A stretch of DNA of 64,000 nt from Pseudanabaena sp. FACHB-1998 (lineage in GTDB: Bacteria; Cyanobacteriota; Cyanobacteriia; Pseudanabaenales; Pseudanabaenaceae): contig NZ_JACJQA010000045.1 in assembly GCF_014696355.1 (NCBI RefSeq), forward strand, positions 62,001 to 126,000. The letters are read 5' to 3'. This document shows positions 1 to 64,000 of the stretch, one piece after another; within the stretch, counting starts at the first letter, position 1; each line of letters opens with the position of its first letter. The notes beneath the pieces were generated by a model, which was given only the letters and a program-made list of their open reading frames with translations, searched no databases and was not told the DNA's origin. The position numbers and the translations under genes were made by a program.

Positions 1-2
1 TT

Positions 3-902
3 CATATAGCATTTTGTATTGACAAAAATTATATTCAACACTGTGCAGTAACTATTACATCTATTTTTAATAATACAATAGCATCTAACATATCAATATC
101 AATTATTTACAGCAATATTGATGATAAATCAAAATTAAAACTTGATTCATACATTAGAAAATTTACCTCTGATGTAAAATTTATATTAATCAATGAAAAG
201 CGATTAAAAAGATTTCCAGTCTCAGATCATATTACTTTAGCTAGCTATTATCGAATCTTTTTAGCAGATCTTCTAGACTCAGAAATAAAAAAAGTTGTTT
301 TCTTAGATTGTGACTTAATTGTTAGAAAAGATATTGTCGAGCTATGGAGCATTGATGTATCGAATTATAGCCATGCTGCGGCAATTGAAAATGGAGTAGA
401 TATTGCTCATAAAGATTCTATAGGAATAAAAGAGAATTTTCACTATTTTAACGCTGGTGTTATGTTGATAAATTTAGAATATTGGAGATCTAATAGCGTA
501 GCTGAAAAAGCTGTGGAATATATAAATAAAAATACAAATAAAATTCAATTATGGGATCAGGATGTATTAAATTTTATATTACAGTCACAATGGTTAGTTA
601 TTAATTCCACTTGGAATGCTACTTGGATTGTTTTTATGAGTTCTGCTTGGACAAATTACAACTTTACAACACTAAAGTGTCAAGAATTAAAAGATATTAG
701 TTTAGATCCTAGTATCATTCATTTTACTGGATCTGAAAAACCTTGGCATAGTTATTATGAGCATCCTTATAAAGACGAATACTATAATTATCTGAATAAA
801 ACTCCTTGGCAAAAATTTAGACCTATAAATAGACCTAACTTACTTGCAAAATTCTTGATAAGAATCAAGAAAATTATGTCTTGGTTTAACAATATTTTAT
901 GA
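3..902 (+). CDS. Family 8 glycosyltransferase (5' end cut by window)
   Basis: The open frame runs in from the left edge, and about 299 residues are visible. The first visible residues (IAFCIDKNY) match the usual beginning of GT8 enzymes, so only a few codons are probably missing. A DCD metal/nucleotide-sugar motif lies at visible residues 102-104, after the typical ASYYRIFLADLL segment. The C-terminal part carries HFTGSEKPW, the GT8 motif near the acceptor site. GT8 enzymes are retaining transferases that use UDP-sugars; the actual sugar cannot be read from the sequence. The stop overlaps the next start in an ATGA tetranucleotide, so the two are translationally coupled. The DNA is strongly AT-rich and lacks HIP1. 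Confidence 0.88.
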   Translation, partial: HIAFCIDKNYIQHCAVTITSIFNNTIASNISISIIYSNIDDKSKLKLDSYIRKFTSDVKFILINEKRLKRFPVSDHITLASYYRIFLADLLDSEIKKVVFLDCDLIVRKDIVELWSIDVSNYSHAAAIENGVDIAHKDSIGIKENFHYFNAGVMLINLEYWRSNSVAEKAVEYINKNTNKIQLWDQDVLNFILQSQWLVINSTWNATWIVFMSSAWTNYNFTTLKCQELKDISLDPSIIHFTGSEKPWHSYYEHPYKDEYYNYLNKTPWQKFRPINRPNLLAKFLIRIKKIMSWFNNIL

Positions 903-1843
903 AAGAGATACTGTACATTCCTATTATATTTATCCATTATGGTGACAGTGATTATCTAAGATATACACTCAAGTCAGCTAGAATATTTAATCCTAAAACT
1001 AGAATTATTCTATTAGGTGATCAGCTTAATCAACACTATATCAATCTAAATATTGAGCATTTTTTCTTTGATAAATATAGCAATTCTTCAGAAATTCTTT
1101 TGTTTAAAAAAGTATACAAGTTTATTGCTGGGAATAAACATGGAAAAAATGAGTGGACTCAATTTGTATTTCAACGCTGGTTCCATATTTTTGAGTTTAT
1201 TCAATCTGAGTCAATTGAACAATTTTGGACGTTTGACTCTGACAACCTTATATTTACAGACTTACAAAAATATGTACCTCTTCTCTCAAACTATGACTGC
1301 ACCGAACAATGTAATGGCTGTTGTATGAATGGATTTGTAAATAGTCCAAAAATTGTCAAAGGTTACATTGATACAATTAATAATTTGTTTATGGACTCAA
1401 ATTATTTAGAGAAACAAATTCAGGAATTTGTTGATTATCCAGATTATGCTTTTACTGAAATGAGAGCATACTATGAATATCGAAAAACAAATAATCTAAA
1501 TAGCATTCGACTCCAAAATATATCAAAGAATGAAACATTTGATGAATGCTTCTGCCAAGAGCATGGCATGGAATTTATAAATGGAAAGAAAAAACTTTGT
1601 TTTAAAGAAGGAATTGTTTATCAAATAAACAAACTAGATCAAAAGCCAGTAAAAGTAAATACAATTAATATGAGTTGGGCTAAATTATATCTCATAGAAG
1701 AAATATTTACCTACACTGTAAATAACCATTTCGATTTATTTCCTAAAAATTATTTTATTATTCTCTGTATTACTAGATGTAAATTCTATATTTTAAAGTT
1801 GATATCCACTATCAAAAAGCTTTTTATCAATCTAAATCTATAG
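899..1843 (+). CDS. Putative glycosyltransferase of unfamiliar family
   Basis: A 314-residue soluble protein that I cannot assign to a numbered GT family. A GT-A-like layout is suggested by an N-terminal beta strand (YIPIIFIHYGDSDYLRYTLKSA, resembling the start of sugar-nucleotide transferases) and a DSD motif at residues 113-115 in FWTFDSDNLIF. A Cys-rich patch (CTEQCNGCC) follows at about residues 135-143. It overlaps the preceding GT8 by four bases and is followed closely by a GNT-I-like transferase, so a role in building the same glycan is the simplest inference. It could also be a mannosyl- or polysaccharide-pyruvyl-type enzyme. AT-rich, no HIP1. Confidence 0.6.
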   Translation: MKEILYIPIIFIHYGDSDYLRYTLKSARIFNPKTRIILLGDQLNQHYINLNIEHFFFDKYSNSSEILLFKKVYKFIAGNKHGKNEWTQFVFQRWFHIFEFIQSESIEQFWTFDSDNLIFTDLQKYVPLLSNYDCTEQCNGCCMNGFVNSPKIVKGYIDTINNLFMDSNYLEKQIQEFVDYPDYAFTEMRAYYEYRKTNNLNSIRLQNISKNETFDECFCQEHGMEFINGKKKLCFKEGIVYQINKLDQKPVKVNTINMSWAKLYLIEEIFTYTVNNHFDLFPKNYFIILCITRCKFYILKLISTIKKLFINLNL

Positions 1844-1853
1844 TCTAAATCTA

Positions 1854-2750
1854 ATGCTAAAAACTCCGATCGCTTTTTTGATTTTCCGTCGTCCTGACCT
1901 TACGTCTAAGGTGTTTGAAGCCATTAGGCAAGTTCAGCCACGACAATTGTTTATCGTTGCTGATGGCGCTCGAAATGAGACAGAAGATATATTATGTCAG
2001 CAAGCTCGCGCTGTAACTGAAGTTATTAATTGGGATTGTGAGGTGTTTAGAAACTATTCTGAAGAAAATCTTGGTTGCCGTAAGCGAGTAAGTAGTGGAC
2101 TAGATTGGGTTTTTTCCCAAGTGGAAGAAGCTATTATTCTAGAAGATGATTGTCTACCCCATTTGTCATTTTTTGATTATTGCCAAAATTTGTTGGAATA
2201 CTATCGTGAAGATCAACGAATTATGGGAATTAGTGGCAATAATTTTCAGAATGGAAAACATAAAAATGAATATAGTTACTACTTCTCAAAGTACAATCAT
2301 TGTTGGGGATGGGCGACATGGCGGCGGGCTTGGAAATATTGGGATTGCAGTCCTGTAAAATGGATAGAATTTCATAAAATGGGCTTATTAAGAACTATAT
2401 GTGAAGATCCCTACGAACATAAATACTGGGAAATGATATTTGATGAAATTTTCTTAAAAGGTAAACCTGATACTTGGGACTATATTTGGACTTTTACCTG
2501 TTGGTCGCAGGGCGGCTTAACGATCCTACCAAATGTTAATTTAGTCTCCAATATTGGTTTTGGCAAAGATGCTACTCATACTCATAAAGAGAGTCATTTC
2601 GCTAATATGAAAACCAATGAAATCATTTCAATTAAACATCCTCCTTTTATGATTAGGAACTTAGAAGCTGATAACTACACCTACAGAAAACATTACGCAA
2701 GTAAGTTTCAATTGATTAAGAAATTGATTAAATCTAAGTTAAAAAAATAG
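1854..2750 (+). CDS. GNT-I-like / GT2-fold glycosyltransferase (HlpA-like)
   Basis: A 298-residue protein starting with a GT-A strand (KTPIAFLIFRRPDLTSKVFEAI) and carrying LEDDC at residues 96-100, the acidic motif that binds the metal-nucleotide sugar. The following YYREDQRIMGISGNNF and HCWGWATWRRAW segments are typical of bacterial proteins often annotated as 'hemolytic protein HlpA-like' or nucleotide-diphospho-sugar transferases. The likely role is adding one sugar to a cell-surface glycan. It starts 10 bases after the preceding stop, consistent with an operon. Donor and acceptor are unknown. Confidence 0.8.
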   Translation: MLKTPIAFLIFRRPDLTSKVFEAIRQVQPRQLFIVADGARNETEDILCQQARAVTEVINWDCEVFRNYSEENLGCRKRVSSGLDWVFSQVEEAIILEDDCLPHLSFFDYCQNLLEYYREDQRIMGISGNNFQNGKHKNEYSYYFSKYNHCWGWATWRRAWKYWDCSPVKWIEFHKMGLLRTICEDPYEHKYWEMIFDEIFLKGKPDTWDYIWTFTCWSQGGLTILPNVNLVSNIGFGKDATHTHKESHFANMKTNEIISIKHPPFMIRNLEADNYTYRKHYASKFQLIKKLIKSKLKK

Positions 2751-2819
2751 TAGAGTTAATACGATGCTTGAAGCTGCATTAACATAAAATCTGGATATAA
2801 GTAATGGAGTTAATAATTG

Positions 2820-3629
2820 ATGAATGACATAGTATGTCCTATTTCTCAAAAATCAATGAAGCCGATCTTTGCTGAGACTATTTTAAATAAATATCTGGTT
2901 ACTTACTACTATTGTGAAGAAAGTGGTTTATTAAAAACAGAAACTGCCTATTGGCTGGATGAAGCATATATTTCACCCATAGCTAACACAGACACAGGAA
3001 TTTTACAAAGAAATATATATAACAGCTTGTTTCTTGAAGTATTACTTGGAAATTTATTTAAAGGAGAGGGAAAATTCCTTGATATATCAGGTGGATATGG
3101 AATCTTAGCTAGATTGATGAGAGATAAGGGATTTGATTTTTATACAACTGATAAATATTGTTCAAATATATTTGCAAATAATTTTGAACCAGAAATAGGA
3201 TTTAAAGCTAATGCACTTTGTGCCTTTGAAGTGCTAGAACACATAGAAAATCCTAAACTTTTTTTGAGTAATACATTAGAAGAATTTAATTGTAGAACTT
3301 TAATATTCTCTACTGAAACATTCTTAAACGATCAAATTCCTGACAAGAGTTGGCAATATTATTCCTTTGAAACTGGACAACATATAACATTTTATCAGCC
3401 TAGAACTTTACAGCTATTAGCTGATTCATTACAACTTTCATACTATATGATCAATCCAAGTATGCACCTTATTACAGATTTAAAGCTGTCGCCAACACTT
3501 AGATATATAATATCTAAGTATAAGCTTCTAAAAATCCTTTCATTATGTTTTGAGTTTAAGTTTCCAAATAAGAGTAAATCCTTGGATGATCATATTTATA
3601 TTAGCAAAGGATTAAAAAAGAGTAGATGA
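2820..3629 (+). CDS. Class I SAM-dependent methyltransferase
   Basis: I place the start at the ATG at 2820, with GGAG ten bases upstream, rather than the TTG one codon earlier. Motif I is FLDISGGYG (residues 86-94, SAM-binding loop), and ALCAFEVLEHIENP (about 135-148) is the Methyltransf_11/23-type motif. An N-terminal segment with CPIS and YYCEESG resembles the small metal-like knuckle of C-methyltransferases, but only single cysteines are present. In this cluster it probably methylates a sugar or a glycan terminus. Its end overlaps the next gene in an ATGA. Confidence 0.8.
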   Translation: MNDIVCPISQKSMKPIFAETILNKYLVTYYYCEESGLLKTETAYWLDEAYISPIANTDTGILQRNIYNSLFLEVLLGNLFKGEGKFLDISGGYGILARLMRDKGFDFYTTDKYCSNIFANNFEPEIGFKANALCAFEVLEHIENPKLFLSNTLEEFNCRTLIFSTETFLNDQIPDKSWQYYSFETGQHITFYQPRTLQLLADSLQLSYYMINPSMHLITDLKLSPTLRYIISKYKLLKILSLCFEFKFPNKSKSLDDHIYISKGLKKSR

Positions 3630-4723
3630 ATATTTTCTATGACGGAGAGATTTATGCCACTTACTCCAATAGAGTAGGTGGCATCAGTAGATATTTTGAT
3701 AATTTAATTAGTAGATTACCTGAAAATTTTTACCCTGTATTAACAACTGCACGCGATCGTAACGGAAGCCATCCAAATCATCCAAACTTAAAACTCTGTT
3801 ACTATAATTTCAATTTCCGTCCTAGAGCCATAAGTAAGATCTTTAGAAATAAATATTTTCAGTCTCTCTCCAGTCATTTTCATCCACAGATAGCCCATCC
3901 CACTTATTACTTACTAATGACAGGGAGGGAAATCAGCGAATATAAATGTCCCACTGTCATTACAGTTTATGACATGATCCACGAGATATTTGCCGAATCA
4001 GTAAAAGGCTACAGACAAGTAGTTGCCTTTAAGAAAAAAGCACTTTTCTCATCTCAATCAATACTTTGTATTTCAGAAAATACGAAGAGAGACTTATTAG
4101 AGCGATATCCTTCATTAGAAGATCGCGTAACTGTGACTCTACTTGCTACCGAACTAAATAAAAGTTACATATGTCATTCCAATCTTGTCCCTGAAAAACC
4201 ATATTATTTATACGTTGGTAGTCGGGAAAGTTATAAGAATTTTGATAGATTGCTACTGGCTTTTAGCCATATAGTCACTAAGTTCCCTGAGATATTACTA
4301 TGCGTTGTTGGGGCTAGTTTAAATAAAGCTGAAAGCAAACGTATTATGGAACTTAATCTTGCTAATCATATAAAGTGCTACAGTTCTGCTAGTGATAGTC
4401 TACTTGCTACACTTTATAATTCTAGTATTGCACTTGTTTATCCCTCACTTTACGAAGGATTTGGCATCCCCCCATTGGAGGCTATGTCCTGTGGGACAAC
4501 AGTTATTGCTTCAGCTTCATCTAGTATTCCGGAAGTAGTGGGAGAAGCAGGGTTACTTTTTAATCCTACTTCAACGGATGAGCTTGTCGATCAATTATTA
4601 GTTCTCTTAAATAACTCTAGTAAACGAGATATTTTGCTGGAAAAAGGGAGAGAGCAAGTGCAAAAATTTAGTTGGGAAAAAACAACGACAGAAACCGTTA
4701 ATGTCTATAAATCATTACTTTAG
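3626..4723 (+). CDS. Family 4 glycosyltransferase (GT-B)
   Basis: A 365-residue GT-B enzyme. The N-terminal half begins with an acceptor-side strand and a GGISRY loop. The C-terminal half has [20 protein letters not shown] and the EGFGIPPLE segment (residues 277-285), the E-x7-E donor-binding motif of GT4 retaining transferases, followed by [12 protein letters not shown]. Similar enzymes are mannosyl- or rhamnosyltransferases of O-antigen and exopolysaccharide clusters. The next gene makes a GDP-deoxymannose precursor, so a GDP-sugar donor is plausible but inferred. It is coupled to the methyltransferase by a four-base overlap. Confidence 0.9.
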
Positions 4724-4751
4724 TTACTCATTTAACTGAGGATTCAATAAA

Positions 4752-5711
4752 ATGAAAAGAGCTTTAATTTGTGGTATATCAGGTCAAGATGGAACCTATC
4801 TAGCACAAATGCTCTTGAATCAAGGTTACGAAATTTGGGGAACATCTCGTGATGCGCAGATGACAAATTTCCATAACCTTGTAACTATTGGGATAAAGCA
4901 TAAAGTAAAACTGGTATCAATGGCTCTAAATGATTTTCGGAGTGTTCTGCAAGCTCTAACCTTATGTAAGCCTGATGAAATTTATAACCTCGCTGGACAA
5001 AGTTCGGTCGGATTGTCATTTGAGCAACCTGTAGAAACTTTAGAAAGTATTGCCACGGGAACATTGAATCTACTAGAAGCAATTCGCTTTTTGGGCTTGC
5101 CAGTGAAATTTTATAATGCTAGTTCTAGTGAATGTTTTGGAAACGTTAATGAGAATGAGGCTGACGAGAATACTCCTTTTCGTCCACGTAGTCCCTATGG
5201 AGTCGCTAAAGCAGCAGCATTTTGGGAAGTAGTAAACTATCGAGAAGCTTATGGTTTATTTGCTTGTTCGGGAATTTTATTTAATCATGAGTCCCCATTA
5301 CGTCCAGAAAGATTTGTGACACAAAAAATTGTTTCAGCAGCTTGTCGTATTGCTAGGGGATCAAATGAAACTTTATATTTAGGGAATATAGATATTAAAA
5401 GAGATTGGGGATGGGCTCCAGAATATGTAGTTGCGATGTTTTTAATGTTGCAAAAGTCAGAGCCGACAGATTATGTGATAGCCACAGGAGAAAGTCATTC
5501 TCTGTTAGATTTTGTCTCAGAAGCTTTTGAATACCTAGATTTAGATTGGAAGCACTATGTAAGTATAGATATTCAACTTATGCGACCAAACGATTTAGGA
5601 ATAGGTCTAGGAAATGCATCTAAAGCCAAGACACAACTAGGGTGGCAAGCTAATTATAAAATGAAGGATGTCGTCAGAGAGATGATTAAGTATAATCTTA
5701 TGAATAAGTAG
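4752..5711 (+). CDS. gmd: GDP-mannose 4,6-dehydratase family enzyme
   Basis: A short-chain dehydrogenase-type nucleotide-sugar enzyme of 319 residues. The NADP-binding GISGQDG is at 8-14. ASSSECFG (about 123-130) holds the acid/base residues Ser and Glu127, and the active-site pair is Y149/K153 in SPYGVAK. ILFNHESPLRPERFVTQKI and RDWGWAPEYV are family hallmarks. It converts GDP-mannose to GDP-4-keto-6-deoxymannose, the branch point to GDP-rhamnose, fucose or perosamine. The reductase or aminotransferase needed to finish the pathway is not in the window. It is slightly shorter than typical Gmd, and Ser replaces the usual Thr of the catalytic TSE. A GAGGA ribosome site precedes the ATG by nine bases. 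Confidence 0.85.
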   Translation: MKRALICGISGQDGTYLAQMLLNQGYEIWGTSRDAQMTNFHNLVTIGIKHKVKLVSMALNDFRSVLQALTLCKPDEIYNLAGQSSVGLSFEQPVETLESIATGTLNLLEAIRFLGLPVKFYNASSSECFGNVNENEADENTPFRPRSPYGVAKAAAFWEVVNYREAYGLFACSGILFNHESPLRPERFVTQKIVSAACRIARGSNETLYLGNIDIKRDWGWAPEYVVAMFLMLQKSEPTDYVIATGESHSLLDFVSEAFEYLDLDWKHYVSIDIQLMRPNDLGIGLGNASKAKTQLGWQANYKMKDVVREMIKYNLMNK

Positions 5712-5756
5712 TGACTATTAAAGCGTTACAAGCGCTCTAAAGGAAGAGTAATAGAG

Positions 5757-6575
5757 ATGTCTATTCATATCATTGTTCCTGTTCATAATCGCAAATCTCT
5801 TACGTTAGCTTGTCTGGAGAATTTAAAAATCAATGGCGATTTGCAAAAATATCAGGTAGTAGTGATTGATGATGGATCGAGCGATCGCACTGTCGAAGAA
5901 ATTACCACAAACTATCCCGAAGTGATTATTCTTAGGGGTGATGGAAATCTTTGGTGGACGGGGGCAATGGCTTTAGGCATGACCTATGCCTATGAAAGAG
6001 GGGCAAACTATTTTATTTGGTTAAATGATGATAGTTTGCCTGCAATGAATACCTTAGATTTATTAATTGATTTTTTGCGATCGCATCCTAATTCAATTGT
6101 TGGCGCAGCTTGTTATGCGTCGGAAACAGGAGAGTTAGTAGAGACTGGTTTTAAAGGACGACAAAGAATAAAAGCTATAGAAAATGAATTAGTAGAAGTT
6201 GATGGGTTAAGTGGTTATTGTGTGGGTATGGAATCAAGTATATTTAAAGAAATTGGCGCTCCTGATGCTGTTAGATTTCGTCAATATGCAGGGGATGGAA
6301 TGTATACCCTTAAAGCAACTAGGGCAGGATTTAGAGCTTATATTTTAGGAAATGCAAAAGTAATCTTAGCCGAGGAAAAAGATCCAATTCACAACTTTAG
6401 TAGTTATATTCAAAAATTTAAAAAATATACTTTTAAATCAATTTTCTGGAACTATAAATCTCCCTATCATCTACCCACTCAGTTTTATTATCATACTTAT
6501 AAATATGGTTATTTAATTGGTTTACCACTATTTATAATTAAAGCAACTTCTTGGGTAATAAGTTTCTATGTCTAA
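5757..6575 (+). CDS. Family 2 glycosyltransferase (rhamnosyltransferase-like)
   Basis: A 272-residue GT-A inverting transferase. It has HIIVPVHNR at the N-terminus, DDGSSD (about 39-43), NLWWTGAMA and the metal-binding LNDDS (90-93). This GNLWWTGA version is typical of WbbL/rhamnosyltransferase-like GT2 proteins. It is the first gene of the window with a perfect HIP1 octamer (5881-5888), and base composition moves toward the genome norm from here on. Its last eight bases overlap the start of the following GT4 gene, so the two are co-translated. Confidence 0.88.
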   Translation: MSIHIIVPVHNRKSLTLACLENLKINGDLQKYQVVVIDDGSSDRTVEEITTNYPEVIILRGDGNLWWTGAMALGMTYAYERGANYFIWLNDDSLPAMNTLDLLIDFLRSHPNSIVGAACYASETGELVETGFKGRQRIKAIENELVEVDGLSGYCVGMESSIFKEIGAPDAVRFRQYAGDGMYTLKATRAGFRAYILGNAKVILAEEKDPIHNFSSYIQKFKKYTFKSIFWNYKSPYHLPTQFYYHTYKYGYLIGLPLFIIKATSWVISFYV

Positions 6576-7803
6576 ACCACTACATATTGTGATGATTCAC
6601 GATCGCTATCAATATGTTGGTGGTGAGGATGTCTCGACTGATGCTGATGTGGAACTGTTGCGCGAATATGGTCATCAAGTGACACTAATTGAGGTTCACA
6701 ATGACATTATTAAGGCTTATTCTCAATTTGAGAAACTTAAACTATTTGCCCAGACGGCTTGGAATTTTCAAGTTTATCGCGAGATGCGATCGCAGTTCCA
6801 AAAACTCCAGCCCGATCTTGTTCATGTACAGAACTTCTTTCCCCTATTTTCCCCCTCTGTCCATGCGGCGGCGCGATCGCTAAATATCCCTACAGTCCAA
6901 CATCTGCATAACTTCCGTTTAGGTTGTCTAAATGGATATTTGCTCAAGGATGGCAAAATCTGTGAAGCCTGTGTGGGTCGAAATCCTTGGCGAGGGGTAG
7001 TTTATGGCTGTTATCGCCAATCTGTGATCGCTTCTATAGCAGTGTGGGCAATGGTGTCAGTTAATCGATGGCGGCGTACTTGGACGCAGGATGTGAATGC
7101 ATTCATTACTCCTAGCCATTTTGCCGCTCGAAAACTGATAGAGATGGGGATTCCTCGCGATCGCCTCTATGTGAAACCCTATGTAATTAATCCCCCAAAT
7201 AATCTCCATGATGCTGAACATCAAGATATTGTTATAAATTCTAGACATAGGGATACGGTTAATTTTCTGTTTGTGGGTCGATTATCGCCAGAAAAAGGCG
7301 TAATCAACTTATTAAAAGCATGGGCAGAATTAAATAGAACTGATTGGCAGTTAAATATTGTGGGGGAAGGGGATGAGAAGCTTACTTTACAGGGCTTTGT
7401 TAAGGATTTCGGTTTAACTAATGTTCAATTTTTTGGATATTTACCACCTTCCAAAATCATAGAAATCATGCAAACTGCAACAGCGATCGTCGTACCTTCA
7501 CAATGGTATGAAACCTTTGGGCGGGTTGTAGTTGAATCTTTTGCCTGTGAGAAACCCGTTCTCGCTTCTGATTTGGGCGCTCTATCGGAATTGATTACTC
7601 CTGAGCATAATGGATTGCTAATTTCTAGCGATCGCCCCAGCGATTCTCTCAGTAGTGCATGGGCAGAAAAATTATACTGGTGCGGCACAAATCTTGAAGC
7701 TTTGGCAATTCTCGGGAAGAATGCATCTCAAACTTATCAAGAACTTTACACTCGGTCTACCAATTATCAGCAGTTAATGGAAATATATGCTTCAGTTCTA
7801 TAG
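6568..7803 (+). CDS. Family 4 glycosyltransferase with Cys cluster
   Basis: A 411-residue GT-B enzyme. The Rossmann half begins HIVMIHDRYQYVGGE. The C-terminal half has FLFVGRLSPEKGVINLLKAW and WYETFGRVVVESFACEKPVLASDLGAL, the GT4 donor site. Four cysteines at residues 120, 132, 135 and 148 (GCLNG...CEAC...YGCYR) sit in the acceptor domain and could form a structural metal knuckle, as in a subgroup of GT4 proteins. It is the last gene of the glycan cluster; an array of small repeats follows at once. It contains several HIP1 sites, unlike the genes at the cluster's start. Confidence 0.9.
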   Translation: MSKPLHIVMIHDRYQYVGGEDVSTDADVELLREYGHQVTLIEVHNDIIKAYSQFEKLKLFAQTAWNFQVYREMRSQFQKLQPDLVHVQNFFPLFSPSVHAAARSLNIPTVQHLHNFRLGCLNGYLLKDGKICEACVGRNPWRGVVYGCYRQSVIASIAVWAMVSVNRWRRTWTQDVNAFITPSHFAARKLIEMGIPRDRLYVKPYVINPPNNLHDAEHQDIVINSRHRDTVNFLFVGRLSPEKGVINLLKAWAELNRTDWQLNIVGEGDEKLTLQGFVKDFGLTNVQFFGYLPPSKIIEIMQTATAIVVPSQWYETFGRVVVESFACEKPVLASDLGALSELITPEHNGLLISSDRPSDSLSSAWAEKLYWCGTNLEALAILGKNASQTYQELYTRSTNYQQLMEIYASVL

Positions 7804-7889
7804 CTCATCCCATAAGAAAAACACAAGGCGGACGTATCAGGTTGTGGGAGGGGCAAAGATCGCGCTACATCCACCTAAAACCCGTAAAT

Positions 7890-8090
7890 TATAGCTATAA
7901 CCAGTCTTGTTACTCCCTTCTCACTCAAGAAATAGCTATGCGCGGCTTCGCCGCGCATAGCTATTTCTTGGTTTTATATGTATATTTCTTCGGTGGGAAG
8001 GGAGTAGGACACAAAGCCCAAGAAGAGAGGGGCGGCGCTTCGCGCCGCCCCTCTCTTCTTGGGCTTTGGTAATGCAAGTCACTACAGCTA
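7890..8090. repeat. Type A MITE-like element carrying a nested type B element
   Basis: The outer ends are TATAGCTATAACCAGTCTTG at the left and a right end reading (reverse complement) TAGCTGTAGTGACTTGCATT. Both match the ends of the uninterrupted type A copies at 37206-37318 and 63244-63357. The inner core is a 27-bp stem with a TTC loop (8012-8068). Between CTTG and AGGACACAAA, which are contiguous in the copy at 37206-37318, this copy has an additional ~96 bp: the type B element. It fills the gap after the last glycosyltransferase. A 76-codon reading frame across it is an artefact of the palindromes. Confidence 0.75.
7911..8006. repeat. Type B palindromic element (nested)
   Basis: The ends are TACTCCCTTC and GAAGGGAGTA, perfect inverted repeats. 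The core is a 21-bp stem with a TTC loop (7926-7970). Related copies with the same ends lie at 33357-33452 and 60727-60811. The TA at each end could be the TA target duplication typical of IS630/mariner-mobilised MITEs (inference). Confidence 0.65.
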
Positions 8091-8100
8091 CCTATCAACT

Positions 8101-8190
8101 CACGAAAGTGTGACAACACTTTTGTGAATCAAAAAGCCGATCCAGCAAGGTTTTTCAAAACTAAAAAATGGCACAGCCATTTTTAGTTTT
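8101..8190. repeat. Type C double-hairpin repeat
   Basis: A hairpin around CACGAAAGTG/CACTTTTGTG is followed by an AAAAAGCCGATCCAGCAAGG spacer and a second hairpin with AAATGGC-ACA-GCCATTT. The same arrangement recurs at 47717-47819. It directly adjoins the type A element. Confidence 0.6.
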
Positions 8191-8267
8191 GGTACTTAAA
8201 AGCAGTGAGTTATGATTATTTTAGATTGTGCAGACTCAAGGCGTATATTTGTGCGAAAGGAAAAACT

Positions 8268-9053
8268 ATGACTTTTACCTTAGATCCATCTAGCGATCGC
8301 GTCACACTTCCCGACCATACTCAACTTCCAGAATCTGACGGTACGTTTGTGAAAAATTTTCAAGAACATCCGCAAAGTATCCTGCTCACTGATTCGATTG
8401 AGCCGATTTTGCAAAAATATCATCCTGATGGACAGTACGCGATCGGGCAGGATTCGGGCATCTATTGGCGTATGACAGAACCACCCGAAAAGGGAGCCGA
8501 AGCACCCGATTGGTTTTATGTGCCGAATGTGCCGCCAACCTTAGATGGTCAGACGCGCCGCTCCTATGTGCTTTGGCAAGAATTTATTGCGCCTCTAGTT
8601 ATTTTGGAATTTGTGTCTGGAACTGGTAAAGAAGAACGCGATCGCACTCCTTGGACAGGTAAATTTTTCATCTATGAGCAGGTGATTCGTCCTGCTTTTT
8701 ATGGAATTTACGAAGTACAAAAAGCCAGCATTGAGCTATATCGCCATGTGACCAATCACTTTGAATTGGTTCCTGCCAATGAGAGGGGGCATTTCCCCAT
8801 TGAGGAGTTAGGCGTGGAACTTGGCATTTGGCAAGGAGTTTACCAAAATTCTGACCTGCCTTGGCTGCGTTGGTGGGATGCTAATGGCAATTTACTGTTA
8901 ACAGGTTGGGAAACCTCTGAGCAAGAAAAGTTAATTGTTAAGCAGGAACGATTAATTGCTGAACAAGAGCGCCAACTGGCAGAACAGGAGCGCAAAAAAA
9001 ATGAGATCTTGATCGCCCAATTACGGGCGGCAGGAATTGAACCGCAGCTATAG
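8268..9053 (+). CDS. Uma2 family (DUF820) putative nuclease with coiled-coil tail
   Basis: I place the start at the ATG at 8268, with an AAAGGA ribosome site seven bases upstream, although the frame is open from 8205. The 261-residue protein has the Uma2 core: APDWFYVPNVPP (the 'PD' strand), IAPLVILEFVSGTGKEERD (the E-x-V strand of the PD-(D/E)XK-like site) and the GKFFIYEQVIRPAFYGIYEV motif. It ends in a Gln/Glu-rich coiled coil (about residues 222-250, repeated EQER). Uma2 proteins are abundant in cyanobacteria; a nuclease role is predicted from fold only. The gene end overlaps the convergent cobT-like gene by six bases. Confidence 0.85.
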   Translation: MTFTLDPSSDRVTLPDHTQLPESDGTFVKNFQEHPQSILLTDSIEPILQKYHPDGQYAIGQDSGIYWRMTEPPEKGAEAPDWFYVPNVPPTLDGQTRRSYVLWQEFIAPLVILEFVSGTGKEERDRTPWTGKFFIYEQVIRPAFYGIYEVQKASIELYRHVTNHFELVPANERGHFPIEELGVELGIWQGVYQNSDLPWLRWWDANGNLLLTGWETSEQEKLIVKQERLIAEQERQLAEQERKKNEILIAQLRAAGIEPQL

Positions 9054-10106
9054 CTGGGCTTCGATCGCGGCTAATAATTTTCCCTGTGACCAGTCTTGAT
9101 AGAGATGCGCCGCGATCGCGGCTCCACCTGCGCCAACTCCTTCCTTCACAAAGCCTTGCTCATAGGCACGTAGTTGGGGAAATTGGGATTTAGCAAAGCT
9201 TAGTTGGGTGGCGAGTAATGGGACATCCCGCACTGCTAGGGCTAAATCGACAGTGTGACTTGTGGGATCTTCGGCAACCCATCGAGTTGTGCCTATGACG
9301 ATCGCATCGGGATTCCATAGGAGTTTTTGATAGGTGGCGATCGCTCTAGTGAGGGCATAGACCGCTAACATTTGAGTGCCGCCTGCGAGTAATACACCAC
9401 TGTGACGACTGGCGGCGATCGCCATCCCTGCGACGACTATTTGCATCGGATCGCCTACGGTGGCAACAACTTCAAAGGGATTTGGGTTAGAACTGAGATG
9501 GGTTAAGCCTGATTGCACGATCTCCCATTTTTGAGAATGATTACAGGTGGGATGAGAACTATTGACTTTATCTTTCGCATCAATTCCTAATCCCGTTAAA
9601 ACAGCCAGAGCCGTAGTCGTGCCACCAACTACGCATTCACTCAAAAGTACATAGGCTCCAGATTGTGCTAATTTTTCGCCCCATACTAGTCCTTGGACAA
9701 ATAATTGCAGTACCGTTTCTATAGGTAAAGCATGACCTGTACTTACACATTTTGCAGGTAATCCATCGAGATTGATTGTCTCAACGGTGGGCGCGATCGC
9801 TAAGCCAGCATTGAAAATGAATAGAGGTAGTTTTTGGGCATCGACCACCGCACGGGAAATGAGAACAGGCGAAGCACCAGCAATTAGGGGTGGCAAAGGG
9901 AAATTGGGGTTTGCGCCTGTGGCAAGAAATTCAGCATCAGCGATCGCCGTATATTTACGGTCTTCAGGCGTAGCACCTGCGGCGGAAATATTGGGGATTA
10001 GCCCTGTTTCGGTGAAACCTAGCACACAGGCAAATACGGGACGCTTCCCGCGATAGGTTTTGAGCCAAGCCTTAGCTTTTTTGCGTTGTGTGTAGATTTT
10101 GATCAT
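9048..10106 (-). CDS. UPF0284 / CobT-like phosphoribosyltransferase family protein
   Basis: A 352-residue protein of the UPF0284 family, distantly related to nicotinate-nucleotide:dimethylbenzimidazole phosphoribosyltransferase (CobT), which makes alpha-ribazole phosphate for the lower ligand of cobamides. Visible family features are PVFACVLGFTETGLIPNISAAG near the N-terminus, the Gly-rich GGTTTALAVLTGLG, and GGTQMLAVYAL. Cyanobacteria usually make pseudocobalamin with adenine, so the physiological base substrate is uncertain. No other cobalamin gene lies nearby. The start at the ATG at 10106 has no clear ribosome site. Confidence 0.82.
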   Translation of the reverse strand: MIKIYTQRKKAKAWLKTYRGKRPVFACVLGFTETGLIPNISAAGATPEDRKYTAIADAEFLATGANPNFPLPPLIAGASPVLISRAVVDAQKLPLFIFNAGLAIAPTVETINLDGLPAKCVSTGHALPIETVLQLFVQGLVWGEKLAQSGAYVLLSECVVGGTTTALAVLTGLGIDAKDKVNSSHPTCNHSQKWEIVQSGLTHLSSNPNPFEVVATVGDPMQIVVAGMAIAASRHSGVLLAGGTQMLAVYALTRAIATYQKLLWNPDAIVIGTTRWVAEDPTSHTVDLALAVRDVPLLATQLSFAKSQFPQLRAYEQGFVKEGVGAGGAAIAAHLYQDWSQGKLLAAIEAQL

Positions 10107-10121
10107 AGTATCTATTTAAAG

Positions 10122-10166
10122 CGATGTAGAGAGTGGCGGCACTTCGTGCCGCCACTCTCTACATCG
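10122..10166. terminator. 21-bp stem, TTC loop hairpin
   Basis: A perfect inverted repeat, CGATGTAGAGAGTGGCGGCAC and its complement, separated by TTC, sits between the cobT-like gene and the small DUF2256 gene. It shares the GGCRC-TTC-GYGCC tip of the window-wide repeats. It has no U-tract, so the terminator role is only possible. Confidence 0.6.
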
Positions 10167-10172
10167 GATAGC

Positions 10173-10322
10173 TTAACTATTACTTTTTTGTTGGCGACAG
10201 CGATCGCTACAATACTTAACTTCATCCCAGCACCTTCCCCATTTCTTGCGCCATGAGAAAGGTTTACCGCAAACTATACAATCTTTGCTCGGTAAAAAGG
10301 ATTTATTGCCCTTGGCAGCCAT
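10173..10322 (-). CDS. Small DUF2256 zinc-ribbon-like protein
   Basis: A 49-codon gene on the minus strand, ATG at 10322, ending in TAA. The protein starts MAAKGNKSFLPSKDC and has two cysteine pairs, CIVC (residues 15-18) and C31/C38/C42, around the FSWRKKWGRCWDEVKYCSDRC segment that defines DUF2256. Proteins of this family are about 50 residues long, often encoded near cryptochrome/photolyase or unknown genes, and presumably bind zinc. The function is not known. The close match to a known short family supports this as a real gene despite its size. Confidence 0.85.
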   Translation of the reverse strand: MAAKGNKSFLPSKDCIVCGKPFSWRKKWGRCWDEVKYCSDRCRQQKSNS

Positions 10323-10469
10323 AGTAGTGATAAATAAGTGAATGGGCGCGAAGCGCCGCTCATCCTTACTATACTAAAATAGAACTGCGTTGATTAGGTA
10401 GGGTGAGGGCTTTGCCCAGCCACACCAATGCGTAATTTCCCTGATTCTGTCAGTAGAGGATAGACCGTA

Positions 10470-11051
10470 ATGATTGCGATCGCTAAATCACCCCTATCAT
10501 CAGCACCAACTAAGCATCGCTTTACCGTTGAGCAATATTACAAAATGGCTGAAGTTGGTATTTTGGGCATAGAAGAACGCACGGAATTAATTGAAGGAGA
10601 AATTACTGAAATGTCACCGATTGGAGCAAAACACGCTGGTAGCATTAATCGGTTGAATAGAAGATTTTCGGCAATAGTTAATAATCAAGCGATTATTGCA
10701 GTTCAAAACTCCATTAGTTTAAATGACTATTCCGAACCACAACCCGATCTGGCTATTTTGCATTGGCGAGAAGATTTCTATACCCAAAGTTTACCTAATC
10801 CTTCAGAAATTTTCTTGTTAATTGAAGTTGCTGACTCCACTATAAAATACGATCGCGAAGTTAAAGCTCCTCTCTATGCGAAAGCGGGTATTCCTGAACT
10901 ATGGATTGTGAATTTGGAAGCACAGGTATTTGAAGTCTATCGACAACCTAGTGAAACTGGTTATCAGCAGATGCAAATTTACACCAAGGGACAGACGGTT
11001 CAACTAGAACAACTTCCAAATGTAGAGATTGAGATTGATTTTGTCTTTTAA
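10470..11051 (+). CDS. Uma2 family (DUF820) putative nuclease
   Basis: A 193-residue protein with the classical Uma2 order: FTVEQYYKMAEVGIL, RTELIEGEITEMSPIGAKH, PQPDLAIL (catalytic Asp), FLLIEVADSTIKYDREVKAPLYAKAGIPELWIVNL (Glu-Val strand, Lys, Tyr). These residues are those predicted to form the PD-(D/E)XK site. The first codons overlap a HIP1 octamer (GCGATCGC after the ATG). It is unrelated in detail to the Uma2 gene at 8268, so not a recent duplication. The biological role is unknown; a hairpin follows the stop. Confidence 0.9.
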   Translation: MIAIAKSPLSSAPTKHRFTVEQYYKMAEVGILGIEERTELIEGEITEMSPIGAKHAGSINRLNRRFSAIVNNQAIIAVQNSISLNDYSEPQPDLAILHWREDFYTQSLPNPSEIFLLIEVADSTIKYDREVKAPLYAKAGIPELWIVNLEAQVFEVYRQPSETGYQQMQIYTKGQTVQLEQLPNVEIEIDFVF

Positions 11052-11061
11052 TGAATATCCC

Positions 11062-11104
11062 AAAAGAGAATGGGGCGGCGCACTGCGCCGCCCCATTCTC
11101 TTTT
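11062..11104. terminator. Hairpin between convergent genes
   Basis: A 20-bp perfect stem (AAAAGAGAATGGGGCGGCGC) with ACT loop. It ends in TTTT on both strands and can serve as a bidirectional terminator. It overlaps the stop codon of the minus-strand methyltransferase. Confidence 0.75.
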
Positions 11105-12122
11105 AGGCTTTGCAACCTTCGACAATATGGATATCTTCAGCCGTCGGTACAATGCGAAGTAGTTTTAAACCTGCTTGCTCAAAAATACTTTGAAATTCTG
11201 CTTCTGTCCGTTCTTTGCCCCCTGGACACATGACTAGCATATTAATATCTAGCATTTTGGCAGCCGCAGGAAGATTAGCCGCAGGAACTACCTGCTCGAT
11301 GACGAGAATTTTGCTTTGTTCACTCATCGCTTTTTGGCAAGTTTGGAGAATCTTGATCGCTCTTTCATCATCCCAATCATGGACAATATGTTTGAGTAAG
11401 TATGCATCTCCGCCAGTTGGTACAGCATCAAAAAAGCTGCCACTCAAACATTCACAGCGATCGGCAATGCCATGCTTTTCTAAAGTGGAATAGGCATGGT
11501 CGATGACATATTTTTCATCAAAGAGAATGCCTTTGCTGTGAGGGCATTTTTGCAAGATTTCCGCGAGTAGCTCTCCGTAGCCTCCACCCACATCCACAAG
11601 GGTTTTGAATTCTGAGAAGTCATAGGCTGGGGCGATCGCCCTTAATTCCATTGCCGAGAAGTTGTTCATCGACTTCTCAAAAACGAGAGCCGCATCGGGA
11701 TTGCTGCCAAAATACTCAAATACGCCTTTGCCAAAGCGATGATCAAATGCTGGTTCGCCAGTTTTCACACTATGGAGTAAGTCCCCCCAAGCTTGATAAT
11801 GTTCGGGGTCGCCGAGCATGATCGCCGTAGACTGGAGTGACTGAGGATTGTCACTGCGTAAATATTCTGCCAAGGGAGTCATGGCAAAGGTTCCTGACTC
11901 TGTTTCGGTAAAAATGCCAATACTGGCTAGGGCGCGTAAAACTCGATATAAAGCACTTGCATTCGTATTAGTGCTGTCCGCGATCGCTTGATAGGTTTGA
12001 GGCGCTTCGATTAGGCGATCGGCAACACCTAGTTTTGCGGCGACATAAATACATTGCGAAACCCAATAACCAGTCATCATCTGCATCAGTTGGATGTGCA
12101 GAGGCAATTGAGGAGGATTCAT
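11103..12122 (-). CDS. O-methyltransferase, hydroxyindole/acetylserotonin type
   Basis: Start chosen at the ATG at 12122 (protein MNPPQLPLHIQLMQMMTG, 339 residues), because family members begin at this point; the frame stays open 19 codons further upstream. The N-terminal winged-helix dimerisation domain (YWVSQCIYVAAKLGVADRLIEAPQTYQAIADST) is followed by a SAM fold with TLVDVGGGYGELLAEIL and LLKHIVHDWDDERAIKIL, where the His-Asp pair is the typical catalytic base of caffeate/hydroxyindole O-methyltransferases. Bacterial homologues methylate small natural products. The substrate is unknown and there are no biosynthetic neighbours. Confidence 0.87.
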   Translation of the reverse strand: MNPPQLPLHIQLMQMMTGYWVSQCIYVAAKLGVADRLIEAPQTYQAIADSTNTNASALYRVLRALASIGIFTETESGTFAMTPLAEYLRSDNPQSLQSTAIMLGDPEHYQAWGDLLHSVKTGEPAFDHRFGKGVFEYFGSNPDAALVFEKSMNNFSAMELRAIAPAYDFSEFKTLVDVGGGYGELLAEILQKCPHSKGILFDEKYVIDHAYSTLEKHGIADRCECLSGSFFDAVPTGGDAYLLKHIVHDWDDERAIKILQTCQKAMSEQSKILVIEQVVPAANLPAAAKMLDINMLVMCPGGKERTEAEFQSIFEQAGLKLLRIVPTAEDIHIVEGCKA

Positions 12123-12207
12123 AGATAAATTATGAAAATTTACAAGTTTATTATAAAAATTAGTCTGCCATTTGATCAAGACTGTTTTGCTTCTTTTAGG
12201 CTTCTAT

Positions 12208-12250
12208 CCAACCCAAAGTGGCGGCGCTTTGCGTCGCCACTTTGGGTTGG
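12208..12250. terminator. Hairpin downstream of xseB
   Basis: A near-perfect stem, CCAACCCAAAGTGGCG and complement, with one mismatch near a GGCGC-type tip. It lies just past the xseB stop on the minus strand. Confidence 0.6.
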
Positions 12251-12258
12251 AGAATTCT

Positions 12259-12480
12259 TCAGGCTGATTTTTGCTGAATCAGAATAACTTTCTGTTCGGC
12301 TTTTTCTAAATAATCGCGACAAAATTGCGATCGCTGCATTCCTTCTTCATAAAGAGCTAACATCTCATCAAGCGCCGCCTCCCCATCATCCAGAATCTCG
12401 ACAATTTCCTCAAGGCGTTGCATTTGTTCTTCAAAAGATAAATTTTGCAAATTATTCTGCAACTTGGTCAGATCTTTCAT
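12259..12480 (-). CDS. xseB: Exodeoxyribonuclease VII small subunit
   Basis: A 73-residue helical protein containing LSFEEQMQRLEEIVEILDDGEAALDEMLALYEEGMQ, the conserved core of XseB. The small subunit binds the XseA helical domain and is needed for activity of the ATP-independent single-strand exonuclease VII. Length is normal for the family. Its start lies inside the end of xseA (29-base overlap), so the subunits are co-translated from one mRNA. Confidence 0.95.
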   Translation of the reverse strand: MKDLTKLQNNLQNLSFEEQMQRLEEIVEILDDGEAALDEMLALYEEGMQRSQFCRDYLEKAEQKVILIQQKSA

Positions 12481-13702
12481 ATACTTTCTCGATTTTGACT
12501 TGGGCTACTTCCGATCGCCGCACAATTTCCACTTTAGCAAATGGATCTGTAAATTCTGACAGGGATTCATTTTCGTTAAGATAGCGATCGCCTACTTGCA
12601 ATAGCGCAAAGCCTCGCCGCAAAGGGGACAAAGGATAAAGCGACTGTAAATGGGCTTTAGTGCGCTCCAGTTTCGTGGCGGATTGGCGGAGATAGCGCAA
12701 GAGCGACTTTTGCATTGACTGCTCGGCTTCGTCTAACTGCTGAATGCGATCGTGGAGGCGATCGCCGAGGTTTTGCAAGGCATAACTATTTGTGAGGGTA
12801 TTGAGTCGTTGGCGATAATTTTGGATTTCGGTTTGCACACTTTGGGCAAGGCGATTTTTCCAAAAACTAATTTGCTGTAAAAGCGTATCGCGATCGCATT
12901 GAGAGACAATCTCGGCGGCAGCCGTTGGCGTGGCGGCGCGTAAATCCGCCACAAAATCAGCGATCGTAAAATCGGTTTCATGCCCCACCGCCGAAATGAT
13001 CGGAATGCGGGAATGATAGATCGCCTCAGCGACAGGCAAAGTATTAAAAGCCCAAAGATCCTCAATCGAGCCGCCACCTCGTCCGACAATTAACACATCG
13101 GCATCGGTATTTTGCAAAGAGGCGATCGCTAAGGCAATCTCTTCAGGAGCCGTTTCGCCTTGCACGGTGGCGGGGGCTAAATAAATTTGGCAATGGGGCG
13201 ATCGCCGCTTGAGGGTACTGAGAATATCTTGAATTACGGCTCCTGTAGAAGAAGTCACCACCCCAATTTTGAGAGGCAAAGCAGGAATGTCTCGCTTATG
13301 GTCTGGCTCAAAATATCCGCGTTGGGCTAGTTCCTCCTTGAGAGCAGCAAAGGCTAAATATAAGTCACCTTCCCCTGCGGCAGTCAGGCGATCGCAATCA
13401 ATTTGATAGCGCCCCCGAGGCGCGTATACCGTCAGCCGTCCTTGCACAACCACCTGCATTCCATTTTTAGGACGAAATGAGAGACTACGACTTGCCCACA
13501 TCACACAATCAATCTGAGATGATTCATCCTTGAGGGTAAAATAGCGATGTCCAGAGGCAGCAGTTGTATATCCCGAAATTTCTCCCGTTACGCGCACAAC
13601 GCCAATTTCCTCGCGCAACAAAAGTCCGATAGCTTGCGTCAAGCTACTGACAGTTATAGCTTTATTTTCAGTTTTACTTGTTGCCGCTTTAGAACTTCCC
13701 AT
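12452..13702 (-). CDS. xseA: Exodeoxyribonuclease VII large subunit
   Basis: A 416-residue catalytic subunit. It has an N-terminal OB-fold (about 15-110: RVTGEISGYTTAASGHRYFTLKD), a nuclease core with IGVVTSSTGAVIQDIL and the DVLIVGRGGGSIEDLWAFN signature, PIISAVGHETDFTIADFVADLRAATPTAAAE, then a long coiled-coil domain (about 260-350) that binds XseB. It acts in the cytoplasm, cutting single-stranded DNA to oligonucleotides in repair. It is first in a two-gene operon with xseB. Confidence 0.97.
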   Translation of the reverse strand: MGSSKAATSKTENKAITVSSLTQAIGLLLREEIGVVRVTGEISGYTTAASGHRYFTLKDESSQIDCVMWASRSLSFRPKNGMQVVVQGRLTVYAPRGRYQIDCDRLTAAGEGDLYLAFAALKEELAQRGYFEPDHKRDIPALPLKIGVVTSSTGAVIQDILSTLKRRSPHCQIYLAPATVQGETAPEEIALAIASLQNTDADVLIVGRGGGSIEDLWAFNTLPVAEAIYHSRIPIISAVGHETDFTIADFVADLRAATPTAAAEIVSQCDRDTLLQQISFWKNRLAQSVQTEIQNYRQRLNTLTNSYALQNLGDRLHDRIQQLDEAEQSMQKSLLRYLRQSATKLERTKAHLQSLYPLSPLRRGFALLQVGDRYLNENESLSEFTDPFAKVEIVRRSEVAQVKIEKVYERSDQVAE

Positions 13703-13781
13703 AGATTTTCTTACTAAACTTTCCTAAATAGGTAAAGATAAGCGCCGCCCATCCTTACCATAGTAAATACTTGCGATCGCC

Positions 13782-14183
13782 ATGCCTAAACTCTGCAAAT
13801 CTCTCATCTATTCTATGCTGCTCTTGTTCTTGCCCGTAGCTGTGCAAGCCCAAACGACCGACGACCAAGGCAATTATTATCGTAATGAATCCCCTGTGCA
13901 AGCGCCTAATCGACTAAATCGGATTGCTTCAGGCTCCCTATGGCGCGTCATAGTTGATGGACTAAATTGTCGTCAGCAGGCAAATATCAATAGTCCCATC
14001 GTTCGCACTTACTTAGCAGGTGAGCTATTAGAAGTGGAAGTTTATCGCGGCGGTTCCGATGAAGTGTTAATTAATCCAATCGATCGTAGTGGTAAGCCTT
14101 GGATGCCTGTACGCGGAGCCAATAGCGAGGATGTTTGCTATGTCCGAGCCAATAGTCGCTACATTCAGCCAGTAATGCGCTAA
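13782..14183 (+). CDS. Secreted protein with SH3-like fold (hypothetical)
   Basis: A 133-residue protein with a signal peptide (LCKSLIYSMLLLFLPVAVQAQ, cleavage probably after VQAQ). The mature part has WRVIVDGLNCRQQANINSPIVRTYLAGELLEVEV, resembling bacterial SH3 (SH3b) domains, and PWMPVRGANSEDVCYVRANSRYIQP, which looks like a second strand pair of the same domain. The two cysteines may form a disulfide. Probable periplasmic location. It is divergent from xseA, with a HIP1 site just before the ATG. The function is unknown. Confidence 0.7.
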   Translation: MPKLCKSLIYSMLLLFLPVAVQAQTTDDQGNYYRNESPVQAPNRLNRIASGSLWRVIVDGLNCRQQANINSPIVRTYLAGELLEVEVYRGGSDEVLINPIDRSGKPWMPVRGANSEDVCYVRANSRYIQPVMR

Positions 14184-14234
14184 TGTCTGGGTATTTAAGA
14201 AAAGTTATCGTCTTTTCTTAAATACCTAGACATT
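14182..14234. terminator. Terminator hairpin after the SH3-like gene
   Basis: A 23-bp stem (AATGTCTGGGTATTTAAGAA...) with a 7-base loop and one G-T pair. It begins inside the stop codon of the preceding gene. Confidence 0.75.
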
Positions 14235-14311
14235 ACAGCGCTTTGGGCTTTCCTAAAACCCGCAAAAGGCTGTAGTTAAATAAACGCTCTCTTCCTACCA
14301 ATATAATAGGC

Positions 14312-14374
14312 TTTCCTAGTAGATAATTAGTAGCGTGTGACAAAGCCGTATAGCCCTAATTATCTACTAGGAAA
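14312..14374. repeat. 19-bp inverted repeat in a gene-free stretch
   Basis: TTTCCTAGTAGATAATTAG at 14312-14330 is repeated inverted at 14356-14374 with a 25-base spacer. The rest of 14235-14534 is AT-rich and shows no gene. Confidence 0.7.
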
Positions 14375-14534
14375 AGAAGAGTTTCAAAGATTTATATACT
14401 TTTCTACATTTCTATAATTATTACTATCCAAGACCTCTAATCTTAAATTTACATTACAATAAATTTACATCAAAATAAATTTTAATTACAATAAACCAAG
14501 CTCTATTTATAATGAGATTTATTCCTCAAAATCT

Positions 14535-14903
14535 ATGCTTTCAAATCACTTTTGCTACGTTGTGGTTGTAATGACACTGCCTTGGGGATTTTTAGCATTT
14601 ATTCCTCCTACTCAAGCTGCGGGAGAATCGATTACTCTAAATAATATTTCTCGCCCCGTATTGGAATGTATCAAAAGAGACAACAAGCACGCTAAGGGAG
14701 AAATGTATTATACGGGGGGAGATAACGGGGAAGGTACGATAAGGTACGATTTCAACGTCCTAGGGAAGATTCGCTATAACTTTGAAGTGACGCAAAGCAA
14801 ATTGACGGTACAACTTACAAAGGGTAGCCATTGGACAGAAGTAAGCAATGGATATATAGAAACTGCGGAAAAATGTAGACAGAACCCAGATTATAAAAAG
14901 TAG
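14535..14903 (+). CDS. Small secreted protein of unknown function
   Basis: A 122-residue frame beginning with a hydrophobic signal segment (MLSNHFCYVVVVMTLPWGFLAFIPPTQAA, cleavage probably after QAA). The mature part is a small beta-rich domain (EGTIRYDFNVLGKIRYNFEVTQSKLTVQLTKGS) with two cysteines. It is not a family I recognise. It lies between two AT-rich gaps and ahead of the porin gene. The start ATG lacks an obvious ribosome site. It is supported as real mainly by its signal peptide and normal composition. Confidence 0.6.
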   Translation: MLSNHFCYVVVVMTLPWGFLAFIPPTQAAGESITLNNISRPVLECIKRDNKHAKGEMYYTGGDNGEGTIRYDFNVLGKIRYNFEVTQSKLTVQLTKGSHWTEVSNGYIETAEKCRQNPDYKK

Positions 14904-15110
14904 GATTACATCACTTCTTATTTTATTAAAAAATAAGACCATTTTCTCTCATGTATTTTATGTTTGTTTGCAAGTAAAATGTATTAAAAATAACTTTATA
15001 AGTTAGAACGTCATTAAAAGTATTGAAAAAATTAAAATACTTTCAAAATAAATTAAAAAGATGCAAGAATGTTTCTGAATTCTATTGGTTATAGCAGTCA
15101 GGAGCTAGGG

Positions 15111-16940
15111 ATGAATTTCAAAATCTACTTTGTCATGGGAGCTATAGGGTTTCTCTTCAACGCTCTTACGGATTTGGGAAATAAAGCATTAGCGTTGGAA
15201 ATCGATTCACATACAAAAGTAACACCACTCTCACTTTCCAGTCATTCGATTCCATCAGAATCAAGCAATCACATCTCCAACTATGTTGTTACATCTTCTT
15301 ACGATCAACAGGCTGCTCAGTTAACCTCTGTATCTCAACTTTCTGACGTAAAAGCCACCGATTGGACATTTACTGCTTTGCAAAGTCTGGTTGAACGCTA
15401 TGGTTGTATCGCAGGATATCCAGACCGAACCTATCGAGGGCAACAAGCAATAACCAGATACGAATTTGCCTCTGGTCTAAGCTCCTGCTTAGATAAAATC
15501 AATGAAATTGTGAGTGCGGGACTTGCAGATAAAGTTAGACAAGAAGATCTCGCTGCCCTTAAAAAGCTTCAAGAGGAATTTGCTTCCGAACTTTCAGTAT
15601 TAAGAGGTAGGGTCAATACAATTGAGGTAAACACTAGCCGAATTGAATCTCAGCAATTCTCGCCTATTACAAAGCTCAACGTTCTTAGTTCATTTAACCT
15701 AAGTAGTTTTTCCTCTGGCGGAGATATTCGCGCTGAAGGAGTACCGATTCTTGGGAGTGTCCCTGTAGCGCGTTTTGCCTTCCGCAATCCTTTGAATGGA
15801 AGTCCAATTGTAGGCGTAGTTACAGATAAACCCAACACTACCTTAAGTTATTCCAATTATCTAATTTTGACTTCCTCATTTACGGGGAAAGATACTCTCA
15901 ATCTTATTTTAGCAATGGGAAATGGTAATCCACCTGCTAGTACCTTTGCTTCGGCAGGATTTTCTAGCACCTTTGCAGTTCCCTATGCCGATTCTAATCC
16001 TGTCGTTCCCTTGCCAGCGAATAGTGTGGGGTTGTTTGAACTCTTTTATAGCTTTCCCATTAGCGATAACCTAAGATTGCAAATTGGTCCTCGTATTCTA
16101 CCTTTTCGCCAATTTGATGCCAATCGCTTCACCTCCATTCTTAATGGAGCAGGGGGACTAAACTCTTATCAAAGCTCGATCGCCAATAGTGGATTGACAG
16201 GAGCAGGAGCGATTATTGATTGGAAGATGTCCAGTCAATTGACCTTAAAAGCAGGCTATCTAGCCCGTAACGATGCTTCTTTTTTATACTTTGGTGGTGA
16301 TGCTTCTAGCAATCCCAATCGGGGATTGTTTGGTGGTTCTAATCAAATTCTGACTGAACTCACTTATTCCCCCAACGATTCTACGAACCTCAGGTTTCTC
16401 TATAGTCGTACTTACAATCAAGCCCCACCAGCCTCACCTCTCGGTCAACCAAACTTTCCATTCTTTCTAACTTATTCTGCTCGAGGGGTTGTAGACGATG
16501 GTTTGGGTGGTAGGTTGCAAGATAGTACAGGCGATAATTTCGTTTTTAACTTTGATTGGCTACTAGATAAATCCTTTGGCTTATTTGGTCGTTATTCCTA
16601 TAGCAATTTCCGAATCCTGCCTGTGAATCCAGTAATTTCTGGTGGTAACCTCAGTCTTCAGGCTTTCCAGTTTGGTTTGGGTTTTCCCGACCTTGCTGTA
16701 GAAGGAGCTTTAGGAACTGTTTCTGTTACCATTCCATTTCAAGTCCTCTCTGGACGTAATTTCCTAGTATCTGGGAACGGCGATGGTGGCACTCAGTACG
16801 ATGTGGAGATGACCTATTCCTATCCCATATCAGAATATATTACTCTTGTGCCTTCTTTGTTTGCTATATTTAATGCTAATAACTTCAGTAGTAATCCTAC
16901 AATTTGGGGAGCAGCATTGCGAACTCAGTTTTTGTTTTAA
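15111..16940 (+). CDS. Cyanobacterial SLH-domain outer-membrane porin (OprB/SomA type)
   Basis: Start set at the ATG at 15111, which has AGGAG six bases upstream, not the ATG 14 codons earlier. The 609-residue product has a signal sequence, then an SLH domain (about residues 75-130: VSQLSDVKATDWTFTALQSLVERYGCIAGYPDRTYRG...ITRYEFASGL) that binds peptidoglycan-linked polysaccharide. A short coiled coil follows (about 145-190), then a 16-18-stranded beta-barrel ending in ...AALRTQFLF, with the aromatic C-terminal residue needed for insertion. These are the major outer-membrane channels of cyanobacteria for inorganic ions and small solutes. Confidence 0.92.
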   Translation: MNFKIYFVMGAIGFLFNALTDLGNKALALEIDSHTKVTPLSLSSHSIPSESSNHISNYVVTSSYDQQAAQLTSVSQLSDVKATDWTFTALQSLVERYGCIAGYPDRTYRGQQAITRYEFASGLSSCLDKINEIVSAGLADKVRQEDLAALKKLQEEFASELSVLRGRVNTIEVNTSRIESQQFSPITKLNVLSSFNLSSFSSGGDIRAEGVPILGSVPVARFAFRNPLNGSPIVGVVTDKPNTTLSYSNYLILTSSFTGKDTLNLILAMGNGNPPASTFASAGFSSTFAVPYADSNPVVPLPANSVGLFELFYSFPISDNLRLQIGPRILPFRQFDANRFTSILNGAGGLNSYQSSIANSGLTGAGAIIDWKMSSQLTLKAGYLARNDASFLYFGGDASSNPNRGLFGGSNQILTELTYSPNDSTNLRFLYSRTYNQAPPASPLGQPNFPFFLTYSARGVVDDGLGGRLQDSTGDNFVFNFDWLLDKSFGLFGRYSYSNFRILPVNPVISGGNLSLQAFQFGLGFPDLAVEGALGTVSVTIPFQVLSGRNFLVSGNGDGGTQYDVEMTYSYPISEYITLVPSLFAIFNANNFSSNPTIWGAALRTQFLF

Positions 16941-17045
16941 GGCTAATTTATAGCGCTTTTCTAGACCAGTGATGTTTGTGATTTAGAAAACGTTATAAGG
17001 AGTTAGAGGACTTAATCAAAAATTACTTGAAATCCTTATTTCAAG

Positions 17046-17075
17046 ATAGGGGTAATTCTTAAGAATTACCCCTAT
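17046..17075. terminator. Perfect 30-bp palindrome after the porin gene
   Basis: ATAGGGGTAATTCTT is followed directly by its reverse complement and then TATTTAATC. It lies about 100 bases after the porin stop and is a likely transcription end. Confidence 0.65.
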
Positions 17076-17159
17076 TATTTAATCTTCGGAGTAAATCTTG
17101 ATTTCTTAGAAGAAAAGTAGTTTTTATAGAAAATTGCGATCAAAAAGCATAGATGCCTT

Positions 17160-19118
17160 ATGGAAAAAGTGATCCCCACAACATTAGCAGGACATTATCA
17201 AGTAATAGAGCATCTGGGGAGTGGCGGCTTCGGGCAGACTTTTCTTGCAAAAGATGTTCATCTTCCCGGAAGCGGTTTGTGTGTAGTCAAACAATTTAAA
17301 CCGATCGCAAATGATCCCGAAACCTTGCAGATAGCTAAGCGATTATTTGATCGGGAGGCAGAAACCTTATATCATCTCGGCGATCGTACAGATCAGATTC
17401 CACGATTGATGGCACACTTTGAGCAAGATGGTGAGTTTTATCTAGTCCAAGAATATATCGAAGGTCAAGCTCTCGACAAAGAAATTGCCTCGAGTAAGCG
17501 GCTCAACGAAACTGAGGTCATCAAGCTTTTGCAAGATGTACTACAAGTACTGGCGTTCGTACACCAACAAAATGTGATTCATAGGGATATTAAACCTGCA
17601 AATTTAATCCGACGCAGTAGCGATCGCAAGTTTGTCTTAATTGACTTTGGGGCTGTCAAAAGAGTCAGCGAAAAATCTGTAAACTCCTTAGGGCAGACTA
17701 GTACATTAACCGTAGCGATTGGTTCTCAAGGTTATATGCCCAGTGAGCAAATGGCTGGACAGCCGAATTTTAGCAGTGATATATATGGCGTAGGAATGCT
17801 TTGCTTTCAAGCGCTAACTGGATTGAGTCCCAAGCAATTCCTAAAAGACAACTACACTGGAGAATACACTTGGGCTTTGTGTCGCAAGCAAATAGTTGAT
17901 AATCAGGTCGCACTTGACATTCGAGATGGGCTTGCTGTTATCCTCGAACGTATGGTGCGCTACGATTATCGTCAAAGGTACAAAGATGCGACTGTTGCCT
18001 TACAAGCACTCGCAGAATTTTTAGAACAAAATTCAGACGATGAGGCTACGGTCATTCATGGTAATCCATTTATTTCCGAAGCAAATGCTCCACAAGAACT
18101 ATGTTTAGAGTCGCCTGAAGGACAGGTGAATATTACTTCACCTTTTTATGTTTTTTCTCCCTATGAGCAACGATGCTATGAAGAGATTGATAAATCTGGT
18201 TCATTGCTACGCATTAAGTCGCCGCAGCGCATGGGTAAATCATCTTTAATGATCCGAATTCTCGATCAAGCTAAACAGCAAGGTTATCGCACGGTAGCTT
18301 TAAATTTAGATCAGGCAAGCCAAAAGCTATTTTCAGACCTTGATAAGTTCATGCAGTGGTTTTGTGCGTCCGTCGGCAAACAACTTGGAGTCAAGGTTAA
18401 GCTCGAAGATTATTGGGATGATATTTTTGGAGCAAATGACAACAGTACGGATTATTTTGAAAAGTACTTACTAATGGAGTCCGAGCCCCCCCTTGTGCTT
18501 GCTTTGGATAATTTTGATCGCATTTTTAAGTATCCCGATGTCGAAGTGGATTTTTGCGGTTTGCTACGTGGTTGGTATGAAAGCTCTCGGATCAAGCCAT
18601 TATGGAGTAAGCTACGCCTTATTATCGTTCACTCTCAAGAATCGTATGCTCAAAAAGATATCAATCAATCACCGTTTAATGTAGGTTTGCCAATTGAATT
18701 GGGAGAATTTACGTTAATACAGGTGCAATCCCTCGTAGGTAAACACGGATTAGATTGGACTGAGTTTGAGATTATCCAACTAATGAATCTAATAGGCGGG
18801 CATCCTTACTTAGTGCGATCGGCGCTCTATCATATTGCTTCTGGAGACATCTCTTTGGAGCAGTTTATAAAAACATCACCCTCAGAAGCGGGAATCTATA
18901 GCAGTCATTTACTGGGGCTATTACGCATCCTAGAAGAACATGCCGATCTTTCCAAAGCGATGCAAATGGTGGTGAATTCTGAAGTTCCCGTTCGATTACG
19001 GGCGGAGGAAGCATTTAAGCTCGATAGCATGGGGCTAGTGGTGAGGATCGACAATAATGTAACTTCAAGATGTAGTTTGTACCGTCAATATTTTTGCGAT
19101 CGCTTAGGATCTACTTAA
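17160..19118 (+). CDS. Ser/Thr protein kinase fused to an AAA-like ATPase domain
   Basis: A 652-residue two-part protein. Residues about 13-290 form a Hanks-type kinase: glycine loop GSGGFG (20-25), Lys44, catalytic HRDIKPAN (141-148) and DFG (162-164), so catalytically intact. Residues about 315-645 form the AAA_35/AAA-like domain with a P-loop RMGKSS (357-362) and a Walker-B-like strand LVLALDNFD. The domain resembles the first part of the next gene's product. There is no membrane segment. It probably transduces a nucleotide-dependent switch into phosphorylation. The 67-base gap to the next gene suggests joint transcription. Confidence 0.9.
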   Translation: MEKVIPTTLAGHYQVIEHLGSGGFGQTFLAKDVHLPGSGLCVVKQFKPIANDPETLQIAKRLFDREAETLYHLGDRTDQIPRLMAHFEQDGEFYLVQEYIEGQALDKEIASSKRLNETEVIKLLQDVLQVLAFVHQQNVIHRDIKPANLIRRSSDRKFVLIDFGAVKRVSEKSVNSLGQTSTLTVAIGSQGYMPSEQMAGQPNFSSDIYGVGMLCFQALTGLSPKQFLKDNYTGEYTWALCRKQIVDNQVALDIRDGLAVILERMVRYDYRQRYKDATVALQALAEFLEQNSDDEATVIHGNPFISEANAPQELCLESPEGQVNITSPFYVFSPYEQRCYEEIDKSGSLLRIKSPQRMGKSSLMIRILDQAKQQGYRTVALNLDQASQKLFSDLDKFMQWFCASVGKQLGVKVKLEDYWDDIFGANDNSTDYFEKYLLMESEPPLVLALDNFDRIFKYPDVEVDFCGLLRGWYESSRIKPLWSKLRLIIVHSQESYAQKDINQSPFNVGLPIELGEFTLIQVQSLVGKHGLDWTEFEIIQLMNLIGGHPYLVRSALYHIASGDISLEQFIKTSPSEAGIYSSHLLGLLRILEEHADLSKAMQMVVNSEVPVRLRAEEAFKLDSMGLVVRIDNNVTSRCSLYRQYFCDRLGST

Positions 19119-19185
19119 TGGTGTAAATTTCTTGAGAGGCGGAGAGATTACTTAGAAATGACCAATTAAAAACTGTAATTTAAAG

Positions 19186-22100
19186 ATGACTACCTCGACT
19201 CCATCTGCCAGTTTTAGCTATCATGTCGGCGGAAGCCTTGCTGTAGATGCGCTTGCCTATGTAGAACGACAAGCAGATCTGGAGATATACGAACGCCTCA
19301 AAAAAGGTGAATATTGCTTTGTATTTAACTCTCGGCAGATGGGCAAATCGAGCTTGCGGGTAAGAGCTATGCAAAAACTACAGCAAGACGGGGCTATCTG
19401 TACGGTAATCGACCCGCAAACGAGGGGAACGACTTTGCGCGAAGACCAATGGTACGCGGGAACCATCAAGCGCTTGATTGGTGATCTACACCTTGAGGAA
19501 CACATCGACTTCTTGAAGTGGTGGAAAGAACTGGATGCTCAATCGATTTCGGTAGTGGAAAGATTTTATGAGTTTATTGATAGTGTGTTACTGCCCCACA
19601 CTACGAGAAAAATCATCATTTTTGTGGAAGAAGTCGATAACCTACTCAGTCTAAAGTTTGACACCGATGGCTTTTTTATTTTGATTCGCTCATTATATGA
19701 ACGTCGTGCCGAAAAGCCTGAATACAATCGACTCACATTTGCTTTTTTGGGTGTGGCTACCCCCTACGATTTAATTCGGGGTTTAGATCGATCTTCTTTT
19801 AATATCGGTCATCCTATCGAGATGAGTGGATTCCAATTGTATGAAGCAAGCCCACTTATTCGAGGATTGGAAGGAAAGGTAAGCGATTCGCAAGCGATTC
19901 TACAAGAAGTTCTCTATTGGACAGGCGGACAACCATTTTTGACGCAGAAATTATTGAATTTAATATTACAGAATGTAGACTTTTCAAAGTCCGCAAAGGA
20001 TTTAGTGGAACAATCTGTCTATTCCAAAATTATTGACAATTGGGAAGCGCAAGATATGCCAGCCCATTTGAAGACTATTAGGGATAGGATCTTGCAAAGC
20101 GATGAGAAAGTGCGGGGACGATTGTTAACGTTGTATCAACAGATTCTAGATCTTGATGGCATAGCGGCGGATGAGAGTGGCGAACAGATGCAGTTGCGCT
20201 TAACTGGGTTAGTTGTTAAGAAAGATGGAAAGTTGATGGTTTATAATCCCATCTATGCAGCAGTATTTAATCGCCTATGGTGTGATCATTCGTTAGCAGA
20301 TTTGAGACCATCTTTCTACGCAGAAGCTTTGAAGGCATGGCGAGAAGAAATTGAAGAACAAAAAATATCTTTTTTACTACGAGGACAAGCGCTAGAGGAT
20401 GCTGAGGCATGGGCTAATGGTAAAAGATTAGGCGATGAAGATGAGCAGTTTTTGCGTGATAGTCGGGAGATGGTAAAGTTAGAAAATAATCTTAGGTTAG
20501 AGTCAGAACAACAGGCAAGAGAAGTAGCGGAAAAAGAACGATTGATTGCTCAAAAGCATCAAGAAATTGCCGAGGAAGAAGTCCGAATCTTGGGAGAAGC
20601 CAATCAAAAAGCCAATCTCCGAGTGCGCGTTGGCTCAGCCGTATTAGGATTGACACTTGTTTTAGCTGTGGGTGCAGGAGTTTGGGCTACTAAGTCAGTA
20701 AAAGAAGCAAAAGTAGAGGTTATTGCGACAAAGAATGATGCCCAAGCTAAAGTGCAAGATGCGAACCTTGCGGTGGGAGATGCCCAGAAACAAGCTGAAG
20801 CAATTCGTAAAGACTCTAAAAAAGAGAAACAATTGGCAGCACAATCAGTTAGGGAAGCTCTAGCAAAGCGGAAAGAAGCGGAATTAAGAGTCGAGCAGGA
20901 ACAAAAGAATTTGGAAGCCGCTAAGTCGGAGTTAGAGAAAGTATCACAACAATCTTTAGCGCAGGTGGCGATCGCCCAAGCGAAGATAGTCGATGCAGAG
21001 ACAAAAGTTAAGGAAGCAAAGCAAAAACTAGAACAAGCCGATCGCGATGCAGCCTTGACAAGTACGCTTGCTGACGTACGTCTAAAAAGCATAGATGCTA
21101 AAGGTGATTTTAAGGTAGGAAAAGATTTTGATGCTTTGGTGCAGTCTGTAAATGCAGGACATAAGCTACAGGAAGTAGATCGATTACTCTGGTCTAAAAA
21201 CAATACCCAAATGCTGCTGATATCCAACTTGTCGCAGTTAGTTTATGGGGTCAAAGAAAAAAATCGATTTTCTCATACAGATCCTGTCATGAGTATCGCC
21301 TATAGTCCCGACGGTAGGACAATTGCCACAGGTAGTGGGGACAATACTGTAAAATTGTGGAGCTTAGAGGGTAAAGATCTGCAAACTTTCAAAGGGCATA
21401 GCGATCCCGTTGTTAGCGTCGCTTTTAGTCCCGACGGCAAGACGATTGCTACGGGTAGTGGGGACAATACCGTGAAATTGTGGAGCTTAGACGGTAAGGC
21501 AATACATACTCTCAAGCATACCGCCCCTGTCTGGAGTGTTGCTTTTAGTCCTGATGGTAATACAATTGCCACGGGCAGTTTTAATAGTAACTTGAAGTTG
21601 TGGAGTATAGACGGTCGGGAACTGCAAACTTTCAAAGGTCATAGAGGATCTGTCCGCAGTGTCGCTTTTAGTCCCGATGGTAAGACTATCGCTACGGGTA
21701 GTGAAGACAACACTATGAAATTGTGGAATATAGATGGCAGAGAACTAAAAACCTTCAAAGGTCATAGTGCAACAGTATTTAGTGTTGTCTTTAGTCCTGA
21801 TAGCCAAATAATTGCCACAGGTAGTGGGGATAATACGGTGAAATTGTGGAATATAGATGGGAGGGAACTACAAACTTTTAAAGGTCATAGTGACCTTATC
21901 AATAACGTTGCCTTTAGTCCTGATGGCAAAACAATCGCTTCAGGTAGTGGGGACAATACGGTGAAATTGTGGAATATAGATGGGAGGGAACTACAAACTT
22001 TTAAAGGACATATTGCAACTGTCTATAACGTTGCCTTCAGCCCTGATGGCAAAACAATTGCTTCCAGCAGTGCGGACAATACCGTAAGGTTATGGAGCTT

Positions 22101-23073
22101 AGATACTAAGGAAATTCTAACCTTCAAAGGGCATCCTAAACCAGTCTATAGCGTTGCTTTTAGTCCCGATGGCAAGACGATTGCCAGTGGTAGTGATGAC
22201 AGTACCATGAAATTGTGGAGCCTAGATGGTAGGGAACTACAAACATTTAAAGGGCATAGCTCAACTGTCTATAGCGTGGCTTTTAGTCCCGATGGTAAAA
22301 CTATTGCCACAGGTAGTTTTGATAATACTGTGAAATTGTGGAGCCTAGATGGTAGGGAACTGCAAACCTTCAAAGGACATCCTAAACTAGTCTATAGTGT
22401 TGCTTTTAGTCCCGATGGCAAGACAATTGCGAGTGGTAGTGATGACAGTACCGTGAAATTGTGGAGCCTAGATGGTAGAGAATTACAAACTTTTAAAGGG
22501 CATAGCTCAACTGTCTATAGCGTTGCCTTCAGCCCTGATGGTAAGACAGTTGCGAGTGGTAGTGATGACAGTACCGTGAAATTATGGAACCTAGAGGGTA
22601 GGGAACTACAAACCTTCAAAGAGCATAGCTCAGCCGTCTATAGCGTTGCTTTTAGTCCTGATGGTAAAACTCTTGGCACGGGTAGTTTTGATAATACTGT
22701 GAAGTTGTGGAGCCTCAACAGCAAAGAAGTTCAAACCTTTAAAGGGCATATCGCCCCTGTCAGAAGTGTCGTTTTTAGCCCCGATAGCAAGACCGTCGCT
22801 ACGGGTAGTGAAGACAATACGTTAAAATTGCTGAGTCTAGATGGCAAGGAACTACAAACTTTTAAAGGGCATAGCGCACAGGTCTGGAGTGTTGCTTTTA
22901 GTCCTGATGGCAAAGCGATCGCTACAGGTAGTTATGACCATACTTTAAAATTGTGGGATTTAAATTTTGACAACCTGATGACTAAGGCATGTGCATGGCT
23001 AAATGACTATCTCTCTAATAACCCCAACGCCACAGAAAGTGACAGACAAATGTGTAGCATCACAAAGCGTTAG
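19186..23073 (+). CDS. AAA-like ATPase, coiled coil, membrane helix and 14 WD40 blades
   Basis: A 1295-residue protein. Residues 1-370 are an AAA_35-type ATPase with P-loop RQMGKSS (50-56) and Walker [10 protein letters not shown]. An acidic helical region leads to one membrane helix (about 480-502), then a charged coiled coil (about 505-635, Lys/Glu/Ala-rich). Residues about 699-1275 hold fourteen 41-residue WD40 repeats, each with [13 protein letters not shown] and KLWSLDG, enough for two seven-bladed propellers. The tail (ACAWLNDYL) is common in cyanobacterial WD40 ATPases. It probably senses a ligand or partner through the propellers. Neighbouring blades are nearly identical at DNA level. 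Confidence 0.92.
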
Positions 23074-23110
23074 ACATTTATGTTTTCATTAAAACCATAA
23101 TTTACAGTGT

Positions 23111-23124
23111 CATACCGTAGTATG
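23111..23124. promoter_or_regulatory. Candidate Rrf2 operator
   Basis: CATACCGTAGTATG, with 5-bp inverted arms, lies about 70 bases upstream of the Rrf2-type regulator start in an otherwise AT-rich spacer. Rrf2 proteins commonly bind such sites at their own promoters. Autoregulation is inferred. Confidence 0.4.
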
Positions 23125-23191
23125 ATGTAGTAATAGGTAAAGCTTACGGCTTGCCTATCACAACCCTCAATTCAAAACACTACGGTCAGTT

Positions 23192-23632
23192 GTGGAACTT
23201 TCTTTAAAGAGTGAATATGCAATCTTGGCAATGCTTGAGCTAGCCAGTCACTTTGCGCTCGATCAGCCTCTGCAAATTCGTCAGATTGCTCATCAACAAA
23301 ATATCCCCGATCGCTATTTAGAGCAGTTATTAGCAACGCTGAAGCGTCAAGGTTTAGTTAAAAGTCAACGTGGCTCTAAGGGTGGGTATATTTTGGCGCG
23401 TGAGCCTTGGAAAATTAGTGTTTTAGAGATTATTCGAGGGATCGAAGGTCACGACCCGATCGCCGAAAAAAGTAATAAAGCAAATAATGAAACGGCTTCG
23501 CTTTCGGTAATTCGGGAGGTATGGGAATCCGCTCAAAAGGCAGCTTCAAACGTATTAGATAGTTGCAGCCTTAAGGATCTATGCGATCAGCAACGCCAAC
23601 GCCAAATTGCTACCACTATGTATTACATCTAG
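23192..23632 (+). CDS. Rrf2 family transcriptional regulator
   Basis: A 146-residue protein beginning at a GTG (VELSLKSEYAILAMLELA), with no better ATG in frame. It has a winged helix with QIAHQQNIPDRYLEQLLATLKRQGLVKSQRGSKGGYILAREPWKISVLEIIRGIEG, the Rrf2 hallmark. Only two cysteines are present, in SCSLKDLC, fewer than the three that hold the [2Fe-2S] cluster of IscR, so an iron-sulfur cofactor is uncertain. No iron-sulfur assembly gene is adjacent; it stands alone, convergent with recG, so its targets are elsewhere. Confidence 0.92.
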   Translation: MELSLKSEYAILAMLELASHFALDQPLQIRQIAHQQNIPDRYLEQLLATLKRQGLVKSQRGSKGGYILAREPWKISVLEIIRGIEGHDPIAEKSNKANNETASLSVIREVWESAQKAASNVLDSCSLKDLCDQQRQRQIATTMYYI

Positions 23633-23669
23633 TCAGATGTAGATGTAATACGTTGCTACTCGCTTCCTA

Positions 23670-23718
23670 CCCAAGAATGAGTTATGTGGCGCGAAGCGCC
23701 GCATAACTCATTCTTGGG
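23670..23718. repeat. Hairpin of the GGCGC-tip family
   Basis: CCCAAGAATGAGTTATG arms close on a GGCGC-GAA-GCGCC tip with one mismatch. It follows the Rrf2 gene. Confidence 0.7.
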
Positions 23719-23756
23719 TTTTGATGTCTGGCATAATTAATTCCAATTTGCGTAAC

Positions 23757-23794
23757 CCCCAAGATAGGTGAAAGCGCTTTCACCTATCTTGGGG
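23757..23794. terminator. Perfect 38-bp palindrome between convergent genes
   Basis: CCCCAAGATAGGTGAAAGC is followed with no loop by its reverse complement. It lies five bases beyond the recG stop and probably ends transcription from that side. Confidence 0.75.
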
Positions 23795-23798
23795 AGGT

Positions 23799-26255
23799 TT
23801 AGGTAAAAATTGCGCCGCCTTGTAAGCGTTGATAATGCATATCAAACTCTGCCTTTAGTAAGGGAAAAAGATCGAGGGTGGGATCTTTTTTGATAATGCG
23901 TTCGGCGGCTTGACGGGCTATTTGGAAGATTTCTTGACGGGCTGCCTCATCGGGTAATCGATCCTCAATGGAGAAACCTGCATGACCAGATTGCTCCGTG
24001 CCTTCGTCCTTGCCCTTACCCCGTATTTGGAAATCACGCTCAGCGATGAAAAATCCATCCTGTGATTGTTCGAGAACTTGTAAACGTTCTTGAGCCGTTT
24101 GCGATTTGGAACTACTTAAAAGCAAACAATAGGACTGGGCAGCTCCCCGTCCAACTCTACCGCGCAGTTGGTGAAGTTGGGCTAAGCCAAAGCGATCGGC
24201 ATGTTCGATGAGCATCACTGAGGCATTGGGAATATCTACGCCTACCTCTACAACGGTGGTGGCGACAAGGATCTGGGTTTCGCCACGACGAAAAGTATTA
24301 ATCGCCTCATCCTTTTCGCTGGAGGACATTTGCCCATGGAGTAAGCCAATTTGGAAGTTAGGGAAAACCACATTTTGCAAGTGTTCGCGTTCTTGCGTAG
24401 CAGCTTTGATATCTTCCATTTTTTCGGATTCTTCTACTAAAGGAAAAACAATATAAACCTGTCTACTTTGGGCAATTTCGCGACGGATGAGGTCATAGGC
24501 ATCTTTGCGTTGAGAAGGCTTTAGTAATACGGTTTGGATGGGTTTGCGTCCGGGGGGAAGTTCGTCAATGATGCTGACTTCTATTTCAGAATTGGTTAAA
24601 TAGAGGGTGCGCGGAATCGGTGTCGCGGTCATGATCAGAACATGGGGATCGGTTCCTTTTTGTAAGAGGCGCGATCGCTGATCTCTACCAAAACGATGCT
24701 GCTCATCAATGACGGCTAAGCCTAAACGCGCAAAATTTACGCCATCTTGAATTAAGGCATGGGTTCCAATTACCAAAGGCAATTCCCCTGTTTCCAGTTG
24801 GCGTAAAATTTCCCGTCGTTTTACGGTTTTTGTGGAACCTGTGAGGATTTCTACAGGTAGATTTAGCTGCATAAACCATTCGACAATTTTGCGGTAATGC
24901 TGCTCGGTGAGAACTTCCGTGGGAGCCATCAGCGCAGTTTGATAACCAGCCTCGATCGCTGTCAAAAGAGCATATACCGCCACAATCGTTTTACCTGAGC
25001 CGACATCGCCTTGAACGAGGCGGTTCATCGGCGTTTGTCCTTGCAAGTCAGCACGAATTTCCGCGACTACCCGTTTTTGGGCGTTGGTAAGCTCAAAGGG
25101 GAGGATTTTTTCTAGTTGAGCGATCGCCTGACTTTGGGGAATAAACTGAATAGCCTTCTGCTGTTGGCGGCGGTAGAGGGAAACAAGGCGGCGATAGAAA
25201 TATTTGTCAAAAGTAAGCCGAATAACCGCTTGCTCTAAACTTTCACTGTTGTCGGGATAATGAACTTGGGCGATCGCCTCGGATAGTCCCATCATTTGAT
25301 AATCGCGCAAAAAGCGATCGGGCATCGGATCGACAATTTGCGAAACTGCGGGTAAACATTGGGCGACAAGACGACGGATCGCTTCGGGCGTAATCCCTTC
25401 GGTGAGGGGATAAACTGGCACGACCCGCCCCACGGTTTTCGATTGAATCGTGTCGTGGGTATGCTCTAGAACTTCTATTTCATAGTTTTCGAGGGTCAAG
25501 CCATATTTGCTTTGTTTGACCACACCCGAAGCGGCGATCGTGCAACCTTGAGGATAGAGCTTTTTTTGCGACTCTTGCCAACCACGATTGGAGTAACGCT
25601 TTCCTGTCCAAAAGCGGCTTAATTTAATCTGTCCCGTATGATCGCGGAGAATGATTTCCACAATCGTAAGATTGGGATTTTTGGGACTTGTAAAGCACCC
25701 AAATTTCTTAATCGTGCCGATGACCGTGACCGTATCCCCATCTTTGAGTTCGCGAATGGGAATCTGACGTGCGTAGTCAATATGATCGCGAGGATAATAA
25801 CTCAGCACATCGCGCACGGTATATAAATCTAGAAGCTGAAACCTTCTCGCCATGAAGGAGCCAACGTCTTCGATATCCTTTAACTCAGTTTCGAGGGTTA
25901 GCTTTTTGGGAGATTTTGGTTCTGTCGCCGCGATCGCTTCAGTTTTGGGCTTTTTAGGTTTAGGTGAGGCACTAGTATCTATAAGCTCACGGCGGCGAAC
26001 TTCGTAAAGGAGGCGGCGTGTCTCGGCGATCAGGTGCTGCCTTCGCGCTAAGGGCAGTTCAGGGTATTGGGCATATTGATTGGCAAGGGTCTGGGCTTGG
26101 AGGCGATCGCTCATTTCCCATGCTTCAGGCAATTCTTCTTGTAAACTCACCTGCAAAAAATCCGCAAACAAAAATTGCTTTCCCTGCAAATTGGAAAAGC
26201 CTTTCTCAGCCTCGATACTTAAGGCTTGCTGTAAACGGTTGATATCAATTGGCAC
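23799..26255 (-). CDS. recG: ATP-dependent DNA helicase RecG
   Basis: An 818-residue branched-DNA helicase that remodels stalled replication forks and Holliday junctions. It has an N-terminal cyanobacterial extension (about 1-120, basic linker PKPKKPKTEA), then a wedge OB-fold (about 160-265). Motor domains carry Walker A GDVGSGKT (416-423), the DEQH box in AVIDEQHRFGRDQR, TATPIPRTL, and the C-terminal QLRGRVGRG motif. It starts at GTG (26255) with a PIDIN sequence. It is longer than the E. coli enzyme (693) because of the N-terminal part, which is usual for cyanobacteria and plants. Confidence 0.97.
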   Translation of the reverse strand: MPIDINRLQQALSIEAEKGFSNLQGKQFLFADFLQVSLQEELPEAWEMSDRLQAQTLANQYAQYPELPLARRQHLIAETRRLLYEVRRRELIDTSASPKPKKPKTEAIAATEPKSPKKLTLETELKDIEDVGSFMARRFQLLDLYTVRDVLSYYPRDHIDYARQIPIRELKDGDTVTVIGTIKKFGCFTSPKNPNLTIVEIILRDHTGQIKLSRFWTGKRYSNRGWQESQKKLYPQGCTIAASGVVKQSKYGLTLENYEIEVLEHTHDTIQSKTVGRVVPVYPLTEGITPEAIRRLVAQCLPAVSQIVDPMPDRFLRDYQMMGLSEAIAQVHYPDNSESLEQAVIRLTFDKYFYRRLVSLYRRQQQKAIQFIPQSQAIAQLEKILPFELTNAQKRVVAEIRADLQGQTPMNRLVQGDVGSGKTIVAVYALLTAIEAGYQTALMAPTEVLTEQHYRKIVEWFMQLNLPVEILTGSTKTVKRREILRQLETGELPLVIGTHALIQDGVNFARLGLAVIDEQHRFGRDQRSRLLQKGTDPHVLIMTATPIPRTLYLTNSEIEVSIIDELPPGRKPIQTVLLKPSQRKDAYDLIRREIAQSRQVYIVFPLVEESEKMEDIKAATQEREHLQNVVFPNFQIGLLHGQMSSSEKDEAINTFRRGETQILVATTVVEVGVDIPNASVMLIEHADRFGLAQLHQLRGRVGRGAAQSYCLLLSSSKSQTAQERLQVLEQSQDGFFIAERDFQIRGKGKDEGTEQSGHAGFSIEDRLPDEAARQEIFQIARQAAERIIKKDPTLDLFPLLKAEFDMHYQRLQGGAIFT

Positions 26256-26368
26256 AAATCAGTAGATTAGTATGCAAACGATAATTTTATAGCGATTTTC
26301 AAAAGCCCGAAAAAAGCTATATGTTAATATAATAATCCTTAGAAGACTGATAAAAACATGGATTGTAT

Positions 26369-28600
26369 ATGGGAATGCGACTTTGTCTCGACTTGCTTGC
26401 AACCTCAATTCAGCAACTACATCAGCTAGAAGGTATTGCTGCATTACCCGCATCATCTTCTGACGAAATTGAATCTCAGCATCTTTCATTACAAGATACG
26501 ATTAGCAATCTGCAATCTAGCTTAACAGAACTAGAAATTGCTCAGCGATCGCTACTGGGGGAATTAGATCGCTATCGCGAACTATTTGACTTTGCGCCTG
26601 ACGGCTATTTTGTTACCGATGCCGATGGTGATATCACCGAATCAAATCGCGCCGCCACGCTTATGTTTGGTTCCCATCCCATTGGTCAAAATCTGGAAAA
26701 GTTTGTCTATCCCACCTATAAAGAACAATTTCAAAGACTGATTGGACAACTTCAACGGGGTCAAAATATTAAAAGTTTAGACTTTCGGATGCAGTTCCCC
26801 ACGGGGCAACCCTTTGATGCCAGCTTTACGATTATCAGCATCCGCGCTCTAGATGGAAAAGTTATCGGAATGCGGTGGTGGATTCAAGACATTACCCAGC
26901 GCAAGCAGGAAACTGAAAAACTGCAACAGTCCCATCAACGGCTAGAAATACGGGTTGCGGAAATGAATGCCAAGCTTAACTTAATGGATCGTCAGATTCG
27001 GGTAGAGAGAGATGAACAGCGCCGCATATCCAAAAATCTTGCCCGTAATGAATCAAAATTGCGAGCAATGATGCAACATTCATCGGATATTGTGCATATT
27101 CTCGATATTGACACGACAATTCACTATTGTAGCCCTGCTCTATTTAAAACTTTGGGCTATTTGCCCGAAGATGCATTGGGCAAAAAATTCGTGAAGTTCC
27201 TTCATCCTGACGATCTGCCAATTTTCCATGACTTCCTTGCCCAATCCGTAGATGCCCTGTCTGTGTCCAAACCAATTATCATGCGCCATCAACGGATTAA
27301 TGGCGATTGGATCTACCTAGAATCAGTTTGCTGCAATCTCTTGCAAGATGCAAATGTGCAAGGCTTGGTGATTAATTCTCGCGATATTACCGAACGCAAG
27401 CGCACCGAGTCCGCCTTGAAAGAAAGTGAATTAAGATTAGCTACCCTCGCCTCGAGTATGCCCGCAACTCTCTATCGACTTGCCATGGGTAATGACAATA
27501 AAATCTTTATCCCCTTCATCAGTGATGGGCTAATTGATCTCGTCGGCATTAGCCCCAAACAGATTATTGGGAATCCCTATCAGCTTCTTGATCTCATTCA
27601 TCCAGAAGATGTCGATCAGTTTAAAGCATTAGTCAAAGCAGGTTTTGATAAGCTTGCCACATTCCGCCATGAGTTTCGGATTATTACCCTCAATGGAGAG
27701 GTGAAATGGGTACAGAATATCACTCGTTACTACAGAACTGAGGATGGCGGGATCTTAGCCGATGGAGTTTGCATCGATATTAGCGAAAGAGGAGAAGCGG
27801 AGTCTAGTCTCCAACGCACTAATGAGCTATTGAGAGCCGTGATTAAATCGGTTCCTGTGGCGATCGATATTATTAGTCCCGATGGTCAAGTTTTACTATG
27901 GAATGCTGTATCCGAAAGACTGTTTGGGTGGAATAATGCTTCAGTCTTAGGTAAGGCGGTTCCAAACATTTCGGAAACCCAAAGTATTGAATTACAAACT
28001 GCAATTCTGGATACCTTAGCGGGTAAATCCCTTGAAGCAGTCCAGATGTCCTTCCAAGTGCGTGAAGGCAACTGGGTAAATGTAAACATGTCTACGGTGT
28101 TAGTCCATGATCCCCACGGCAAGATCATCGGCGTGTTGAGAATTATTGATGAGTTAGACGATCGCCTTGATCCAGAACCTAGTAAATCTAATGGCACGAC
28201 TAATCAGCCCCATGCTTCTAATATGATTCCCAGTAATAAAGAGGCGATCGCTAATTTTGGATTGATTAACACTAATCTGCTAATCCATCAATACAATCTA
28301 GGACAGCGTAATTTTGCGGGCTTAAATTTGAGGGCTGCTTATTTTGCCGAAGCCGATCTTCAGCAAGTTGATTTTAGTGGTGTTGCTCTCAATGGTAGTA
28401 ATTGCAGTTATAGCAACTTCCAGTATGCCAATCTCCGAGGCGCAGATTTGCGTGGTGCAAATTTCCAATATGCTGATTTAAAGTGGGCTGATTTACGGGG
28501 TACAGATTTGCGCGGGACGGATCTGCGGAATGCTGATACCACAGGCGCAATGCTTGATGATACGAATTTCTTAGGCGCACTCTTATCTGTCGCTTCTTAA
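26369..28600 (+). CDS. Four-PAS sensor protein ending in pentapeptide repeats
   Basis: Start put at the ATG at 26369 (743 residues); a TTG two codons earlier is possible. A coiled coil (about 30-65) leads into PAS1 (about 68-190, LFDFAPDGYFVTDADG), a helical linker, PAS2 (about 225-345, MMQHSSDIVHILDIDTT), PAS3 (about 350-475) and PAS4 (about 480-600, VIKSVPVAIDIISPDGQVLLWN). The last ~110 residues are pentapeptide repeats (ADLRG, ANFQYADLKW, TDLRGTDLRN). There is no histidine-kinase, GGDEF, EAL or HTH domain, so output must be by protein contact. It is divergent from recG, with a strong terminator after it. Confidence 0.88.
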   Translation: MGMRLCLDLLATSIQQLHQLEGIAALPASSSDEIESQHLSLQDTISNLQSSLTELEIAQRSLLGELDRYRELFDFAPDGYFVTDADGDITESNRAATLMFGSHPIGQNLEKFVYPTYKEQFQRLIGQLQRGQNIKSLDFRMQFPTGQPFDASFTIISIRALDGKVIGMRWWIQDITQRKQETEKLQQSHQRLEIRVAEMNAKLNLMDRQIRVERDEQRRISKNLARNESKLRAMMQHSSDIVHILDIDTTIHYCSPALFKTLGYLPEDALGKKFVKFLHPDDLPIFHDFLAQSVDALSVSKPIIMRHQRINGDWIYLESVCCNLLQDANVQGLVINSRDITERKRTESALKESELRLATLASSMPATLYRLAMGNDNKIFIPFISDGLIDLVGISPKQIIGNPYQLLDLIHPEDVDQFKALVKAGFDKLATFRHEFRIITLNGEVKWVQNITRYYRTEDGGILADGVCIDISERGEAESSLQRTNELLRAVIKSVPVAIDIISPDGQVLLWNAVSERLFGWNNASVLGKAVPNISETQSIELQTAILDTLAGKSLEAVQMSFQVREGNWVNVNMSTVLVHDPHGKIIGVLRIIDELDDRLDPEPSKSNGTTNQPHASNMIPSNKEAIANFGLINTNLLIHQYNLGQRNFAGLNLRAAYFAEADLQQVDFSGVALNGSNCSYSNFQYANLRGADLRGANFQYADLKWADLRGTDLRGTDLRNADTTGAMLDDTNFLGALLSVAS

Positions 28601-28676
28601 CAAAAAAATAGATTAGATGCTAAGCATCTAATCTATTTTTTTGTTAAGAAAAAACCTGCATAGCAGGTTTTTTCTT
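28596..28676. terminator. Double hairpin, bidirectional terminator
   Basis: The first stem (28596-28648) is 25 bp with a TAA loop. The second, AAGAAAAAACCTGC-ATA-GCAGGTTTTTTCTT (28646-28676), has U-tracts on both strands. Together they separate the convergent PAS and DUF4912 genes. Confidence 0.85.
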
Positions 28677-28680
28677 TAAG

Positions 28681-29964
28681 TTAGCTAATCCACTCAGGAA
28701 TTGCTTCTTCCTTGGTATTAGTACGACGCTCAAGGGTTTGACGCTCAAACTTCATGTGGATAGCGCGATTTTGTTCGCCATCCGCAGCCACAGCGAAGAT
28801 GGGATAATCTTGGATACCATCTTGGAAAGAAGTGTGGAAACGGAAAGTCCCATCGGGATTGAGCTTGATGGGGCGACCACCAATAGTGACCGAAGCATCT
28901 GGCTCCGTAGCACCATAGACAATCAACTCCGCATCAGCCACTAGCCAGAATTGACGAGGACGGATCGGCGCTTCGCTAGAGAAGAAACTATAGCTAGACT
29001 CCATGCCGATGCCAGAGTAATTAATGCCACTAGCGCTAATTGCACCTGCTGCACCTGCAAATAAGCCTGCACCAGATGGGAAGATGTAGGAGCTAAGGGA
29101 TTCAGGAGCCATGCCAAGCCCTGATTCATGCTGCATGGAGCCATAGAGTGAACCAGAGATACGTTGCACTTCAGCTTCGCGAGCGATGTTGAAGATTTCA
29201 TCGTAGGAAGTATCGGGCTTGGCTACTTCTTCCGTAGGAGCAGGAGCTACTTTCTTCTCAGGTGGAACCAAGGTGAAGAAGGTTTGACCCTTGAGGGTTT
29301 GATCCCAAGGTACAGTAATAAAGTTGTCTTCTACCCATTCCGAAGGGAATACAGGGGGAACATGCACAACCTTAGAACGGGTTAGCACCAACCAACGTCC
29401 ATCAGCACAGCGATAGCCAAGTTCGGCTACATAGTCGCGATCGCTAATGGGAATAGGTAAATACCATTCACGCGCTAATTCGTCGCTATTGTATTCCTGT
29501 AAGTTGTTAGGAGTTTGGTAATCTAAATTAACATCCGTGGCATCGTATAGACGTAGAGCCAATTGCTGTCCACCTTGACGACGCAATTCTTCTTTTTGAG
29601 AATTAGGAACATCCCAATACACATAAGCCCACTGGGGATCGCGAGGTAATAGGACAATCCGACTTTCACCATATCCACTTGGTAGCTCGCCGATACTTTT
29701 GTCAATAGCGGCAAGTGGTTCTAGATTTTCTTCTGTTTCTTCACTACCCAAATTAAACTTTGATGCTTCCACGATTTCTTGTGTCTCCGAATTAGTGCTA
29801 TCTGTTTGGGTTGAGGCTGAGCCTTTAGCCGAGAGAATGGTTTGGATATCAGCTAATAACTGAGATTTTCGCATTCGACTATAGCGAGAAATTTCTAGTT
29901 CTGCTGCTACTTTGCGAAGCTGACGCAAGGTCATCTCTTCTAGGGGAGGACGTTCCCTCGCCAT
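28681..29964 (-). CDS. DUF4912 protein with Rho-N/SAP-like N-terminus
   Basis: Start at the ATG at 29964, eight bases after GGAGG, which rules out the TTG five codons earlier. The 427-residue protein begins with a helical Rho-N/SAP-like module (MTLRQLRKVAAELEISRYSRMRKSQLLADIQ). The DUF4912 domain follows (about 95-230), with SRIVLLPRDPQWAYVYWDVP, ALRLYDAT and YVAELGYRCADGRWLVLTRS. A Gly/Ser-rich linker and a second small beta domain (PRQFWLVADAELIVYGATEPDASVTIGGRPIKLNPDGTFRF) close it. The family is common in cyanobacteria and firmicutes; no function is established. Confidence 0.9.
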   Translation of the reverse strand: MARERPPLEEMTLRQLRKVAAELEISRYSRMRKSQLLADIQTILSAKGSASTQTDSTNSETQEIVEASKFNLGSEETEENLEPLAAIDKSIGELPSGYGESRIVLLPRDPQWAYVYWDVPNSQKEELRRQGGQQLALRLYDATDVNLDYQTPNNLQEYNSDELAREWYLPIPISDRDYVAELGYRCADGRWLVLTRSKVVHVPPVFPSEWVEDNFITVPWDQTLKGQTFFTLVPPEKKVAPAPTEEVAKPDTSYDEIFNIAREAEVQRISGSLYGSMQHESGLGMAPESLSSYIFPSGAGLFAGAAGAISASGINYSGIGMESSYSFFSSEAPIRPRQFWLVADAELIVYGATEPDASVTIGGRPIKLNPDGTFRFHTSFQDGIQDYPIFAVAADGEQNRAIHMKFERQTLERRTNTKEEAIPEWIS

Positions 29965-30224
29965 ACAATTAACCTCCAACTGCTTGTGATAATGTCTACC
30001 CGAGTTCAGAGCAACTGAGGGATCGGACTGTAGCTAAATACATTTTGCCAAATTTTCTGAGATGGTCAATGGCTGAAAGGGTTATCTTCTATTGCTTTTA
30101 GCTATTTATCACAAATTTTAAAGTACAAATACTTAGCCAAAACCAAATACCTGTAATTGTTATAGCCTTTAGGTCATCAGTTTAGAGGCGGGATCAATAT
30201 GTCAGGAAATTATAACATAACGAT

Positions 30225-30282
30225 CCCCTCCTTTGGATACTGGGGGAGGTTGTCCGAAAAGCAATAAGATTAGAGGGACAAC
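30225..30282. promoter_or_regulatory. Structured psb27 leader candidate
   Basis: Two consecutive inverted repeats precede psb27: CCCCTCC (30225-30231)/GGGGAGG (30243-30249), and GTTGTCC (30249-30255)/GGACAAC (30276-30282). The pairs share a base, so they could be alternative or stacked hairpins in a 5' untranslated leader. The rest of 29980-30311 is AT-rich and shows no gene. Confidence 0.35.
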
Positions 30283-30311
30283 AAAAAATGTAATTTTATA
30301 AATTTATAGAT

Positions 30312-30833
30312 ATGAAGGCAAAATACGAGTCTTTGTTTAAGTCTTTAAGTAATGTTGGTAAAGGTTATTTAGAGAGCTTGTGTCGTTCCGCGATCGCCTT
30401 TGTTTTAGTAGGATTAGTGATCTTCGGTGGTTTTGCCTCAGATGCAAACGCAGCTTTATTTAGCAAAAAAGGCGATGGACTTTCTACCAAGGAAATTCAA
30501 ACACTCGTCAATGCTGGGTTAACAGGTAATTATGTGGCTGATACGACAGACACCATCCAAACTTTACGGGATGCGATTAACCTCCCTGAAACTGCGGAAA
30601 ATCGGGCGGCTGTAAAAACTTCGGCTAGATATAAGATCAACGCCTATGTATCTCGCTATCGAGCCGATCGCGAAAAGAGCGGTATGTACTCCTACACAAC
30701 AATGTTGACGGCTCTGAATACTTTGGCGGGATATTACAATGGCACAGTCAAACGGGCTGTTCCTGCAAAAGTGCGCGATCGCCTGCTACAAGAGTTTGAC
30801 CGTGCAGAAACGGCTCTTGCTCAAGGACGTTAA
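30312..30833 (+). CDS. psb27: Photosystem II assembly factor Psb27
   Basis: A 173-residue protein whose C-terminal ~110 residues are Psb27: LTGNYVADTTDTIQTLRDAINLPETAENRAA, INAYVSRYRADREKSGMYSYTTMLTALNTLAGYYNG, and VRDRLLQEFDRAETALAQGR. Psb27 binds the lumenal face of CP43 during assembly and repair of the oxygen-evolving complex. The N-terminal ~50 residues form a signal peptide with cleavage likely after DANA. Many cyanobacterial homologues have a lipobox cysteine here; this one has none, so it is predicted to be a soluble lumenal protein. The N-terminal extension is also longer than usual. Confidence 0.92.
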   Translation: MKAKYESLFKSLSNVGKGYLESLCRSAIAFVLVGLVIFGGFASDANAALFSKKGDGLSTKEIQTLVNAGLTGNYVADTTDTIQTLRDAINLPETAENRAAVKTSARYKINAYVSRYRADREKSGMYSYTTMLTALNTLAGYYNGTVKRAVPAKVRDRLLQEFDRAETALAQGR

Positions 30834-30841
30834 ATCGTCAG

Positions 30842-30864
30842 AAGCAGGGGCTTAGCCCCTGCTT
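30842..30864. terminator. Short hairpin after psb27
   Basis: AAGCAGGGGC-TTA-GCCCCTGCTT, a 10-bp perfect stem eight bases past the psb27 stop. There is no U-tract. Confidence 0.6.
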
Positions 30865-30892
30865 GCCGCAACTAATGTGAGGACATCCCAAA

Positions 30893-32170
30893 TTGGCGAC
30901 AGGATTGGCGACACTATACGAAGCATTGCAGCAAGATCCACAAATCCGTGAGTTTGTCGAAGAGTTGCACCAAACTGACGCGCAGGAGTTTTGGCATCGA
31001 GTGATCGCCATGCTCCAGCAATTTTCTCTCCAGAGACAACTTAATGGTTGTTTACTCACTCATCATCCCTATATTTTCCCAAAGGCAGCCTTTCGCCAGC
31101 CCGATTTACAAACTTGGGTCTTTACCACCAGCAAATCTTCATTATTTCCTACAGGTTCTTTGCCCGTTGGAAATACGCAGGTTGTGTCCCTATTAAAGTC
31201 CGATGTACTCAATCAGGAATGGTTTTGTATTTTAGTCACCGAGACCTTTAGTGTTTTGGTCTTGTCTTCTCCTCAAAGCCATAGTTGCCTTTGGTCATTT
31301 CATCCTCAAGCGATTCAGATTGCGATCGCCACTTTAATAGCCCGTGTGCGTCGGTCGGAACAGCAGAATTTATTACAAACTACATTACAGCGATTTCCGC
31401 TAACCATGCCTCCCTATCAAATCATGGCAAGGTTTGGCGCGATTTTAATGGCTCAAAGTTCGATTCATCAAGATTTGCCAATTCCTGAAATTCAGGAAGT
31501 CGATATCATCAAGGCGATTACCCATGAGGTCAGGACTCCGCTTACAACGATTCGGATGCTAGTGCGATCGCTGAAACGTCGCAAAGATATTTCCACCGAA
31601 GTTAAAACGCGCTTAGATCGGGTGGATGCGGAATGTACAGAACAGATTGAAAGATTCAATTTGATTTTTGAGGCGGCGCAATTGGATAGCTATCCAATTA
31701 TTTTAGAGGCAACACAAATCGAAGAGATTCTCAGTGATGGATTTATGCGTTGGCAAGACCATGCAGGAAGACGACAGATTTCCTTAGAAATGATTTTACC
31801 CACGGAAATTCCTCCTATTTCTAGCAACGCTTTACTTCTATCTCAAGTTCTCAATGGCTTAGTTGATCGCCTAGTTCGTAGCTTTCCGCCCGACAGCCAT
31901 ATTCAACTAATTCTCACCAGTGCAGGGGAATACCTCAAGCTCCAATTTCAATCTCAAGTAACCAGTCAAGGCAGTGGTGATTTGCCTTTGCTCAAAGCCG
32001 TAGGACAATGGCTGATGCTCCAACCTGAGACTGGAACCTTAAGCTTGAGTTTACCCACGACCAAGACTTTATTAAAAGCTTTAGGCGGAAAGCTCACAGT
32101 GAGAATGCACTCTAGCACCGCCGCCTACGATGGCGAAATTTTGACAATTTTCTTACCATTCCATAAGTAA
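30893..32170 (+). CDS. Histidine-kinase-like protein with degenerate ATPase domain
   Basis: A 425-residue protein read from a TTG at 30893, ten bases after TGAGGA; the upstream in-frame ATG is followed directly by TGA. Residues about 1-190 are an uncharacterised sensor region. The HisKA segment IIKAITHEVRTPLTTIRMLVRSL carries the phosphoacceptor His. The ATP-binding part is eroded: the N box reads QVLNGLVDRLVRSF without the usual Asn pattern, no DxGxG is visible, and only a G2-like LSLSLPTTKTLLKALGGKLTV remains. It may act as a phosphotransfer or regulatory protein. It follows psb27 by 59 bases; no response regulator is adjacent. Confidence 0.75.
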   Translation: MATGLATLYEALQQDPQIREFVEELHQTDAQEFWHRVIAMLQQFSLQRQLNGCLLTHHPYIFPKAAFRQPDLQTWVFTTSKSSLFPTGSLPVGNTQVVSLLKSDVLNQEWFCILVTETFSVLVLSSPQSHSCLWSFHPQAIQIAIATLIARVRRSEQQNLLQTTLQRFPLTMPPYQIMARFGAILMAQSSIHQDLPIPEIQEVDIIKAITHEVRTPLTTIRMLVRSLKRRKDISTEVKTRLDRVDAECTEQIERFNLIFEAAQLDSYPIILEATQIEEILSDGFMRWQDHAGRRQISLEMILPTEIPPISSNALLLSQVLNGLVDRLVRSFPPDSHIQLILTSAGEYLKLQFQSQVTSQGSGDLPLLKAVGQWLMLQPETGTLSLSLPTTKTLLKALGGKLTVRMHSSTAAYDGEILTIFLPFHK

Positions 32171-32182
32171 CTAAGACAAATC

Positions 32183-32230
32183 AAAACCCATAAAGTTGCG
32201 CCCCTACAGGGGCGCAACTTTATGGGTTTT
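32183..32230. terminator. 23-bp stem hairpin
   Basis: AAAACCCATAAAGTTGCGCC-type arms with a two-base loop lie just after the histidine-kinase-like gene and end in TTTT. Confidence 0.7.
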
Positions 32231-32251
32231 GGTAATTTTTGCACAAGTACT

Positions 32252-32365
32252 TATAGCTGTGGTCACTTGCATTAAGACAAATCAAAACCCCAGAAGTGAG
32301 TTGCGGCGCTTCGCGCCGCAACTCACTTCTGGTTTTGTGTCCTAATAAGAATGGCAACAGCTATA
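32252..32365. repeat. Type A MITE-like element, copy 1
   Basis: Starts TATAGCTGTGGTCACTTGCA and ends in ...CAGCTATA, with a core hairpin at 32284-32338 (GGCGC-TTC-GCGCC tip, one bulge). The left end is identical over its first 24 bases to copies at 37206 and 63244, while the right end is more diverged. Confidence 0.75.
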
Positions 32366-32413
32366 GCAAAGCTTAGGGCGGCGCTTCGCGCCGCCCTAAG
32401 CTTTGCTATAGCT
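32359..32413. repeat. 26-bp perfect stem containing a stop codon
   Basis: AGCTATAGCAAAGCTTAGGG... pairs perfectly with its complement around TTC. It overlaps the end of the type A element and contains the stop codon of the LD-carboxypeptidase gene. Confidence 0.8.
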
Positions 32414-33298
32414 CAAAGTTCCATTAGCTGAATTAATTTCAGCATAGCAACCCACGGGTAAGGGTGCATTTTCGCCATCATGTCCAAAGGGCAAATTGAT
32501 CACGATGGGGATTCCTAAATCACCTAGGCGATCGCGCCATATTTCTTCCATGCTGAAACTGGGCGTGGACACCTCCGCCTGACTGAAGCGACCGATCGCT
32601 ATTCCCTTGAGCTTTTGCAAATGTCCTGACCAGCGCCAATGGGTTAACATGCGATCGACCCGATAGGGAGCCTCGCCCACATCTTCGATCGCTAAGATTA
32701 CATTGTCTAAATCTGGACAGATTGGCGTACCAATAAAGTTCGTGGCGAGAGTGAGATTGGCAGGCAAGAGAACGCCTGTGGCTTTGCCTTGCCCCCATCC
32801 TTCGCCAGTTAGGGTAATCTCGTTAGCTTTACCTTCTAGCCAATCGAACAATTGTTGCTGCGATCGCTCTGGCTCTTTACCTAAAGTGGTCAGCACAGGA
32901 GCATGTAAGCCACTAATATTTTTATGTTTAGCAAATCCCCACAGTAAGGCGGTTATGTCCGAGAAACCAATGAGCCATTTGGGGCGATCGCTTAGTTGTT
33001 GCCAATCTAATTTTTCTAATAATCGCATCGAGCCGTAACCACCCCGCGCACAGGCGATCGCCACACATTCAGGATCATTCCATGCCTCAATTAATTGCTG
33101 ACAGCGTTGCTCATCGGTTCCTGCCAGATAGCCCCAAGGCTGACTAAGATCTTCGGGAATTACGAGTTCGTAGCCGCGATCGCGCCAAACTTTGACACCC
33201 TGTTCAAAACGTTCCCATTCTCGTAATGCGCCACTGGGGGCAATGACACGCACTTTTTGAGTGGAATTGATACTTGGCGGTAGTTGGGTTGGTTGCAT
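32396..33298 (-). CDS. LD-carboxypeptidase (peptidase family S66)
   Basis: A 300-residue cytoplasmic enzyme that trims the terminal D-Ala of tetrapeptide muropeptides during peptidoglycan recycling (LdcA type), or a related peptide-processing member (MccF type). Features are VRVIAPSGALREWERFEQGVKVWRDRG, CARGGYGSMRLL, the nucleophile Ser113 in LIGFSDITALLWG, the Glu in LAIEDVGEAPYRVDRML and the His in LPFGHDGENAPLPVG, completing the Ser-Glu-His triad. Its last codons are encoded inside a long stem-loop repeat. Confidence 0.93.
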   Translation of the reverse strand: MQPTQLPPSINSTQKVRVIAPSGALREWERFEQGVKVWRDRGYELVIPEDLSQPWGYLAGTDEQRCQQLIEAWNDPECVAIACARGGYGSMRLLEKLDWQQLSDRPKWLIGFSDITALLWGFAKHKNISGLHAPVLTTLGKEPERSQQQLFDWLEGKANEITLTGEGWGQGKATGVLLPANLTLATNFIGTPICPDLDNVILAIEDVGEAPYRVDRMLTHWRWSGHLQKLKGIAIGRFSQAEVSTPSFSMEEIWRDRLGDLGIPIVINLPFGHDGENAPLPVGCYAEINSANGTLSYSKA

Positions 33299-33356
33299 CA
33301 GGCTAGTAGTAAGTGTTGGCTCACTTAGGAAAATTGGTATTAGTCTATGCTACTTA

Positions 33357-33452
33357 TACTCCCTTCCCCGTATAAAAATAGACATTAAAAACCAAGAATT
33401 AGTGATGCGACGCGAAGCGCCGCATCACTAATTCTTGGGTGGGATGGGATTA
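33357..33452. repeat. Type B-like palindromic element
   Basis: The left end TACTCCCTTCCCC matches other B copies; the right end (GGGATGGGATTA) is diverged. The core hairpin at 33392-33438 has CCAAGAATTAGTGATGCG arms and a GAA tip. The stop codon of the amidohydrolase lies in its right end. Confidence 0.6.
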
Positions 33453-34685
33453 GTTCAAAAACTTCTCGACACAACGGGCAAAGATCTCTACACCAGTGGC
33501 TAGGGCGATCTCATCGAAATTGAAACGGGGGTGATGATGGGGATAGGCTAAACCCTTATCAGGATTCGCAGAACCGAGGAAGAAATAGCATCCGGGGACA
33601 GATTCTAAAAAGAAAGATACATCTTCGCCGCCCATCGTTTGGCATTCGGGAACGATCCCCTCGGGAGTCTCGATGACGTTTTCAGCAACGGAGCGCACTA
33701 GCTCAGCGATCGCATAGTCATTAATTACCGCAGGATAGAGCTTCGTATAGTTCAATTCATAGGAAGCCCCATGCGCTGCACAGATTCCTGCAATTACTTC
33801 TTCAATCCGTTTAGCTAACTTTGCGCCAACTTCATGATTAAAGAATCTGACTGTTCCACTAATTTTGGCGAAATCTGCAATAATGTTAGTCGCAGAACCT
33901 GCATGAAATTCTCCGATGCTAATTACAGCCGACTCAAGGGGGCTGACATTACGGGAAACAATGCTATGGAGTGCATTCACAATCTGGGATGTAACGAGAA
34001 TAGAATCGATAGTTTGATGGGGAAGTGCGCCATGTCCACCACGTCCAGTAATGGTGCAATGGAAGTATTCTGTCGCCGCCATTAATGCACCACTTCTCAC
34101 ACCGACCGTGCCAAGGGGTAGATTATTCCAAATATGTAAGCCAATTAGGGCATCAACCTGAGGATTTTCTAAGACTCCCGCCTCAATCATTGGCTTTGCG
34201 CCTCCGGGTCCCTCTTCCGCAGGTTGAAAAATAATTTTGACCGTACCGCTAAAATCGGCGCGATGTTCCCATAAATATTTAGCAGTGCCTAGGGCGATCG
34301 CTGTATGTCCATCGTGACCGCAGGCGTGCATCATGTTATCAATTTGGGACTTATAACTGATGATATTTTCTTCTTGAATTGGTAAGGCATCCATGTCCGC
34401 ACGGATTGCTAAAACCTTTTGATTAATCTTGTTGTTGGGATTACTTTTTTTCTTGCCTTCGATTATCGCGACAATCCCCGTTTGCGCTATCCCTGTTTGG
34501 TGAGGAATACCCCATGCAGTTAACTTTTCGGCGATCGCTGTCGCTGTGCGTTTTTCTTGAAAACCTAATTCGGGAAATCGGTGAAAGTCTCTCCGCCATT
34601 GCACTAGGCTAGGCTGGAGTTCAAGAATATCAGCCCGAATTTTAAAGTTAGTATGGGTGGGTGAACTGGTTGTAGCAAAGGTCAT
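33450..34685 (-). CDS. M20 family amidohydrolase (N-acyl amino acid hydrolase type)
   Basis: A 411-residue zinc aminoacylase. The metal site includes MHACGHDGHT (119-128) and AEEGPGGA (catalytic Glu). IRADMDALPIQE and GRGGHGALPHQTIDSILVTSQIVNALHSIVSR (dimerisation domain) are typical of HipO/AbgA/IAA-amidohydrolase relatives, and MGGEDVSFFLESVPGCYFFLG is the C-terminal zinc ligand region. It hydrolyses N-acyl or N-benzoyl amino acids in the cytoplasm; the natural substrate is unknown. It stands alone on the minus strand, divergent from the THUMP methyltransferase. Confidence 0.93.
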   Translation of the reverse strand: MTFATTSSPTHTNFKIRADILELQPSLVQWRRDFHRFPELGFQEKRTATAIAEKLTAWGIPHQTGIAQTGIVAIIEGKKKSNPNNKINQKVLAIRADMDALPIQEENIISYKSQIDNMMHACGHDGHTAIALGTAKYLWEHRADFSGTVKIIFQPAEEGPGGAKPMIEAGVLENPQVDALIGLHIWNNLPLGTVGVRSGALMAATEYFHCTITGRGGHGALPHQTIDSILVTSQIVNALHSIVSRNVSPLESAVISIGEFHAGSATNIIADFAKISGTVRFFNHEVGAKLAKRIEEVIAGICAAHGASYELNYTKLYPAVINDYAIAELVRSVAENVIETPEGIVPECQTMGGEDVSFFLESVPGCYFFLGSANPDKGLAYPHHHPRFNFDEIALATGVEIFARCVEKFLN

Positions 34686-34788
34686 GGGCTTATATGGGTT
34701 TATTTAAAGGGCAAGGATGTAATATTGACTATTTCCAATATAACAAGCTAATTCATTACCTACAGCGTCAAGGGATGGCTTACAACCT

Positions 34789-34829
34789 CAAAAACTATGG
34801 CGCAAGCGCAGCGTGCGCCATAGTTTTTG
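34789..34829. repeat. 16-bp inverted repeat in the spacer
   Basis: CAAAAACTATGGCGCA and its complement flank a nine-base loop. It lies between the divergent amidohydrolase and THUMP methyltransferase genes, so it cannot be a terminator for either. Confidence 0.65.
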
Positions 34830-34867
34830 CTCTTGAGTGCAAAGCGCTCTCACAGTATGATGGTTAG

Positions 34868-35992
34868 ATGAATCAATATTTTGCAACTGTGGCAAGAGGA
34901 TTGGAAACTCTTGCAGCACAGGAATTAGAACAACTAGGCGCTCATTCAGTTGAGGCGGGATTTTGTGGTGTGAGCTTTGAGGGCGATCGCCACTTACTAT
35001 ATCGCGTTAATCTCTGGGCTAGACTACCTTTCCGTATTCTGCTGAAACTAGATGAATTTGATTGTGTAGATGCGGATGACCTCTATCAAGGAATTAAAGC
35101 AATTGACTGGTCAGAATTCTTAACCCCTGAAATGACTCTGGCGGTAAATGCTACGGGCAAAAGCGATCGCCTAAATCATACGCATTTCACGGCTCTACAG
35201 GTAAAAAATGCGATCGTCGATCAGCAAATGGATAAATTTGGCGAGCGATCGGATGTAGATACACAGGAGGCTGATTTGCGAATTGGTGTGCATATCGATC
35301 AAGATATCTGTACCGTCAGTCTTGATAGTTCTGGCAATAGCCTACACCGTCGCGGCTATCGTCCTGCTGTGGGTGCGGCTCCGCTTAAGGAATCCCTCGC
35401 GGCGGCGCTAATTCAGATGTCCGAGTGGCAACCTGACCAAATGTTTTACGATCCTCTCTGTGGGTCTGGCACTTTACCCCTAGAAGCCAGTTTAAAGGCT
35501 CTCAATATTGCTCCTGGAATGTTTAGGGAGAGTTTTGGGTTTGAGTCTTGGCTAGATTTTGACCAGTCTCTATTAGAGCAGTTAATTCAAGAAGCGGATG
35601 ATAATCGCCTTGATGCTCTACCTGCACCAATTTGGGGTAGCGATCGCAACCCTGAAGTAGTGGATCAAGCGGTGATTAATGCTAAAAATTGTGGCTTATC
35701 CAATCATGTCTATTTCTCAGCTTTAGATTTAACCGAAGTGGTTGCACCAGCATCGAGTGGCGTTGTTTTTTGCAATCCGCCCTATGGCGAACGTCTAGGC
35801 CGGGATAGCGATCTGGGTGCTTTTTATAAGCAATTAGGGAATGTTCTCAAACAACAGTTTAAGGGATGGACAGCTTTTATCCTCAGTGGTAATAAGGAAC
35901 TCTCTCAAAATATCGGACTCAAATCATCTCATCGTATTCCTGTATTAAATGGAGCTTTGCCCTGTCAATTAATGAAGTACGAGCTATATTAA
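34868..35992 (+). CDS. THUMP-domain RNA methyltransferase (RlmL/RlmK-N type)
   Basis: A 374-residue protein. The N-terminal ferredoxin-like and THUMP parts (FATVARGLETLAAQELEQLGAHSVEAGFCGVSFEGD; THFTALQVKNAIVDQQMDKFGERSDVD) bind RNA. The catalytic domain has FYDPLCGSGTLPLEASL (SAM motif I) and VFCNPPYGERLG (NPPY), the signature of amino-group N-methylation. E. coli RlmL makes m2G2445 in 23S rRNA; this single-domain version lacks the RlmK half. A guanine N2-methylase of rRNA or tRNA is the best guess. Confidence 0.92.
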   Translation: MNQYFATVARGLETLAAQELEQLGAHSVEAGFCGVSFEGDRHLLYRVNLWARLPFRILLKLDEFDCVDADDLYQGIKAIDWSEFLTPEMTLAVNATGKSDRLNHTHFTALQVKNAIVDQQMDKFGERSDVDTQEADLRIGVHIDQDICTVSLDSSGNSLHRRGYRPAVGAAPLKESLAAALIQMSEWQPDQMFYDPLCGSGTLPLEASLKALNIAPGMFRESFGFESWLDFDQSLLEQLIQEADDNRLDALPAPIWGSDRNPEVVDQAVINAKNCGLSNHVYFSALDLTEVVAPASSGVVFCNPPYGERLGRDSDLGAFYKQLGNVLKQQFKGWTAFILSGNKELSQNIGLKSSHRIPVLNGALPCQLMKYELY

Positions 35993-35994
35993 AG

Positions 35995-36027
35995 TTAGCA
36001 GTGCGGCGCATCGCGCATCACTGCTAA
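35995..36027. terminator. Imperfect hairpin between THUMP methylase and glk
   Basis: TTAGCAGTG and CACTGCTAA arms surround a CGGCGCATCGCGCAT core. A related GTGATGCGCGAT follows at 36037. Confidence 0.5.
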
Positions 36028-36055
36028 TAATTAGAAGTGATGCGCGATATAACTA

Positions 36056-37126
36056 ATGAATGTAATTTTAGCTGGTGATATTGGCGGAACTAAAACCTTA
36101 TTACGCTTAGCAGAAAAGAATAAAGATGGGTTTATAACTTTCTATGAGCAAAGATTTGCCAGTAATAGTTACGTAAGCTTTTCGGATGTTGTCCGAGAAT
36201 TTATGGCGATCGCCCAAAAACACTTCATCCAAAACCATCTTGAAATCCCTAAATTATCCAGCGCATGTTTTGGCATTGCAGGTCCCGTTCGCGATCGCCA
36301 ATCCCAACTCACTAATCTCGGCTGGACTCTCGATAGCGATGACCTTGCGGCAGAATTAGGAATTACCCATGTGACCTTGATTAATGATTTTGTGGCGGTG
36401 GGCTATGGAGTTTTGGGATTACAGTCTGAAGATATCTATACCTTGCAAACGGGCTTAGTAAAAGCGCGATCGCCCATTGGCGTAATTGGTGCTGGCACAG
36501 GCTTGGGTGAAGCATATTTAGGATGGAGTGGCGATCGCTATGAGGTCTATCCCACTGAAGGCGGGCATACGGATTTTGCGCCAAGAAATGAACTGGAAAT
36601 CGAACTATTGAAATATTTGCAAAAGCGCCACGATCGCGTCTCCGTAGAACGCATTGCGTCAGGAACAGGAATTATCGCCATCTATCAATTTTTGCGCGAT
36701 TATCTTGGCTTACCTGAATCCAGCGAAATCGCGGCGAAGATTAGACTTTGGGAAGCTGGAAATCAAGATACTGATGCGGCGGCAGCGATCGCAAATGTGG
36801 CTTTAGCAAATTACGGTTCTAAGAAGATTGCAGAAAGCGATCGGCTAGCCGTCCAGACCATGCAAATGTTTGTAGAAGCCTACGCATCAGAAATTGGCAA
36901 CCTCGCCTTAAAATTAATTCCTAATGGTGGCTTATATATCGCGGGTGGCATCGCGCCAAAGATATTACCCTTCCTCCAAGATCCTCAATTTTTAGCAATC
37001 ATCAAAAGTAAAGGTCGAGTTAGCCCCGTCCTAGAAGATCTTCCTATTCACATTGTTCTCAATCCCGAAGTAGGTTTAATTGGCGCAATGTTTTACGCAG
37101 CTACTTCTCTCCCCATAAAGAATTAG
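36056..37126 (+). CDS. glk: Glucokinase
   Basis: A 356-residue ATP-dependent hexokinase of the bacterial Glk family, converting glucose to glucose-6-phosphate. The phosphate-binding loop GDIGGTK is at 7-13. SACFGIAGPVRD, the sugar-contacting LINDFVAVGYG, VIGAGTGLGEAYLG and TEGGHTDFAPRNELEIELLKYLQ are hallmark segments, and GGLYIAGGIAPK is the second ATP motif. It starts four bases after an in-line ATGA-like spacer. The stop codon lies in a long stem-loop. Useful for mixotrophic growth or glycogen recycling. Confidence 0.96.
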   Translation: MNVILAGDIGGTKTLLRLAEKNKDGFITFYEQRFASNSYVSFSDVVREFMAIAQKHFIQNHLEIPKLSSACFGIAGPVRDRQSQLTNLGWTLDSDDLAAELGITHVTLINDFVAVGYGVLGLQSEDIYTLQTGLVKARSPIGVIGAGTGLGEAYLGWSGDRYEVYPTEGGHTDFAPRNELEIELLKYLQKRHDRVSVERIASGTGIIAIYQFLRDYLGLPESSEIAAKIRLWEAGNQDTDAAAAIANVALANYGSKKIAESDRLAVQTMQMFVEAYASEIGNLALKLIPNGGLYIAGGIAPKILPFLQDPQFLAIIKSKGRVSPVLEDLPIHIVLNPEVGLIGAMFYAATSLPIKN

Positions 37127-37166
37127 TGTTGCGCGGCGAAGCCGCGCAACACTAATTCTTTATGGG
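37112..37166. repeat. 26-bp perfect stem containing the glk stop codon
   Basis: CCCATAAAGAATTAGTGTTG... pairs perfectly with its complement around GAA. The last four codons and the stop of glk are inside the left arm. Confidence 0.85.
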
Positions 37167-37205
37167 ATATGCAATGATTTGCACTGCCGATACTTTTATA
37201 GATTG

Positions 37206-37318
37206 TATAGCTGTGGTCACTTGCATTAGGACAAATCAAAACCCAAGAAGCGAGTTGTGGCGCTTCACGCCGCAACTCGTCTTCTGGTTTTGTGTCCTCA
37301 AGACTGACCAAAGCTATA
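37206..37318. repeat. Type A MITE-like element, copy 2 (reference copy)
   Basis: 113 bp. The left end TATAGCTGTGGTCACTTGCA and the right end, read in reverse complement as TATAGCTTTGGTCAGTCTTG, are imperfect terminal inverted repeats. The core hairpin has GAAGCGAGTTG/CAACTCG(T)CTTC arms and a GGCGC-TTC-type tip. The right end encodes the last six residues and stop of the cupin gene. Confidence 0.8.
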
Positions 37319-37717
37319 AAGAACTACATTCTCTTGTTCGTTAGGATCATTTCGAGAAACGATCGCATGGGCGGCTTCCGTATCACTGAGATTGTGTGGT
37401 TGATGTGGCACACCTGCGGGAATAAAAATAAAATCACCAGCCTCATTGATCACCGATTGTCTCAAGCCTTCACCATAGCGAGTTTCGACTTTCCCCTTCA
37501 CCAAATAAATCGCTGTTTCATAATCTCGATGGAAATGGGGTTCCGCCGCTCCACCCGCAGGGATAATCACTAAATTCATCGATATCCCCTTGGCCCCCGC
37601 CGTTGCCCCCGAAATACCAACAAAATATGGCAATTTTTGCAAGGTAGCGGTTTCGCGATCGGGTCGCACGGTAATGATTTGGCTCGAATAATCAGGCAGA
37701 GGTTCAGCATTAGTCAT
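37298..37717 (-). CDS. Small cupin-domain protein
   Basis: Start put at the ATG at 37717, with AGGTAA just upstream; the frame is open nine codons further. The 139-residue protein is a single cupin barrel: motif 1 AEPHFHRDYETAIYLVKGKVETRYG (two His, Glu) and motif 2 GDFIFIPAGVPHQPHNLSDTE. These residues can bind one metal ion. Similar small cupins include sugar-modifying and dioxygenase-like proteins, but no reaction can be assigned. The C-terminal YSFGQS and stop are encoded by the end of a type A repeat. Confidence 0.88.
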   Translation of the reverse strand: MTNAEPLPDYSSQIITVRPDRETATLQKLPYFVGISGATAGAKGISMNLVIIPAGGAAEPHFHRDYETAIYLVKGKVETRYGEGLRQSVINEAGDFIFIPAGVPHQPHNLSDTEAAHAIVSRNDPNEQENVVLYSFGQS

Positions 37718-37744
37718 CGTAGTTACCTGTGATTTGTTATGCAC

Positions 37745-37793
37745 GAACTAGATTTTTGGGGATGAGGTGAAGCCATACCCCAAAATCTAGTTC
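37745..37793. terminator. Hairpin between Uma2 and cupin genes
   Basis: GAACTAGATTTTTGGGG pairs with CCCCAAAATCTAGTTC across a 16-base loop, followed by TTTATTTT on the plus strand. On the minus strand it lies just past the Uma2 stop. Confidence 0.6.
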
Positions 37794-37794
37794 T

Positions 37795-38406
37795 TTATTT
37801 TCCTAAGCGTTCATTGTGTCGTAATTCATCCTTAAATACTCGCATTGCTTCAAGGCGCGAAGAGATTTGCACACAGCGTACTATTAGATCAATTTTCAGA
37901 TCTGGCAAAAGTTGACTTTGCTTAACTTCTTGATAGTCACCGTTTTGAAAAAAGTAAATTCTTAGTTGATTATCTTCCCATAACCAGACTTCAGGAATCT
38001 GAAAACGTCGATATTTCTCAAGTTTGTGTAAACTGCCACTGCTTAAAATTACTTCAATGGCAAGGTCGGGATTATCCTTTTTCTCGCCAAGATAATAGGA
38101 TTCATCTGGCTCAAAGGAAGTTTTCTTTTCTTCACCTCGACGAGTAGCACTACCTACTGGAATAAATTCAATCCCCATTTCAATAAAATAAGTTTCTAAG
38201 AACATTCCCAGTAAAGATTTAATCAGTTCGTGGGGTTCTCCAAGAGTCATGAGTTCAATCCATCCATCTAAATAAGTAATGCGTAAACCGCTCGATTCAG
38301 CGAGAAGAGATTCTAATGCTTTAAACTGTTGCCAATCATAGGTTCCGGGCATCATCAGTCTTTGTTCTTGATCGGTATCTGACTGCACAGATAAAGTGAT
38401 TGCCAT
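37795..38406 (-). CDS. Uma2 family (DUF820) putative nuclease
   Basis: A 203-residue protein with an excellent AGGAGG ribosome site before its ATG. It contains GLRITYLDGWIELMTLGEPHELIKSLLGMFLETYF, DESYYLGEKKDNPDLAIEVILSSGSLHKLEKYRRFQIPEVWLWEDNQLRIY, which is the Uma2 core with the PD and E-x-I/V strands and the conserved Lys/Tyr. This subgroup is longer at the C-terminus (ISSRLEAMRVFKDELR). It is the third clear Uma2 gene of the window. Nuclease activity is a fold-based prediction. Confidence 0.9.
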   Translation of the reverse strand: MAITLSVQSDTDQEQRLMMPGTYDWQQFKALESLLAESSGLRITYLDGWIELMTLGEPHELIKSLLGMFLETYFIEMGIEFIPVGSATRRGEEKKTSFEPDESYYLGEKKDNPDLAIEVILSSGSLHKLEKYRRFQIPEVWLWEDNQLRIYFFQNGDYQEVKQSQLLPDLKIDLIVRCVQISSRLEAMRVFKDELRHNERLGK

Positions 38407-38498
38407 TTTCCTAGCCTCCTGAAGCGAAGTAGAATCAACTATGAAAAAACCTTAACTTTTCTTTATTCTAACTAACTTCCTCAACTCTAAACCGATCG

Positions 38499-39266
38499 CT
38501 ATAAAATTTGTGATAAGAATTTTTTCGTACGTTCTTCTTTAGGATTTTGGAAGAACTCTTCAGGATCTGCCTCCTCGACGATTACGCCGCCATCCATAAA
38601 CACGATGCGATCGGCGACTTCACGGGCAAAGCCGACCTCATGGGTTACCACTACCATCGTCATCCCTGAATCAGCAAGCGATCGCATCACATCCAAAACT
38701 TCGCGCACCATCTCAGGATCGAGGGATGAGGTCGGTTCATCGAAGAGCATGATTTTGGGCTGCATGGCTAAAGCTCTGGCGATCGCTACACGTTGCTGCT
38801 GTCCACCCGATAACTGGAGAGGAAATTTGTGAGCTTGCTGAGAGATGCCCACTCTTTCTAATAACTGAATCCCCACTTCCGAAGCCTTGGTCTTTGACCA
38901 TTTGCGAACCCATGATGGCGCAAGGGTAATATTTTGGAGAACCGTGAGATGAGGGAATAGATTGAACTGTTGAAAAACCATGCCGACTTCTCGCCTGATT
39001 GCATCAATGTTGCGATGATTTTCAGGAGAAAGTTCGATGCCTTCAATTAAGATTTTGCCCTGTTGATATTCTTCTAAGGCATTAAATGTCCGTGCAAAGG
39101 TGGATTTACCAGAACCTGATGGGCCCATAATCACCACCACCTCACCACGATTGACCGTCAGGCTCACACCTTTGAGAACATGGAAATTGCCGTACCACTT
39201 ATGGACATTCTGCGCCACGATCATTGGCTCAGACATGGAGGGAGGAGAATCTAAGGGTTCTTGCAT
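38499..39266 (-). CDS. Polar amino acid ABC transporter ATP-binding protein
   Basis: A 255-residue ATPase of the GlnQ/HisP group. Walker A is GPSGSGKST, the Q-loop [16 protein letters not shown], the signature [19 protein letters not shown], Walker [15 protein letters not shown], and the H-loop [22 protein letters not shown]. The whole length is family-typical. It would power uptake of a polar amino acid at the cytoplasmic membrane, but no permease or binding-protein gene lies within the window, so it is an orphan subunit here. An alternative start ten codons downstream (MSEPMIVAQ) is possible. Confidence 0.93.
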
Positions 39267-39327
39267 GATTTTTGGGAGGTGGTTTGAATATCCAGCATAA
39301 AAGTAGCTTAGCTATTTTTATGCTCAA

Positions 39328-41115
39328 TTAGAGCGTATTTTGATGGATAACACGGGCATCTAATCCCAGTTCCGATCGCATGATTGTTTTGACAACTTCA
39401 GCGCGATCGCGATCGGGATAGCCTTGCACCATAATGATATTACCAAAGCGCGAAGGGATAATTTTGGCGGAAGGGACAACACTCTTGACGCGATTGAAGG
39501 TAGCGTCTTCGTTGGTAGGAATCACCACCAGATAGGGAGCTTGCTCACGCGCAGGGGGCGGGATTAGGGCGGCGACTCGATTGTTATAGGGAATTGGAAT
39601 AGGCGGCAGTGGTGAGAGGGGAGTAGGTATGGGATTATCAGGTATTGTCTGTGGTGGCGGCGTATTCGGGATAAATTGCGTGGCTGGTGGACTAGGAATC
39701 TGGGGTGGTAAGGTCGGTACTGGATCGCGATCGATCAGAATATCATTGGAACTTTGAGGGCGGTTAGGTGATGGATTAGAGGGTTTGGGCGTACTGGGGA
39801 GAATGGGTGCATTGTCCCAACTTGGCTTCGGTGAATTATTGGGTGAATTATTGGATTGAGGAACATCGGGAAGAGGTTCAATGAATACTGTGTTATTAGA
39901 AGGCGCGAGGGCAGGCGGCGGCGTTGCGGGAGGCTTAAAACTAGTTTCAGGCGATCGCGTGATTTCTACAGCATCAACGGTGCTACTCGCCACATTTGGC
40001 ACAGGTGTTTTGGGAGGATTATTAAGCGGCGGTACTGGGGTGTTAGCTAATTGGGGTGCGGGAGCCGTTGGAGTATCACCGCTAAAGGAAATTTCACCCG
40101 CAATCTTTTTAGGATCGAGTTCGTTACCTACCGCCACCTGCGGCACTCCCGAATTATTATTGAGATCCTTGCCTCCATTATTACGGAAGATATTTTTGCC
40201 AAGATTAAGGGAAGTTCCCAAATCAGGAGTAGGATAGCCCTTGCGATCTTGGAGAATGACCACGCCATTGCGTTTGTTATCGGTGATTAAGTTATTGCGT
40301 AAGGTGGGCGCAGACAAGTTGGAAATAATGATGCCATCGGTGTTGTTAATAATATTGTTGTTGCTGACATTCACTTGGGACTTCTGCCCGATCGCTAACC
40401 CAAAACCCGTACTTTCAAAAATGTTATTGCGAATTTCCCCCGTGCTACTGCCCACTGCTGACAGCCCATTGGCTCCATTATTCTTAAATACATTCTCATT
40501 GACGATCGCATTTGCAGTTCCTGTTAAAAATAAGCCTTCGCGATCGCTACTGACAAAACTATTATTGTTAATCACCACCCCCTTAGAGGATTCCACCCAT
40601 AGAGCCGTCCCCCTTGTACTCGGATTCGTCAGGGTAATTCCTTCAACTCTGACATTATCTTCAGCAAGAACTGTAATATTTTGACTGGCAAAGGAAGGGC
40701 TAATAAATCTACCACTACCCTTAATCACCGTATTTATACCCCTAACCGATGGCTCGCCGCGCAATGTCACTCCTGAGGGAAGTTTAATCGGAAATGATTC
40801 CCCTGTCTCTTGACTGTATAGTCCCTGATTAAGTTGGATGACGGTTCCTGCTAAGGGTTTAGTGGCGATCGCGGCGGTAATTGACGGATAAGGATTATTG
40901 GGCGAACCATCACCACCCGTAGGATTTGGAATTGGGGTTACATAGATTAGCGCCGCAGTTTGGGGAAGGGCGGCAGGTTCCTGTTGACTAATTTTCCATG
41001 TGGTTGGCGGCAAAGTTGTCACTGGCAACGCAGGCTGTGCCAAGGTCGGCTGCCCGATCGCCCAAAACGTCACACCTATGGCGATCGCCCTAAAGAAACG
41101 AATCTTGCACCGCAT
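39328..41115 (-). CDS. Exported beta-helix (DUF1565) protein with SPOR-like C-terminus
   Basis: Start at the ATG at 41115, because AGAGGA lies nine bases upstream and a signal peptide (FFRAIAIGVTFWAIGQPTLAQ) follows directly. Residues about 70-330 are DUF1565/parallel beta-helix: GGDGSPNNPYPSITAAIATKPLAGTVIQLNQGLYSQ, then NNNSF, NENVFKNNGANGLSA, RNNIFES and other short rungs. A long Pro/Asn/Thr-rich linker (about 360-515) follows, then a SPOR-like domain (YLVVIPTNEDATFNRVKSVVPSAKIIPSRFGNIIMVQGYPDRDRAEVVKTIM). Likely a cell-surface or periplasmic, polysaccharide-binding protein. Confidence 0.85.
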   Translation of the reverse strand: MRCKIRFFRAIAIGVTFWAIGQPTLAQPALPVTTLPPTTWKISQQEPAALPQTAALIYVTPIPNPTGGDGSPNNPYPSITAAIATKPLAGTVIQLNQGLYSQETGESFPIKLPSGVTLRGEPSVRGINTVIKGSGRFISPSFASQNITVLAEDNVRVEGITLTNPSTRGTALWVESSKGVVINNNSFVSSDREGLFLTGTANAIVNENVFKNNGANGLSAVGSSTGEIRNNIFESTGFGLAIGQKSQVNVSNNNIINNTDGIIISNLSAPTLRNNLITDNKRNGVVILQDRKGYPTPDLGTSLNLGKNIFRNNGGKDLNNNSGVPQVAVGNELDPKKIAGEISFSGDTPTAPAPQLANTPVPPLNNPPKTPVPNVASSTVDAVEITRSPETSFKPPATPPPALAPSNNTVFIEPLPDVPQSNNSPNNSPKPSWDNAPILPSTPKPSNPSPNRPQSSNDILIDRDPVPTLPPQIPSPPATQFIPNTPPPQTIPDNPIPTPLSPLPPIPIPYNNRVAALIPPPAREQAPYLVVIPTNEDATFNRVKSVVPSAKIIPSRFGNIIMVQGYPDRDRAEVVKTIMRSELGLDARVIHQNTL

Positions 41116-41182
41116 ACAGGAAATCCTCTTAATCGACATACTTTAGCCAATCAAAATACACGAAAAACTTTAACCTTGCCAA

Positions 41183-41231
41183 GTTAAGCACAAAAAAGGG
41201 ATTGCGTAGCAATCCCTTTTTTGTGCTTAAC
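41183..41231. terminator. 23-bp stem terminator overlapping a stop codon
   Basis: GTTAAGCACAAAAAAGGGAT... with GTA loop and a T-rich arm on each strand. It contains the stop codon of the sugar symporter gene and lies just upstream of the beta-helix gene. Confidence 0.85.
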
Positions 41232-42696
41232 CTTGTCTTCTTTTTTCTGAAAGCCGCATTAAGATTTCTGTATGGACTTCGCGGGTAATGGGATAAAAAT
41301 ATGCCAAGACTAAACCAATAATCAAAGCGATCGTTGGCAAGGGACCGATCGCCACCCTAATCGCAAATAAGGCGGATTCAGGCTGTACTGGCAAAGGCTG
41401 ACAGGCGACACTTTCTTTAAATTGCGCCCAAGACAAACCAATCCCTAACAAAAATAAGCCGCCAGCCAGTCCAAACTTTTGTAATAGCACCATGAAAGCA
41501 TAGAAAATTCCTTCGCGACGCTGCCCCGTTTCCAATTCATCGAGATCGGTCACATCGGGAATCATTGACCAAGGAATGAGATAGGCGGTAGAAACTCCTG
41601 CACCAGCCATAATTGCCAATACATAGAGCAGTACCACTTGACCTTCTTGCAAGAAAAATAATCCTGCCTGAGCAATAATCCATATTCCAGAACCCATAAA
41701 ATAGGCGGCTTTTTTGCCAAATCTTTTGCTGATGGCACTCCATACCGATAGCATGACTAGAGCAGTTCCTTGGACAGCGATCGTCACCAAAATAAAATCA
41801 CTCTCCTGCATCTTCATCCAATTAACGACGAAATAGGGAATGATGGAAGCGGTGATTTGTAAGGCGAGCCATGAGCAGAAGTAAATGCCAATCACAAATA
41901 GGAAGGGACGATTGTTAAAGACAACTTTTAGCTGTTCCACAAAGCTCATTTCTTCAGTTTCATCAATCATTGATGTATTTTGGAGGCGGTGGCGATCGCT
42001 AGCGATCGCTCTTTTTTTAATTCCAAGCACACACCAATAAATTGAGATAGTCGAGATAATCGCACAGACCGCACCCAGCACGATATACTGCATTCCGCCC
42101 GTGTTACAACTGCCTGTTTGCCGTGCAGGATCTTTGAAAAAGGCAAAGATGATTTGGGCAATAATCAGCGAGACTATACTGCCACCGATGGAAAAGGTAA
42201 AACGGAAAGTATTCAGACTTGTCCGTTCATTGTAGTCCTGTGTAATTTCGGGAGTGAGCGCGGTATAGGGCAGGTTAACCGCCGTGAAGAAGGTATTAAA
42301 AATGATGCTCACAATGGCGTAATACCAAAACAGCGTCATTTTGTCGGTACTAGGGACTATCCATTGCGCGAGGAAGGTCAGACCAAAGGGAATTGCCGAA
42401 TAAATCATCCAAGGCAATCGCCTTCCCATTTTCGATTTAGTGCGATCGCTGAGTACCCCAATAATCGGATCGTTAATCGCATCAAAGATTTTGCCAATCA
42501 ATAAAACTAGACCCGCAAGGGCGGGATCAAGTCCTGCAACATTGGTAAAAAAGAATAATAGAAAGAATGAGAGCAGATTAGTGGTGATCGAAGTGCCAAG
42601 ATCACCTGCACCATAGGCAAGTTTTTCACCAAAAGTAAGTTTGGCTTGGGTGAGGTCATATTCAGATGCATCAAAGGAATTCTCAGAATTACTCAT
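41227..42696 (-). CDS. GPH-family sugar:cation symporter (MFS)
   Basis: A 489-residue protein with about 12 membrane helices of the glycoside-pentoside-hexuronide group (MelB-like): LTFGEKLAYGAGDLGTSI at the start, DAINDPIIGVLSDRTKSKMGRRLPWMIYSAIPFG (the family motif, with the Asp residues that bind the cation) and YNERTSLNTFRFTFSIGGSIVSLI. The second half has PWSMIPDVTDLDELETGQRREGIFYAFMVLLQKFG, also diagnostic. Probably imports an unknown sugar or glycoside with Na+ or H+. It stands alone between a repeat terminator and the restriction-modification pair. Confidence 0.92.
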   Translation of the reverse strand: MSNSENSFDASEYDLTQAKLTFGEKLAYGAGDLGTSITTNLLSFFLLFFFTNVAGLDPALAGLVLLIGKIFDAINDPIIGVLSDRTKSKMGRRLPWMIYSAIPFGLTFLAQWIVPSTDKMTLFWYYAIVSIIFNTFFTAVNLPYTALTPEITQDYNERTSLNTFRFTFSIGGSIVSLIIAQIIFAFFKDPARQTGSCNTGGMQYIVLGAVCAIISTISIYWCVLGIKKRAIASDRHRLQNTSMIDETEEMSFVEQLKVVFNNRPFLFVIGIYFCSWLALQITASIIPYFVVNWMKMQESDFILVTIAVQGTALVMLSVWSAISKRFGKKAAYFMGSGIWIIAQAGLFFLQEGQVVLLYVLAIMAGAGVSTAYLIPWSMIPDVTDLDELETGQRREGIFYAFMVLLQKFGLAGGLFLLGIGLSWAQFKESVACQPLPVQPESALFAIRVAIGPLPTIALIIGLVLAYFYPITREVHTEILMRLSEKRRQG

Positions 42697-42766
42697 AGCT
42701 TAATTGTGTAGGTAGGTAGGCAGCAATGTGGACTTAAATGACGGATTACGCGATCGCTAAAACAAT

Positions 42767-43384
42767 TTACCGTTTCCATTCAATATGTCCATTAATATTA
42801 AAATCCTCAAAGGTATTGAGAATACTAACGCAAAAATCTTGTAATTCCTGATTATTTTCTTTCTCAGCAAGTTCATACAGTCGAATAAACATCTTTTTCC
42901 CTGTTTCAGTCTGTTTGAAGTTTTTCTTAAGAAAGTTATGCTGGCTACACAGAGTTTGACCATTTTCAATTGTGGCTAATCCCCCCATATCTTTAGGCTT
43001 GATATGATCAATGTGTAATTCCACTCCATTCTCTCGACCTGCTCCACAAATTACACATTTATATCTATCTCGCTTTAAAATCTCTTGCTTTTGAACACTT
43101 GTAAAATCTTGTTGTTGCTTATCTTGAGCATATTTAGGGGCATATTTATAAATCCCCTTTGATATTTTTTGTAGGAAACCTCTTTGATATAAAGATCTAA
43201 TTCCTCTATCAGGATCTCTAAATATTTTCCCAGTACGCTCAAGATATGCAGACGTAACCCAATCAACAACATCTTTAGTATGTATTTCAAGATTGGGATG
43301 CATTGAAAAATATTCTTTGATAAGACTAATTTGAGCTAAGCTTTGTTCTTTAGATTTATCACCTTTATCATTACTATTAGGCAC
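42767..43384 (-). CDS. HNH restriction endonuclease (putative type II)
   Basis: A 205-residue protein started by GTG at 43384, nine bases after GGGAG. Its first eight bases overlap the end of the methylase gene. An N-terminal winged-helix-like part (residues 15-90, TKDVVDWVTSAYLERTGKIFRDPDRGIRSLYQRGFLQKISKGIYKY) precedes a HNH nuclease: C110/C113, HIDH (124-127), C146 and H149-N150, a zinc-stabilised beta-beta-alpha-metal site. Coupled to a DNA cytosine methylase, it is probably the cognate restriction enzyme. It is AT-rich, with no HIP1 inside. Confidence 0.88.
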   Translation of the reverse strand: MPNSNDKGDKSKEQSLAQISLIKEYFSMHPNLEIHTKDVVDWVTSAYLERTGKIFRDPDRGIRSLYQRGFLQKISKGIYKYAPKYAQDKQQQDFTSVQKQEILKRDRYKCVICGAGRENGVELHIDHIKPKDMGGLATIENGQTLCSQHNFLKKNFKQTETGKKMFIRLYELAEKENNQELQDFCVSILNTFEDFNINGHIEWKR

Positions 43385-44384
43385 TAATCAAGCTCCCTTT
43401 AACTTGAAAATTATTTGAAATAACTTGATAACTCTCTAACAATGCAATTAAATTTATTGCAACTTGACGAACCACTGGGACTGCAACTGAGTTGCCAAAT
43501 TGTCTATACATTTGAGTTCTAGAAACAGGAATAATAAAGCTTTGAGGATATCCCATGATTGCTTTACATTCATTTTCACTAAGCAATCTAATTCCAGTTT
43601 CTCCATCTTTAACAAAAGTTCCAGTTAGTCTTTGAATTTTATGATAGGTCGAACATAATGTCTTAACTTGAACTTTAGAGGTTTGATCAATTAGTTCTGG
43701 TCTACCATCATCTTGCTTAAATAGATATGATTCCTGTAAATGCTTAGATATTGAATAACCACTGATATTTTTTTCTACATATGAGCCTACATATTCTTTG
43801 TTTTTTATGGGTAAAGGGAATCTAAAATCAGGTATATCTTTGGAGATGTCCTCAGATATGCCTACTATAAATATTCTTTTTCTAACCTGTGGCACACCAT
43901 AGTCTTTGGCATCTAAAATACTCCAAAATACATGATATCTAATATCGGGTTGACTAAAAAAAAGGTATTGTCTATTTATAGATACGGATAGAGTATCTAA
44001 TATAATTCTTAGCGTTTTTCCATGATCATGAGTTACTAATCCTTCAACATTTTCTAGAATAAAAGCCTTTGGTCTTTTATTATTTAAGATTTTAACCACA
44101 TCATAAAATAGAGTTCCTTGAGTAGGATGAGCAAATCCTTCCCGCTTGCCGATTGAACTAAATGGTTGACAAGGAAACCCAGCAGTTAATATGTCGATAT
44201 CTGGAATAGAAGATGTTTGAATTTGAGTAATATCTCCATTGGGAATATCGCCAAAATTAGCTTTGTATGTCATCTGTGCATATTTATCCCACTCAGAAGA
44301 AAATACACATTTACCACCTATGCTCTCTAGAGCAAGCCTAAAACCTCCAATACCTGCAAATAAATCTGCAAAAACAAAACTCAT
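43377..44384 (-). CDS. DNA (cytosine-5-)-methyltransferase
   Basis: Start placed at the ATG at 44384, where motif I begins (MSFVFADLFAGIGGFRLALES); an open 34-codon extension looks non-coding. The 335-residue enzyme has the ordered C5-methylase motifs: I (DLFAGIGG), IV with catalytic Cys72 in GFPCQPFSSIG, VI (LENVEG), VIII (RKRIFIVGIS), a target-recognition region (about 190-270), and IX-X (RQFGNSVAVPVV). It methylates cytosine at a sequence I cannot predict, protecting against the partner HNH endonuclease. AT-rich and HIP1-free. Confidence 0.96.
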   Translation of the reverse strand: MSFVFADLFAGIGGFRLALESIGGKCVFSSEWDKYAQMTYKANFGDIPNGDITQIQTSSIPDIDILTAGFPCQPFSSIGKREGFAHPTQGTLFYDVVKILNNKRPKAFILENVEGLVTHDHGKTLRIILDTLSVSINRQYLFFSQPDIRYHVFWSILDAKDYGVPQVRKRIFIVGISEDISKDIPDFRFPLPIKNKEYVGSYVEKNISGYSISKHLQESYLFKQDDGRPELIDQTSKVQVKTLCSTYHKIQRLTGTFVKDGETGIRLLSENECKAIMGYPQSFIIPVSRTQMYRQFGNSVAVPVVRQVAINLIALLESYQVISNNFQVKGSLISA

Positions 44385-44519
44385 TTTTATTTCTAAATCT
44401 TTATTCTTGTTTACTATACACGCTATTAATTTGTAAATGAGATTGCCCAAATCTCCCAATTCCCGAAAATGCGATCGCCTCAACACTCAAGGCAAAATCC
44501 TGAATCTTGCTTGCTTGAA

Positions 44520-44558
44520 AACCCTATTATGTCAAGCTCTGCTTGGCATAATAGGGTT
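44520..44558. terminator. 18-bp stem hairpin upstream of the thioredoxin gene
   Basis: AACCCTATTATGTCAAGC with TCT loop and one mismatch in the other arm. It sits 36 bases before the thioredoxin-like gene. Confidence 0.6.
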
Positions 44559-44593
44559 AGTCACTTTTATAATTTTTTACAATTTTTATAGTC

Positions 44594-45166
44594 ATGAATC
44601 CAGAGCAAATATCAAGTCCGACCTCTACGCCTTCCCATAAATTACGCAATCTATTAGTGGCGATCGCCGCGATTATCTTAACGACAGCCCTATATTTGGG
44701 ATTTCAGACCCAGCAAAGCAGTACATCTCTCGATGCAGTCGCCGCCGCCGCCCAGCCCATTGATGTGGCTCTGGCGAATGATAAGCCCACCACCATTGAG
44801 TTCTATGCGGATTGGTGTAGCAGTTGTCAGTCGATGGCTGCGGATAATTTGTCACTGGAGCAGGAATATGGCGATCGCATGAATTTTGTAATGCTGAATG
44901 TGGACAATACTAAGTGGTTGCCCGAAATTACTAAATATCGCGTTGATGGGATTCCTCGATTTATTTTCTTAGATCGCCAAAATCAAGCGATCGGTGATGC
45001 GACGGGTGCGATTCCCCGCGAAATTATGGCTGCAAATATTGAGGCGGCGATCGCTAATCAGTCTTTGCCCCATAACAGTATTAGTAGCGATCGCACTTCG
45101 CCCATGAAAGAACCCAAAGCCTCCGACAACGCCCAACCAAGGGATCACGGCAAAAAGCCAGTATAA
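44594..45166 (+). CDS. txlA: Membrane-anchored thioredoxin-like protein (TxlA/HCF164 type)
   Basis: A 190-residue protein. A membrane helix at about 18-37 (LLVAIAAIILTTALYLGF) anchors a lumen/periplasm-facing thioredoxin fold with TIEFYADWCSSCQSMA (redox Cys75 and Cys78), FVMLNVDNTKWLPEITKYRVDGIPRFIFLD (cis-Pro region) and a loose charged tail. This is the arrangement of TxlA and plant HCF164, which pass reducing power from CcdA to apocytochromes in cytochrome b6f and c6 assembly. It is not in an operon. WCSSC rather than WCEVC is a minor variation. Confidence 0.88.
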   Translation: MNPEQISSPTSTPSHKLRNLLVAIAAIILTTALYLGFQTQQSSTSLDAVAAAAQPIDVALANDKPTTIEFYADWCSSCQSMAADNLSLEQEYGDRMNFVMLNVDNTKWLPEITKYRVDGIPRFIFLDRQNQAIGDATGAIPREIMAANIEAAIANQSLPHNSISSDRTSPMKEPKASDNAQPRDHGKKPV

Positions 45167-45171
45167 AAAAG

Positions 45172-45223
45172 GCGGCGCGATGCGCCGCTTTCACAGATTA
45201 AAAAAAGCGGCGCATCGCGCCGC
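45172..45223. terminator. Inverted pair of GC-rich hairpins
   Basis: GCGGCGCGATGCGCCGCTT at 45172-45190 is repeated inverted at 45205-45223. Each half is itself nearly palindromic, flanked by AAAAAA and TTTTT. It separates two convergent genes and is a bidirectional terminator candidate. Confidence 0.75.
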
Positions 45224-45237
45224 TTTTTCAGGGTTTT

Positions 45238-46773
45238 TTAAGGTGTTTGGCGAGTTACTTCGGGGGTAGTTGGTAATGTGTTTGGCGAAGGCGATGCGTT
45301 AGGTGTTGCATTTGGTAATGGCAACGGAATCGACTCAATCACACTGGTACTACCACCATTGCTAGGAGTTGCCGAAGGATTAGAGTTTGTGGCATCCGTA
45401 GAATTAGAATTCGCAGGATTAGCATTATTAGCAGGTAAACTGCCCCCAGTTAAGAAAAACTCATAGGTAGCTCGCGAAATCTGACGGATTAACTCATTAG
45501 CTCGCTGATCATTGTCAGGACGCTTTACCATGACCGCGATCGCATAGCGCTTACCATTCGGCATATCCACGATCCCCGCATCACCCACAGCTAAGCCAAT
45601 ATCTCCAGTTTTATGAATAATTCGGGCTTCTTCGCCAATCCCCTGTGGCAAAAGCGTATTAGTAATTGGGCGACGCATGATATCCATAAAGCGATCGCGA
45701 CTGCGGGGTTCGATCAACTTACCGCGATCGATCATCGCTAACAAGGTCACCAAATCCTGAGTACTAATCGTATTTGTTCCCTCTAAATCTGGCAGTTGAT
45801 TATTGATAACAATCGAATTCAAGCCCCAAGATTTAAAGCGTTGATTAAGAACCGCAAGGCCACCTAAGCGTTTGATGATCATGTTCGTGGCAGTGTTGTC
45901 ACTAATCACGATCATTTTAGTGGCAGTTTCTAAAGCCGAAATCTTTGTGCCTGTGGGTAAATATTGCAAATCGCCAGCCTGACCAACTTTGACATCGGCG
46001 GTCATTTCTAGCTGCTCATCAAGCTTAATTTTGCCTGCATCTACATCTTGAAAAAAAGCTACCAAAATGGGCGTTTTGATGGTGCTTGCCGCCGCAATCG
46101 CTTGATTTGCGCCGATCTGAGCAAAGGCTCCTGAGTCAATATCCACCACCATCATTTGCATGGATAGATCTTTTTCCTTGGCAGCTAAATCTTTGATCTT
46201 GCTCACTAAGGTCGTTGCTTCAGTCTTGAGTTCTAGCGGAACTATTTCTTTATTTTTAGTCTCCTCTTTGGCAACCACCTCTGGCACAGTGTTTTTAGTT
46301 CGCATAGATTGCTGATTTTGCCAGAAGGAGATCGCTGTCCCTGCAATGACACTCAATCCCACCCCAGCGATCGCTAGCCGTAGGACTTGCCAACCAAAAG
46401 ATTTTGCAGGAGATTTAATGGGGATCGGGCGATTGGGAGGATTGCCAGATGGTTTGCGGCGCGTCCTTACCTCGGTCTTCGCTTCAGGGCGATTGGCTGA
46501 CGGATTTTGACTACGCTGTTCAGGACGGGCTTCAATTCGACCTTGACGATTGGGGAGGGGCTTAACCTTATTTTCAGCTAAGCGAGTTTCAAAGCGATGA
46601 TCGATAATTGGCTCAGGCGATCGCGTGGGACGAGGCTTCGGGTCGGAACTTAAGGGACGCAGAATGGAGTCACTGCTTGTCACAGCCTTAGTGCGACGCT
46701 CTCGCAATTTATTTAAACGCGCTTCTCGGCTTTTGTCGGTAGCGTCAGGCGATGAAAAGTTTCTTGGTTCCAC
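45238..46773 (-). CDS. Membrane-anchored class A beta-lactamase-fold protein
   Basis: A 511-residue protein from a GTG start. A basic, Pro-rich cytoplasmic region (1-125) is followed by one membrane helix (about 131-150) and an external serine-hydrolase domain. STIK (230-233), SDN (291-293) and HKTG (387-390) are the three motifs of class A beta-lactamases. The omega-loop Glu is not obvious (a candidate is E331). A Ser/Asn/Pro-rich tail ends it. Such proteins with long anchors are common in cyanobacteria and may be penicillin-binding or peptidoglycan-related rather than resistance enzymes. Confidence 0.85.
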   Translation of the reverse strand: MEPRNFSSPDATDKSREARLNKLRERRTKAVTSSDSILRPLSSDPKPRPTRSPEPIIDHRFETRLAENKVKPLPNRQGRIEARPEQRSQNPSANRPEAKTEVRTRRKPSGNPPNRPIPIKSPAKSFGWQVLRLAIAGVGLSVIAGTAISFWQNQQSMRTKNTVPEVVAKEETKNKEIVPLELKTEATTLVSKIKDLAAKEKDLSMQMMVVDIDSGAFAQIGANQAIAAASTIKTPILVAFFQDVDAGKIKLDEQLEMTADVKVGQAGDLQYLPTGTKISALETATKMIVISDNTATNMIIKRLGGLAVLNQRFKSWGLNSIVINNQLPDLEGTNTISTQDLVTLLAMIDRGKLIEPRSRDRFMDIMRRPITNTLLPQGIGEEARIIHKTGDIGLAVGDAGIVDMPNGKRYAIAVMVKRPDNDQRANELIRQISRATYEFFLTGGSLPANNANPANSNSTDATNSNPSATPSNGGSTSVIESIPLPLPNATPNASPSPNTLPTTPEVTRQTP

Positions 46774-46868
46774 TGCTATTTATAACTCCGATACAAGAAT
46801 TTCTCTGGATTTTTCCCAAAAAATTGACTTAGTCAATTTTTTTTAGAAGTAAGTAATGTCTCTAAGCT

Positions 46869-46905
46869 TTCTTCAAGAAATTTACTATGCAAATTTCTTG
46901 AAGAA
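46869..46905. terminator. 15-bp perfect hairpin after trmJ
   Basis: TTCTTCAAGAAATTT pairs with AAATTTCTTGAAGAA around a seven-base loop, one base past the trmJ-like stop on the minus strand. Confidence 0.7.
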
Positions 46906-46906
46906 G

Positions 46907-47656
46907 TCAGTCAAGATGGGCTGTAGCCCAATTGACTTGGCGTAAAATTCCTCGCAGCATCGTCACCTCAGCAGAAGTTAGATTTGCGCGATCGCCTATA
47001 TGCCGAAACTTTTGCAACCGAGCAAAGGCTGTATGTGGATAAACATAGCCAATCTTGAGCAATATCGCTTCAAGTTGCTGGTAGTAAGCCTCTACCTCTT
47101 CGCGGGGGGCAAGGTCTATGGGTGCTGACTTTAGCAAATCTTGCGCGATTTGGCTAGTCAAATTTTCGTGACATTGGGGATTCACTTGCAGCAGTTGCCA
47201 TTGATAGCAGCAAATGCCTACGGCTTGGGCTAAATTTAGCGATGGATAATCAGGATTAACGGGGATTCGCATTACCTGTTGGCAATGTTGAATTTCGGCA
47301 TTGCTTAGCCCACGATCCTCCGCCCCAAAGACGATCGCACTGGTGGTTACTTGCGATAACCAAGTTAGCCCTGTCTGGGGATCAGTAACCGCTAATTCGC
47401 CATTGTCAATGCGCCCTGCGGTAGCGATCGCTCGCTGACAACCAACTAAGGCGGCAGGTAAACTATCAACGATTCTTGCTTTTTCTAAAATTTCTGGCGC
47501 ATGGACTGCCATCTGTAGGGCTTCTTCGCTGAGGCGATCGCATTGCGGATTAACTAACCACAGTTCCGACAATCCAAAATTTTTCATGACTCGCGCCACT
47601 GAGCCAAGGTTTCTCGCCCCCGCCGTCTCAATTAACACGATTCTAGGATTTGACAT
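46907..47656 (-). CDS. TrmJ-type SPOUT tRNA/rRNA methyltransferase
   Basis: A 249-residue SpoU-superfamily methylase. Motif 1 is RIVLIETAGARNLGSVARVMKNFGLSELWLVNPQC, motif 2 AIVFGAEDRGLSNAEI, motif 3 VMRIPVNPDYPSLNLAQAVGICCYQW; together they make the trefoil knot that binds SAM. The C-terminal REEVEAYYQQLEAILLKIGYVYPHT is seen in TrmJ, which 2'-O-methylates residue 32 of tRNAs. Cytoplasmic and probably dimeric. It stands alone, with a type A/C repeat array upstream. Confidence 0.92.
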   Translation of the reverse strand: MSNPRIVLIETAGARNLGSVARVMKNFGLSELWLVNPQCDRLSEEALQMAVHAPEILEKARIVDSLPAALVGCQRAIATAGRIDNGELAVTDPQTGLTWLSQVTTSAIVFGAEDRGLSNAEIQHCQQVMRIPVNPDYPSLNLAQAVGICCYQWQLLQVNPQCHENLTSQIAQDLLKSAPIDLAPREEVEAYYQQLEAILLKIGYVYPHTAFARLQKFRHIGDRANLTSAEVTMLRGILRQVNWATAHLD

Positions 47657-47693
47657 ATAGCGATCATATTATTATTCGTATGGATTGGGATTT

Positions 47694-47839
47694 TATAGCT
47701 CTAGTTTTATGTCCTGATACCAAATCACGAAAGTGCGGCAACACTTTTGTGATTTAAAAACCAAATCCAGTAAGGTTTTTAAAATGAAGAAATGGTGTAG
47801 CCATTTCTTCATTTGGTATGACTAGGATGGCTACAGCTA
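47694..47839. repeat. Type A ends enclosing a type C double hairpin
   Basis: The outer ends are TATAGCTCTAG...TCCT and AGGATGGCTACAGCTA. The inside (47717-47819) is bounded by ATACCAAAT/ATTTGGTAT and contains two hairpins (AAATCACGAAAGTG/CACTTTTGTGATTT and AAATGAAGAAATGG/CCATTTCTTCATTT) separated by a CCAAATCCAGTAAGG spacer. The type C part matches the copy at 8101-8190. Confidence 0.7.
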
Positions 47840-47864
47840 CAGAAGCAAAATAAATACATTATCA

Positions 47865-48782
47865 ATGGACTTACCACTCGTCTATCATCCCAACTACGTC
47901 GCCCCGATCGCGAATACCCATCGCTTCCCGATGGAAAAATTTCGGCTACTGTATGAGATGTTGATTGCCGATGGAGTAGCCAGATCAGAACAGTTTTATC
48001 GACCAGAATTACCAGATTTAGAGGTTATTGCTTCAGTCCACGATCGCCAATATGTCGAGGCATACTGGCAAGGCACTCTGGAACACAAAGCTCAACGCCG
48101 CATCGGGTTGCCTTGGACTCGCGAACTTGCCTACCGCACTAGAATTGCCGTGGGCGGATCGCTTTTAACGGCGAGACTTGCACTTCAGCATGGCTTAGCT
48201 TGTAACACCGCAGGGGGAACCCATCATGCTTTTCCTAGCTATGGTTCAGGCTTTTGTATTTTTAATGATCTGGCGATCGCTTCGCGAGTACTGCTCAATG
48301 AGGGGCTAGTTAAGAAGATATTAATTGTTGATTTGGATGTGCATCAAGGGGATGGTACAGCGCTTATTTTTCAGGATGAGGCGAAGGTATTTACCTTCTC
48401 GATGCATTGCCAGATTAACTTCCCTTTGGTTAAGCAAATCAGCGATCGCGATGTTCCATTGCCTGAAGGGATGGAAGACGATGCTTATTTACAAACTCTT
48501 GCCAATCATCTGCCCGATTTATTAACGGAATTTAAGCCCGATCTGGTGCTTTATGATGCGGGTGTTGATCCGCATATTAGCGATCGCCTTGGTAAACTGG
48601 CTCTCACCGATGCGGGACTCTATCGGCGCGATATGCAGGTTTTGAGTACCTGTGTGTCTCAAGGTTTTCCTGTGGCAAGTGTGATTGGGGGCGGTTATTG
48701 CGAAGATATGCGATCGCTGGTCTATCGGCATTCGCTCTTGCATCGTGCCGCTAGTGAGGTTTATCGCCACTATCGCCTTTAA
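47865..48782 (+). CDS. Histone-deacetylase-family deacetylase (class II/acetoin-utilisation type)
   Basis: A 305-residue arginase/deacetylase-fold enzyme. Catalytic His120-His121 is in AGGTHHAFPSYGSGFCIFNDLA, zinc ligands are in VDLDVHQGDGTA (D158, H160) and LYDAGVDPH, and the C-terminal loop is VASVIGGGYCEDM. It is probably a zinc hydrolase acting on acetylated lysine, polyamine or a small amide in the cytoplasm; bacterial members seldom have a proven substrate. The start has no clear ribosome site. Its TAA begins a perfect hairpin. Confidence 0.94.
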   Translation: MDLPLVYHPNYVAPIANTHRFPMEKFRLLYEMLIADGVARSEQFYRPELPDLEVIASVHDRQYVEAYWQGTLEHKAQRRIGLPWTRELAYRTRIAVGGSLLTARLALQHGLACNTAGGTHHAFPSYGSGFCIFNDLAIASRVLLNEGLVKKILIVDLDVHQGDGTALIFQDEAKVFTFSMHCQINFPLVKQISDRDVPLPEGMEDDAYLQTLANHLPDLLTEFKPDLVLYDAGVDPHISDRLGKLALTDAGLYRRDMQVLSTCVSQGFPVASVIGGGYCEDMRSLVYRHSLLHRAASEVYRHYRL

Positions 48783-49076
48783 AAACAGAAAATGGCGTAG
48801 CCATTTTCTGTTTTTAAAGTGCAAGAAAATAGGGGGGTAAGTAGCGAAAAAAACAAATTTGTAGCGCACGCGCAGGGTGCGCCACAAATTTTGTTTTTTT
48901 AAGAAAGTGTGGTCACACTTTCTTGATTTGGTATTATCCGAAATATAGGTTTAAACTATATAATCAATTTTTTAGATTCGGCTAAGTAGCTGGGCATCAT
49001 TAAAATATAAAACCCTAAAAGCTGTAGCTTACGCTGCGCTTGCGCTATAGCTTTTGGTTTTATATTTTAATGATGC
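48781..49076. repeat. Cluster of four hairpins in a gene-free spacer
   Basis: Inside this stretch are AAAAACAGAAAATGGC-GTA-GCCATTTTCTGTTTTT (48781-48815), an imperfect ACAAATTTGT stem (48853-48899), AAGAAAGTGTG/CACACTTTCTT with a GATTTGGTAT end resembling half of type C (48901-48934), and a long AT-rich stem bounded by GCATCAT/ATGATGC (48994-49076). No gene is seen between 48783 and 49140. Confidence 0.7.
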
Positions 49077-49140
49077 CTCGCTAGTTATCTATAATTTAAG
49101 GCACTTCTTTTTGCTCTAATCACAATCCGAAAAGGCAACA

Positions 49141-52100
49141 ATGGGCAATACATCTAATCAGGCTTCAGAAAATATTTCATCTGATAATAAAGAGCTATTA
49201 CAAGAGCTATCGATGACTTTAGAACTCTATGAAGATGAGTTTAAGTTACTCTTAGCCCGATGTAATTATCAAGATTTGCGCGATCGCCTGATTACTCACC
49301 TTAAGGAAATTCACCCCCAAGCGATTTATGAAATAAAGTTGCCGCGATCGCAAAAGGATCTCTATAGCTACATCATGGCTCAAGTGCGATCGGAGACTCC
49401 CAAAGTATTGTCGATTGTGGGGCTAAATGAGCTGGAAGATTTACACGCCGCACTTTTGGATATCAATCTCAATCGTGAGATGTTTCGCAATAATTGTCCT
49501 TATCCGATTATTTGGTGGATTTCTGACAGTACCCATAAGCGAATTATTCGGACTGCGCCAGACTTTGAGAGTTGGACGACGACGCTAGAGTTTCCCATTG
49601 ATACCGATGAGTTACTGACTTCTCTACATGATGGCAGTGAAGCTCTCTTTAGTCATGTGCTTGAGCCGAGTAAGATTCCTTTTTTCAAAAAGTTAGGAGA
49701 GATTGATCAGCTAGGTTCCCTTCAATGCTCTGAACTAGAAATAGCACTCAAGGATTTAAGCGATCGCGGTTTGAATATTGAACCAAAATTGCAAGCAAAT
49801 CTTAACTTTATTCGCGGTTTAGATGCGCTGCCGCCAAGTAGTTCGCCTAAAAAAGCTCTGGAATATTTGCAAGCAAGTTTGACATATTGGCAGCTTGTAG
49901 CAGATTTTGAGCGTTCTGGGCTATTACTTAATCAAATTGGCGAATTAAATTATCAAATCACCGATGCTGAAAAAAATCGTCCTCCAGAGTGGAACATAGC
50001 AAGATCAGCATTTCAAGCTTCTATCGAATTTTTTGAAAAAGCGAATCGTCCTGATCTTTTAGCAGATGTGATTCTGCGATTGGTCATGACGGCTAAACGA
50101 ATGGATGATTGGGATGCTATGGAATCTCTAGTTCAAAAAGCCTTACCTCTACATCTTGAGTTTCATAATGCTTATCACCTTGCCTTAGATCATCGATATT
50201 TGGCTGAAATTGCGATCCGAAAGCAGGACTGGGAATCTGCCAGAACTCAGGCAAAGATGGCTTTATCTTTTTTAACCCAAGTACCAGAAGCAAATCAAGA
50301 ATGGCGCAATTTATATTTATCCACAATCGCTGAAACTGAAATCAGACTTGGTAATGATCGAGAAGGATTGCAATTATTGCTTGAGGCCAGAGAGTTAGGA
50401 GATACGGGACATCCAAAGGTTAATATTGCCTTTTTGATAGAATTGCGATCGCTTTACACTAGACAAAAGCAATATCTTGAAGCTTTTGTCACTAAGCAAG
50501 AACAATTTGCGATCGAGCAGCAGTATGGTTATCGGGCTTTTATTGGTGCGGGAAGATTGCAGGGTAAGAAGTCGGTCGGCAAATCGCAAACTGATGTGGC
50601 AACGGAAATAGAAGCTTCGGGACGGAAGCATGATCTTGATGAGTTAATCACGCGCATTGCTAAGCCTAGCTATAAGATGATTGTGCTGTATGGCAAATCT
50701 GGCGTGGGCAAGAGTTCGTTAGTGAATGCAGGATTAATCCCCAAGTTGGAGCATACTTCGTTTGAGGGTAGAGATGTTTGCGCGATCGCTATGCGAGTTT
50801 ATACAAATTGGGAAGAGGAGTTAGAGAAGGCTTTGAAGCCCCTCACCCCCCAGCCCCCTCTCCCAATGGAAAGTAAAGCCCTCACCCCCCAGCCTCCTCT
50901 CCCATGGGGAAAGGGGGAGACAGATTCTTTGTCTATAGATAAAGAATCTGAGAATGAAGTCTTGCTCCCCTCGCCCTCTGGGAGAGGGGCTGGGGGTGAG
51001 GGCATCATTGCGAAACTGCGAGAAAAAGAATCGCAAAACTTCCGTTTAGTTTTGATTTTTGATCAATTTGAGGAGTTCTTTTTTGTTTATTACAATCAAC
51101 CTACTGAGCGTCGCCGCTTTTTTGAATTTATTGGAAAGTTGCTGAATGACTCGCAAAATCTATCTTCGCTGAAGGTGGTTTTGTCGTTGCGGGAGGACTA
51201 TCTGCATTATTTGCTGGAGTGCAATCAGATTGAGAGTATGGCAGCGATCGATCAAGATATTCTCAGTAAGAATGTGTTGTATCGGGTGGGGAATCTCAAG
51301 GTCGAGGCGGCTAAGTCGCTGATTCAGACTCTTACTCAGAAGTCTCGATTTTATTTGGAGCCTGAGTTGATTGGGGCGATCGCAGATGATCTCAAGGATG
51401 AGCTAGGTGAGGTACGTCCAATAGAGCTTCAGGTGGTGGGGGCGCAGTTGCAACAGGAGGGGATCAAGACTTTGGAGCAATATCGTCTGTTGGGTGCGAA
51501 TCCGAAGGCGACATTAGTAGAGCGATATTTGAATGATGTGATTGTGGATTGTGGGGAGGAGAATCAGCGCTTAGCTAAGTTTTTGCTGTTTATGATGACG
51601 GATGAGCGGGGGACTCGTCCACTAAAGACTCGTGTGGAGTTAGAGAAGGATTTGCATGATTTGCTGACTGAGATGCAGGGAGATACATCGGCGTTGGATT
51701 TGGTGTTGGAGATTTTTGTGCGATCGGGTTTGGTGGTGTTAATCCCTGAGTCACCTTTGGATCGGTATCAGTTGGTGCATGATTATTTAGCGGAGTTTAT
51801 CCGTGCGTCGCAAGCGCCTGAGATGGCGAAGTTGCAGCAGGAGTTAATGGAGACTAGGGAGACATTAAAGCAAACTGTGGATCGGCTGAGTGTTGCGGTG
51901 AAGGATGAAGAGGCGGCGAAATTTAAGGCAAGGGGTCGGAGTCGGTTGGCTTTTGGGGTGGGGATTGTGGCGAGTGTGATGGCAGTTGGTGCAGGAATTG
52001 CGAGTTTTATTGCATTAAAAAGTAGTGTTGACTCAAAATTTATCTCTGATAGTTACAAGATGGTATCGTTGCTGAATGGAAATCTTCAGCTTGAGGCTTT

Positions 52101-54642
52101 AGTTGAGGCAGTGGAGACGGGGGAGAGATTACAAAAAAATGCGATCGTCTCTCCTGATACCAAGATCCGTGTAATTACCTCTATCCAAGAAGTTGTCTAT
52201 GCCATGCAAGAAAAAAATCGTCTTCTTGGGAATAACGGTTTTGTCACAAGCATATCTTTTAGTCCCGATGGCAAGACTATCGCCTCTGGCAGTTCTGACA
52301 ACACTATTAAATTGTGGAGTCTGGAAGGCAAAGAACTCCAAACCTTCAAAGGGCATAGCGCTATTGTATGGAGCGTCGCCTTTAGTCCCGATGGCAAGAC
52401 GATTGCCTCTGGTAGTAGGGACGCAACTATTAAGTTGTGGAATTTGGAAGGTAAAGTACTCCAAACCTTAAAAGGACATAGCGGATTGGTCGCAAGCGTA
52501 GCTTTTAGTCCTGATGGCAGTACTTTAGCCACAGGGAGTTCTGATCGCACCGTCAAATTGTGGAATCTGGAAGGCAAAGAACTTCAAACTTTCAAAGGGC
52601 ATAGCGATAGTGTCTGGAGTGTAACCTTTAGCCCCGATGGTAAGTCTATTGCTACTGGCAGTGATGACAGAACAGTCAAGTTATGGAATCTTGAAGGCAA
52701 AGAACTTCAGACCTTCAAAGGGTATAGCGATAGTTTCCCTAGCTTAGCCTTTAGTCCTGATGGCAAAATGATAGCTACTATTGGTAATAATACGGTCAAA
52801 TTGTGGAATCTGGAAGGTAGAGATCTCCAAATCTTTAAAGGGCAGATTAATGATATCTGGAGGATTGCCTTTAGTCCCGATGGTAAAGCTATCATTACAG
52901 GAGATTTGAACGGAGGCGTTAAATTGTGGAATCTGGAAGGTAAAGAAATTCAAGCTTTCAAAGGGCATAGTGCTAGTATCTGGAGTGTTGCCTTTAGTCC
53001 CAATGGCAAGGTGATCGCCACTGGTAGTTTTGACAGAACCGTCAAATTGTGGAATCTTGAACCCAAAGAACTTCCAACTATCAAGGGGCATAGTAATGGT
53101 GTTAGTAGCATAGCTTTTAGTCCTGATGGTAAAATCATTGCCACTGGTAGTTGGGATAACATTGTAAAACTGTGGGATTTAGACGGTAAAGAAATCCAAA
53201 GCTTAAAAGGGCATAGCGATAAAGTCAATAGTGTAGCTTTTAGTCCCGATGGCAAGACGATTGCCTCTAGCAGTTGGGACAACACTATTAAATTGTGGAA
53301 TCTGGAAGGCAAAGAATTCCAAACTTTTAAAGGACATAATAGTGGTGTTAATAGTGTAGTCTTTAGTGCTGATGGCAAAAATATTGTCACAGGAAGTGAT
53401 GATAATACTATTAAGTTGTGGAATCTGGAAGGCAAAGAACTCCAAACTTTCAAAGGACATAACAGTGGAGTCATCAGCGTCGCCTTTAGTCCCGATGGAA
53501 AGAAGATTGCCTCTAGCAGTTGGGATAACACTGTCAAATTGTGGAATCTGGAAGGCAAAGAACTGCAAACTTTTAAAGGGCATAGCAATAGTGTTTATGG
53601 CGTAACTTTTAGTCCTGATGGCAAGACTATCGCCTCTAGCAGTTCTGACAACACTATTAAATTGTGGAATCTGGAAGGCAAAGAACTTCAAACTTTCAAA
53701 GGGCATAGCGCTGTTGTATGGAGCGTCGCCTTTAGTCCCGATGGAAAGAAGATTGCCTCTGGTAGTAGGGACAACACCATCAAATTGTGGAATTTGGAAG
53801 GAAAAGAACTCCAAACTTTCAAAGGACATAGCAGTAGTATCAATAGCGTAGCCTTTAGTCCTGATGGTAAAACCATTGCCACAGCAAGCGCTGACAAAAA
53901 GCTCAAATTGTGGAGTTTAGATTTAGAGCGTCAGAAGGGACTTGGCTGCTACTGGTTGCAAGACTACATTGCTACAAATCCAGACTTACGACAAAAACTA
54001 GCAACTTGTCGCGATCCTCAAATCCTAAAAGCGGCGGCTCCTGCCCTAGTTGCCGAGGCAAGAACTAAAGGGATGATCGGCAAACCTGAAGTTGCTCTAT
54101 CACTATTTCAGGAAGCAAAGAAATTAGATAGTAGTATTGCCCTCGATCCACAAACAGAGATTAACCCTTACTTTATTCCTAAAGGTGAACGCTTAGCGAG
54201 AGAAGGCGATATCAAGGGAGCTGTAGTTGCTTATGAGGAAGGCATCAAGCGAAATCCAAATATTCAAGTCTCAGCCGATTCGTGGAATACACTTTGCTGG
54301 AATGGCAGTTTATACAAGTCAGCAAGTCAGGTTATTTTTGCTTGCGATAATGCCGTTAATCTGGAACCCAATAATCTCTTTTTTTACAAAAATAGAATTA
54401 TAGCAAAAGCACTTGCAGGTGATAGAAATGGTTCAATTGCTGAAATTGAAAGTTCTCTCTTAAAAATTTATCGAGAGAATCTTGAAAAAATGCTCTCAAT
54501 TAGAGCTAGAGATTATGTATATCAATATACTTTCTCAGAACATCAAGGATGGCTAGAGGAACTAACGGAGGGCAAAAATCCATTTACCGATGAGAAGTTA
54601 GAAGAATGGCGGCAACAGGCGAAAAAGGATAAAGATTCTTAA
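49141..54642 (+). CDS. Giant STAND NTPase with TPR-like, membrane, 14xWD40 and C-terminal TPR parts
   Basis: An 1833-residue protein. Residues 1-190 are a cyanobacterial N-terminal domain without a P-loop (LLLARCNYQDLRDRL...PIIWWISD...APDFESW). About 210-490 are TPR-like helices. The STAND NTPase has GKSGVGKSSLV (518-528) and a Walker B ending IFDQFEEF near 641; a 55-residue insert encoded by a DNA repeat lies between them. A winged-helix part and one membrane helix (about 935-958) follow, then fourteen WD40 blades (about 1032-1595) and a TPR tail. It probably oligomerises on ligand sensing. Several blades are almost identical at DNA level. AAGG precedes the ATG. Confidence 0.92.
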   Translation: MGNTSNQASENISSDNKELLQELSMTLELYEDEFKLLLARCNYQDLRDRLITHLKEIHPQAIYEIKLPRSQKDLYSYIMAQVRSETPKVLSIVGLNELEDLHAALLDINLNREMFRNNCPYPIIWWISDSTHKRIIRTAPDFESWTTTLEFPIDTDELLTSLHDGSEALFSHVLEPSKIPFFKKLGEIDQLGSLQCSELEIALKDLSDRGLNIEPKLQANLNFIRGLDALPPSSSPKKALEYLQASLTYWQLVADFERSGLLLNQIGELNYQITDAEKNRPPEWNIARSAFQASIEFFEKANRPDLLADVILRLVMTAKRMDDWDAMESLVQKALPLHLEFHNAYHLALDHRYLAEIAIRKQDWESARTQAKMALSFLTQVPEANQEWRNLYLSTIAETEIRLGNDREGLQLLLEARELGDTGHPKVNIAFLIELRSLYTRQKQYLEAFVTKQEQFAIEQQYGYRAFIGAGRLQGKKSVGKSQTDVATEIEASGRKHDLDELITRIAKPSYKMIVLYGKSGVGKSSLVNAGLIPKLEHTSFEGRDVCAIAMRVYTNWEEELEKALKPLTPQPPLPMESKALTPQPPLPWGKGETDSLSIDKESENEVLLPSPSGRGAGGEGIIAKLREKESQNFRLVLIFDQFEEFFFVYYNQPTERRRFFEFIGKLLNDSQNLSSLKVVLSLREDYLHYLLECNQIESMAAIDQDILSKNVLYRVGNLKVEAAKSLIQTLTQKSRFYLEPELIGAIADDLKDELGEVRPIELQVVGAQLQQEGIKTLEQYRLLGANPKATLVERYLNDVIVDCGEENQRLAKFLLFMMTDERGTRPLKTRVELEKDLHDLLTEMQGDTSALDLVLEIFVRSGLVVLIPESPLDRYQLVHDYLAEFIRASQAPEMAKLQQELMETRETLKQTVDRLSVAVKDEEAAKFKARGRSRLAFGVGIVASVMAVGAGIASFIALKSSVDSKFISDSYKMVSLLNGNLQLEALVEAVETGERLQKNAIVSPDTKIRVITSIQEVVYAMQEKNRLLGNNGFVTSISFSPDGKTIASGSSDNTIKLWSLEGKELQTFKGHSAIVWSVAFSPDGKTIASGSRDATIKLWNLEGKVLQTLKGHSGLVASVAFSPDGSTLATGSSDRTVKLWNLEGKELQTFKGHSDSVWSVTFSPDGKSIATGSDDRTVKLWNLEGKELQTFKGYSDSFPSLAFSPDGKMIATIGNNTVKLWNLEGRDLQIFKGQINDIWRIAFSPDGKAIITGDLNGGVKLWNLEGKEIQAFKGHSASIWSVAFSPNGKVIATGSFDRTVKLWNLEPKELPTIKGHSNGVSSIAFSPDGKIIATGSWDNIVKLWDLDGKEIQSLKGHSDKVNSVAFSPDGKTIASSSWDNTIKLWNLEGKEFQTFKGHNSGVNSVVFSADGKNIVTGSDDNTIKLWNLEGKELQTFKGHNSGVISVAFSPDGKKIASSSWDNTVKLWNLEGKELQTFKGHSNSVYGVTFSPDGKTIASSSSDNTIKLWNLEGKELQTFKGHSAVVWSVAFSPDGKKIASGSRDNTIKLWNLEGKELQTFKGHSSSINSVAFSPDGKTIATASADKKLKLWSLDLERQKGLGCYWLQDYIATNPDLRQKLATCRDPQILKAAAPALVAEARTKGMIGKPEVALSLFQEAKKLDSSIALDPQTEINPYFIPKGERLAREGDIKGAVVAYEEGIKRNPNIQVSADSWNTLCWNGSLYKSASQVIFACDNAVNLEPNNLFFYKNRIIAKALAGDRNGSIAEIESSLLKIYRENLEKMLSIRARDYVYQYTFSEHQGWLEELTEGKNPFTDEKLEEWRQQAKKDKDS
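50839..51002. repeat. Palindromic DNA repeat inserted in frame in the STAND gene
   Basis: Two direct copies of a CCCTCACCCCCCAGCC...CTCTCCCA unit (50839-50865, 50879-50904) face one inverted copy (GGGAGAGGGGCTGGGGGTGA..., 50980-51002). A small inner hairpin, AGATTCTTT/AAAGAATCT, lies at 50922-50949. The translation (LTPQPPLP twice, then PSPSGRGAGGEG) is low-complexity. The repeat type is otherwise known as an intergenic cyanobacterial sequence. Confidence 0.85.
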
Positions 54643-54680
54643 TGGTTAAGTCGGTAATCAAAAGTAACCTTTAAATGCCC

Positions 54681-54746
54681 AGATCCCCGACTTTTTCTCC
54701 GCCATCAAAAGTGATTTATCAAGTTTACAAAAAAAGTCGGGGATCT
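54681..54746. terminator. 16-bp inverted repeat after the STAND gene
   Basis: AGATCCCCGACTTTTT and its perfect complement flank a 34-base loop, about 40 bases past the stop. Possibly a degraded repeat rather than an efficient terminator. Confidence 0.6.
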
Positions 54747-54838
54747 TAATTTCTGCTCTTCAGTTGGCGATCTAAGCGATTATCTACAAACTATGTGGGT
54801 AAATGGTAAGCTTTACAATGTGCGTGAGGCAACCAAAA

Positions 54839-55096
54839 ATGAGCAACTTCTCTTCTTCAGAAACCTCTAACGATCGCGATGAATATCCTCAAGTAACACA
54901 AGCAGATTTAGATCGCGCTAAATTCCGCATTGGCATGAAACCCTCACCACACAAACAAAGTATCACACTCTCATTAGATGCCAACCTCATTGAATACTTC
55001 AAATTAAAAGCAGGAGAAAGTGGATATCAAAACCTAATTAACGAAATCTTGCGTCAAGCCAAAGAGAATGAAGAGTTAGGAAAAGTTTTGCAATGA
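54839..55096 (+). CDS. BrnA-like antitoxin family protein
   Basis: Start at the ATG at 54839, with GAGG ten bases upstream; the frame extends 12 codons further but without support. The 85-residue product has a disordered N-terminal part (MSNFSSSETSNDRDEYPQ) and a C-terminal KQSITLSLDANLIEYFKLKAGESGYQNLINEILRQAKENE, the ribbon-helix-helix end characteristic of BrnA antitoxins. BrnA normally neutralises the RNase BrnT encoded just upstream; no brnT-like frame is present here, so this may be a solitary antitoxin or DNA-binding protein. A truncated second copy is at 56510. Confidence 0.75.
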   Translation: MSNFSSSETSNDRDEYPQVTQADLDRAKFRIGMKPSPHKQSITLSLDANLIEYFKLKAGESGYQNLINEILRQAKENEELGKVLQ

Positions 55097-55127
55097 TAGA
55101 TGCTAAGCGATCGCGCAGCACCACTAA

Positions 55128-55472
55128 CTATCCATACATTTCCGTAATAATCCTTCTTAACTGAGCAGCCTCATCTTCAGCCAAAACATCAATCTTATTT
55201 TTGAGACGAACCTTGCTAATAGTACGAATCTGATCTACAGCAATCTCTGCATCCGAGCCAGCACAACTAATTTGCAAACGACTGCGCCATTTTGGATGCA
55301 GCTTAGAAGTTAACGGACAAATCACCACAGTATCTAGAGCAGAATTCATCGCATCTTGACTAATCACAACCACAGGACGGATTTTGCTAATTTCACCACC
55401 AAGCGTAGGATTTAGATCAGCAAAATAAATTTCATAGCTTTTGGGTTGCAACTTCATCCATCTCAATTCCAT
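55128..55472 (-). CDS. MazF/PemK-type toxin (mRNA endoribonuclease)
   Basis: A 114-residue protein; a start at the ATG at 55457 (MKLQPKSYEIYFADL) is equally likely. The MazF barrel is recognisable from YEIYFADLNPTLGGEISKIRPVVVISQDAMN, TVVICPLTSKL, and AVDQIRTISKVRLKNKIDVLAEDEAAQLRRIITEMYG, which holds the conserved DQIR motif. MazF cuts mRNA at short sites when its antitoxin is lost. It overlaps the end of the antitoxin gene, so the antitoxin is made first. It belongs to a small mobile region between two BrnA-like copies. Confidence 0.92.
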   Translation of the reverse strand: MELRWMKLQPKSYEIYFADLNPTLGGEISKIRPVVVISQDAMNSALDTVVICPLTSKLHPKWRSRLQISCAGSDAEIAVDQIRTISKVRLKNKIDVLAEDEAAQLRRIITEMYG

Positions 55473-55713
55473 CTAAAACAATATTTTCAAAATCTTGCCA
55501 ATCTTCCCGTTCCTGAGCCATTTCCCGAAAAGTCTCCTCCCAAGATAACTTCACATCATCCACCTTACGCAACAAGATCCCTCGCTCCGTCTCTTCCAAA
55601 AGCAACTCATCAGCAAAGCCATACTTTTGTAATATCGACTTAGGCAATCTCACGCCTTTAGAGTTGCCAATCGCAACTAATTTAATATTTTGAACTTGTG
55701 GCTGCTTTTTCAT
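55432..55713 (-). CDS. AbrB/MazE-type antitoxin
   Basis: A 93-residue protein with an N-terminal swapped-hairpin DNA-binding domain (NIKLVAIGNSKGVRLPKSILQKYGFADELLLEETERGILLRKVDD), typical of AbrB/MazE/SpoVT antitoxins. The acidic, flexible C-terminal part (WEETFREMAQEREDWQDFENIVLDGIEMDE) is expected to bind and block the toxin. It probably also represses its own promoter with the toxin. It is first in a two-gene operon; the toxin frame starts inside its last codons. Confidence 0.92.
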   Translation of the reverse strand: MKKQPQVQNIKLVAIGNSKGVRLPKSILQKYGFADELLLEETERGILLRKVDDVKLSWEETFREMAQEREDWQDFENIVLDGIEMDEVATQKL

Positions 55714-55870
55714 GCCCTTTAAATAGCGACAATCGAGAAAATAATTTACAAACTGTAATTACAGTAGTTACTTTTTAGTAGGATGTCAAGATAATAATGC
55801 GATCGCCCTATTTCATTGGAGTGTGGACTATCATAGGCTCATATTCAGTCAGCTTTTTAGAAATATAGCA

Positions 55871-56485
55871 ATGAGTCACAAAGCGATCGAGTTACCAGCA
55901 TCCTGTGACTTCTCAGATTATTTCAAACTCAACTATTACCCCAAAGATCTTTTGGCATACTTTGGTTATACATGGCAGGTTGCTAAACTCACCTTACCCA
56001 AAACTTTGCAAATAATTACTTCTTTAACTGATTTGCAACATCGGATAGAACGTAATTTACTTAGAATTGCCTTTGATAGCGAACTAGCTAGACGCGAATT
56101 TTTGATTGCTCCCGTCCTTATGGAAGTTATGGATTATATCGATACACAGCTATTTGTATCCTATCCATTAATGGTCACTGAGCAATTAAAAGGCTCCCTA
56201 GATTACTATCTAGAAGCATCTCAGCAATTATTGATTATTGAAGCAAAGGATGAGAATCTTGAGCGGGGATTTAAGCAGCTAGCAGTAGAACTAATTGCTG
56301 TGGACATAGCAGCAATCAGTGATTGCTCTACACTTTATGGGATTGTCTCAATTGGCAAAATATGGCAATTTGCAAAATTAGATCGTAAATCTAAGCAGAT
56401 GACTCAGGATGTAAGTTTGTATCGAGTACCTGAAGATCTCAGTGATTTAGTAACAAGCTTAATTGGGATTTTAGAGGAAAAATAA
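55871..56485 (+). CDS. Hypothetical protein with possible PD-(D/E)XK nuclease core
   Basis: I choose the ATG at 55871 (MSHKAIELPASCDFSDYFKL, 204 residues); the frame is open from a GTG at 55823, and neither has a good ribosome site. The central part has QLKGSLDYYLEASQQLLIIEAKDENLERGFKQLAVELIAVD: a D, then an E-A-K on a beta strand, then a helix with Gln, the layout of PD-(D/E)XK nucleases. Similar proteins are widespread and unnamed in cyanobacteria. A nuclease role is an inference from this motif alone. It lies between a toxin-antitoxin pair and a broken BrnA copy. Confidence 0.7.
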   Translation: MSHKAIELPASCDFSDYFKLNYYPKDLLAYFGYTWQVAKLTLPKTLQIITSLTDLQHRIERNLLRIAFDSELARREFLIAPVLMEVMDYIDTQLFVSYPLMVTEQLKGSLDYYLEASQQLLIIEAKDENLERGFKQLAVELIAVDIAAISDCSTLYGIVSIGKIWQFAKLDRKSKQMTQDVSLYRVPEDLSDLVTSLIGILEEK

Positions 56486-56509
56486 GTATAAAGCGTGAGG
56501 CAAACAAAA

Positions 56510-56601
56510 ATGAGCAACTTCTCTTCTTCAGAAACCTCAGATGCCAACCTCATTGAATACTTTAAATTAAAAGCAGGAGAAAGCTGCGGACAGATCACTT
56601 T
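56510..56601 (+). pseudogene. Truncated, internally deleted copy of the BrnA-like gene
   Basis: The ribosome site, ATG and first ten codons (MSNFSSSETS) repeat those at 54839 almost base for base. The next codons jump directly to DANLIEYFKLKAGES, skipping about 34 codons. Homology stops after GGAGAAAGC, and a type A repeat end (TATAGCTATCAGTCA) begins at 56602. No functional RHH protein can be made. Confidence 0.8.
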
Positions 56602-56681
56602 TATAGCTATCAGTCATGTTAAGACACAAACAAAATCCCAAAAGAGAATGGCGGCGCAAAGCACCGCCACTTTCTTTTGGG
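56602..56681. repeat. Partial type A element with hairpin core
   Basis: The left end TATAGCTATCAGTCATGTTA is followed by AAGACACAAA and a hairpin (56637-56681, CCCAAAAGAGAATGGCGGCGC with mismatches). A recognisable right terminal repeat is missing. It truncates the BrnA-like copy and lies 15 bases before the end of argZ. Confidence 0.65.
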
Positions 56682-56695
56682 ACAACTCTAGAAAC

Positions 56696-58813
56696 TTAAA
56701 CCGCGATCGCCACAGGACTATCGAGCTTTTTGAGTTGCTGGACTAGTAGGCTCAAGAACAAGCCAACATCGGTAACAACACCAACGGATTCTACAGATCC
56801 GCGATCGGCTAGCTTAGTTACCACCGCAGGATTGATATCGACACAGACCATCTTCACGCCTGCGGGAGTCATGTTACCCACACCGATGGAATGGAGCATT
56901 GATGAAAGCATCAAAATCATGTCTGCACCACGAATTTGTTCGCTGTAAAGGCGTTGAGCTTCGAGTAAATCCATTACCGTGTCAGGTAAAGGACCGTCAT
57001 CACGAATGGAACCTGCCAGTACAAAGGGAACATCATTCTTTACACATTCGTACATTACGCCAGTCTTCACAAAACCAGCTTCAACTGCCTTGTGAATGCT
57101 GCCATAGCGACGCACAGAGTTAATCACCTTCAAGTGGTGACGATGTCCGCCCTTAACGCTCACCCCACGCTTAAGATCGACACCTAGGGAAGTTCCCATC
57201 GAGGATTGCTCCATGTCGTGAACAGCGATCGCATTACCACCAAGCATCGACTGCACATAGCCTTCACGAATTAAGTAAGCTAGGTGAGGAGCGCCGCCAG
57301 TATGTACGACAACAGGACCACAGGAGACAACTAATTTGCCACCGCGATCGCGAATTTGACGTAGTTCCCATGCGATTTGCTCGACCACGAGTTCGACACG
57401 ACGTTCGCTAGATACACCCGCGCCCATGAAGGAAAATTCTTCTTTCTTGGCAGTGTCTCTCGCTTCAGGCTTACGCACAGTCCGTACGCCATCATAACCA
57501 ACTACCACGCGATCGCCTACGACGAGATCACGCAAAAGCTTACAGGTCGCCGTTTTACCATCAGGACTAATGGCGATCGCGGCATCCATACGCTGATTAG
57601 TACAACGAATCCATTCGCCATCGACACAGGCATCGGTAGGATAAATCGTCGATACATAGAAATCATCGGGAGCGACTCCATCTTGCAAGACTGCCTCAAG
57701 ATTTGCAGCACAGGTCTCACGATCTTGTAAAACTGCACCGATTTCAATCAATTCACCCATGATGGTTTCCATGAGGTCATGGGATGGGGCAGAAATACGG
57801 ATTCTGGCTAAAGAAGTGCTTTGTCTTTGTTCGCCAAGATTAAATTCTAATACTTGGAAACTCCCACCATTATCAGTTACCAAATCAAGGGCGCGATTGA
57901 TGATGCCAGAATCTAGCAAATGTCCTGTCAACTCGACAATTCTGGCTTCGACACCGCCTTGTTCAATGGCTTTGTCACTGCTGTCTGCGGTAATAGGAAC
58001 TTCAATAGTTCTCAAAGTTAAGCATTTTGCTGCGCCACCTGCTTTGAGGAACTCCGTTAAAGGAGTTTCGATGACATTAAAACCTGCATTGGTAATGCGT
58101 TGTTTTAAGCGATCGCTGATTTTATTCATCACCACATTGCGATCGACGTTGACCGCATTGCAAGCAAAGTTAACAGCATCGGCTTCTTCGATCGCAATCC
58201 GCTTGTCCGCAGGCACACGCATCTCGATTAAGCGATTAGAGTAGGAGTCAAAGGCGGGAGGGTAGTACAGCAGATAGCCGCCTGTAAGCGGACAGAAGCA
58301 AGTATCAAGGTGATAAAAGCGATTGTCAATTAAACGCAATGACAACACCTCAACATCTAGCCATTTTGCTAAATAAGGATGGGCATCAAGCTCAGAGCGG
58401 AAGCCATAGCCTGCCCATAACCAACCACCACTGCGATCGAATAAGGCATCGCCAGCACCTTCAAAGGGCAAATCCTTGGGCAATTCGTAAACTGTAAAGC
58501 CCTTAGACTCAAACCAAGCTTTGAAATAGGGTTCTTCGCCTTGACGCTCTTTATGTAAAAAACGGCTTAATACTGCCTTGTCACCTAATACGAGTCCAGC
58601 GTTTGCGGTGAATACCATGTCTGGCCAGCCCTTCTCAGGTGTCACTAGCTCCACATTGACTAAACCCTTAAGGACTCCATATAGTTTTTGCCATTGCTCC
58701 ACAGCGCGATCGCGGCTAGATTTGTGAACGTTGCCTTCCATCCAAGGGTTGATCACATAATCTACATCGTAGTGATCAGGGGCACACATCAAATAATTCA
58801 GTTGGGCAGTCAT
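56696..58813 (-). CDS. argZ: Arginine dihydrolase / ornithine cyclodeaminase-type protein ArgZ (AgrE)
   Basis: Start at the ATG at 58813 (MTAQLNYLMCAPDHYDVDYVINPWMEGN), as in known homologues, rather than the TTG 17 codons upstream. The resulting 705 residues match the family's length. The N-terminal guanidine-modifying domain (1-270) has FEGAGDALF and catalytic Cys264 in KAGGAAKCLTLRT; it converts arginine to ornithine, ammonia and CO2. The C-terminal LOR/SDH-type domain (about 290-705, with SCGPVVVHTGGAPHLAYLIREGY) corresponds to the ornithine cyclodeaminase part of AgrE, giving proline. It serves cyanophycin nitrogen mobilisation. Confidence 0.95.
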   Translation of the reverse strand: MTAQLNYLMCAPDHYDVDYVINPWMEGNVHKSSRDRAVEQWQKLYGVLKGLVNVELVTPEKGWPDMVFTANAGLVLGDKAVLSRFLHKERQGEEPYFKAWFESKGFTVYELPKDLPFEGAGDALFDRSGGWLWAGYGFRSELDAHPYLAKWLDVEVLSLRLIDNRFYHLDTCFCPLTGGYLLYYPPAFDSYSNRLIEMRVPADKRIAIEEADAVNFACNAVNVDRNVVMNKISDRLKQRITNAGFNVIETPLTEFLKAGGAAKCLTLRTIEVPITADSSDKAIEQGGVEARIVELTGHLLDSGIINRALDLVTDNGGSFQVLEFNLGEQRQSTSLARIRISAPSHDLMETIMGELIEIGAVLQDRETCAANLEAVLQDGVAPDDFYVSTIYPTDACVDGEWIRCTNQRMDAAIAISPDGKTATCKLLRDLVVGDRVVVGYDGVRTVRKPEARDTAKKEEFSFMGAGVSSERRVELVVEQIAWELRQIRDRGGKLVVSCGPVVVHTGGAPHLAYLIREGYVQSMLGGNAIAVHDMEQSSMGTSLGVDLKRGVSVKGGHRHHLKVINSVRRYGSIHKAVEAGFVKTGVMYECVKNDVPFVLAGSIRDDGPLPDTVMDLLEAQRLYSEQIRGADMILMLSSMLHSIGVGNMTPAGVKMVCVDINPAVVTKLADRGSVESVGVVTDVGLFLSLLVQQLKKLDSPVAIAV

Positions 58814-58947
58814 ATATAAATCGGGGAATGCAATATTTGTCTCATCCAAGCTGGCAGCTACCAAAAATTACCTAACAATTGCCAAGCTGCCAATCTTTAA
58901 TCATACCTAATGCCCTTGCTGTAAGCTATCGCAAAAGTTATCATCTC

Positions 58948-59003
58948 TTGATAATTGATAACTACCAAATGAGGCATCTCTTTTGTGGTTATCAATTATC
59001 AAG
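58948..59003. repeat. Inverted repeat upstream of argZ
   Basis: CTTGATAATTGATAACTACC and its near-complement (58984-59003) flank a 15-base loop. It lies upstream of the argZ promoter side. From 58814 to 59400 the sequence is AT-rich and shows no convincing gene. Confidence 0.6.
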
Positions 59004-59412
59004 GATTATTAAGGTTGCTTTTTACCAAGCTTTGCGCTCCAACCTAAATCAACCCTTTTAGAAAATCTATTGCTGCATTTTGGCGACAACTAGAAATTAA
59101 GTACTTAATTATATTTACCTAAATGTAATTTAGTTATACAATATATACAAAATATACAATTTCTGTTGCATTTGTGCTATTTAATAATTGGCAATTAAGT
59201 GATTTCAGAGAGTAACTCACTCGGAGTGTCTTCTCTAAATTCTTTTAGAATTGCTTTAATCACAAGTGTTTTGAATGAGTTTTTTTGTTAAACCCACTCT
59301 TGGGCAAAGATTTTAATAAAAATTTGGCAATTAATTGCCGAATTCAAATTCTAGTTGAAATTTTTTTTGCTAATCTCTTGCAAATAAAGGTTGATTAATG
59401 TAGATTAATCAC

Positions 59413-59611
59413 AGGGCTATCCTATTCCCCCCCGTGTAGCCCTAGTATCCCCGAAATGGCAATTATTTCCGAAAGGGATAAGCGCAAATCAGTAGACCTA
59501 GAGCTATCCGCTACACATACGGTATGGTGGCTACTGATGCCGAAGGGATATTTTGTAATCCTACAACTAAATAAAAAAATAAGGTTCGCATTTGCGAACC
59601 TTATTTTTTTT
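59413..59611 (+). ncRNA. Possible small structured RNA ending at an intrinsic terminator
   Basis: In sequence order there is a 7-bp stem AGGGCTA/TAGCCCT (59413-59443), a second stem TATCCC/GGGATA with inner GAAAT/ATTTC (59446-59480), then an unstructured part and a strong terminator (59573-59610). The frame from 59456 reads through the terminator, so a protein is unlikely. It does not match 6S, tmRNA, RNase P, SRP or Yfr1 features I know. It may instead be repeat debris. Confidence 0.3.
59573..59610. terminator. Intrinsic terminator, U-tract on both strands
   Basis: AAAAAAATAAGGTTCGCA, TT, TGCGAACCTTATTTTTTT: an 18-bp stem with runs of seven A/T on each side. It serves moaA on the minus strand and any transcript from the left. 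Confidence 0.88.
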
Positions 59612-59643
59612 GAGACAAAATCTCGCTTGGCGGGATTTTGCTT

Positions 59644-60627
59644 TTAACCGCCAATTTGGGACATAGTCCGAAAATAACTCTGTTGTTCGCCAGTACCCCG
59701 ATCGCGTTCTTTAAAATTAATTTCGTCTTTAAGGTTTAGCAGCTCTCGTACCGCTACTCGTAGCTCAGCGAAATCTTTGCCCTGACGTAAAGCGGTTTTC
59801 AAGTCGATCTGTCCCGCCTCATTTAAAAGGCAAGGGCGCAATAATCCATCTGCCGATAGCCGCATCCGATTGCAGCGATCGCAAAAACATTCAGACATTT
59901 GACTAATAAAGCCCAAAGTCCCCTTCGCATTGGGAATCTGAAACACATCGGCGGGCCCGTTCCCCTTGCAGTTACCAGCATCTAAGCCATAGCGATCGCT
60001 GATTTGTTGGCGCAGAGTTGCCGAGTCCACCCAGCCTTTATGGGTAAACAAACTATCATTACCGATCGGCATAAATTCAATAAAGCGAATATGCCAACGG
60101 CGATCAATGCTCAAAGCCGCTAAGTCTAAAACTTCGCGATCGTTTACCTCTGGCACTACCACCACATTTAACTTCAGAGGATCAAATCCCACCTCATAGG
60201 CGGCTAAAATTCCTGCCCATACCTTTTCCCAGAGATTTCGTCCTGTAATTTGGCGAAACACATCGCGATCAAGGGAATCAAGACTAATATTAATGCGTCG
60301 CAAACCCGCCTCATATAAAGGCTTAGCCAGATCGCTCAATAAAAAACCATTGGTGGTCATTGATAAATCTGTGACACCTTGCAAATTGGCGATCGCCTCT
60401 ACCAAACCAACGAGATCTCGTCTGAGTAGAGGTTCCCCCCCTGTGAGGCGAAATTTCTTAAAACCGAGGGGAATAAATACCTCTTTTAATAAGTTAATTA
60501 ACTCAGCATTAGTGAGACTCTCTTGAGCAAGAATATAATCGACTTCTGAGCCTTCAGGCATACAGTAGGTGCAGCGAAAATTGCAGCGATCGATCAAACT
60601 GATGCGAAGGTAGTCAACATTATTCAC
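59644..60627 (-). CDS. moaA: GTP 3',8-cyclase MoaA
   Basis: A 327-residue radical SAM enzyme for the first step of molybdenum cofactor synthesis, turning GTP into (8S)-3',8-cyclo-7,8-dihydroguanosine 5'-triphosphate. GTG start at 60627 with GAGGA ten bases before. The SAM cluster is C15-x3-C19-x2-C22 in [17 protein letters not shown] is the SAM-binding loop. The second [4Fe-4S] site is in [23 protein letters not shown]. The C-terminus ends with GG (MSQIGG), the double glycine needed for activity. No other moa gene is adjacent. Confidence 0.97.
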
Positions 60628-60660
60628 AGATTTTTGTCCTCACGGTTTATGGGTGTCTAG

Positions 60661-60705
60661 AAAACCGATAAATTAGGGCGCGTTGAGCCGCAATTTATCG
60701 GTTTT
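60661..60705. repeat. Hairpin in the moaA upstream spacer
   Basis: AAAACCGATAAATT and AATTTATCGGTTTT arms around a GCG-rich loop. It belongs to the small repeats filling 60628-60947, which holds no gene. Confidence 0.6.
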
Positions 60706-60726
60706 AAATTAGGGCGATTCTTACTT

Positions 60727-60811
60727 TACTCCTTTCCCTCCAAGGATGAGGGTCGCGCCGCAATACTAATCTTTGAGTTTTAATATCTATTTTTAGGCTG
60801 GAAAGGGAGTA
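60727..60811. repeat. Type B element
   Basis: Ends TACTCCTTTCCC and GGAAAGGGAGTA, the latter after TTTTAATATCTATTTTTA, as in the copy at 33357-33452 (reverse strand). The core is degenerate, with little of the GC-rich tip left. It abuts a type A-like element at the next base. Confidence 0.6.
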
Positions 60812-60912
60812 TATAGCCATAAAAAGTTTGCCTAGGATATAAAACCCAAAATAAAAGTGGCGGCGCGAAGCCTCACCACTTTTATTTTGGGTTTTGATTT
60901 GTCCTAGCTATA
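60812..60912. repeat. Type A-like element upstream of ilvE
   Basis: Left end TATAGCCATAAAAAG...CCTAGGA, right end TCCTAGCTATA. The core hairpin (60841-60895) has AAAACCCAAAATAAAAGTGG arms and a GAA tip. Its right end lies about 35 bases before the ilvE start, so the ilvE promoter must overlap it or read through it. Confidence 0.6.
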
Positions 60913-60947
60913 TGATAGAAAAATAATTGATCAAGATGTTTTAAACC

Positions 60948-61868
60948 ATGACCTCACAGTACGCCTATATACGCGGAACATTTGTCCCCCTCGAAGATGC
61001 CACAATCAGTATCCGCACCCACGCATTTCTCTATGGTACGGCTGTTTTTGAAGGAATTAAGGCGTATTGGCTACCAGAAGAAAACCGTATGGGGGCATTT
61101 CGTCTAGAAGAGCATTATCAACGCCTCATCCAAAGTTGCCGCATTATTGGCTTACAACATCCCCTCGATGTGGAGACGATGATTCATCTCACTACTGAGT
61201 TAATTCAACGTAATCAATGTAACTCCGCTACATATATCCGCCCAATTATTTACAAGTCTGACCTGCGGATTGGACCAATTCTCAAAGTTCCTCATACCCA
61301 TGATGACTTCTGCTTATTCAGTGTGCCAATGGATGGCTATCTGGATACGAGCAATGGTATTAAAGTGGGTGTATCCTCTTGGCGACGTTTAGATGATAAT
61401 GCGATTCCCGCTAGAGCGAAGGTCAATGGAGCCTATGTAAATACGGCTCTTGCCAAGACTGATGGCTATGCTTCTGGCTTTGATGATGTTGTTGTTTTAA
61501 CCAACGATGGGCATGTTGCCGAAGGTAGCGCGATGAATCTTTTCTTAGTAAGAGAAGGGAAGTTAATCACAAGTTCCATTACAGATAACATTCTCGAAGG
61601 AATTACTCGAAGTTCAGTCATTGAATTAGCGGCTAAGGAACTAGGGCTAGAGACAGTATCGAGAACGATCGATCGCACTGAGTTATATATTGCCGATGAA
61701 GCATTTTTTGTTGGTACTGCCACAGAACTCGCCCCTATCACCAGTTTCGATCATCGTCCTGTAGGCGATGGCTCAGTTGGCGAAATCACTAAGAAGCTTC
61801 GCGACCTATATAGCAAGGCTGTCCAAGGGCTTTTGCCTGACTATCATCACTGGCTAACGAAAGTTTAA
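60948..61868 (+). CDS. ilvE: Branched-chain amino acid aminotransferase
   Basis: A 306-residue PLP-dependent class IV (D-fold) transaminase catalysing the last step of leucine, isoleucine and valine synthesis. Diagnostic parts are HAFLYGTAVFEGIKAY at the N-terminus, YIRPIIYKSDLRIG, the PLP lysine K158 in ARAKVNGAYVNTALAK, EGSAMNLFLVREGKLITSSITDNILEGITRSSVIELA (the class IV signature), and DEAFFVGTATELAPITSFDHRPVGDGSVGEIT. Length is normal. The leader is crowded by repeats. Confidence 0.95.
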   Translation: MTSQYAYIRGTFVPLEDATISIRTHAFLYGTAVFEGIKAYWLPEENRMGAFRLEEHYQRLIQSCRIIGLQHPLDVETMIHLTTELIQRNQCNSATYIRPIIYKSDLRIGPILKVPHTHDDFCLFSVPMDGYLDTSNGIKVGVSSWRRLDDNAIPARAKVNGAYVNTALAKTDGYASGFDDVVVLTNDGHVAEGSAMNLFLVREGKLITSSITDNILEGITRSSVIELAAKELGLETVSRTIDRTELYIADEAFFVGTATELAPITSFDHRPVGDGSVGEITKKLRDLYSKAVQGLLPDYHHWLTKV

Positions 61869-61905
61869 TCTAGCTCTCGCCACTTGTGTCTCGATAAAAT
61901 CAAAC

Positions 61906-61956
61906 CCCCCAAAAGATAATGGCGGCGCTTTGCGCCGCCATTATCTTTTGGGGGTT
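61906..61956. repeat. Hairpin of the GGCGC-tip family after ilvE
   Basis: CCCCCAAAAGATAATGGCGG... arms with a TTT tip, about 37 bases after the ilvE stop. Its right side ends in the GGTTATAGCT copied by the insertion sequence. Confidence 0.75.
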
Positions 61957-61963
61957 ATAGCTC
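61954..61963. repeat. Target-site duplication, left
   Basis: GGTTATAGCT directly before the left end of the insertion sequence; the identical ten bases follow its right end at 63241-63250. Confidence 0.85.
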
Positions 61964-63240
61964 AGGGAAACCGCACACGTTCATGAATAAATAGTGAAAG
62001 AAAGGAAGCAAAGTAAAATAACCAGTATAAATTAAAAGCCCCAAAGTGCCATGTCTTATAGAATCAGCCCAACCGCATTAATTGAGACTCATTTTGGCAA
62101 CATACGAGACCCCAGAGCATCGCACAGTATCGAACATAAGCTATTAGACATACTAATAATCAGCATTTGTGGAACAATTAGCGGAGCAAACGATTTTGCC
62201 GCAATAGCAGAATATGGAAAATCAAAGGAGAACTGGCTAAAGACATTTTTGGAACTAGAAAATGGCATCCCATCGGCAGATACATTTGAGAGAATATTCG
62301 CTCGACTGAAGCCAATAGAATTACAAAAATGTTTTATAGGATGGATGGAAGCAGTCCATAAGATAACAGACGGAGAATTGCTAAATATTGATGGTAAAAC
62401 CTTGAGAGGAGCCAAGGAAGCAGGTAATTCTCGTAGTCTGATTCATATGGTGAGTGTTTGGTCAGCAACACAGCATTTGGTGCTAGGTCAAAAGCAAGTG
62501 CATGAGAAATCAAATGAGATAACAGTGATCTCACCATTGCTAGAAATGTTGGCTATTCGAGGATGTTTGGTGAGTATCGATGCAATGGGATGCCAGAAAG
62601 AAATAGCAAAAACGATCATTGAACAGGGAGGGGATTATGTATTAGCGCTCAAAGGTAATCAGGGTAATCTCTATGATGATGTACGGCAATTATTTACATC
62701 CGCCCGTGTACAGGAATTTCATAATATCGAACATCAGTTCCACTCAACGATAGAAAAGGGACATGGGCGGATTGAGAAGAGAGCCTATTGGACTATGGGC
62801 AATACAGAATTCCTTATTGGTGCAGAGAAATGGACAGGGTTGAAAAGTATTGGCATGGTTGAGTCAGAACGCAATGTGCAGGGAGTAGTTTCTATTGAAC
62901 AGCGATACTATATTCTCAGTATTGACAGTGATGTTTACAGGTTCTCTCAAGCAGTTAGAAGTCATTGGAGTATTGAGAATCAACTGCATTGGATTCTTGA
63001 TGTTGCTTTTGATGAAGATGCTTCTCAATGTTGTCGAGGCTATAGTGCTGAAAACTTAGCTGTTATTCGTCATGTTGGCTTAAATTTACTTTCCCGTGAC
63101 AAAAAAACTAAAGTTGGAGTTAAGACTAAACGCCTTAAGGCTGGTTGGGATGACAACTATCTTAAGGATATCCTTGCTGCCTTAAACATAGTCTCCCTCT
63201 AGGCTTCACTATTTATTCATGAACGTGTGCGGTTGCCCTA
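61964..63240 (+). mobile_element. ISAs1-family insertion sequence, complete, 1277 bp
   Basis: Terminal inverted repeats are CAGGGAAACCGCACACGTTC at the left and, in reverse complement, TAGGGCAACCGCACACGTTC at the right. They continue to about 36 bp (61964-61999 and 63205-63240) with two mismatches. A 10-bp target duplication (GGTTATAGCT) flanks both ends, within the 8-10 bp usual for ISAs1. It contains one intact transposase gene, so it looks recently active. Confidence 0.92.
62051..63202 (+). CDS. ISAs1-family transposase
   Basis: A 383-residue DDE transposase. The N-terminal part SPTALIETHFGNIRDPRASHSIEHKLLDILIISICGTISGANDFAAIAEYGKSKENWLKTFLELENGIPSADTFERIFARL is the DDE_Tnp_1-associated region typical of ISAs1. 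Catalytic acids are the Asp in LLNIDGKTLRGA, the Asp in LVSIDAMGCQKEIA, and the Glu in RSHWSIENQLHWILDVAFDEDAS. Length fits the family, and there is no frameshift or stop, so it is probably functional. Confidence 0.95.
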   Translation: MSYRISPTALIETHFGNIRDPRASHSIEHKLLDILIISICGTISGANDFAAIAEYGKSKENWLKTFLELENGIPSADTFERIFARLKPIELQKCFIGWMEAVHKITDGELLNIDGKTLRGAKEAGNSRSLIHMVSVWSATQHLVLGQKQVHEKSNEITVISPLLEMLAIRGCLVSIDAMGCQKEIAKTIIEQGGDYVLALKGNQGNLYDDVRQLFTSARVQEFHNIEHQFHSTIEKGHGRIEKRAYWTMGNTEFLIGAEKWTGLKSIGMVESERNVQGVVSIEQRYYILSIDSDVYRFSQAVRSHWSIENQLHWILDVAFDEDASQCCRGYSAENLAVIRHVGLNLLSRDKKTKVGVKTKRLKAGWDDNYLKDILAALNIVSL

Positions 63241-63250
63241 GGTTATAGCT
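63241..63250. repeat. Target-site duplication, right
   Basis: GGTTATAGCT, identical to 61954-61963. It overlaps the first bases (TATAGCT) of a type A element. Confidence 0.85.
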
Positions 63251-63357
63251 GTGGTCACTTGCATTAGGGCAAATCAAAACCCCAGAAGCGAGTTGCGGCG
63301 CGAAGCGCCGCAACTCGCTTCTGGGGTTTTGTCCTGCCAAGACTGACCATAGCTATA
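63244..63357. repeat. Type A MITE-like element, copy 3
   Basis: 114 bp. Left end TATAGCTGTGGTCACTTGCA; right end in reverse complement TATAGCTATGGTCAGTCTTG. The core hairpin (CAAAACCCCAGAAGCGAGTT...) is close to that of copy 2. The insertion sequence sits exactly at its left boundary. Confidence 0.8.
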
Positions 63358-63418
63358 GAATTGTGAATGGCTGAGGTCTATCATTGAGCATAATAGGGTT
63401 AATTCCAAGTAAAGCGCC

Positions 63419-64000
63419 ATGACCAATGCCAATCTGCCTCGCCGTGAAAGTTTAGTCAATCGTTTAATTTTTGGGCTGACCACTAGCACATCCTTGTTGG
63501 CTACGGCTACCTTGATTTTGCTGCTCCATATCCAGCAAGGCACACCTGAACTCGAAGCATTTACGACATGGTTGGCGATCGTGATTTTCTCGGCGGGCTT
63601 GGGGTCGGGGCTATTTGTTGCCATTTCCATTATTCGGAGTATTCAGCCTCCCCTAACTGAGCTAGCGGAAGCTGCGGAAGAAATATCGGCGGGGAATTTG
63701 GCGGCGCGATCGCAACTCAATCGTGCGGACGAAATTGGCGAATTTGCCAAGGTTTTTAATCGCATGGCGGCACATGTAGAGACCAAAACTGCTAACCTCG
63801 AAGCCCGTGACATTCAATATGCTTTGCAATCACTTGATCGCGTATTAGTTAATACTACCGATCAATACAAATTAATCAAGGCAAGCCTCGAAGAGATATG
63901 CAAGTTGACAGGCGCACAACTAGGCAGCATCTATCTCTGGCAAAATACATCGTCCCATCCCGAAGGCTGTCTCGTCCTTACTGCCGAATGGGGCTACAAA
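63419..64000 (+). CDS. Membrane sensor with HAMP and GAF domains (3' end cut by window)
   Basis: The frame starts at the ATG at 63419 and is still open at the right edge (194 residues seen). It has a short cytoplasmic start (MTNANLPRRESLVNRL), two membrane helices (about 18-40 and 55-78), and a HAMP domain (about 79-135: PPLTELAEAAEEISAGNLAARSQLNRADEIGEFAKVFNRMAAHVETK). A helix then leads into a GAF domain (KLIKASLEEICKLTGAQLGSIYLWQ). The output is beyond the window; a histidine kinase, cyclase or guanylate-cyclase type protein is likely. Confidence 0.82.
   Translation, partial: MTNANLPRRESLVNRLIFGLTTSTSLLATATLILLLHIQQGTPELEAFTTWLAIVIFSAGLGSGLFVAISIIRSIQPPLTELAEAAEEISAGNLAARSQLNRADEIGEFAKVFNRMAAHVETKTANLEARDIQYALQSLDRVLVNTTDQYKLIKASLEEICKLTGAQLGSIYLWQNTSSHPEGCLVLTAEWGYK

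Follow-up and report, generated by a model that had tools for sequence, protein, structure and literature searches.

A TA-inserting MITE family of Pseudanabaena with a palindromic core that appears to be rewritten in place

Type A elements in the window and in the genome

The window, by which we mean the whole 64-kb stretch of DNA that was analysed, contains three good copies of a short MITE, here called type A, together with core hairpins, several relatives and a cupin-domain gene. The features are as follows, with scores in bits referring to a covariance model for which 20 copies from the genome were used, among them the three of the window (L014–L016).

7890..8092, minus strand: type A copy, interrupted by a nested element; its right half gives 44.3 and 47.2 bits
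7911..8006, no strand assigned: second element (CTCCCTTC...GAAGGGAG), nested in the 7890 copy and flanked by TA at either end, as read from the sequence
32252..32365, plus strand: type A MITE copy (L191); 131.8 bits, perfect 20-bp core stem, TTC loop
32290..32332, no strand assigned: core hairpin of the 32252 copy, a perfect palindrome with 20-bp arms and a TTC loop
32359..32413, no strand assigned: palindrome adjoining the 32252 copy, with 26-bp arms; its left arm starts within the MITE end (AGCTATA), which is mirrored on the far side
37206..37318, plus strand: type A MITE copy (L202); 123.8 bits, unequal arms (the LR state described below); its first and last two bases are the duplicated TA
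37298..37744, minus strand: cupin-domain gene (Pfam Cupin_2, 1.4e-13), which takes its last five codons and its stop from the 37206 MITE
56602..56714, minus strand: weak MITE relative; 25.1 bits, E 0.00067
60812..60912, minus strand: diverged MITE relative; 43.9 bits
63244..63357, plus strand: type A MITE copy; 119.8 bits, perfect 27-bp core stem, GAA loop
63275..63331, no strand assigned: core hairpin of the 63244 copy, a perfect palindrome with 27-bp arms and a GAA loop

The original prediction, made from the letters of the window, had placed three copies at 32252, 37206 and 63244, and both their coordinates and their ends are confirmed. Its list of further copies and relatives fares less evenly. 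The split element at 7890 is a type A copy, and the elements at 60812 and 56602 are weak and weaker relatives, respectively; a fourth candidate, 47694-47839, has no covariance-model match up to E 0.5 despite its TATAGCT-like ends, and its inside is a different repeat from type A. The GGCGC-TTC-GCGCC tip said to be kept among the copies is found, with up to one mismatch, at 11 sites of the window, compared with 0.04 on average after shuffling; in the 37206 copy it is imperfect (GGCGC-TTC-ACGCC). Treated as single-stranded DNA, the three window copies fold strongly (z -11.7 to -13.7), and in an Rfam scan of the window no family reaches its gathering threshold. Palindromes are common in the window beyond the MITEs: there are 19 perfect ones with arms of at least 14 bp, 7 of them with TTC or GAA loops, compared with none in five shuffles.

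Type A elements are a MITE family. They measure about 115 bp, too short to encode a transposase, and have imperfect terminal inverted repeats with TATAGC...GCTATA ends. In the genome examined (4,775,075 bases in 64 contigs), the left end occurs 124 times at three or fewer mismatches, versus once for a reversed control. The covariance model yields 149 genomic matches, which after removal by hand of 12 opposite-strand repeats represent at least 137 places, a lower bound because 150 of 3625 candidates were scored. The best matches to a flanking glucokinase gene lie on contigs of Pseudanabaena, most probably the genus of the host. Of 291 genomes sampled from the class, 26 have matches when strict filters and a cut-off of E 1e-9 are applied: 25 from Pseudanabaena, the host included, and one other (G161). 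Among the matches listed for this sample, G005, which belongs to the same genus as the host, is absent.

Detailed analyses cover 106 of the 137 places; the 31 omitted are mostly the weakest, and five secondary matches of 70-79 bits (in L007, L012, L019, L187 and L216) are also left aside. By a crude count of gene context, based on ORFs of at least 80 codons, 45 of the 106 copies lie between tandem genes, 23 between convergent and 22 between divergent genes, 9 inside an ORF and 7 at an edge. Convergent positions thus account for 23 of the 90 copies classified by gene orientation, versus 8 of 39 in the intergenic background of the window, which is no clear excess. Copies are therefore not visibly concentrated at convergent gene ends, as far as these crude ORF calls can tell, and the earlier remark that they are not simple terminators stands. 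At six loci (L184, L217, L241, L255, L264 and L266), the predicted end of a gene overlaps a type A element by 5 bases, so that its stop codon, TAG at L241 and L266, sits in the element's end.

When the copies are compared with each other, distance at the left end does not correlate with distance at the right (r -0.008, p 0.55), and a similar left end goes with the same right-end subtype less often than in shuffled data. The family is star-like or shuffled.

Other repeats were met along the way. One, abundant and hairpin-rich, has ends TACCAAAT...ATTTGGTA and is found at L030 and, in the window, at 47718-47818 and 8093-8159; it has relatives in several Pseudanabaena loci, and type A elements are inserted in it. 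The element nested at 7911 represents a third type, with similar sequence in L001, L064 and L169. A further MITE, type B, combines the ends TATAGCAA...GCTTAGGA with a core nearly like that of type A, and is seen at L012, L030, L028 and possibly at 60812-60912 of the window; L028 seems to unite the left end of type A with the right end of type B. Type B has a candidate partner in a second IS630 group (TATAGCAAAGAAAGGGATAGTTAGGAC). Finally, two genes of the window, at 21283-22932 and 52240-53889, contain long tandem repeats of 123 bases (41 codons); we take them to be putative WD40-like genes.

Insertion at TA and the candidate mobiliser

Insertion of type A duplicates a TA dinucleotide. For 70 of the 106 copies, those with TA at both borders, the flanks were joined with one TA kept, and the joined sequences were used to search for empty sites. 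A match across the junction was obtained for 25 of the 70 elements, and seven of these are convincing by eye (L182, L186, L192, L018, L214, L202 and L022). The elements at L182, L186 and L192 are inserted in a dispersed repeat, uninterrupted copies of which read approximately ...TTTTGTGATT-TA-AAAACC..., with a single TA; the empty site for L182 is 98.8% identical over 81 nt. The other junction matches are further, weaker matches in the same dispersed repeat, palindrome matches or self matches.

The 37206 copy of the window has an empty counterpart with one TA in Pseudanabaena sp. UBA1465 (L119; 73% identity over 67 nt, E 6.9e-08). On the gene side of this alignment 32 of 40 positions are identical. 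The far side, with 15 of 25, is the weaker half of the match, that level being reached by 5 of 20000 shuffles. In four Pseudanabaena loci (L111, L112, L116 and L117) the cupin gene ends in NPNIE or NPNID; in the window it ends in SFGQS. The SFGQS ending and the stop come from the MITE. By inserting at 37206, the element thus doubled a TA and gave the gene a new end. For two other gene-end sites, L266 and L241, the comparison took in 25 and 23 relatives, respectively. In the lines listed, no type A end falls at the corresponding base of a relative, and divergence downstream is too great to place an empty site to the base. In four relatives at these sites (L289, L290, L320 and L334), another element that starts with TATAG lies within about 50 bases.

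The best candidate for a mobiliser is an IS630-type element, IS-A. A PF13358 profile search of the genome returns 11 matches, and the IS-A transposase (DDE_3, PF13358, E 4.2e-39) lies between ends of the form TATAGCTG...TAGGAC. Its stop codon falls inside or beside the right end, TATAGCTGTCGCCAAGTGTATTAGGAC, of which seven examples are identical; six left ends (TATAGCTGCCGCCAAGTGAAATAGGAC) are seen, one with a single base change. Left and right ends lie near contig borders, as expected of a collapsed multi-copy element. The multi-copy version is broken at contig ends, and the full-length reading comes from a degenerate, frame-shifted copy of 953 bp in contig C47, which has TATAGC at both ends.

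Compared over 27 positions, the left end of the MITE agrees with the IS-A ends at 22 and 20, versus 13-16 for six other IS630 ends. The right ends of the MITE agree with IS-A at 20-21 and 17-18 of 27, versus 13-17 for the other IS630 ends, and the left end found in species G010 reaches 24/27 in comparison with the IS-A ends. This likeness is imperfect and limited to the terminal 27 or so bases. On the strength of these ends, it is likely that the IS-A transposase moves the type A MITE in trans. It is also conceivable, if rather unlikely, that a different transposase is responsible, such as one from another IS630 subgroup lost from the host genome. The inexactness of even the best IS-A match in the host points that way, as do the relatives G010 and G024, where 18 left ends each are accompanied by transposases only distantly related to that of IS-A (best identity 28% and 33%) and hence by no close IS-A; against it, none of the compared IS630 ends matches the MITE better than IS-A does. 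A different mobiliser would be compatible with the explanation of the core given below, and its odds overlap with those of that explanation. The transposase at 62051-63202, beside the 63244 copy, was set aside as mobiliser, being of the DDE_Tnp_1 type and not IS630.

The original prediction had taken the elements for non-autonomous mobile elements, a view it was prepared to give up in the absence of empty sites and of copies elsewhere, and it had proposed a search for a transposase with matching ends. Empty sites with a single TA and at least 137 places in the genome are the opposite of what would have spoken against it, and the proposed search leads to IS-A. That interpretation is supported, and it gains a wider setting as a genus-wide repeat tied to an IS630 element.

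Arms and loop of the core palindrome

The core arms have two unequal forms, CCCAAGAAG-CGAG on the left and, reversed, CCAGAAGACGAG on the right. Grouping close variants with their form, we find the state LR in 31 of the 106 copies, LL in 37, RR in 12 and RL in 1, with 25 unclassified or half-classified. LR is also the state of eight copies fetched from G010 (of 18 left-end matches there), all of which have unequal arms, with five TTC and three GAA loops; LR is therefore probably the ancestral arm state. In the LL and RR forms one arm has been replaced entirely, with a one-base shift of the register. A stem free of mismatches and 18 bp or longer is present in 48 of the 106 copies, and these stems comprise 42 different arms.

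Many changes in the two arms mirror each other. Counted over 13 inner pairs in 100 copies (6 of the 106 were dropped), double changes are mirrored in 81 cases and unmatched in 8, and one-sided changes number 36 on the left and 33 on the right. Shuffling leaves 9.5 mirrored double changes in place of 81, an excess that is overstated, since the shuffling ignores relatedness among copies. The loop reads TTC in 47 of 100 copies, GAA in 36 and something else in 17, and GCGAAGC is present on one strand in 71 of the 106. Loop state and perfected arms show no association (Fisher p 0.31). Nor does loop or arm state track the similarity of the outer ends, a comparison that is uninformative here because its positive control, the correlation between left-end and right-end distances, failed as well. 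In 12 of the 106 copies, a palindrome overlaps the MITE border by at least 6 bases; at L191, the 32252 copy with its adjoining palindrome at 32359-32413, and at L209, the mirrored stretch takes in the MITE's own end.

A second view of the loop comes from G037, a genome of another family of the class. It carries a MITE with a similar left end (19 identical left ends) and another interior, perhaps a distant relative of type A; in G037 the type A covariance model finds no match. Two of the 19 matches were dropped, L352 because it is cut and probably the same place as L353, and L346 because it is a hybrid. The 17 readable loci have 11 GAA and 6 TTC loops. Apart from the loop, 16 of the 17 have 0 to 4 differences from the consensus, and L343 (TTC) has a deletion. 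This MITE is evidently young, and its loop flips among nearly identical copies; at L354 the inverted spacer is the sole difference from the consensus. TTC and GAA loops are each found whether or not site 68 is changed, and the same holds for the mirrored pair 38/60 (L342, L348). A single ancestral inversion could not have produced these combinations, which need recurrent inversion or exchange between copies. Arm changes in G037 are mirrored in L055, L342 and L348, and one-sided in L347 and L348. G037 has five PF13358 matches, and no TATAGC-like motif listed around them matches the end of its MITE. At L340, beside the G037 MITE, TATAGCGACAGCCACATTGGTTAGGACG resembles an IS630 end of the IS-A type.

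The cores thus show arm homogenisation together with loop inversion. In yeast, template switching between inverted repeats is reported to give just these two outcomes, with GAA/TTC spacers among the examples (PMC8604942), and a study of RNA genes describes compensatory change combined with loop inversion as the strongest possible support for the model, and as extremely rare (PMC8794818). Because the pattern matches this published signature, we attribute it to template switching, and propose the following. A MITE of about 115 bp inserts at TA, duplicating it, and would be moved in trans by an IS630-type transposase. At its centre lies a quasi-palindrome with, usually, a three-base spacer and a G+C-rich tip that mostly reads GCGAAGC on one strand; the tip would help single-stranded DNA to fold, and may be the trigger. 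The GCGAAGC fragment is known as an ultra-stable DNA mini-hairpin with a Tm of 78 C (PMC4686876). After insertion, DNA synthesis would repeatedly switch template inside the palindrome. One arm would be copied onto the other, so that private changes become mirrored and the stem is perfected to varying extents, and the spacer would sometimes be inverted, from TTC to GAA or back. We put the probability of this joint account, a TA-inserting, IS630-mobilised MITE whose core is rewritten in place by template switching, at roughly 0.78.

Other routes to such cores must be weighed. If the element is a MITE whose core variants are subfamilies from several masters, or products of recombination or gene conversion between copies, one would expect certain arms to recur, and one does: AGAAGCGAGTTGCGGCGC is found in 12 of the 48 perfect copies. 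Exchange would also yield all four G037 combinations and could mimic recurrent flips, and the left and right ends of type A look unlinked. Yet the number of distinct full arms among the perfect copies leaves few donors for private mirrored variants, and G037 copies that are otherwise identical differ in the loop alone, which makes this origin improbable. A little less probable still is that mirrored arm changes are compensatory mutations in a MITE under selection for an RNA or DNA hairpin. Such selection would account for the strong covariation of core pairs and accords with the strong single-stranded folding of the three window copies, but it predicts single steps, not replacement of whole arms with a register shift, and predicts neither the lone loop inversion of L354 nor the palindromes of L191 and L209 that mirror the MITE end outside the element. 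Nor is an inverter of the entire core likely, as it would make RL cores, of which there is one among the 106. REP and IS200-IS605 palindromes have no long terminal repeats and no target duplication, and type A, with its long ends and TA duplication, is not one of them. That the copies are no transposon at all, but dispersed terminators, processing hairpins or REP-like palindromes, would fit their hairpin cores and few gene overlaps (9 of 106, by the crude ORF calls), and is highly improbable given the defined ends of a unit of about 115 bp, the contradictory single-TA empty sites and the convergent count, which shows no clear excess.

Rewriting of the core by template switching would also supply what the original prediction did not see, a reason for the change. 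Fixed ends around a changing core invite a reading as exchange of cargo; here it looks instead as if arms are matched to each other and loops inverted within a core that stays in place. A bolder form, which we advance tentatively and would sooner doubt than adopt, is that the core is a self-maintaining module: the GCGAAGC tip would trigger the switching at such a rate that the stem would stay perfect and the loop would drift toward 50:50 without selection on each base, and MITEs of different cyanobacterial families that carry such a tip would exploit this. If so, the loop orientation of each copy would serve as a natural reporter of switching events at the replication fork. More generally, one palindrome at more than 100 sites, apparently rewritten in place, amounts to a replicated natural experiment on bacterial template switching, loop inversion included. 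Given a mapped origin, the family could reveal the winning arm and the strand on which it wins.

Comparison with known systems

Nezha is another cyanobacterial MITE, and our literature search found no paper on MITEs of Pseudanabaena. As a mobile element, judged by its ends and insertion sites, type A is an IS630-type MITE like RUP of Streptococcus pneumoniae, which is related to IS630-Spn1. RUP measures about 107 bp, has 110 copies and shares with type A the IS630-like ends, target duplication and folding; it differs in sequence and host, and in being overrepresented between convergent genes, as type A is not visibly (PMC3049150). The portion of that account available to us makes no mention of loop inversion or arm homogenisation, in contrast to what is seen in the type A core (PMC3049150). 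Correia repeat enclosed elements of Neisseria, for which a form of 104-108 bp exists, have ends TATAG[CT]GGATTAA...AGGAC in two of four published patterns (PMC2649163). The same TATAGC and subterminal AGGAC recur in the left end of type A and in the IS-A and IS-B ends; the rest of the sequence and the host differ, and the mobilising mechanism of the Correia elements is given as not determined (PMC2649163). Closer in host are the MITEs of Anabaena sp. 90, which resemble type A in being cyanobacterial, mostly 100-300 bp long, largely intergenic (132 of 147), structured and in some cases gene-disrupting; they are reported without likeness to the IS ends of that genome, whereas type A has an IS630 element with similar ends (PMC3542288). 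The main text of a 2024 review of prokaryotic MITEs contains neither 'IS630' nor 'hairpin' (PMC10969869).

The movement of type A is therefore ordinary, and it is the fate of its centre that is unusual. No description of a MITE family with a repeatedly homogenised and inverted core was found in the literature searched, most subscription journals being outside its scope, and evidence for novelty is accordingly weak. The closest parallels to the core are the quasi-palindrome template switches of yeast and of RNA genes, which likewise combine arm homogenisation with spacer inversion (PMC8604942, PMC8794818). Those switches are described at scattered sites, with loop inversion plus compensation a rarity, whereas type A presents about a hundred dispersed copies of one palindrome (PMC8604942, PMC8794818).
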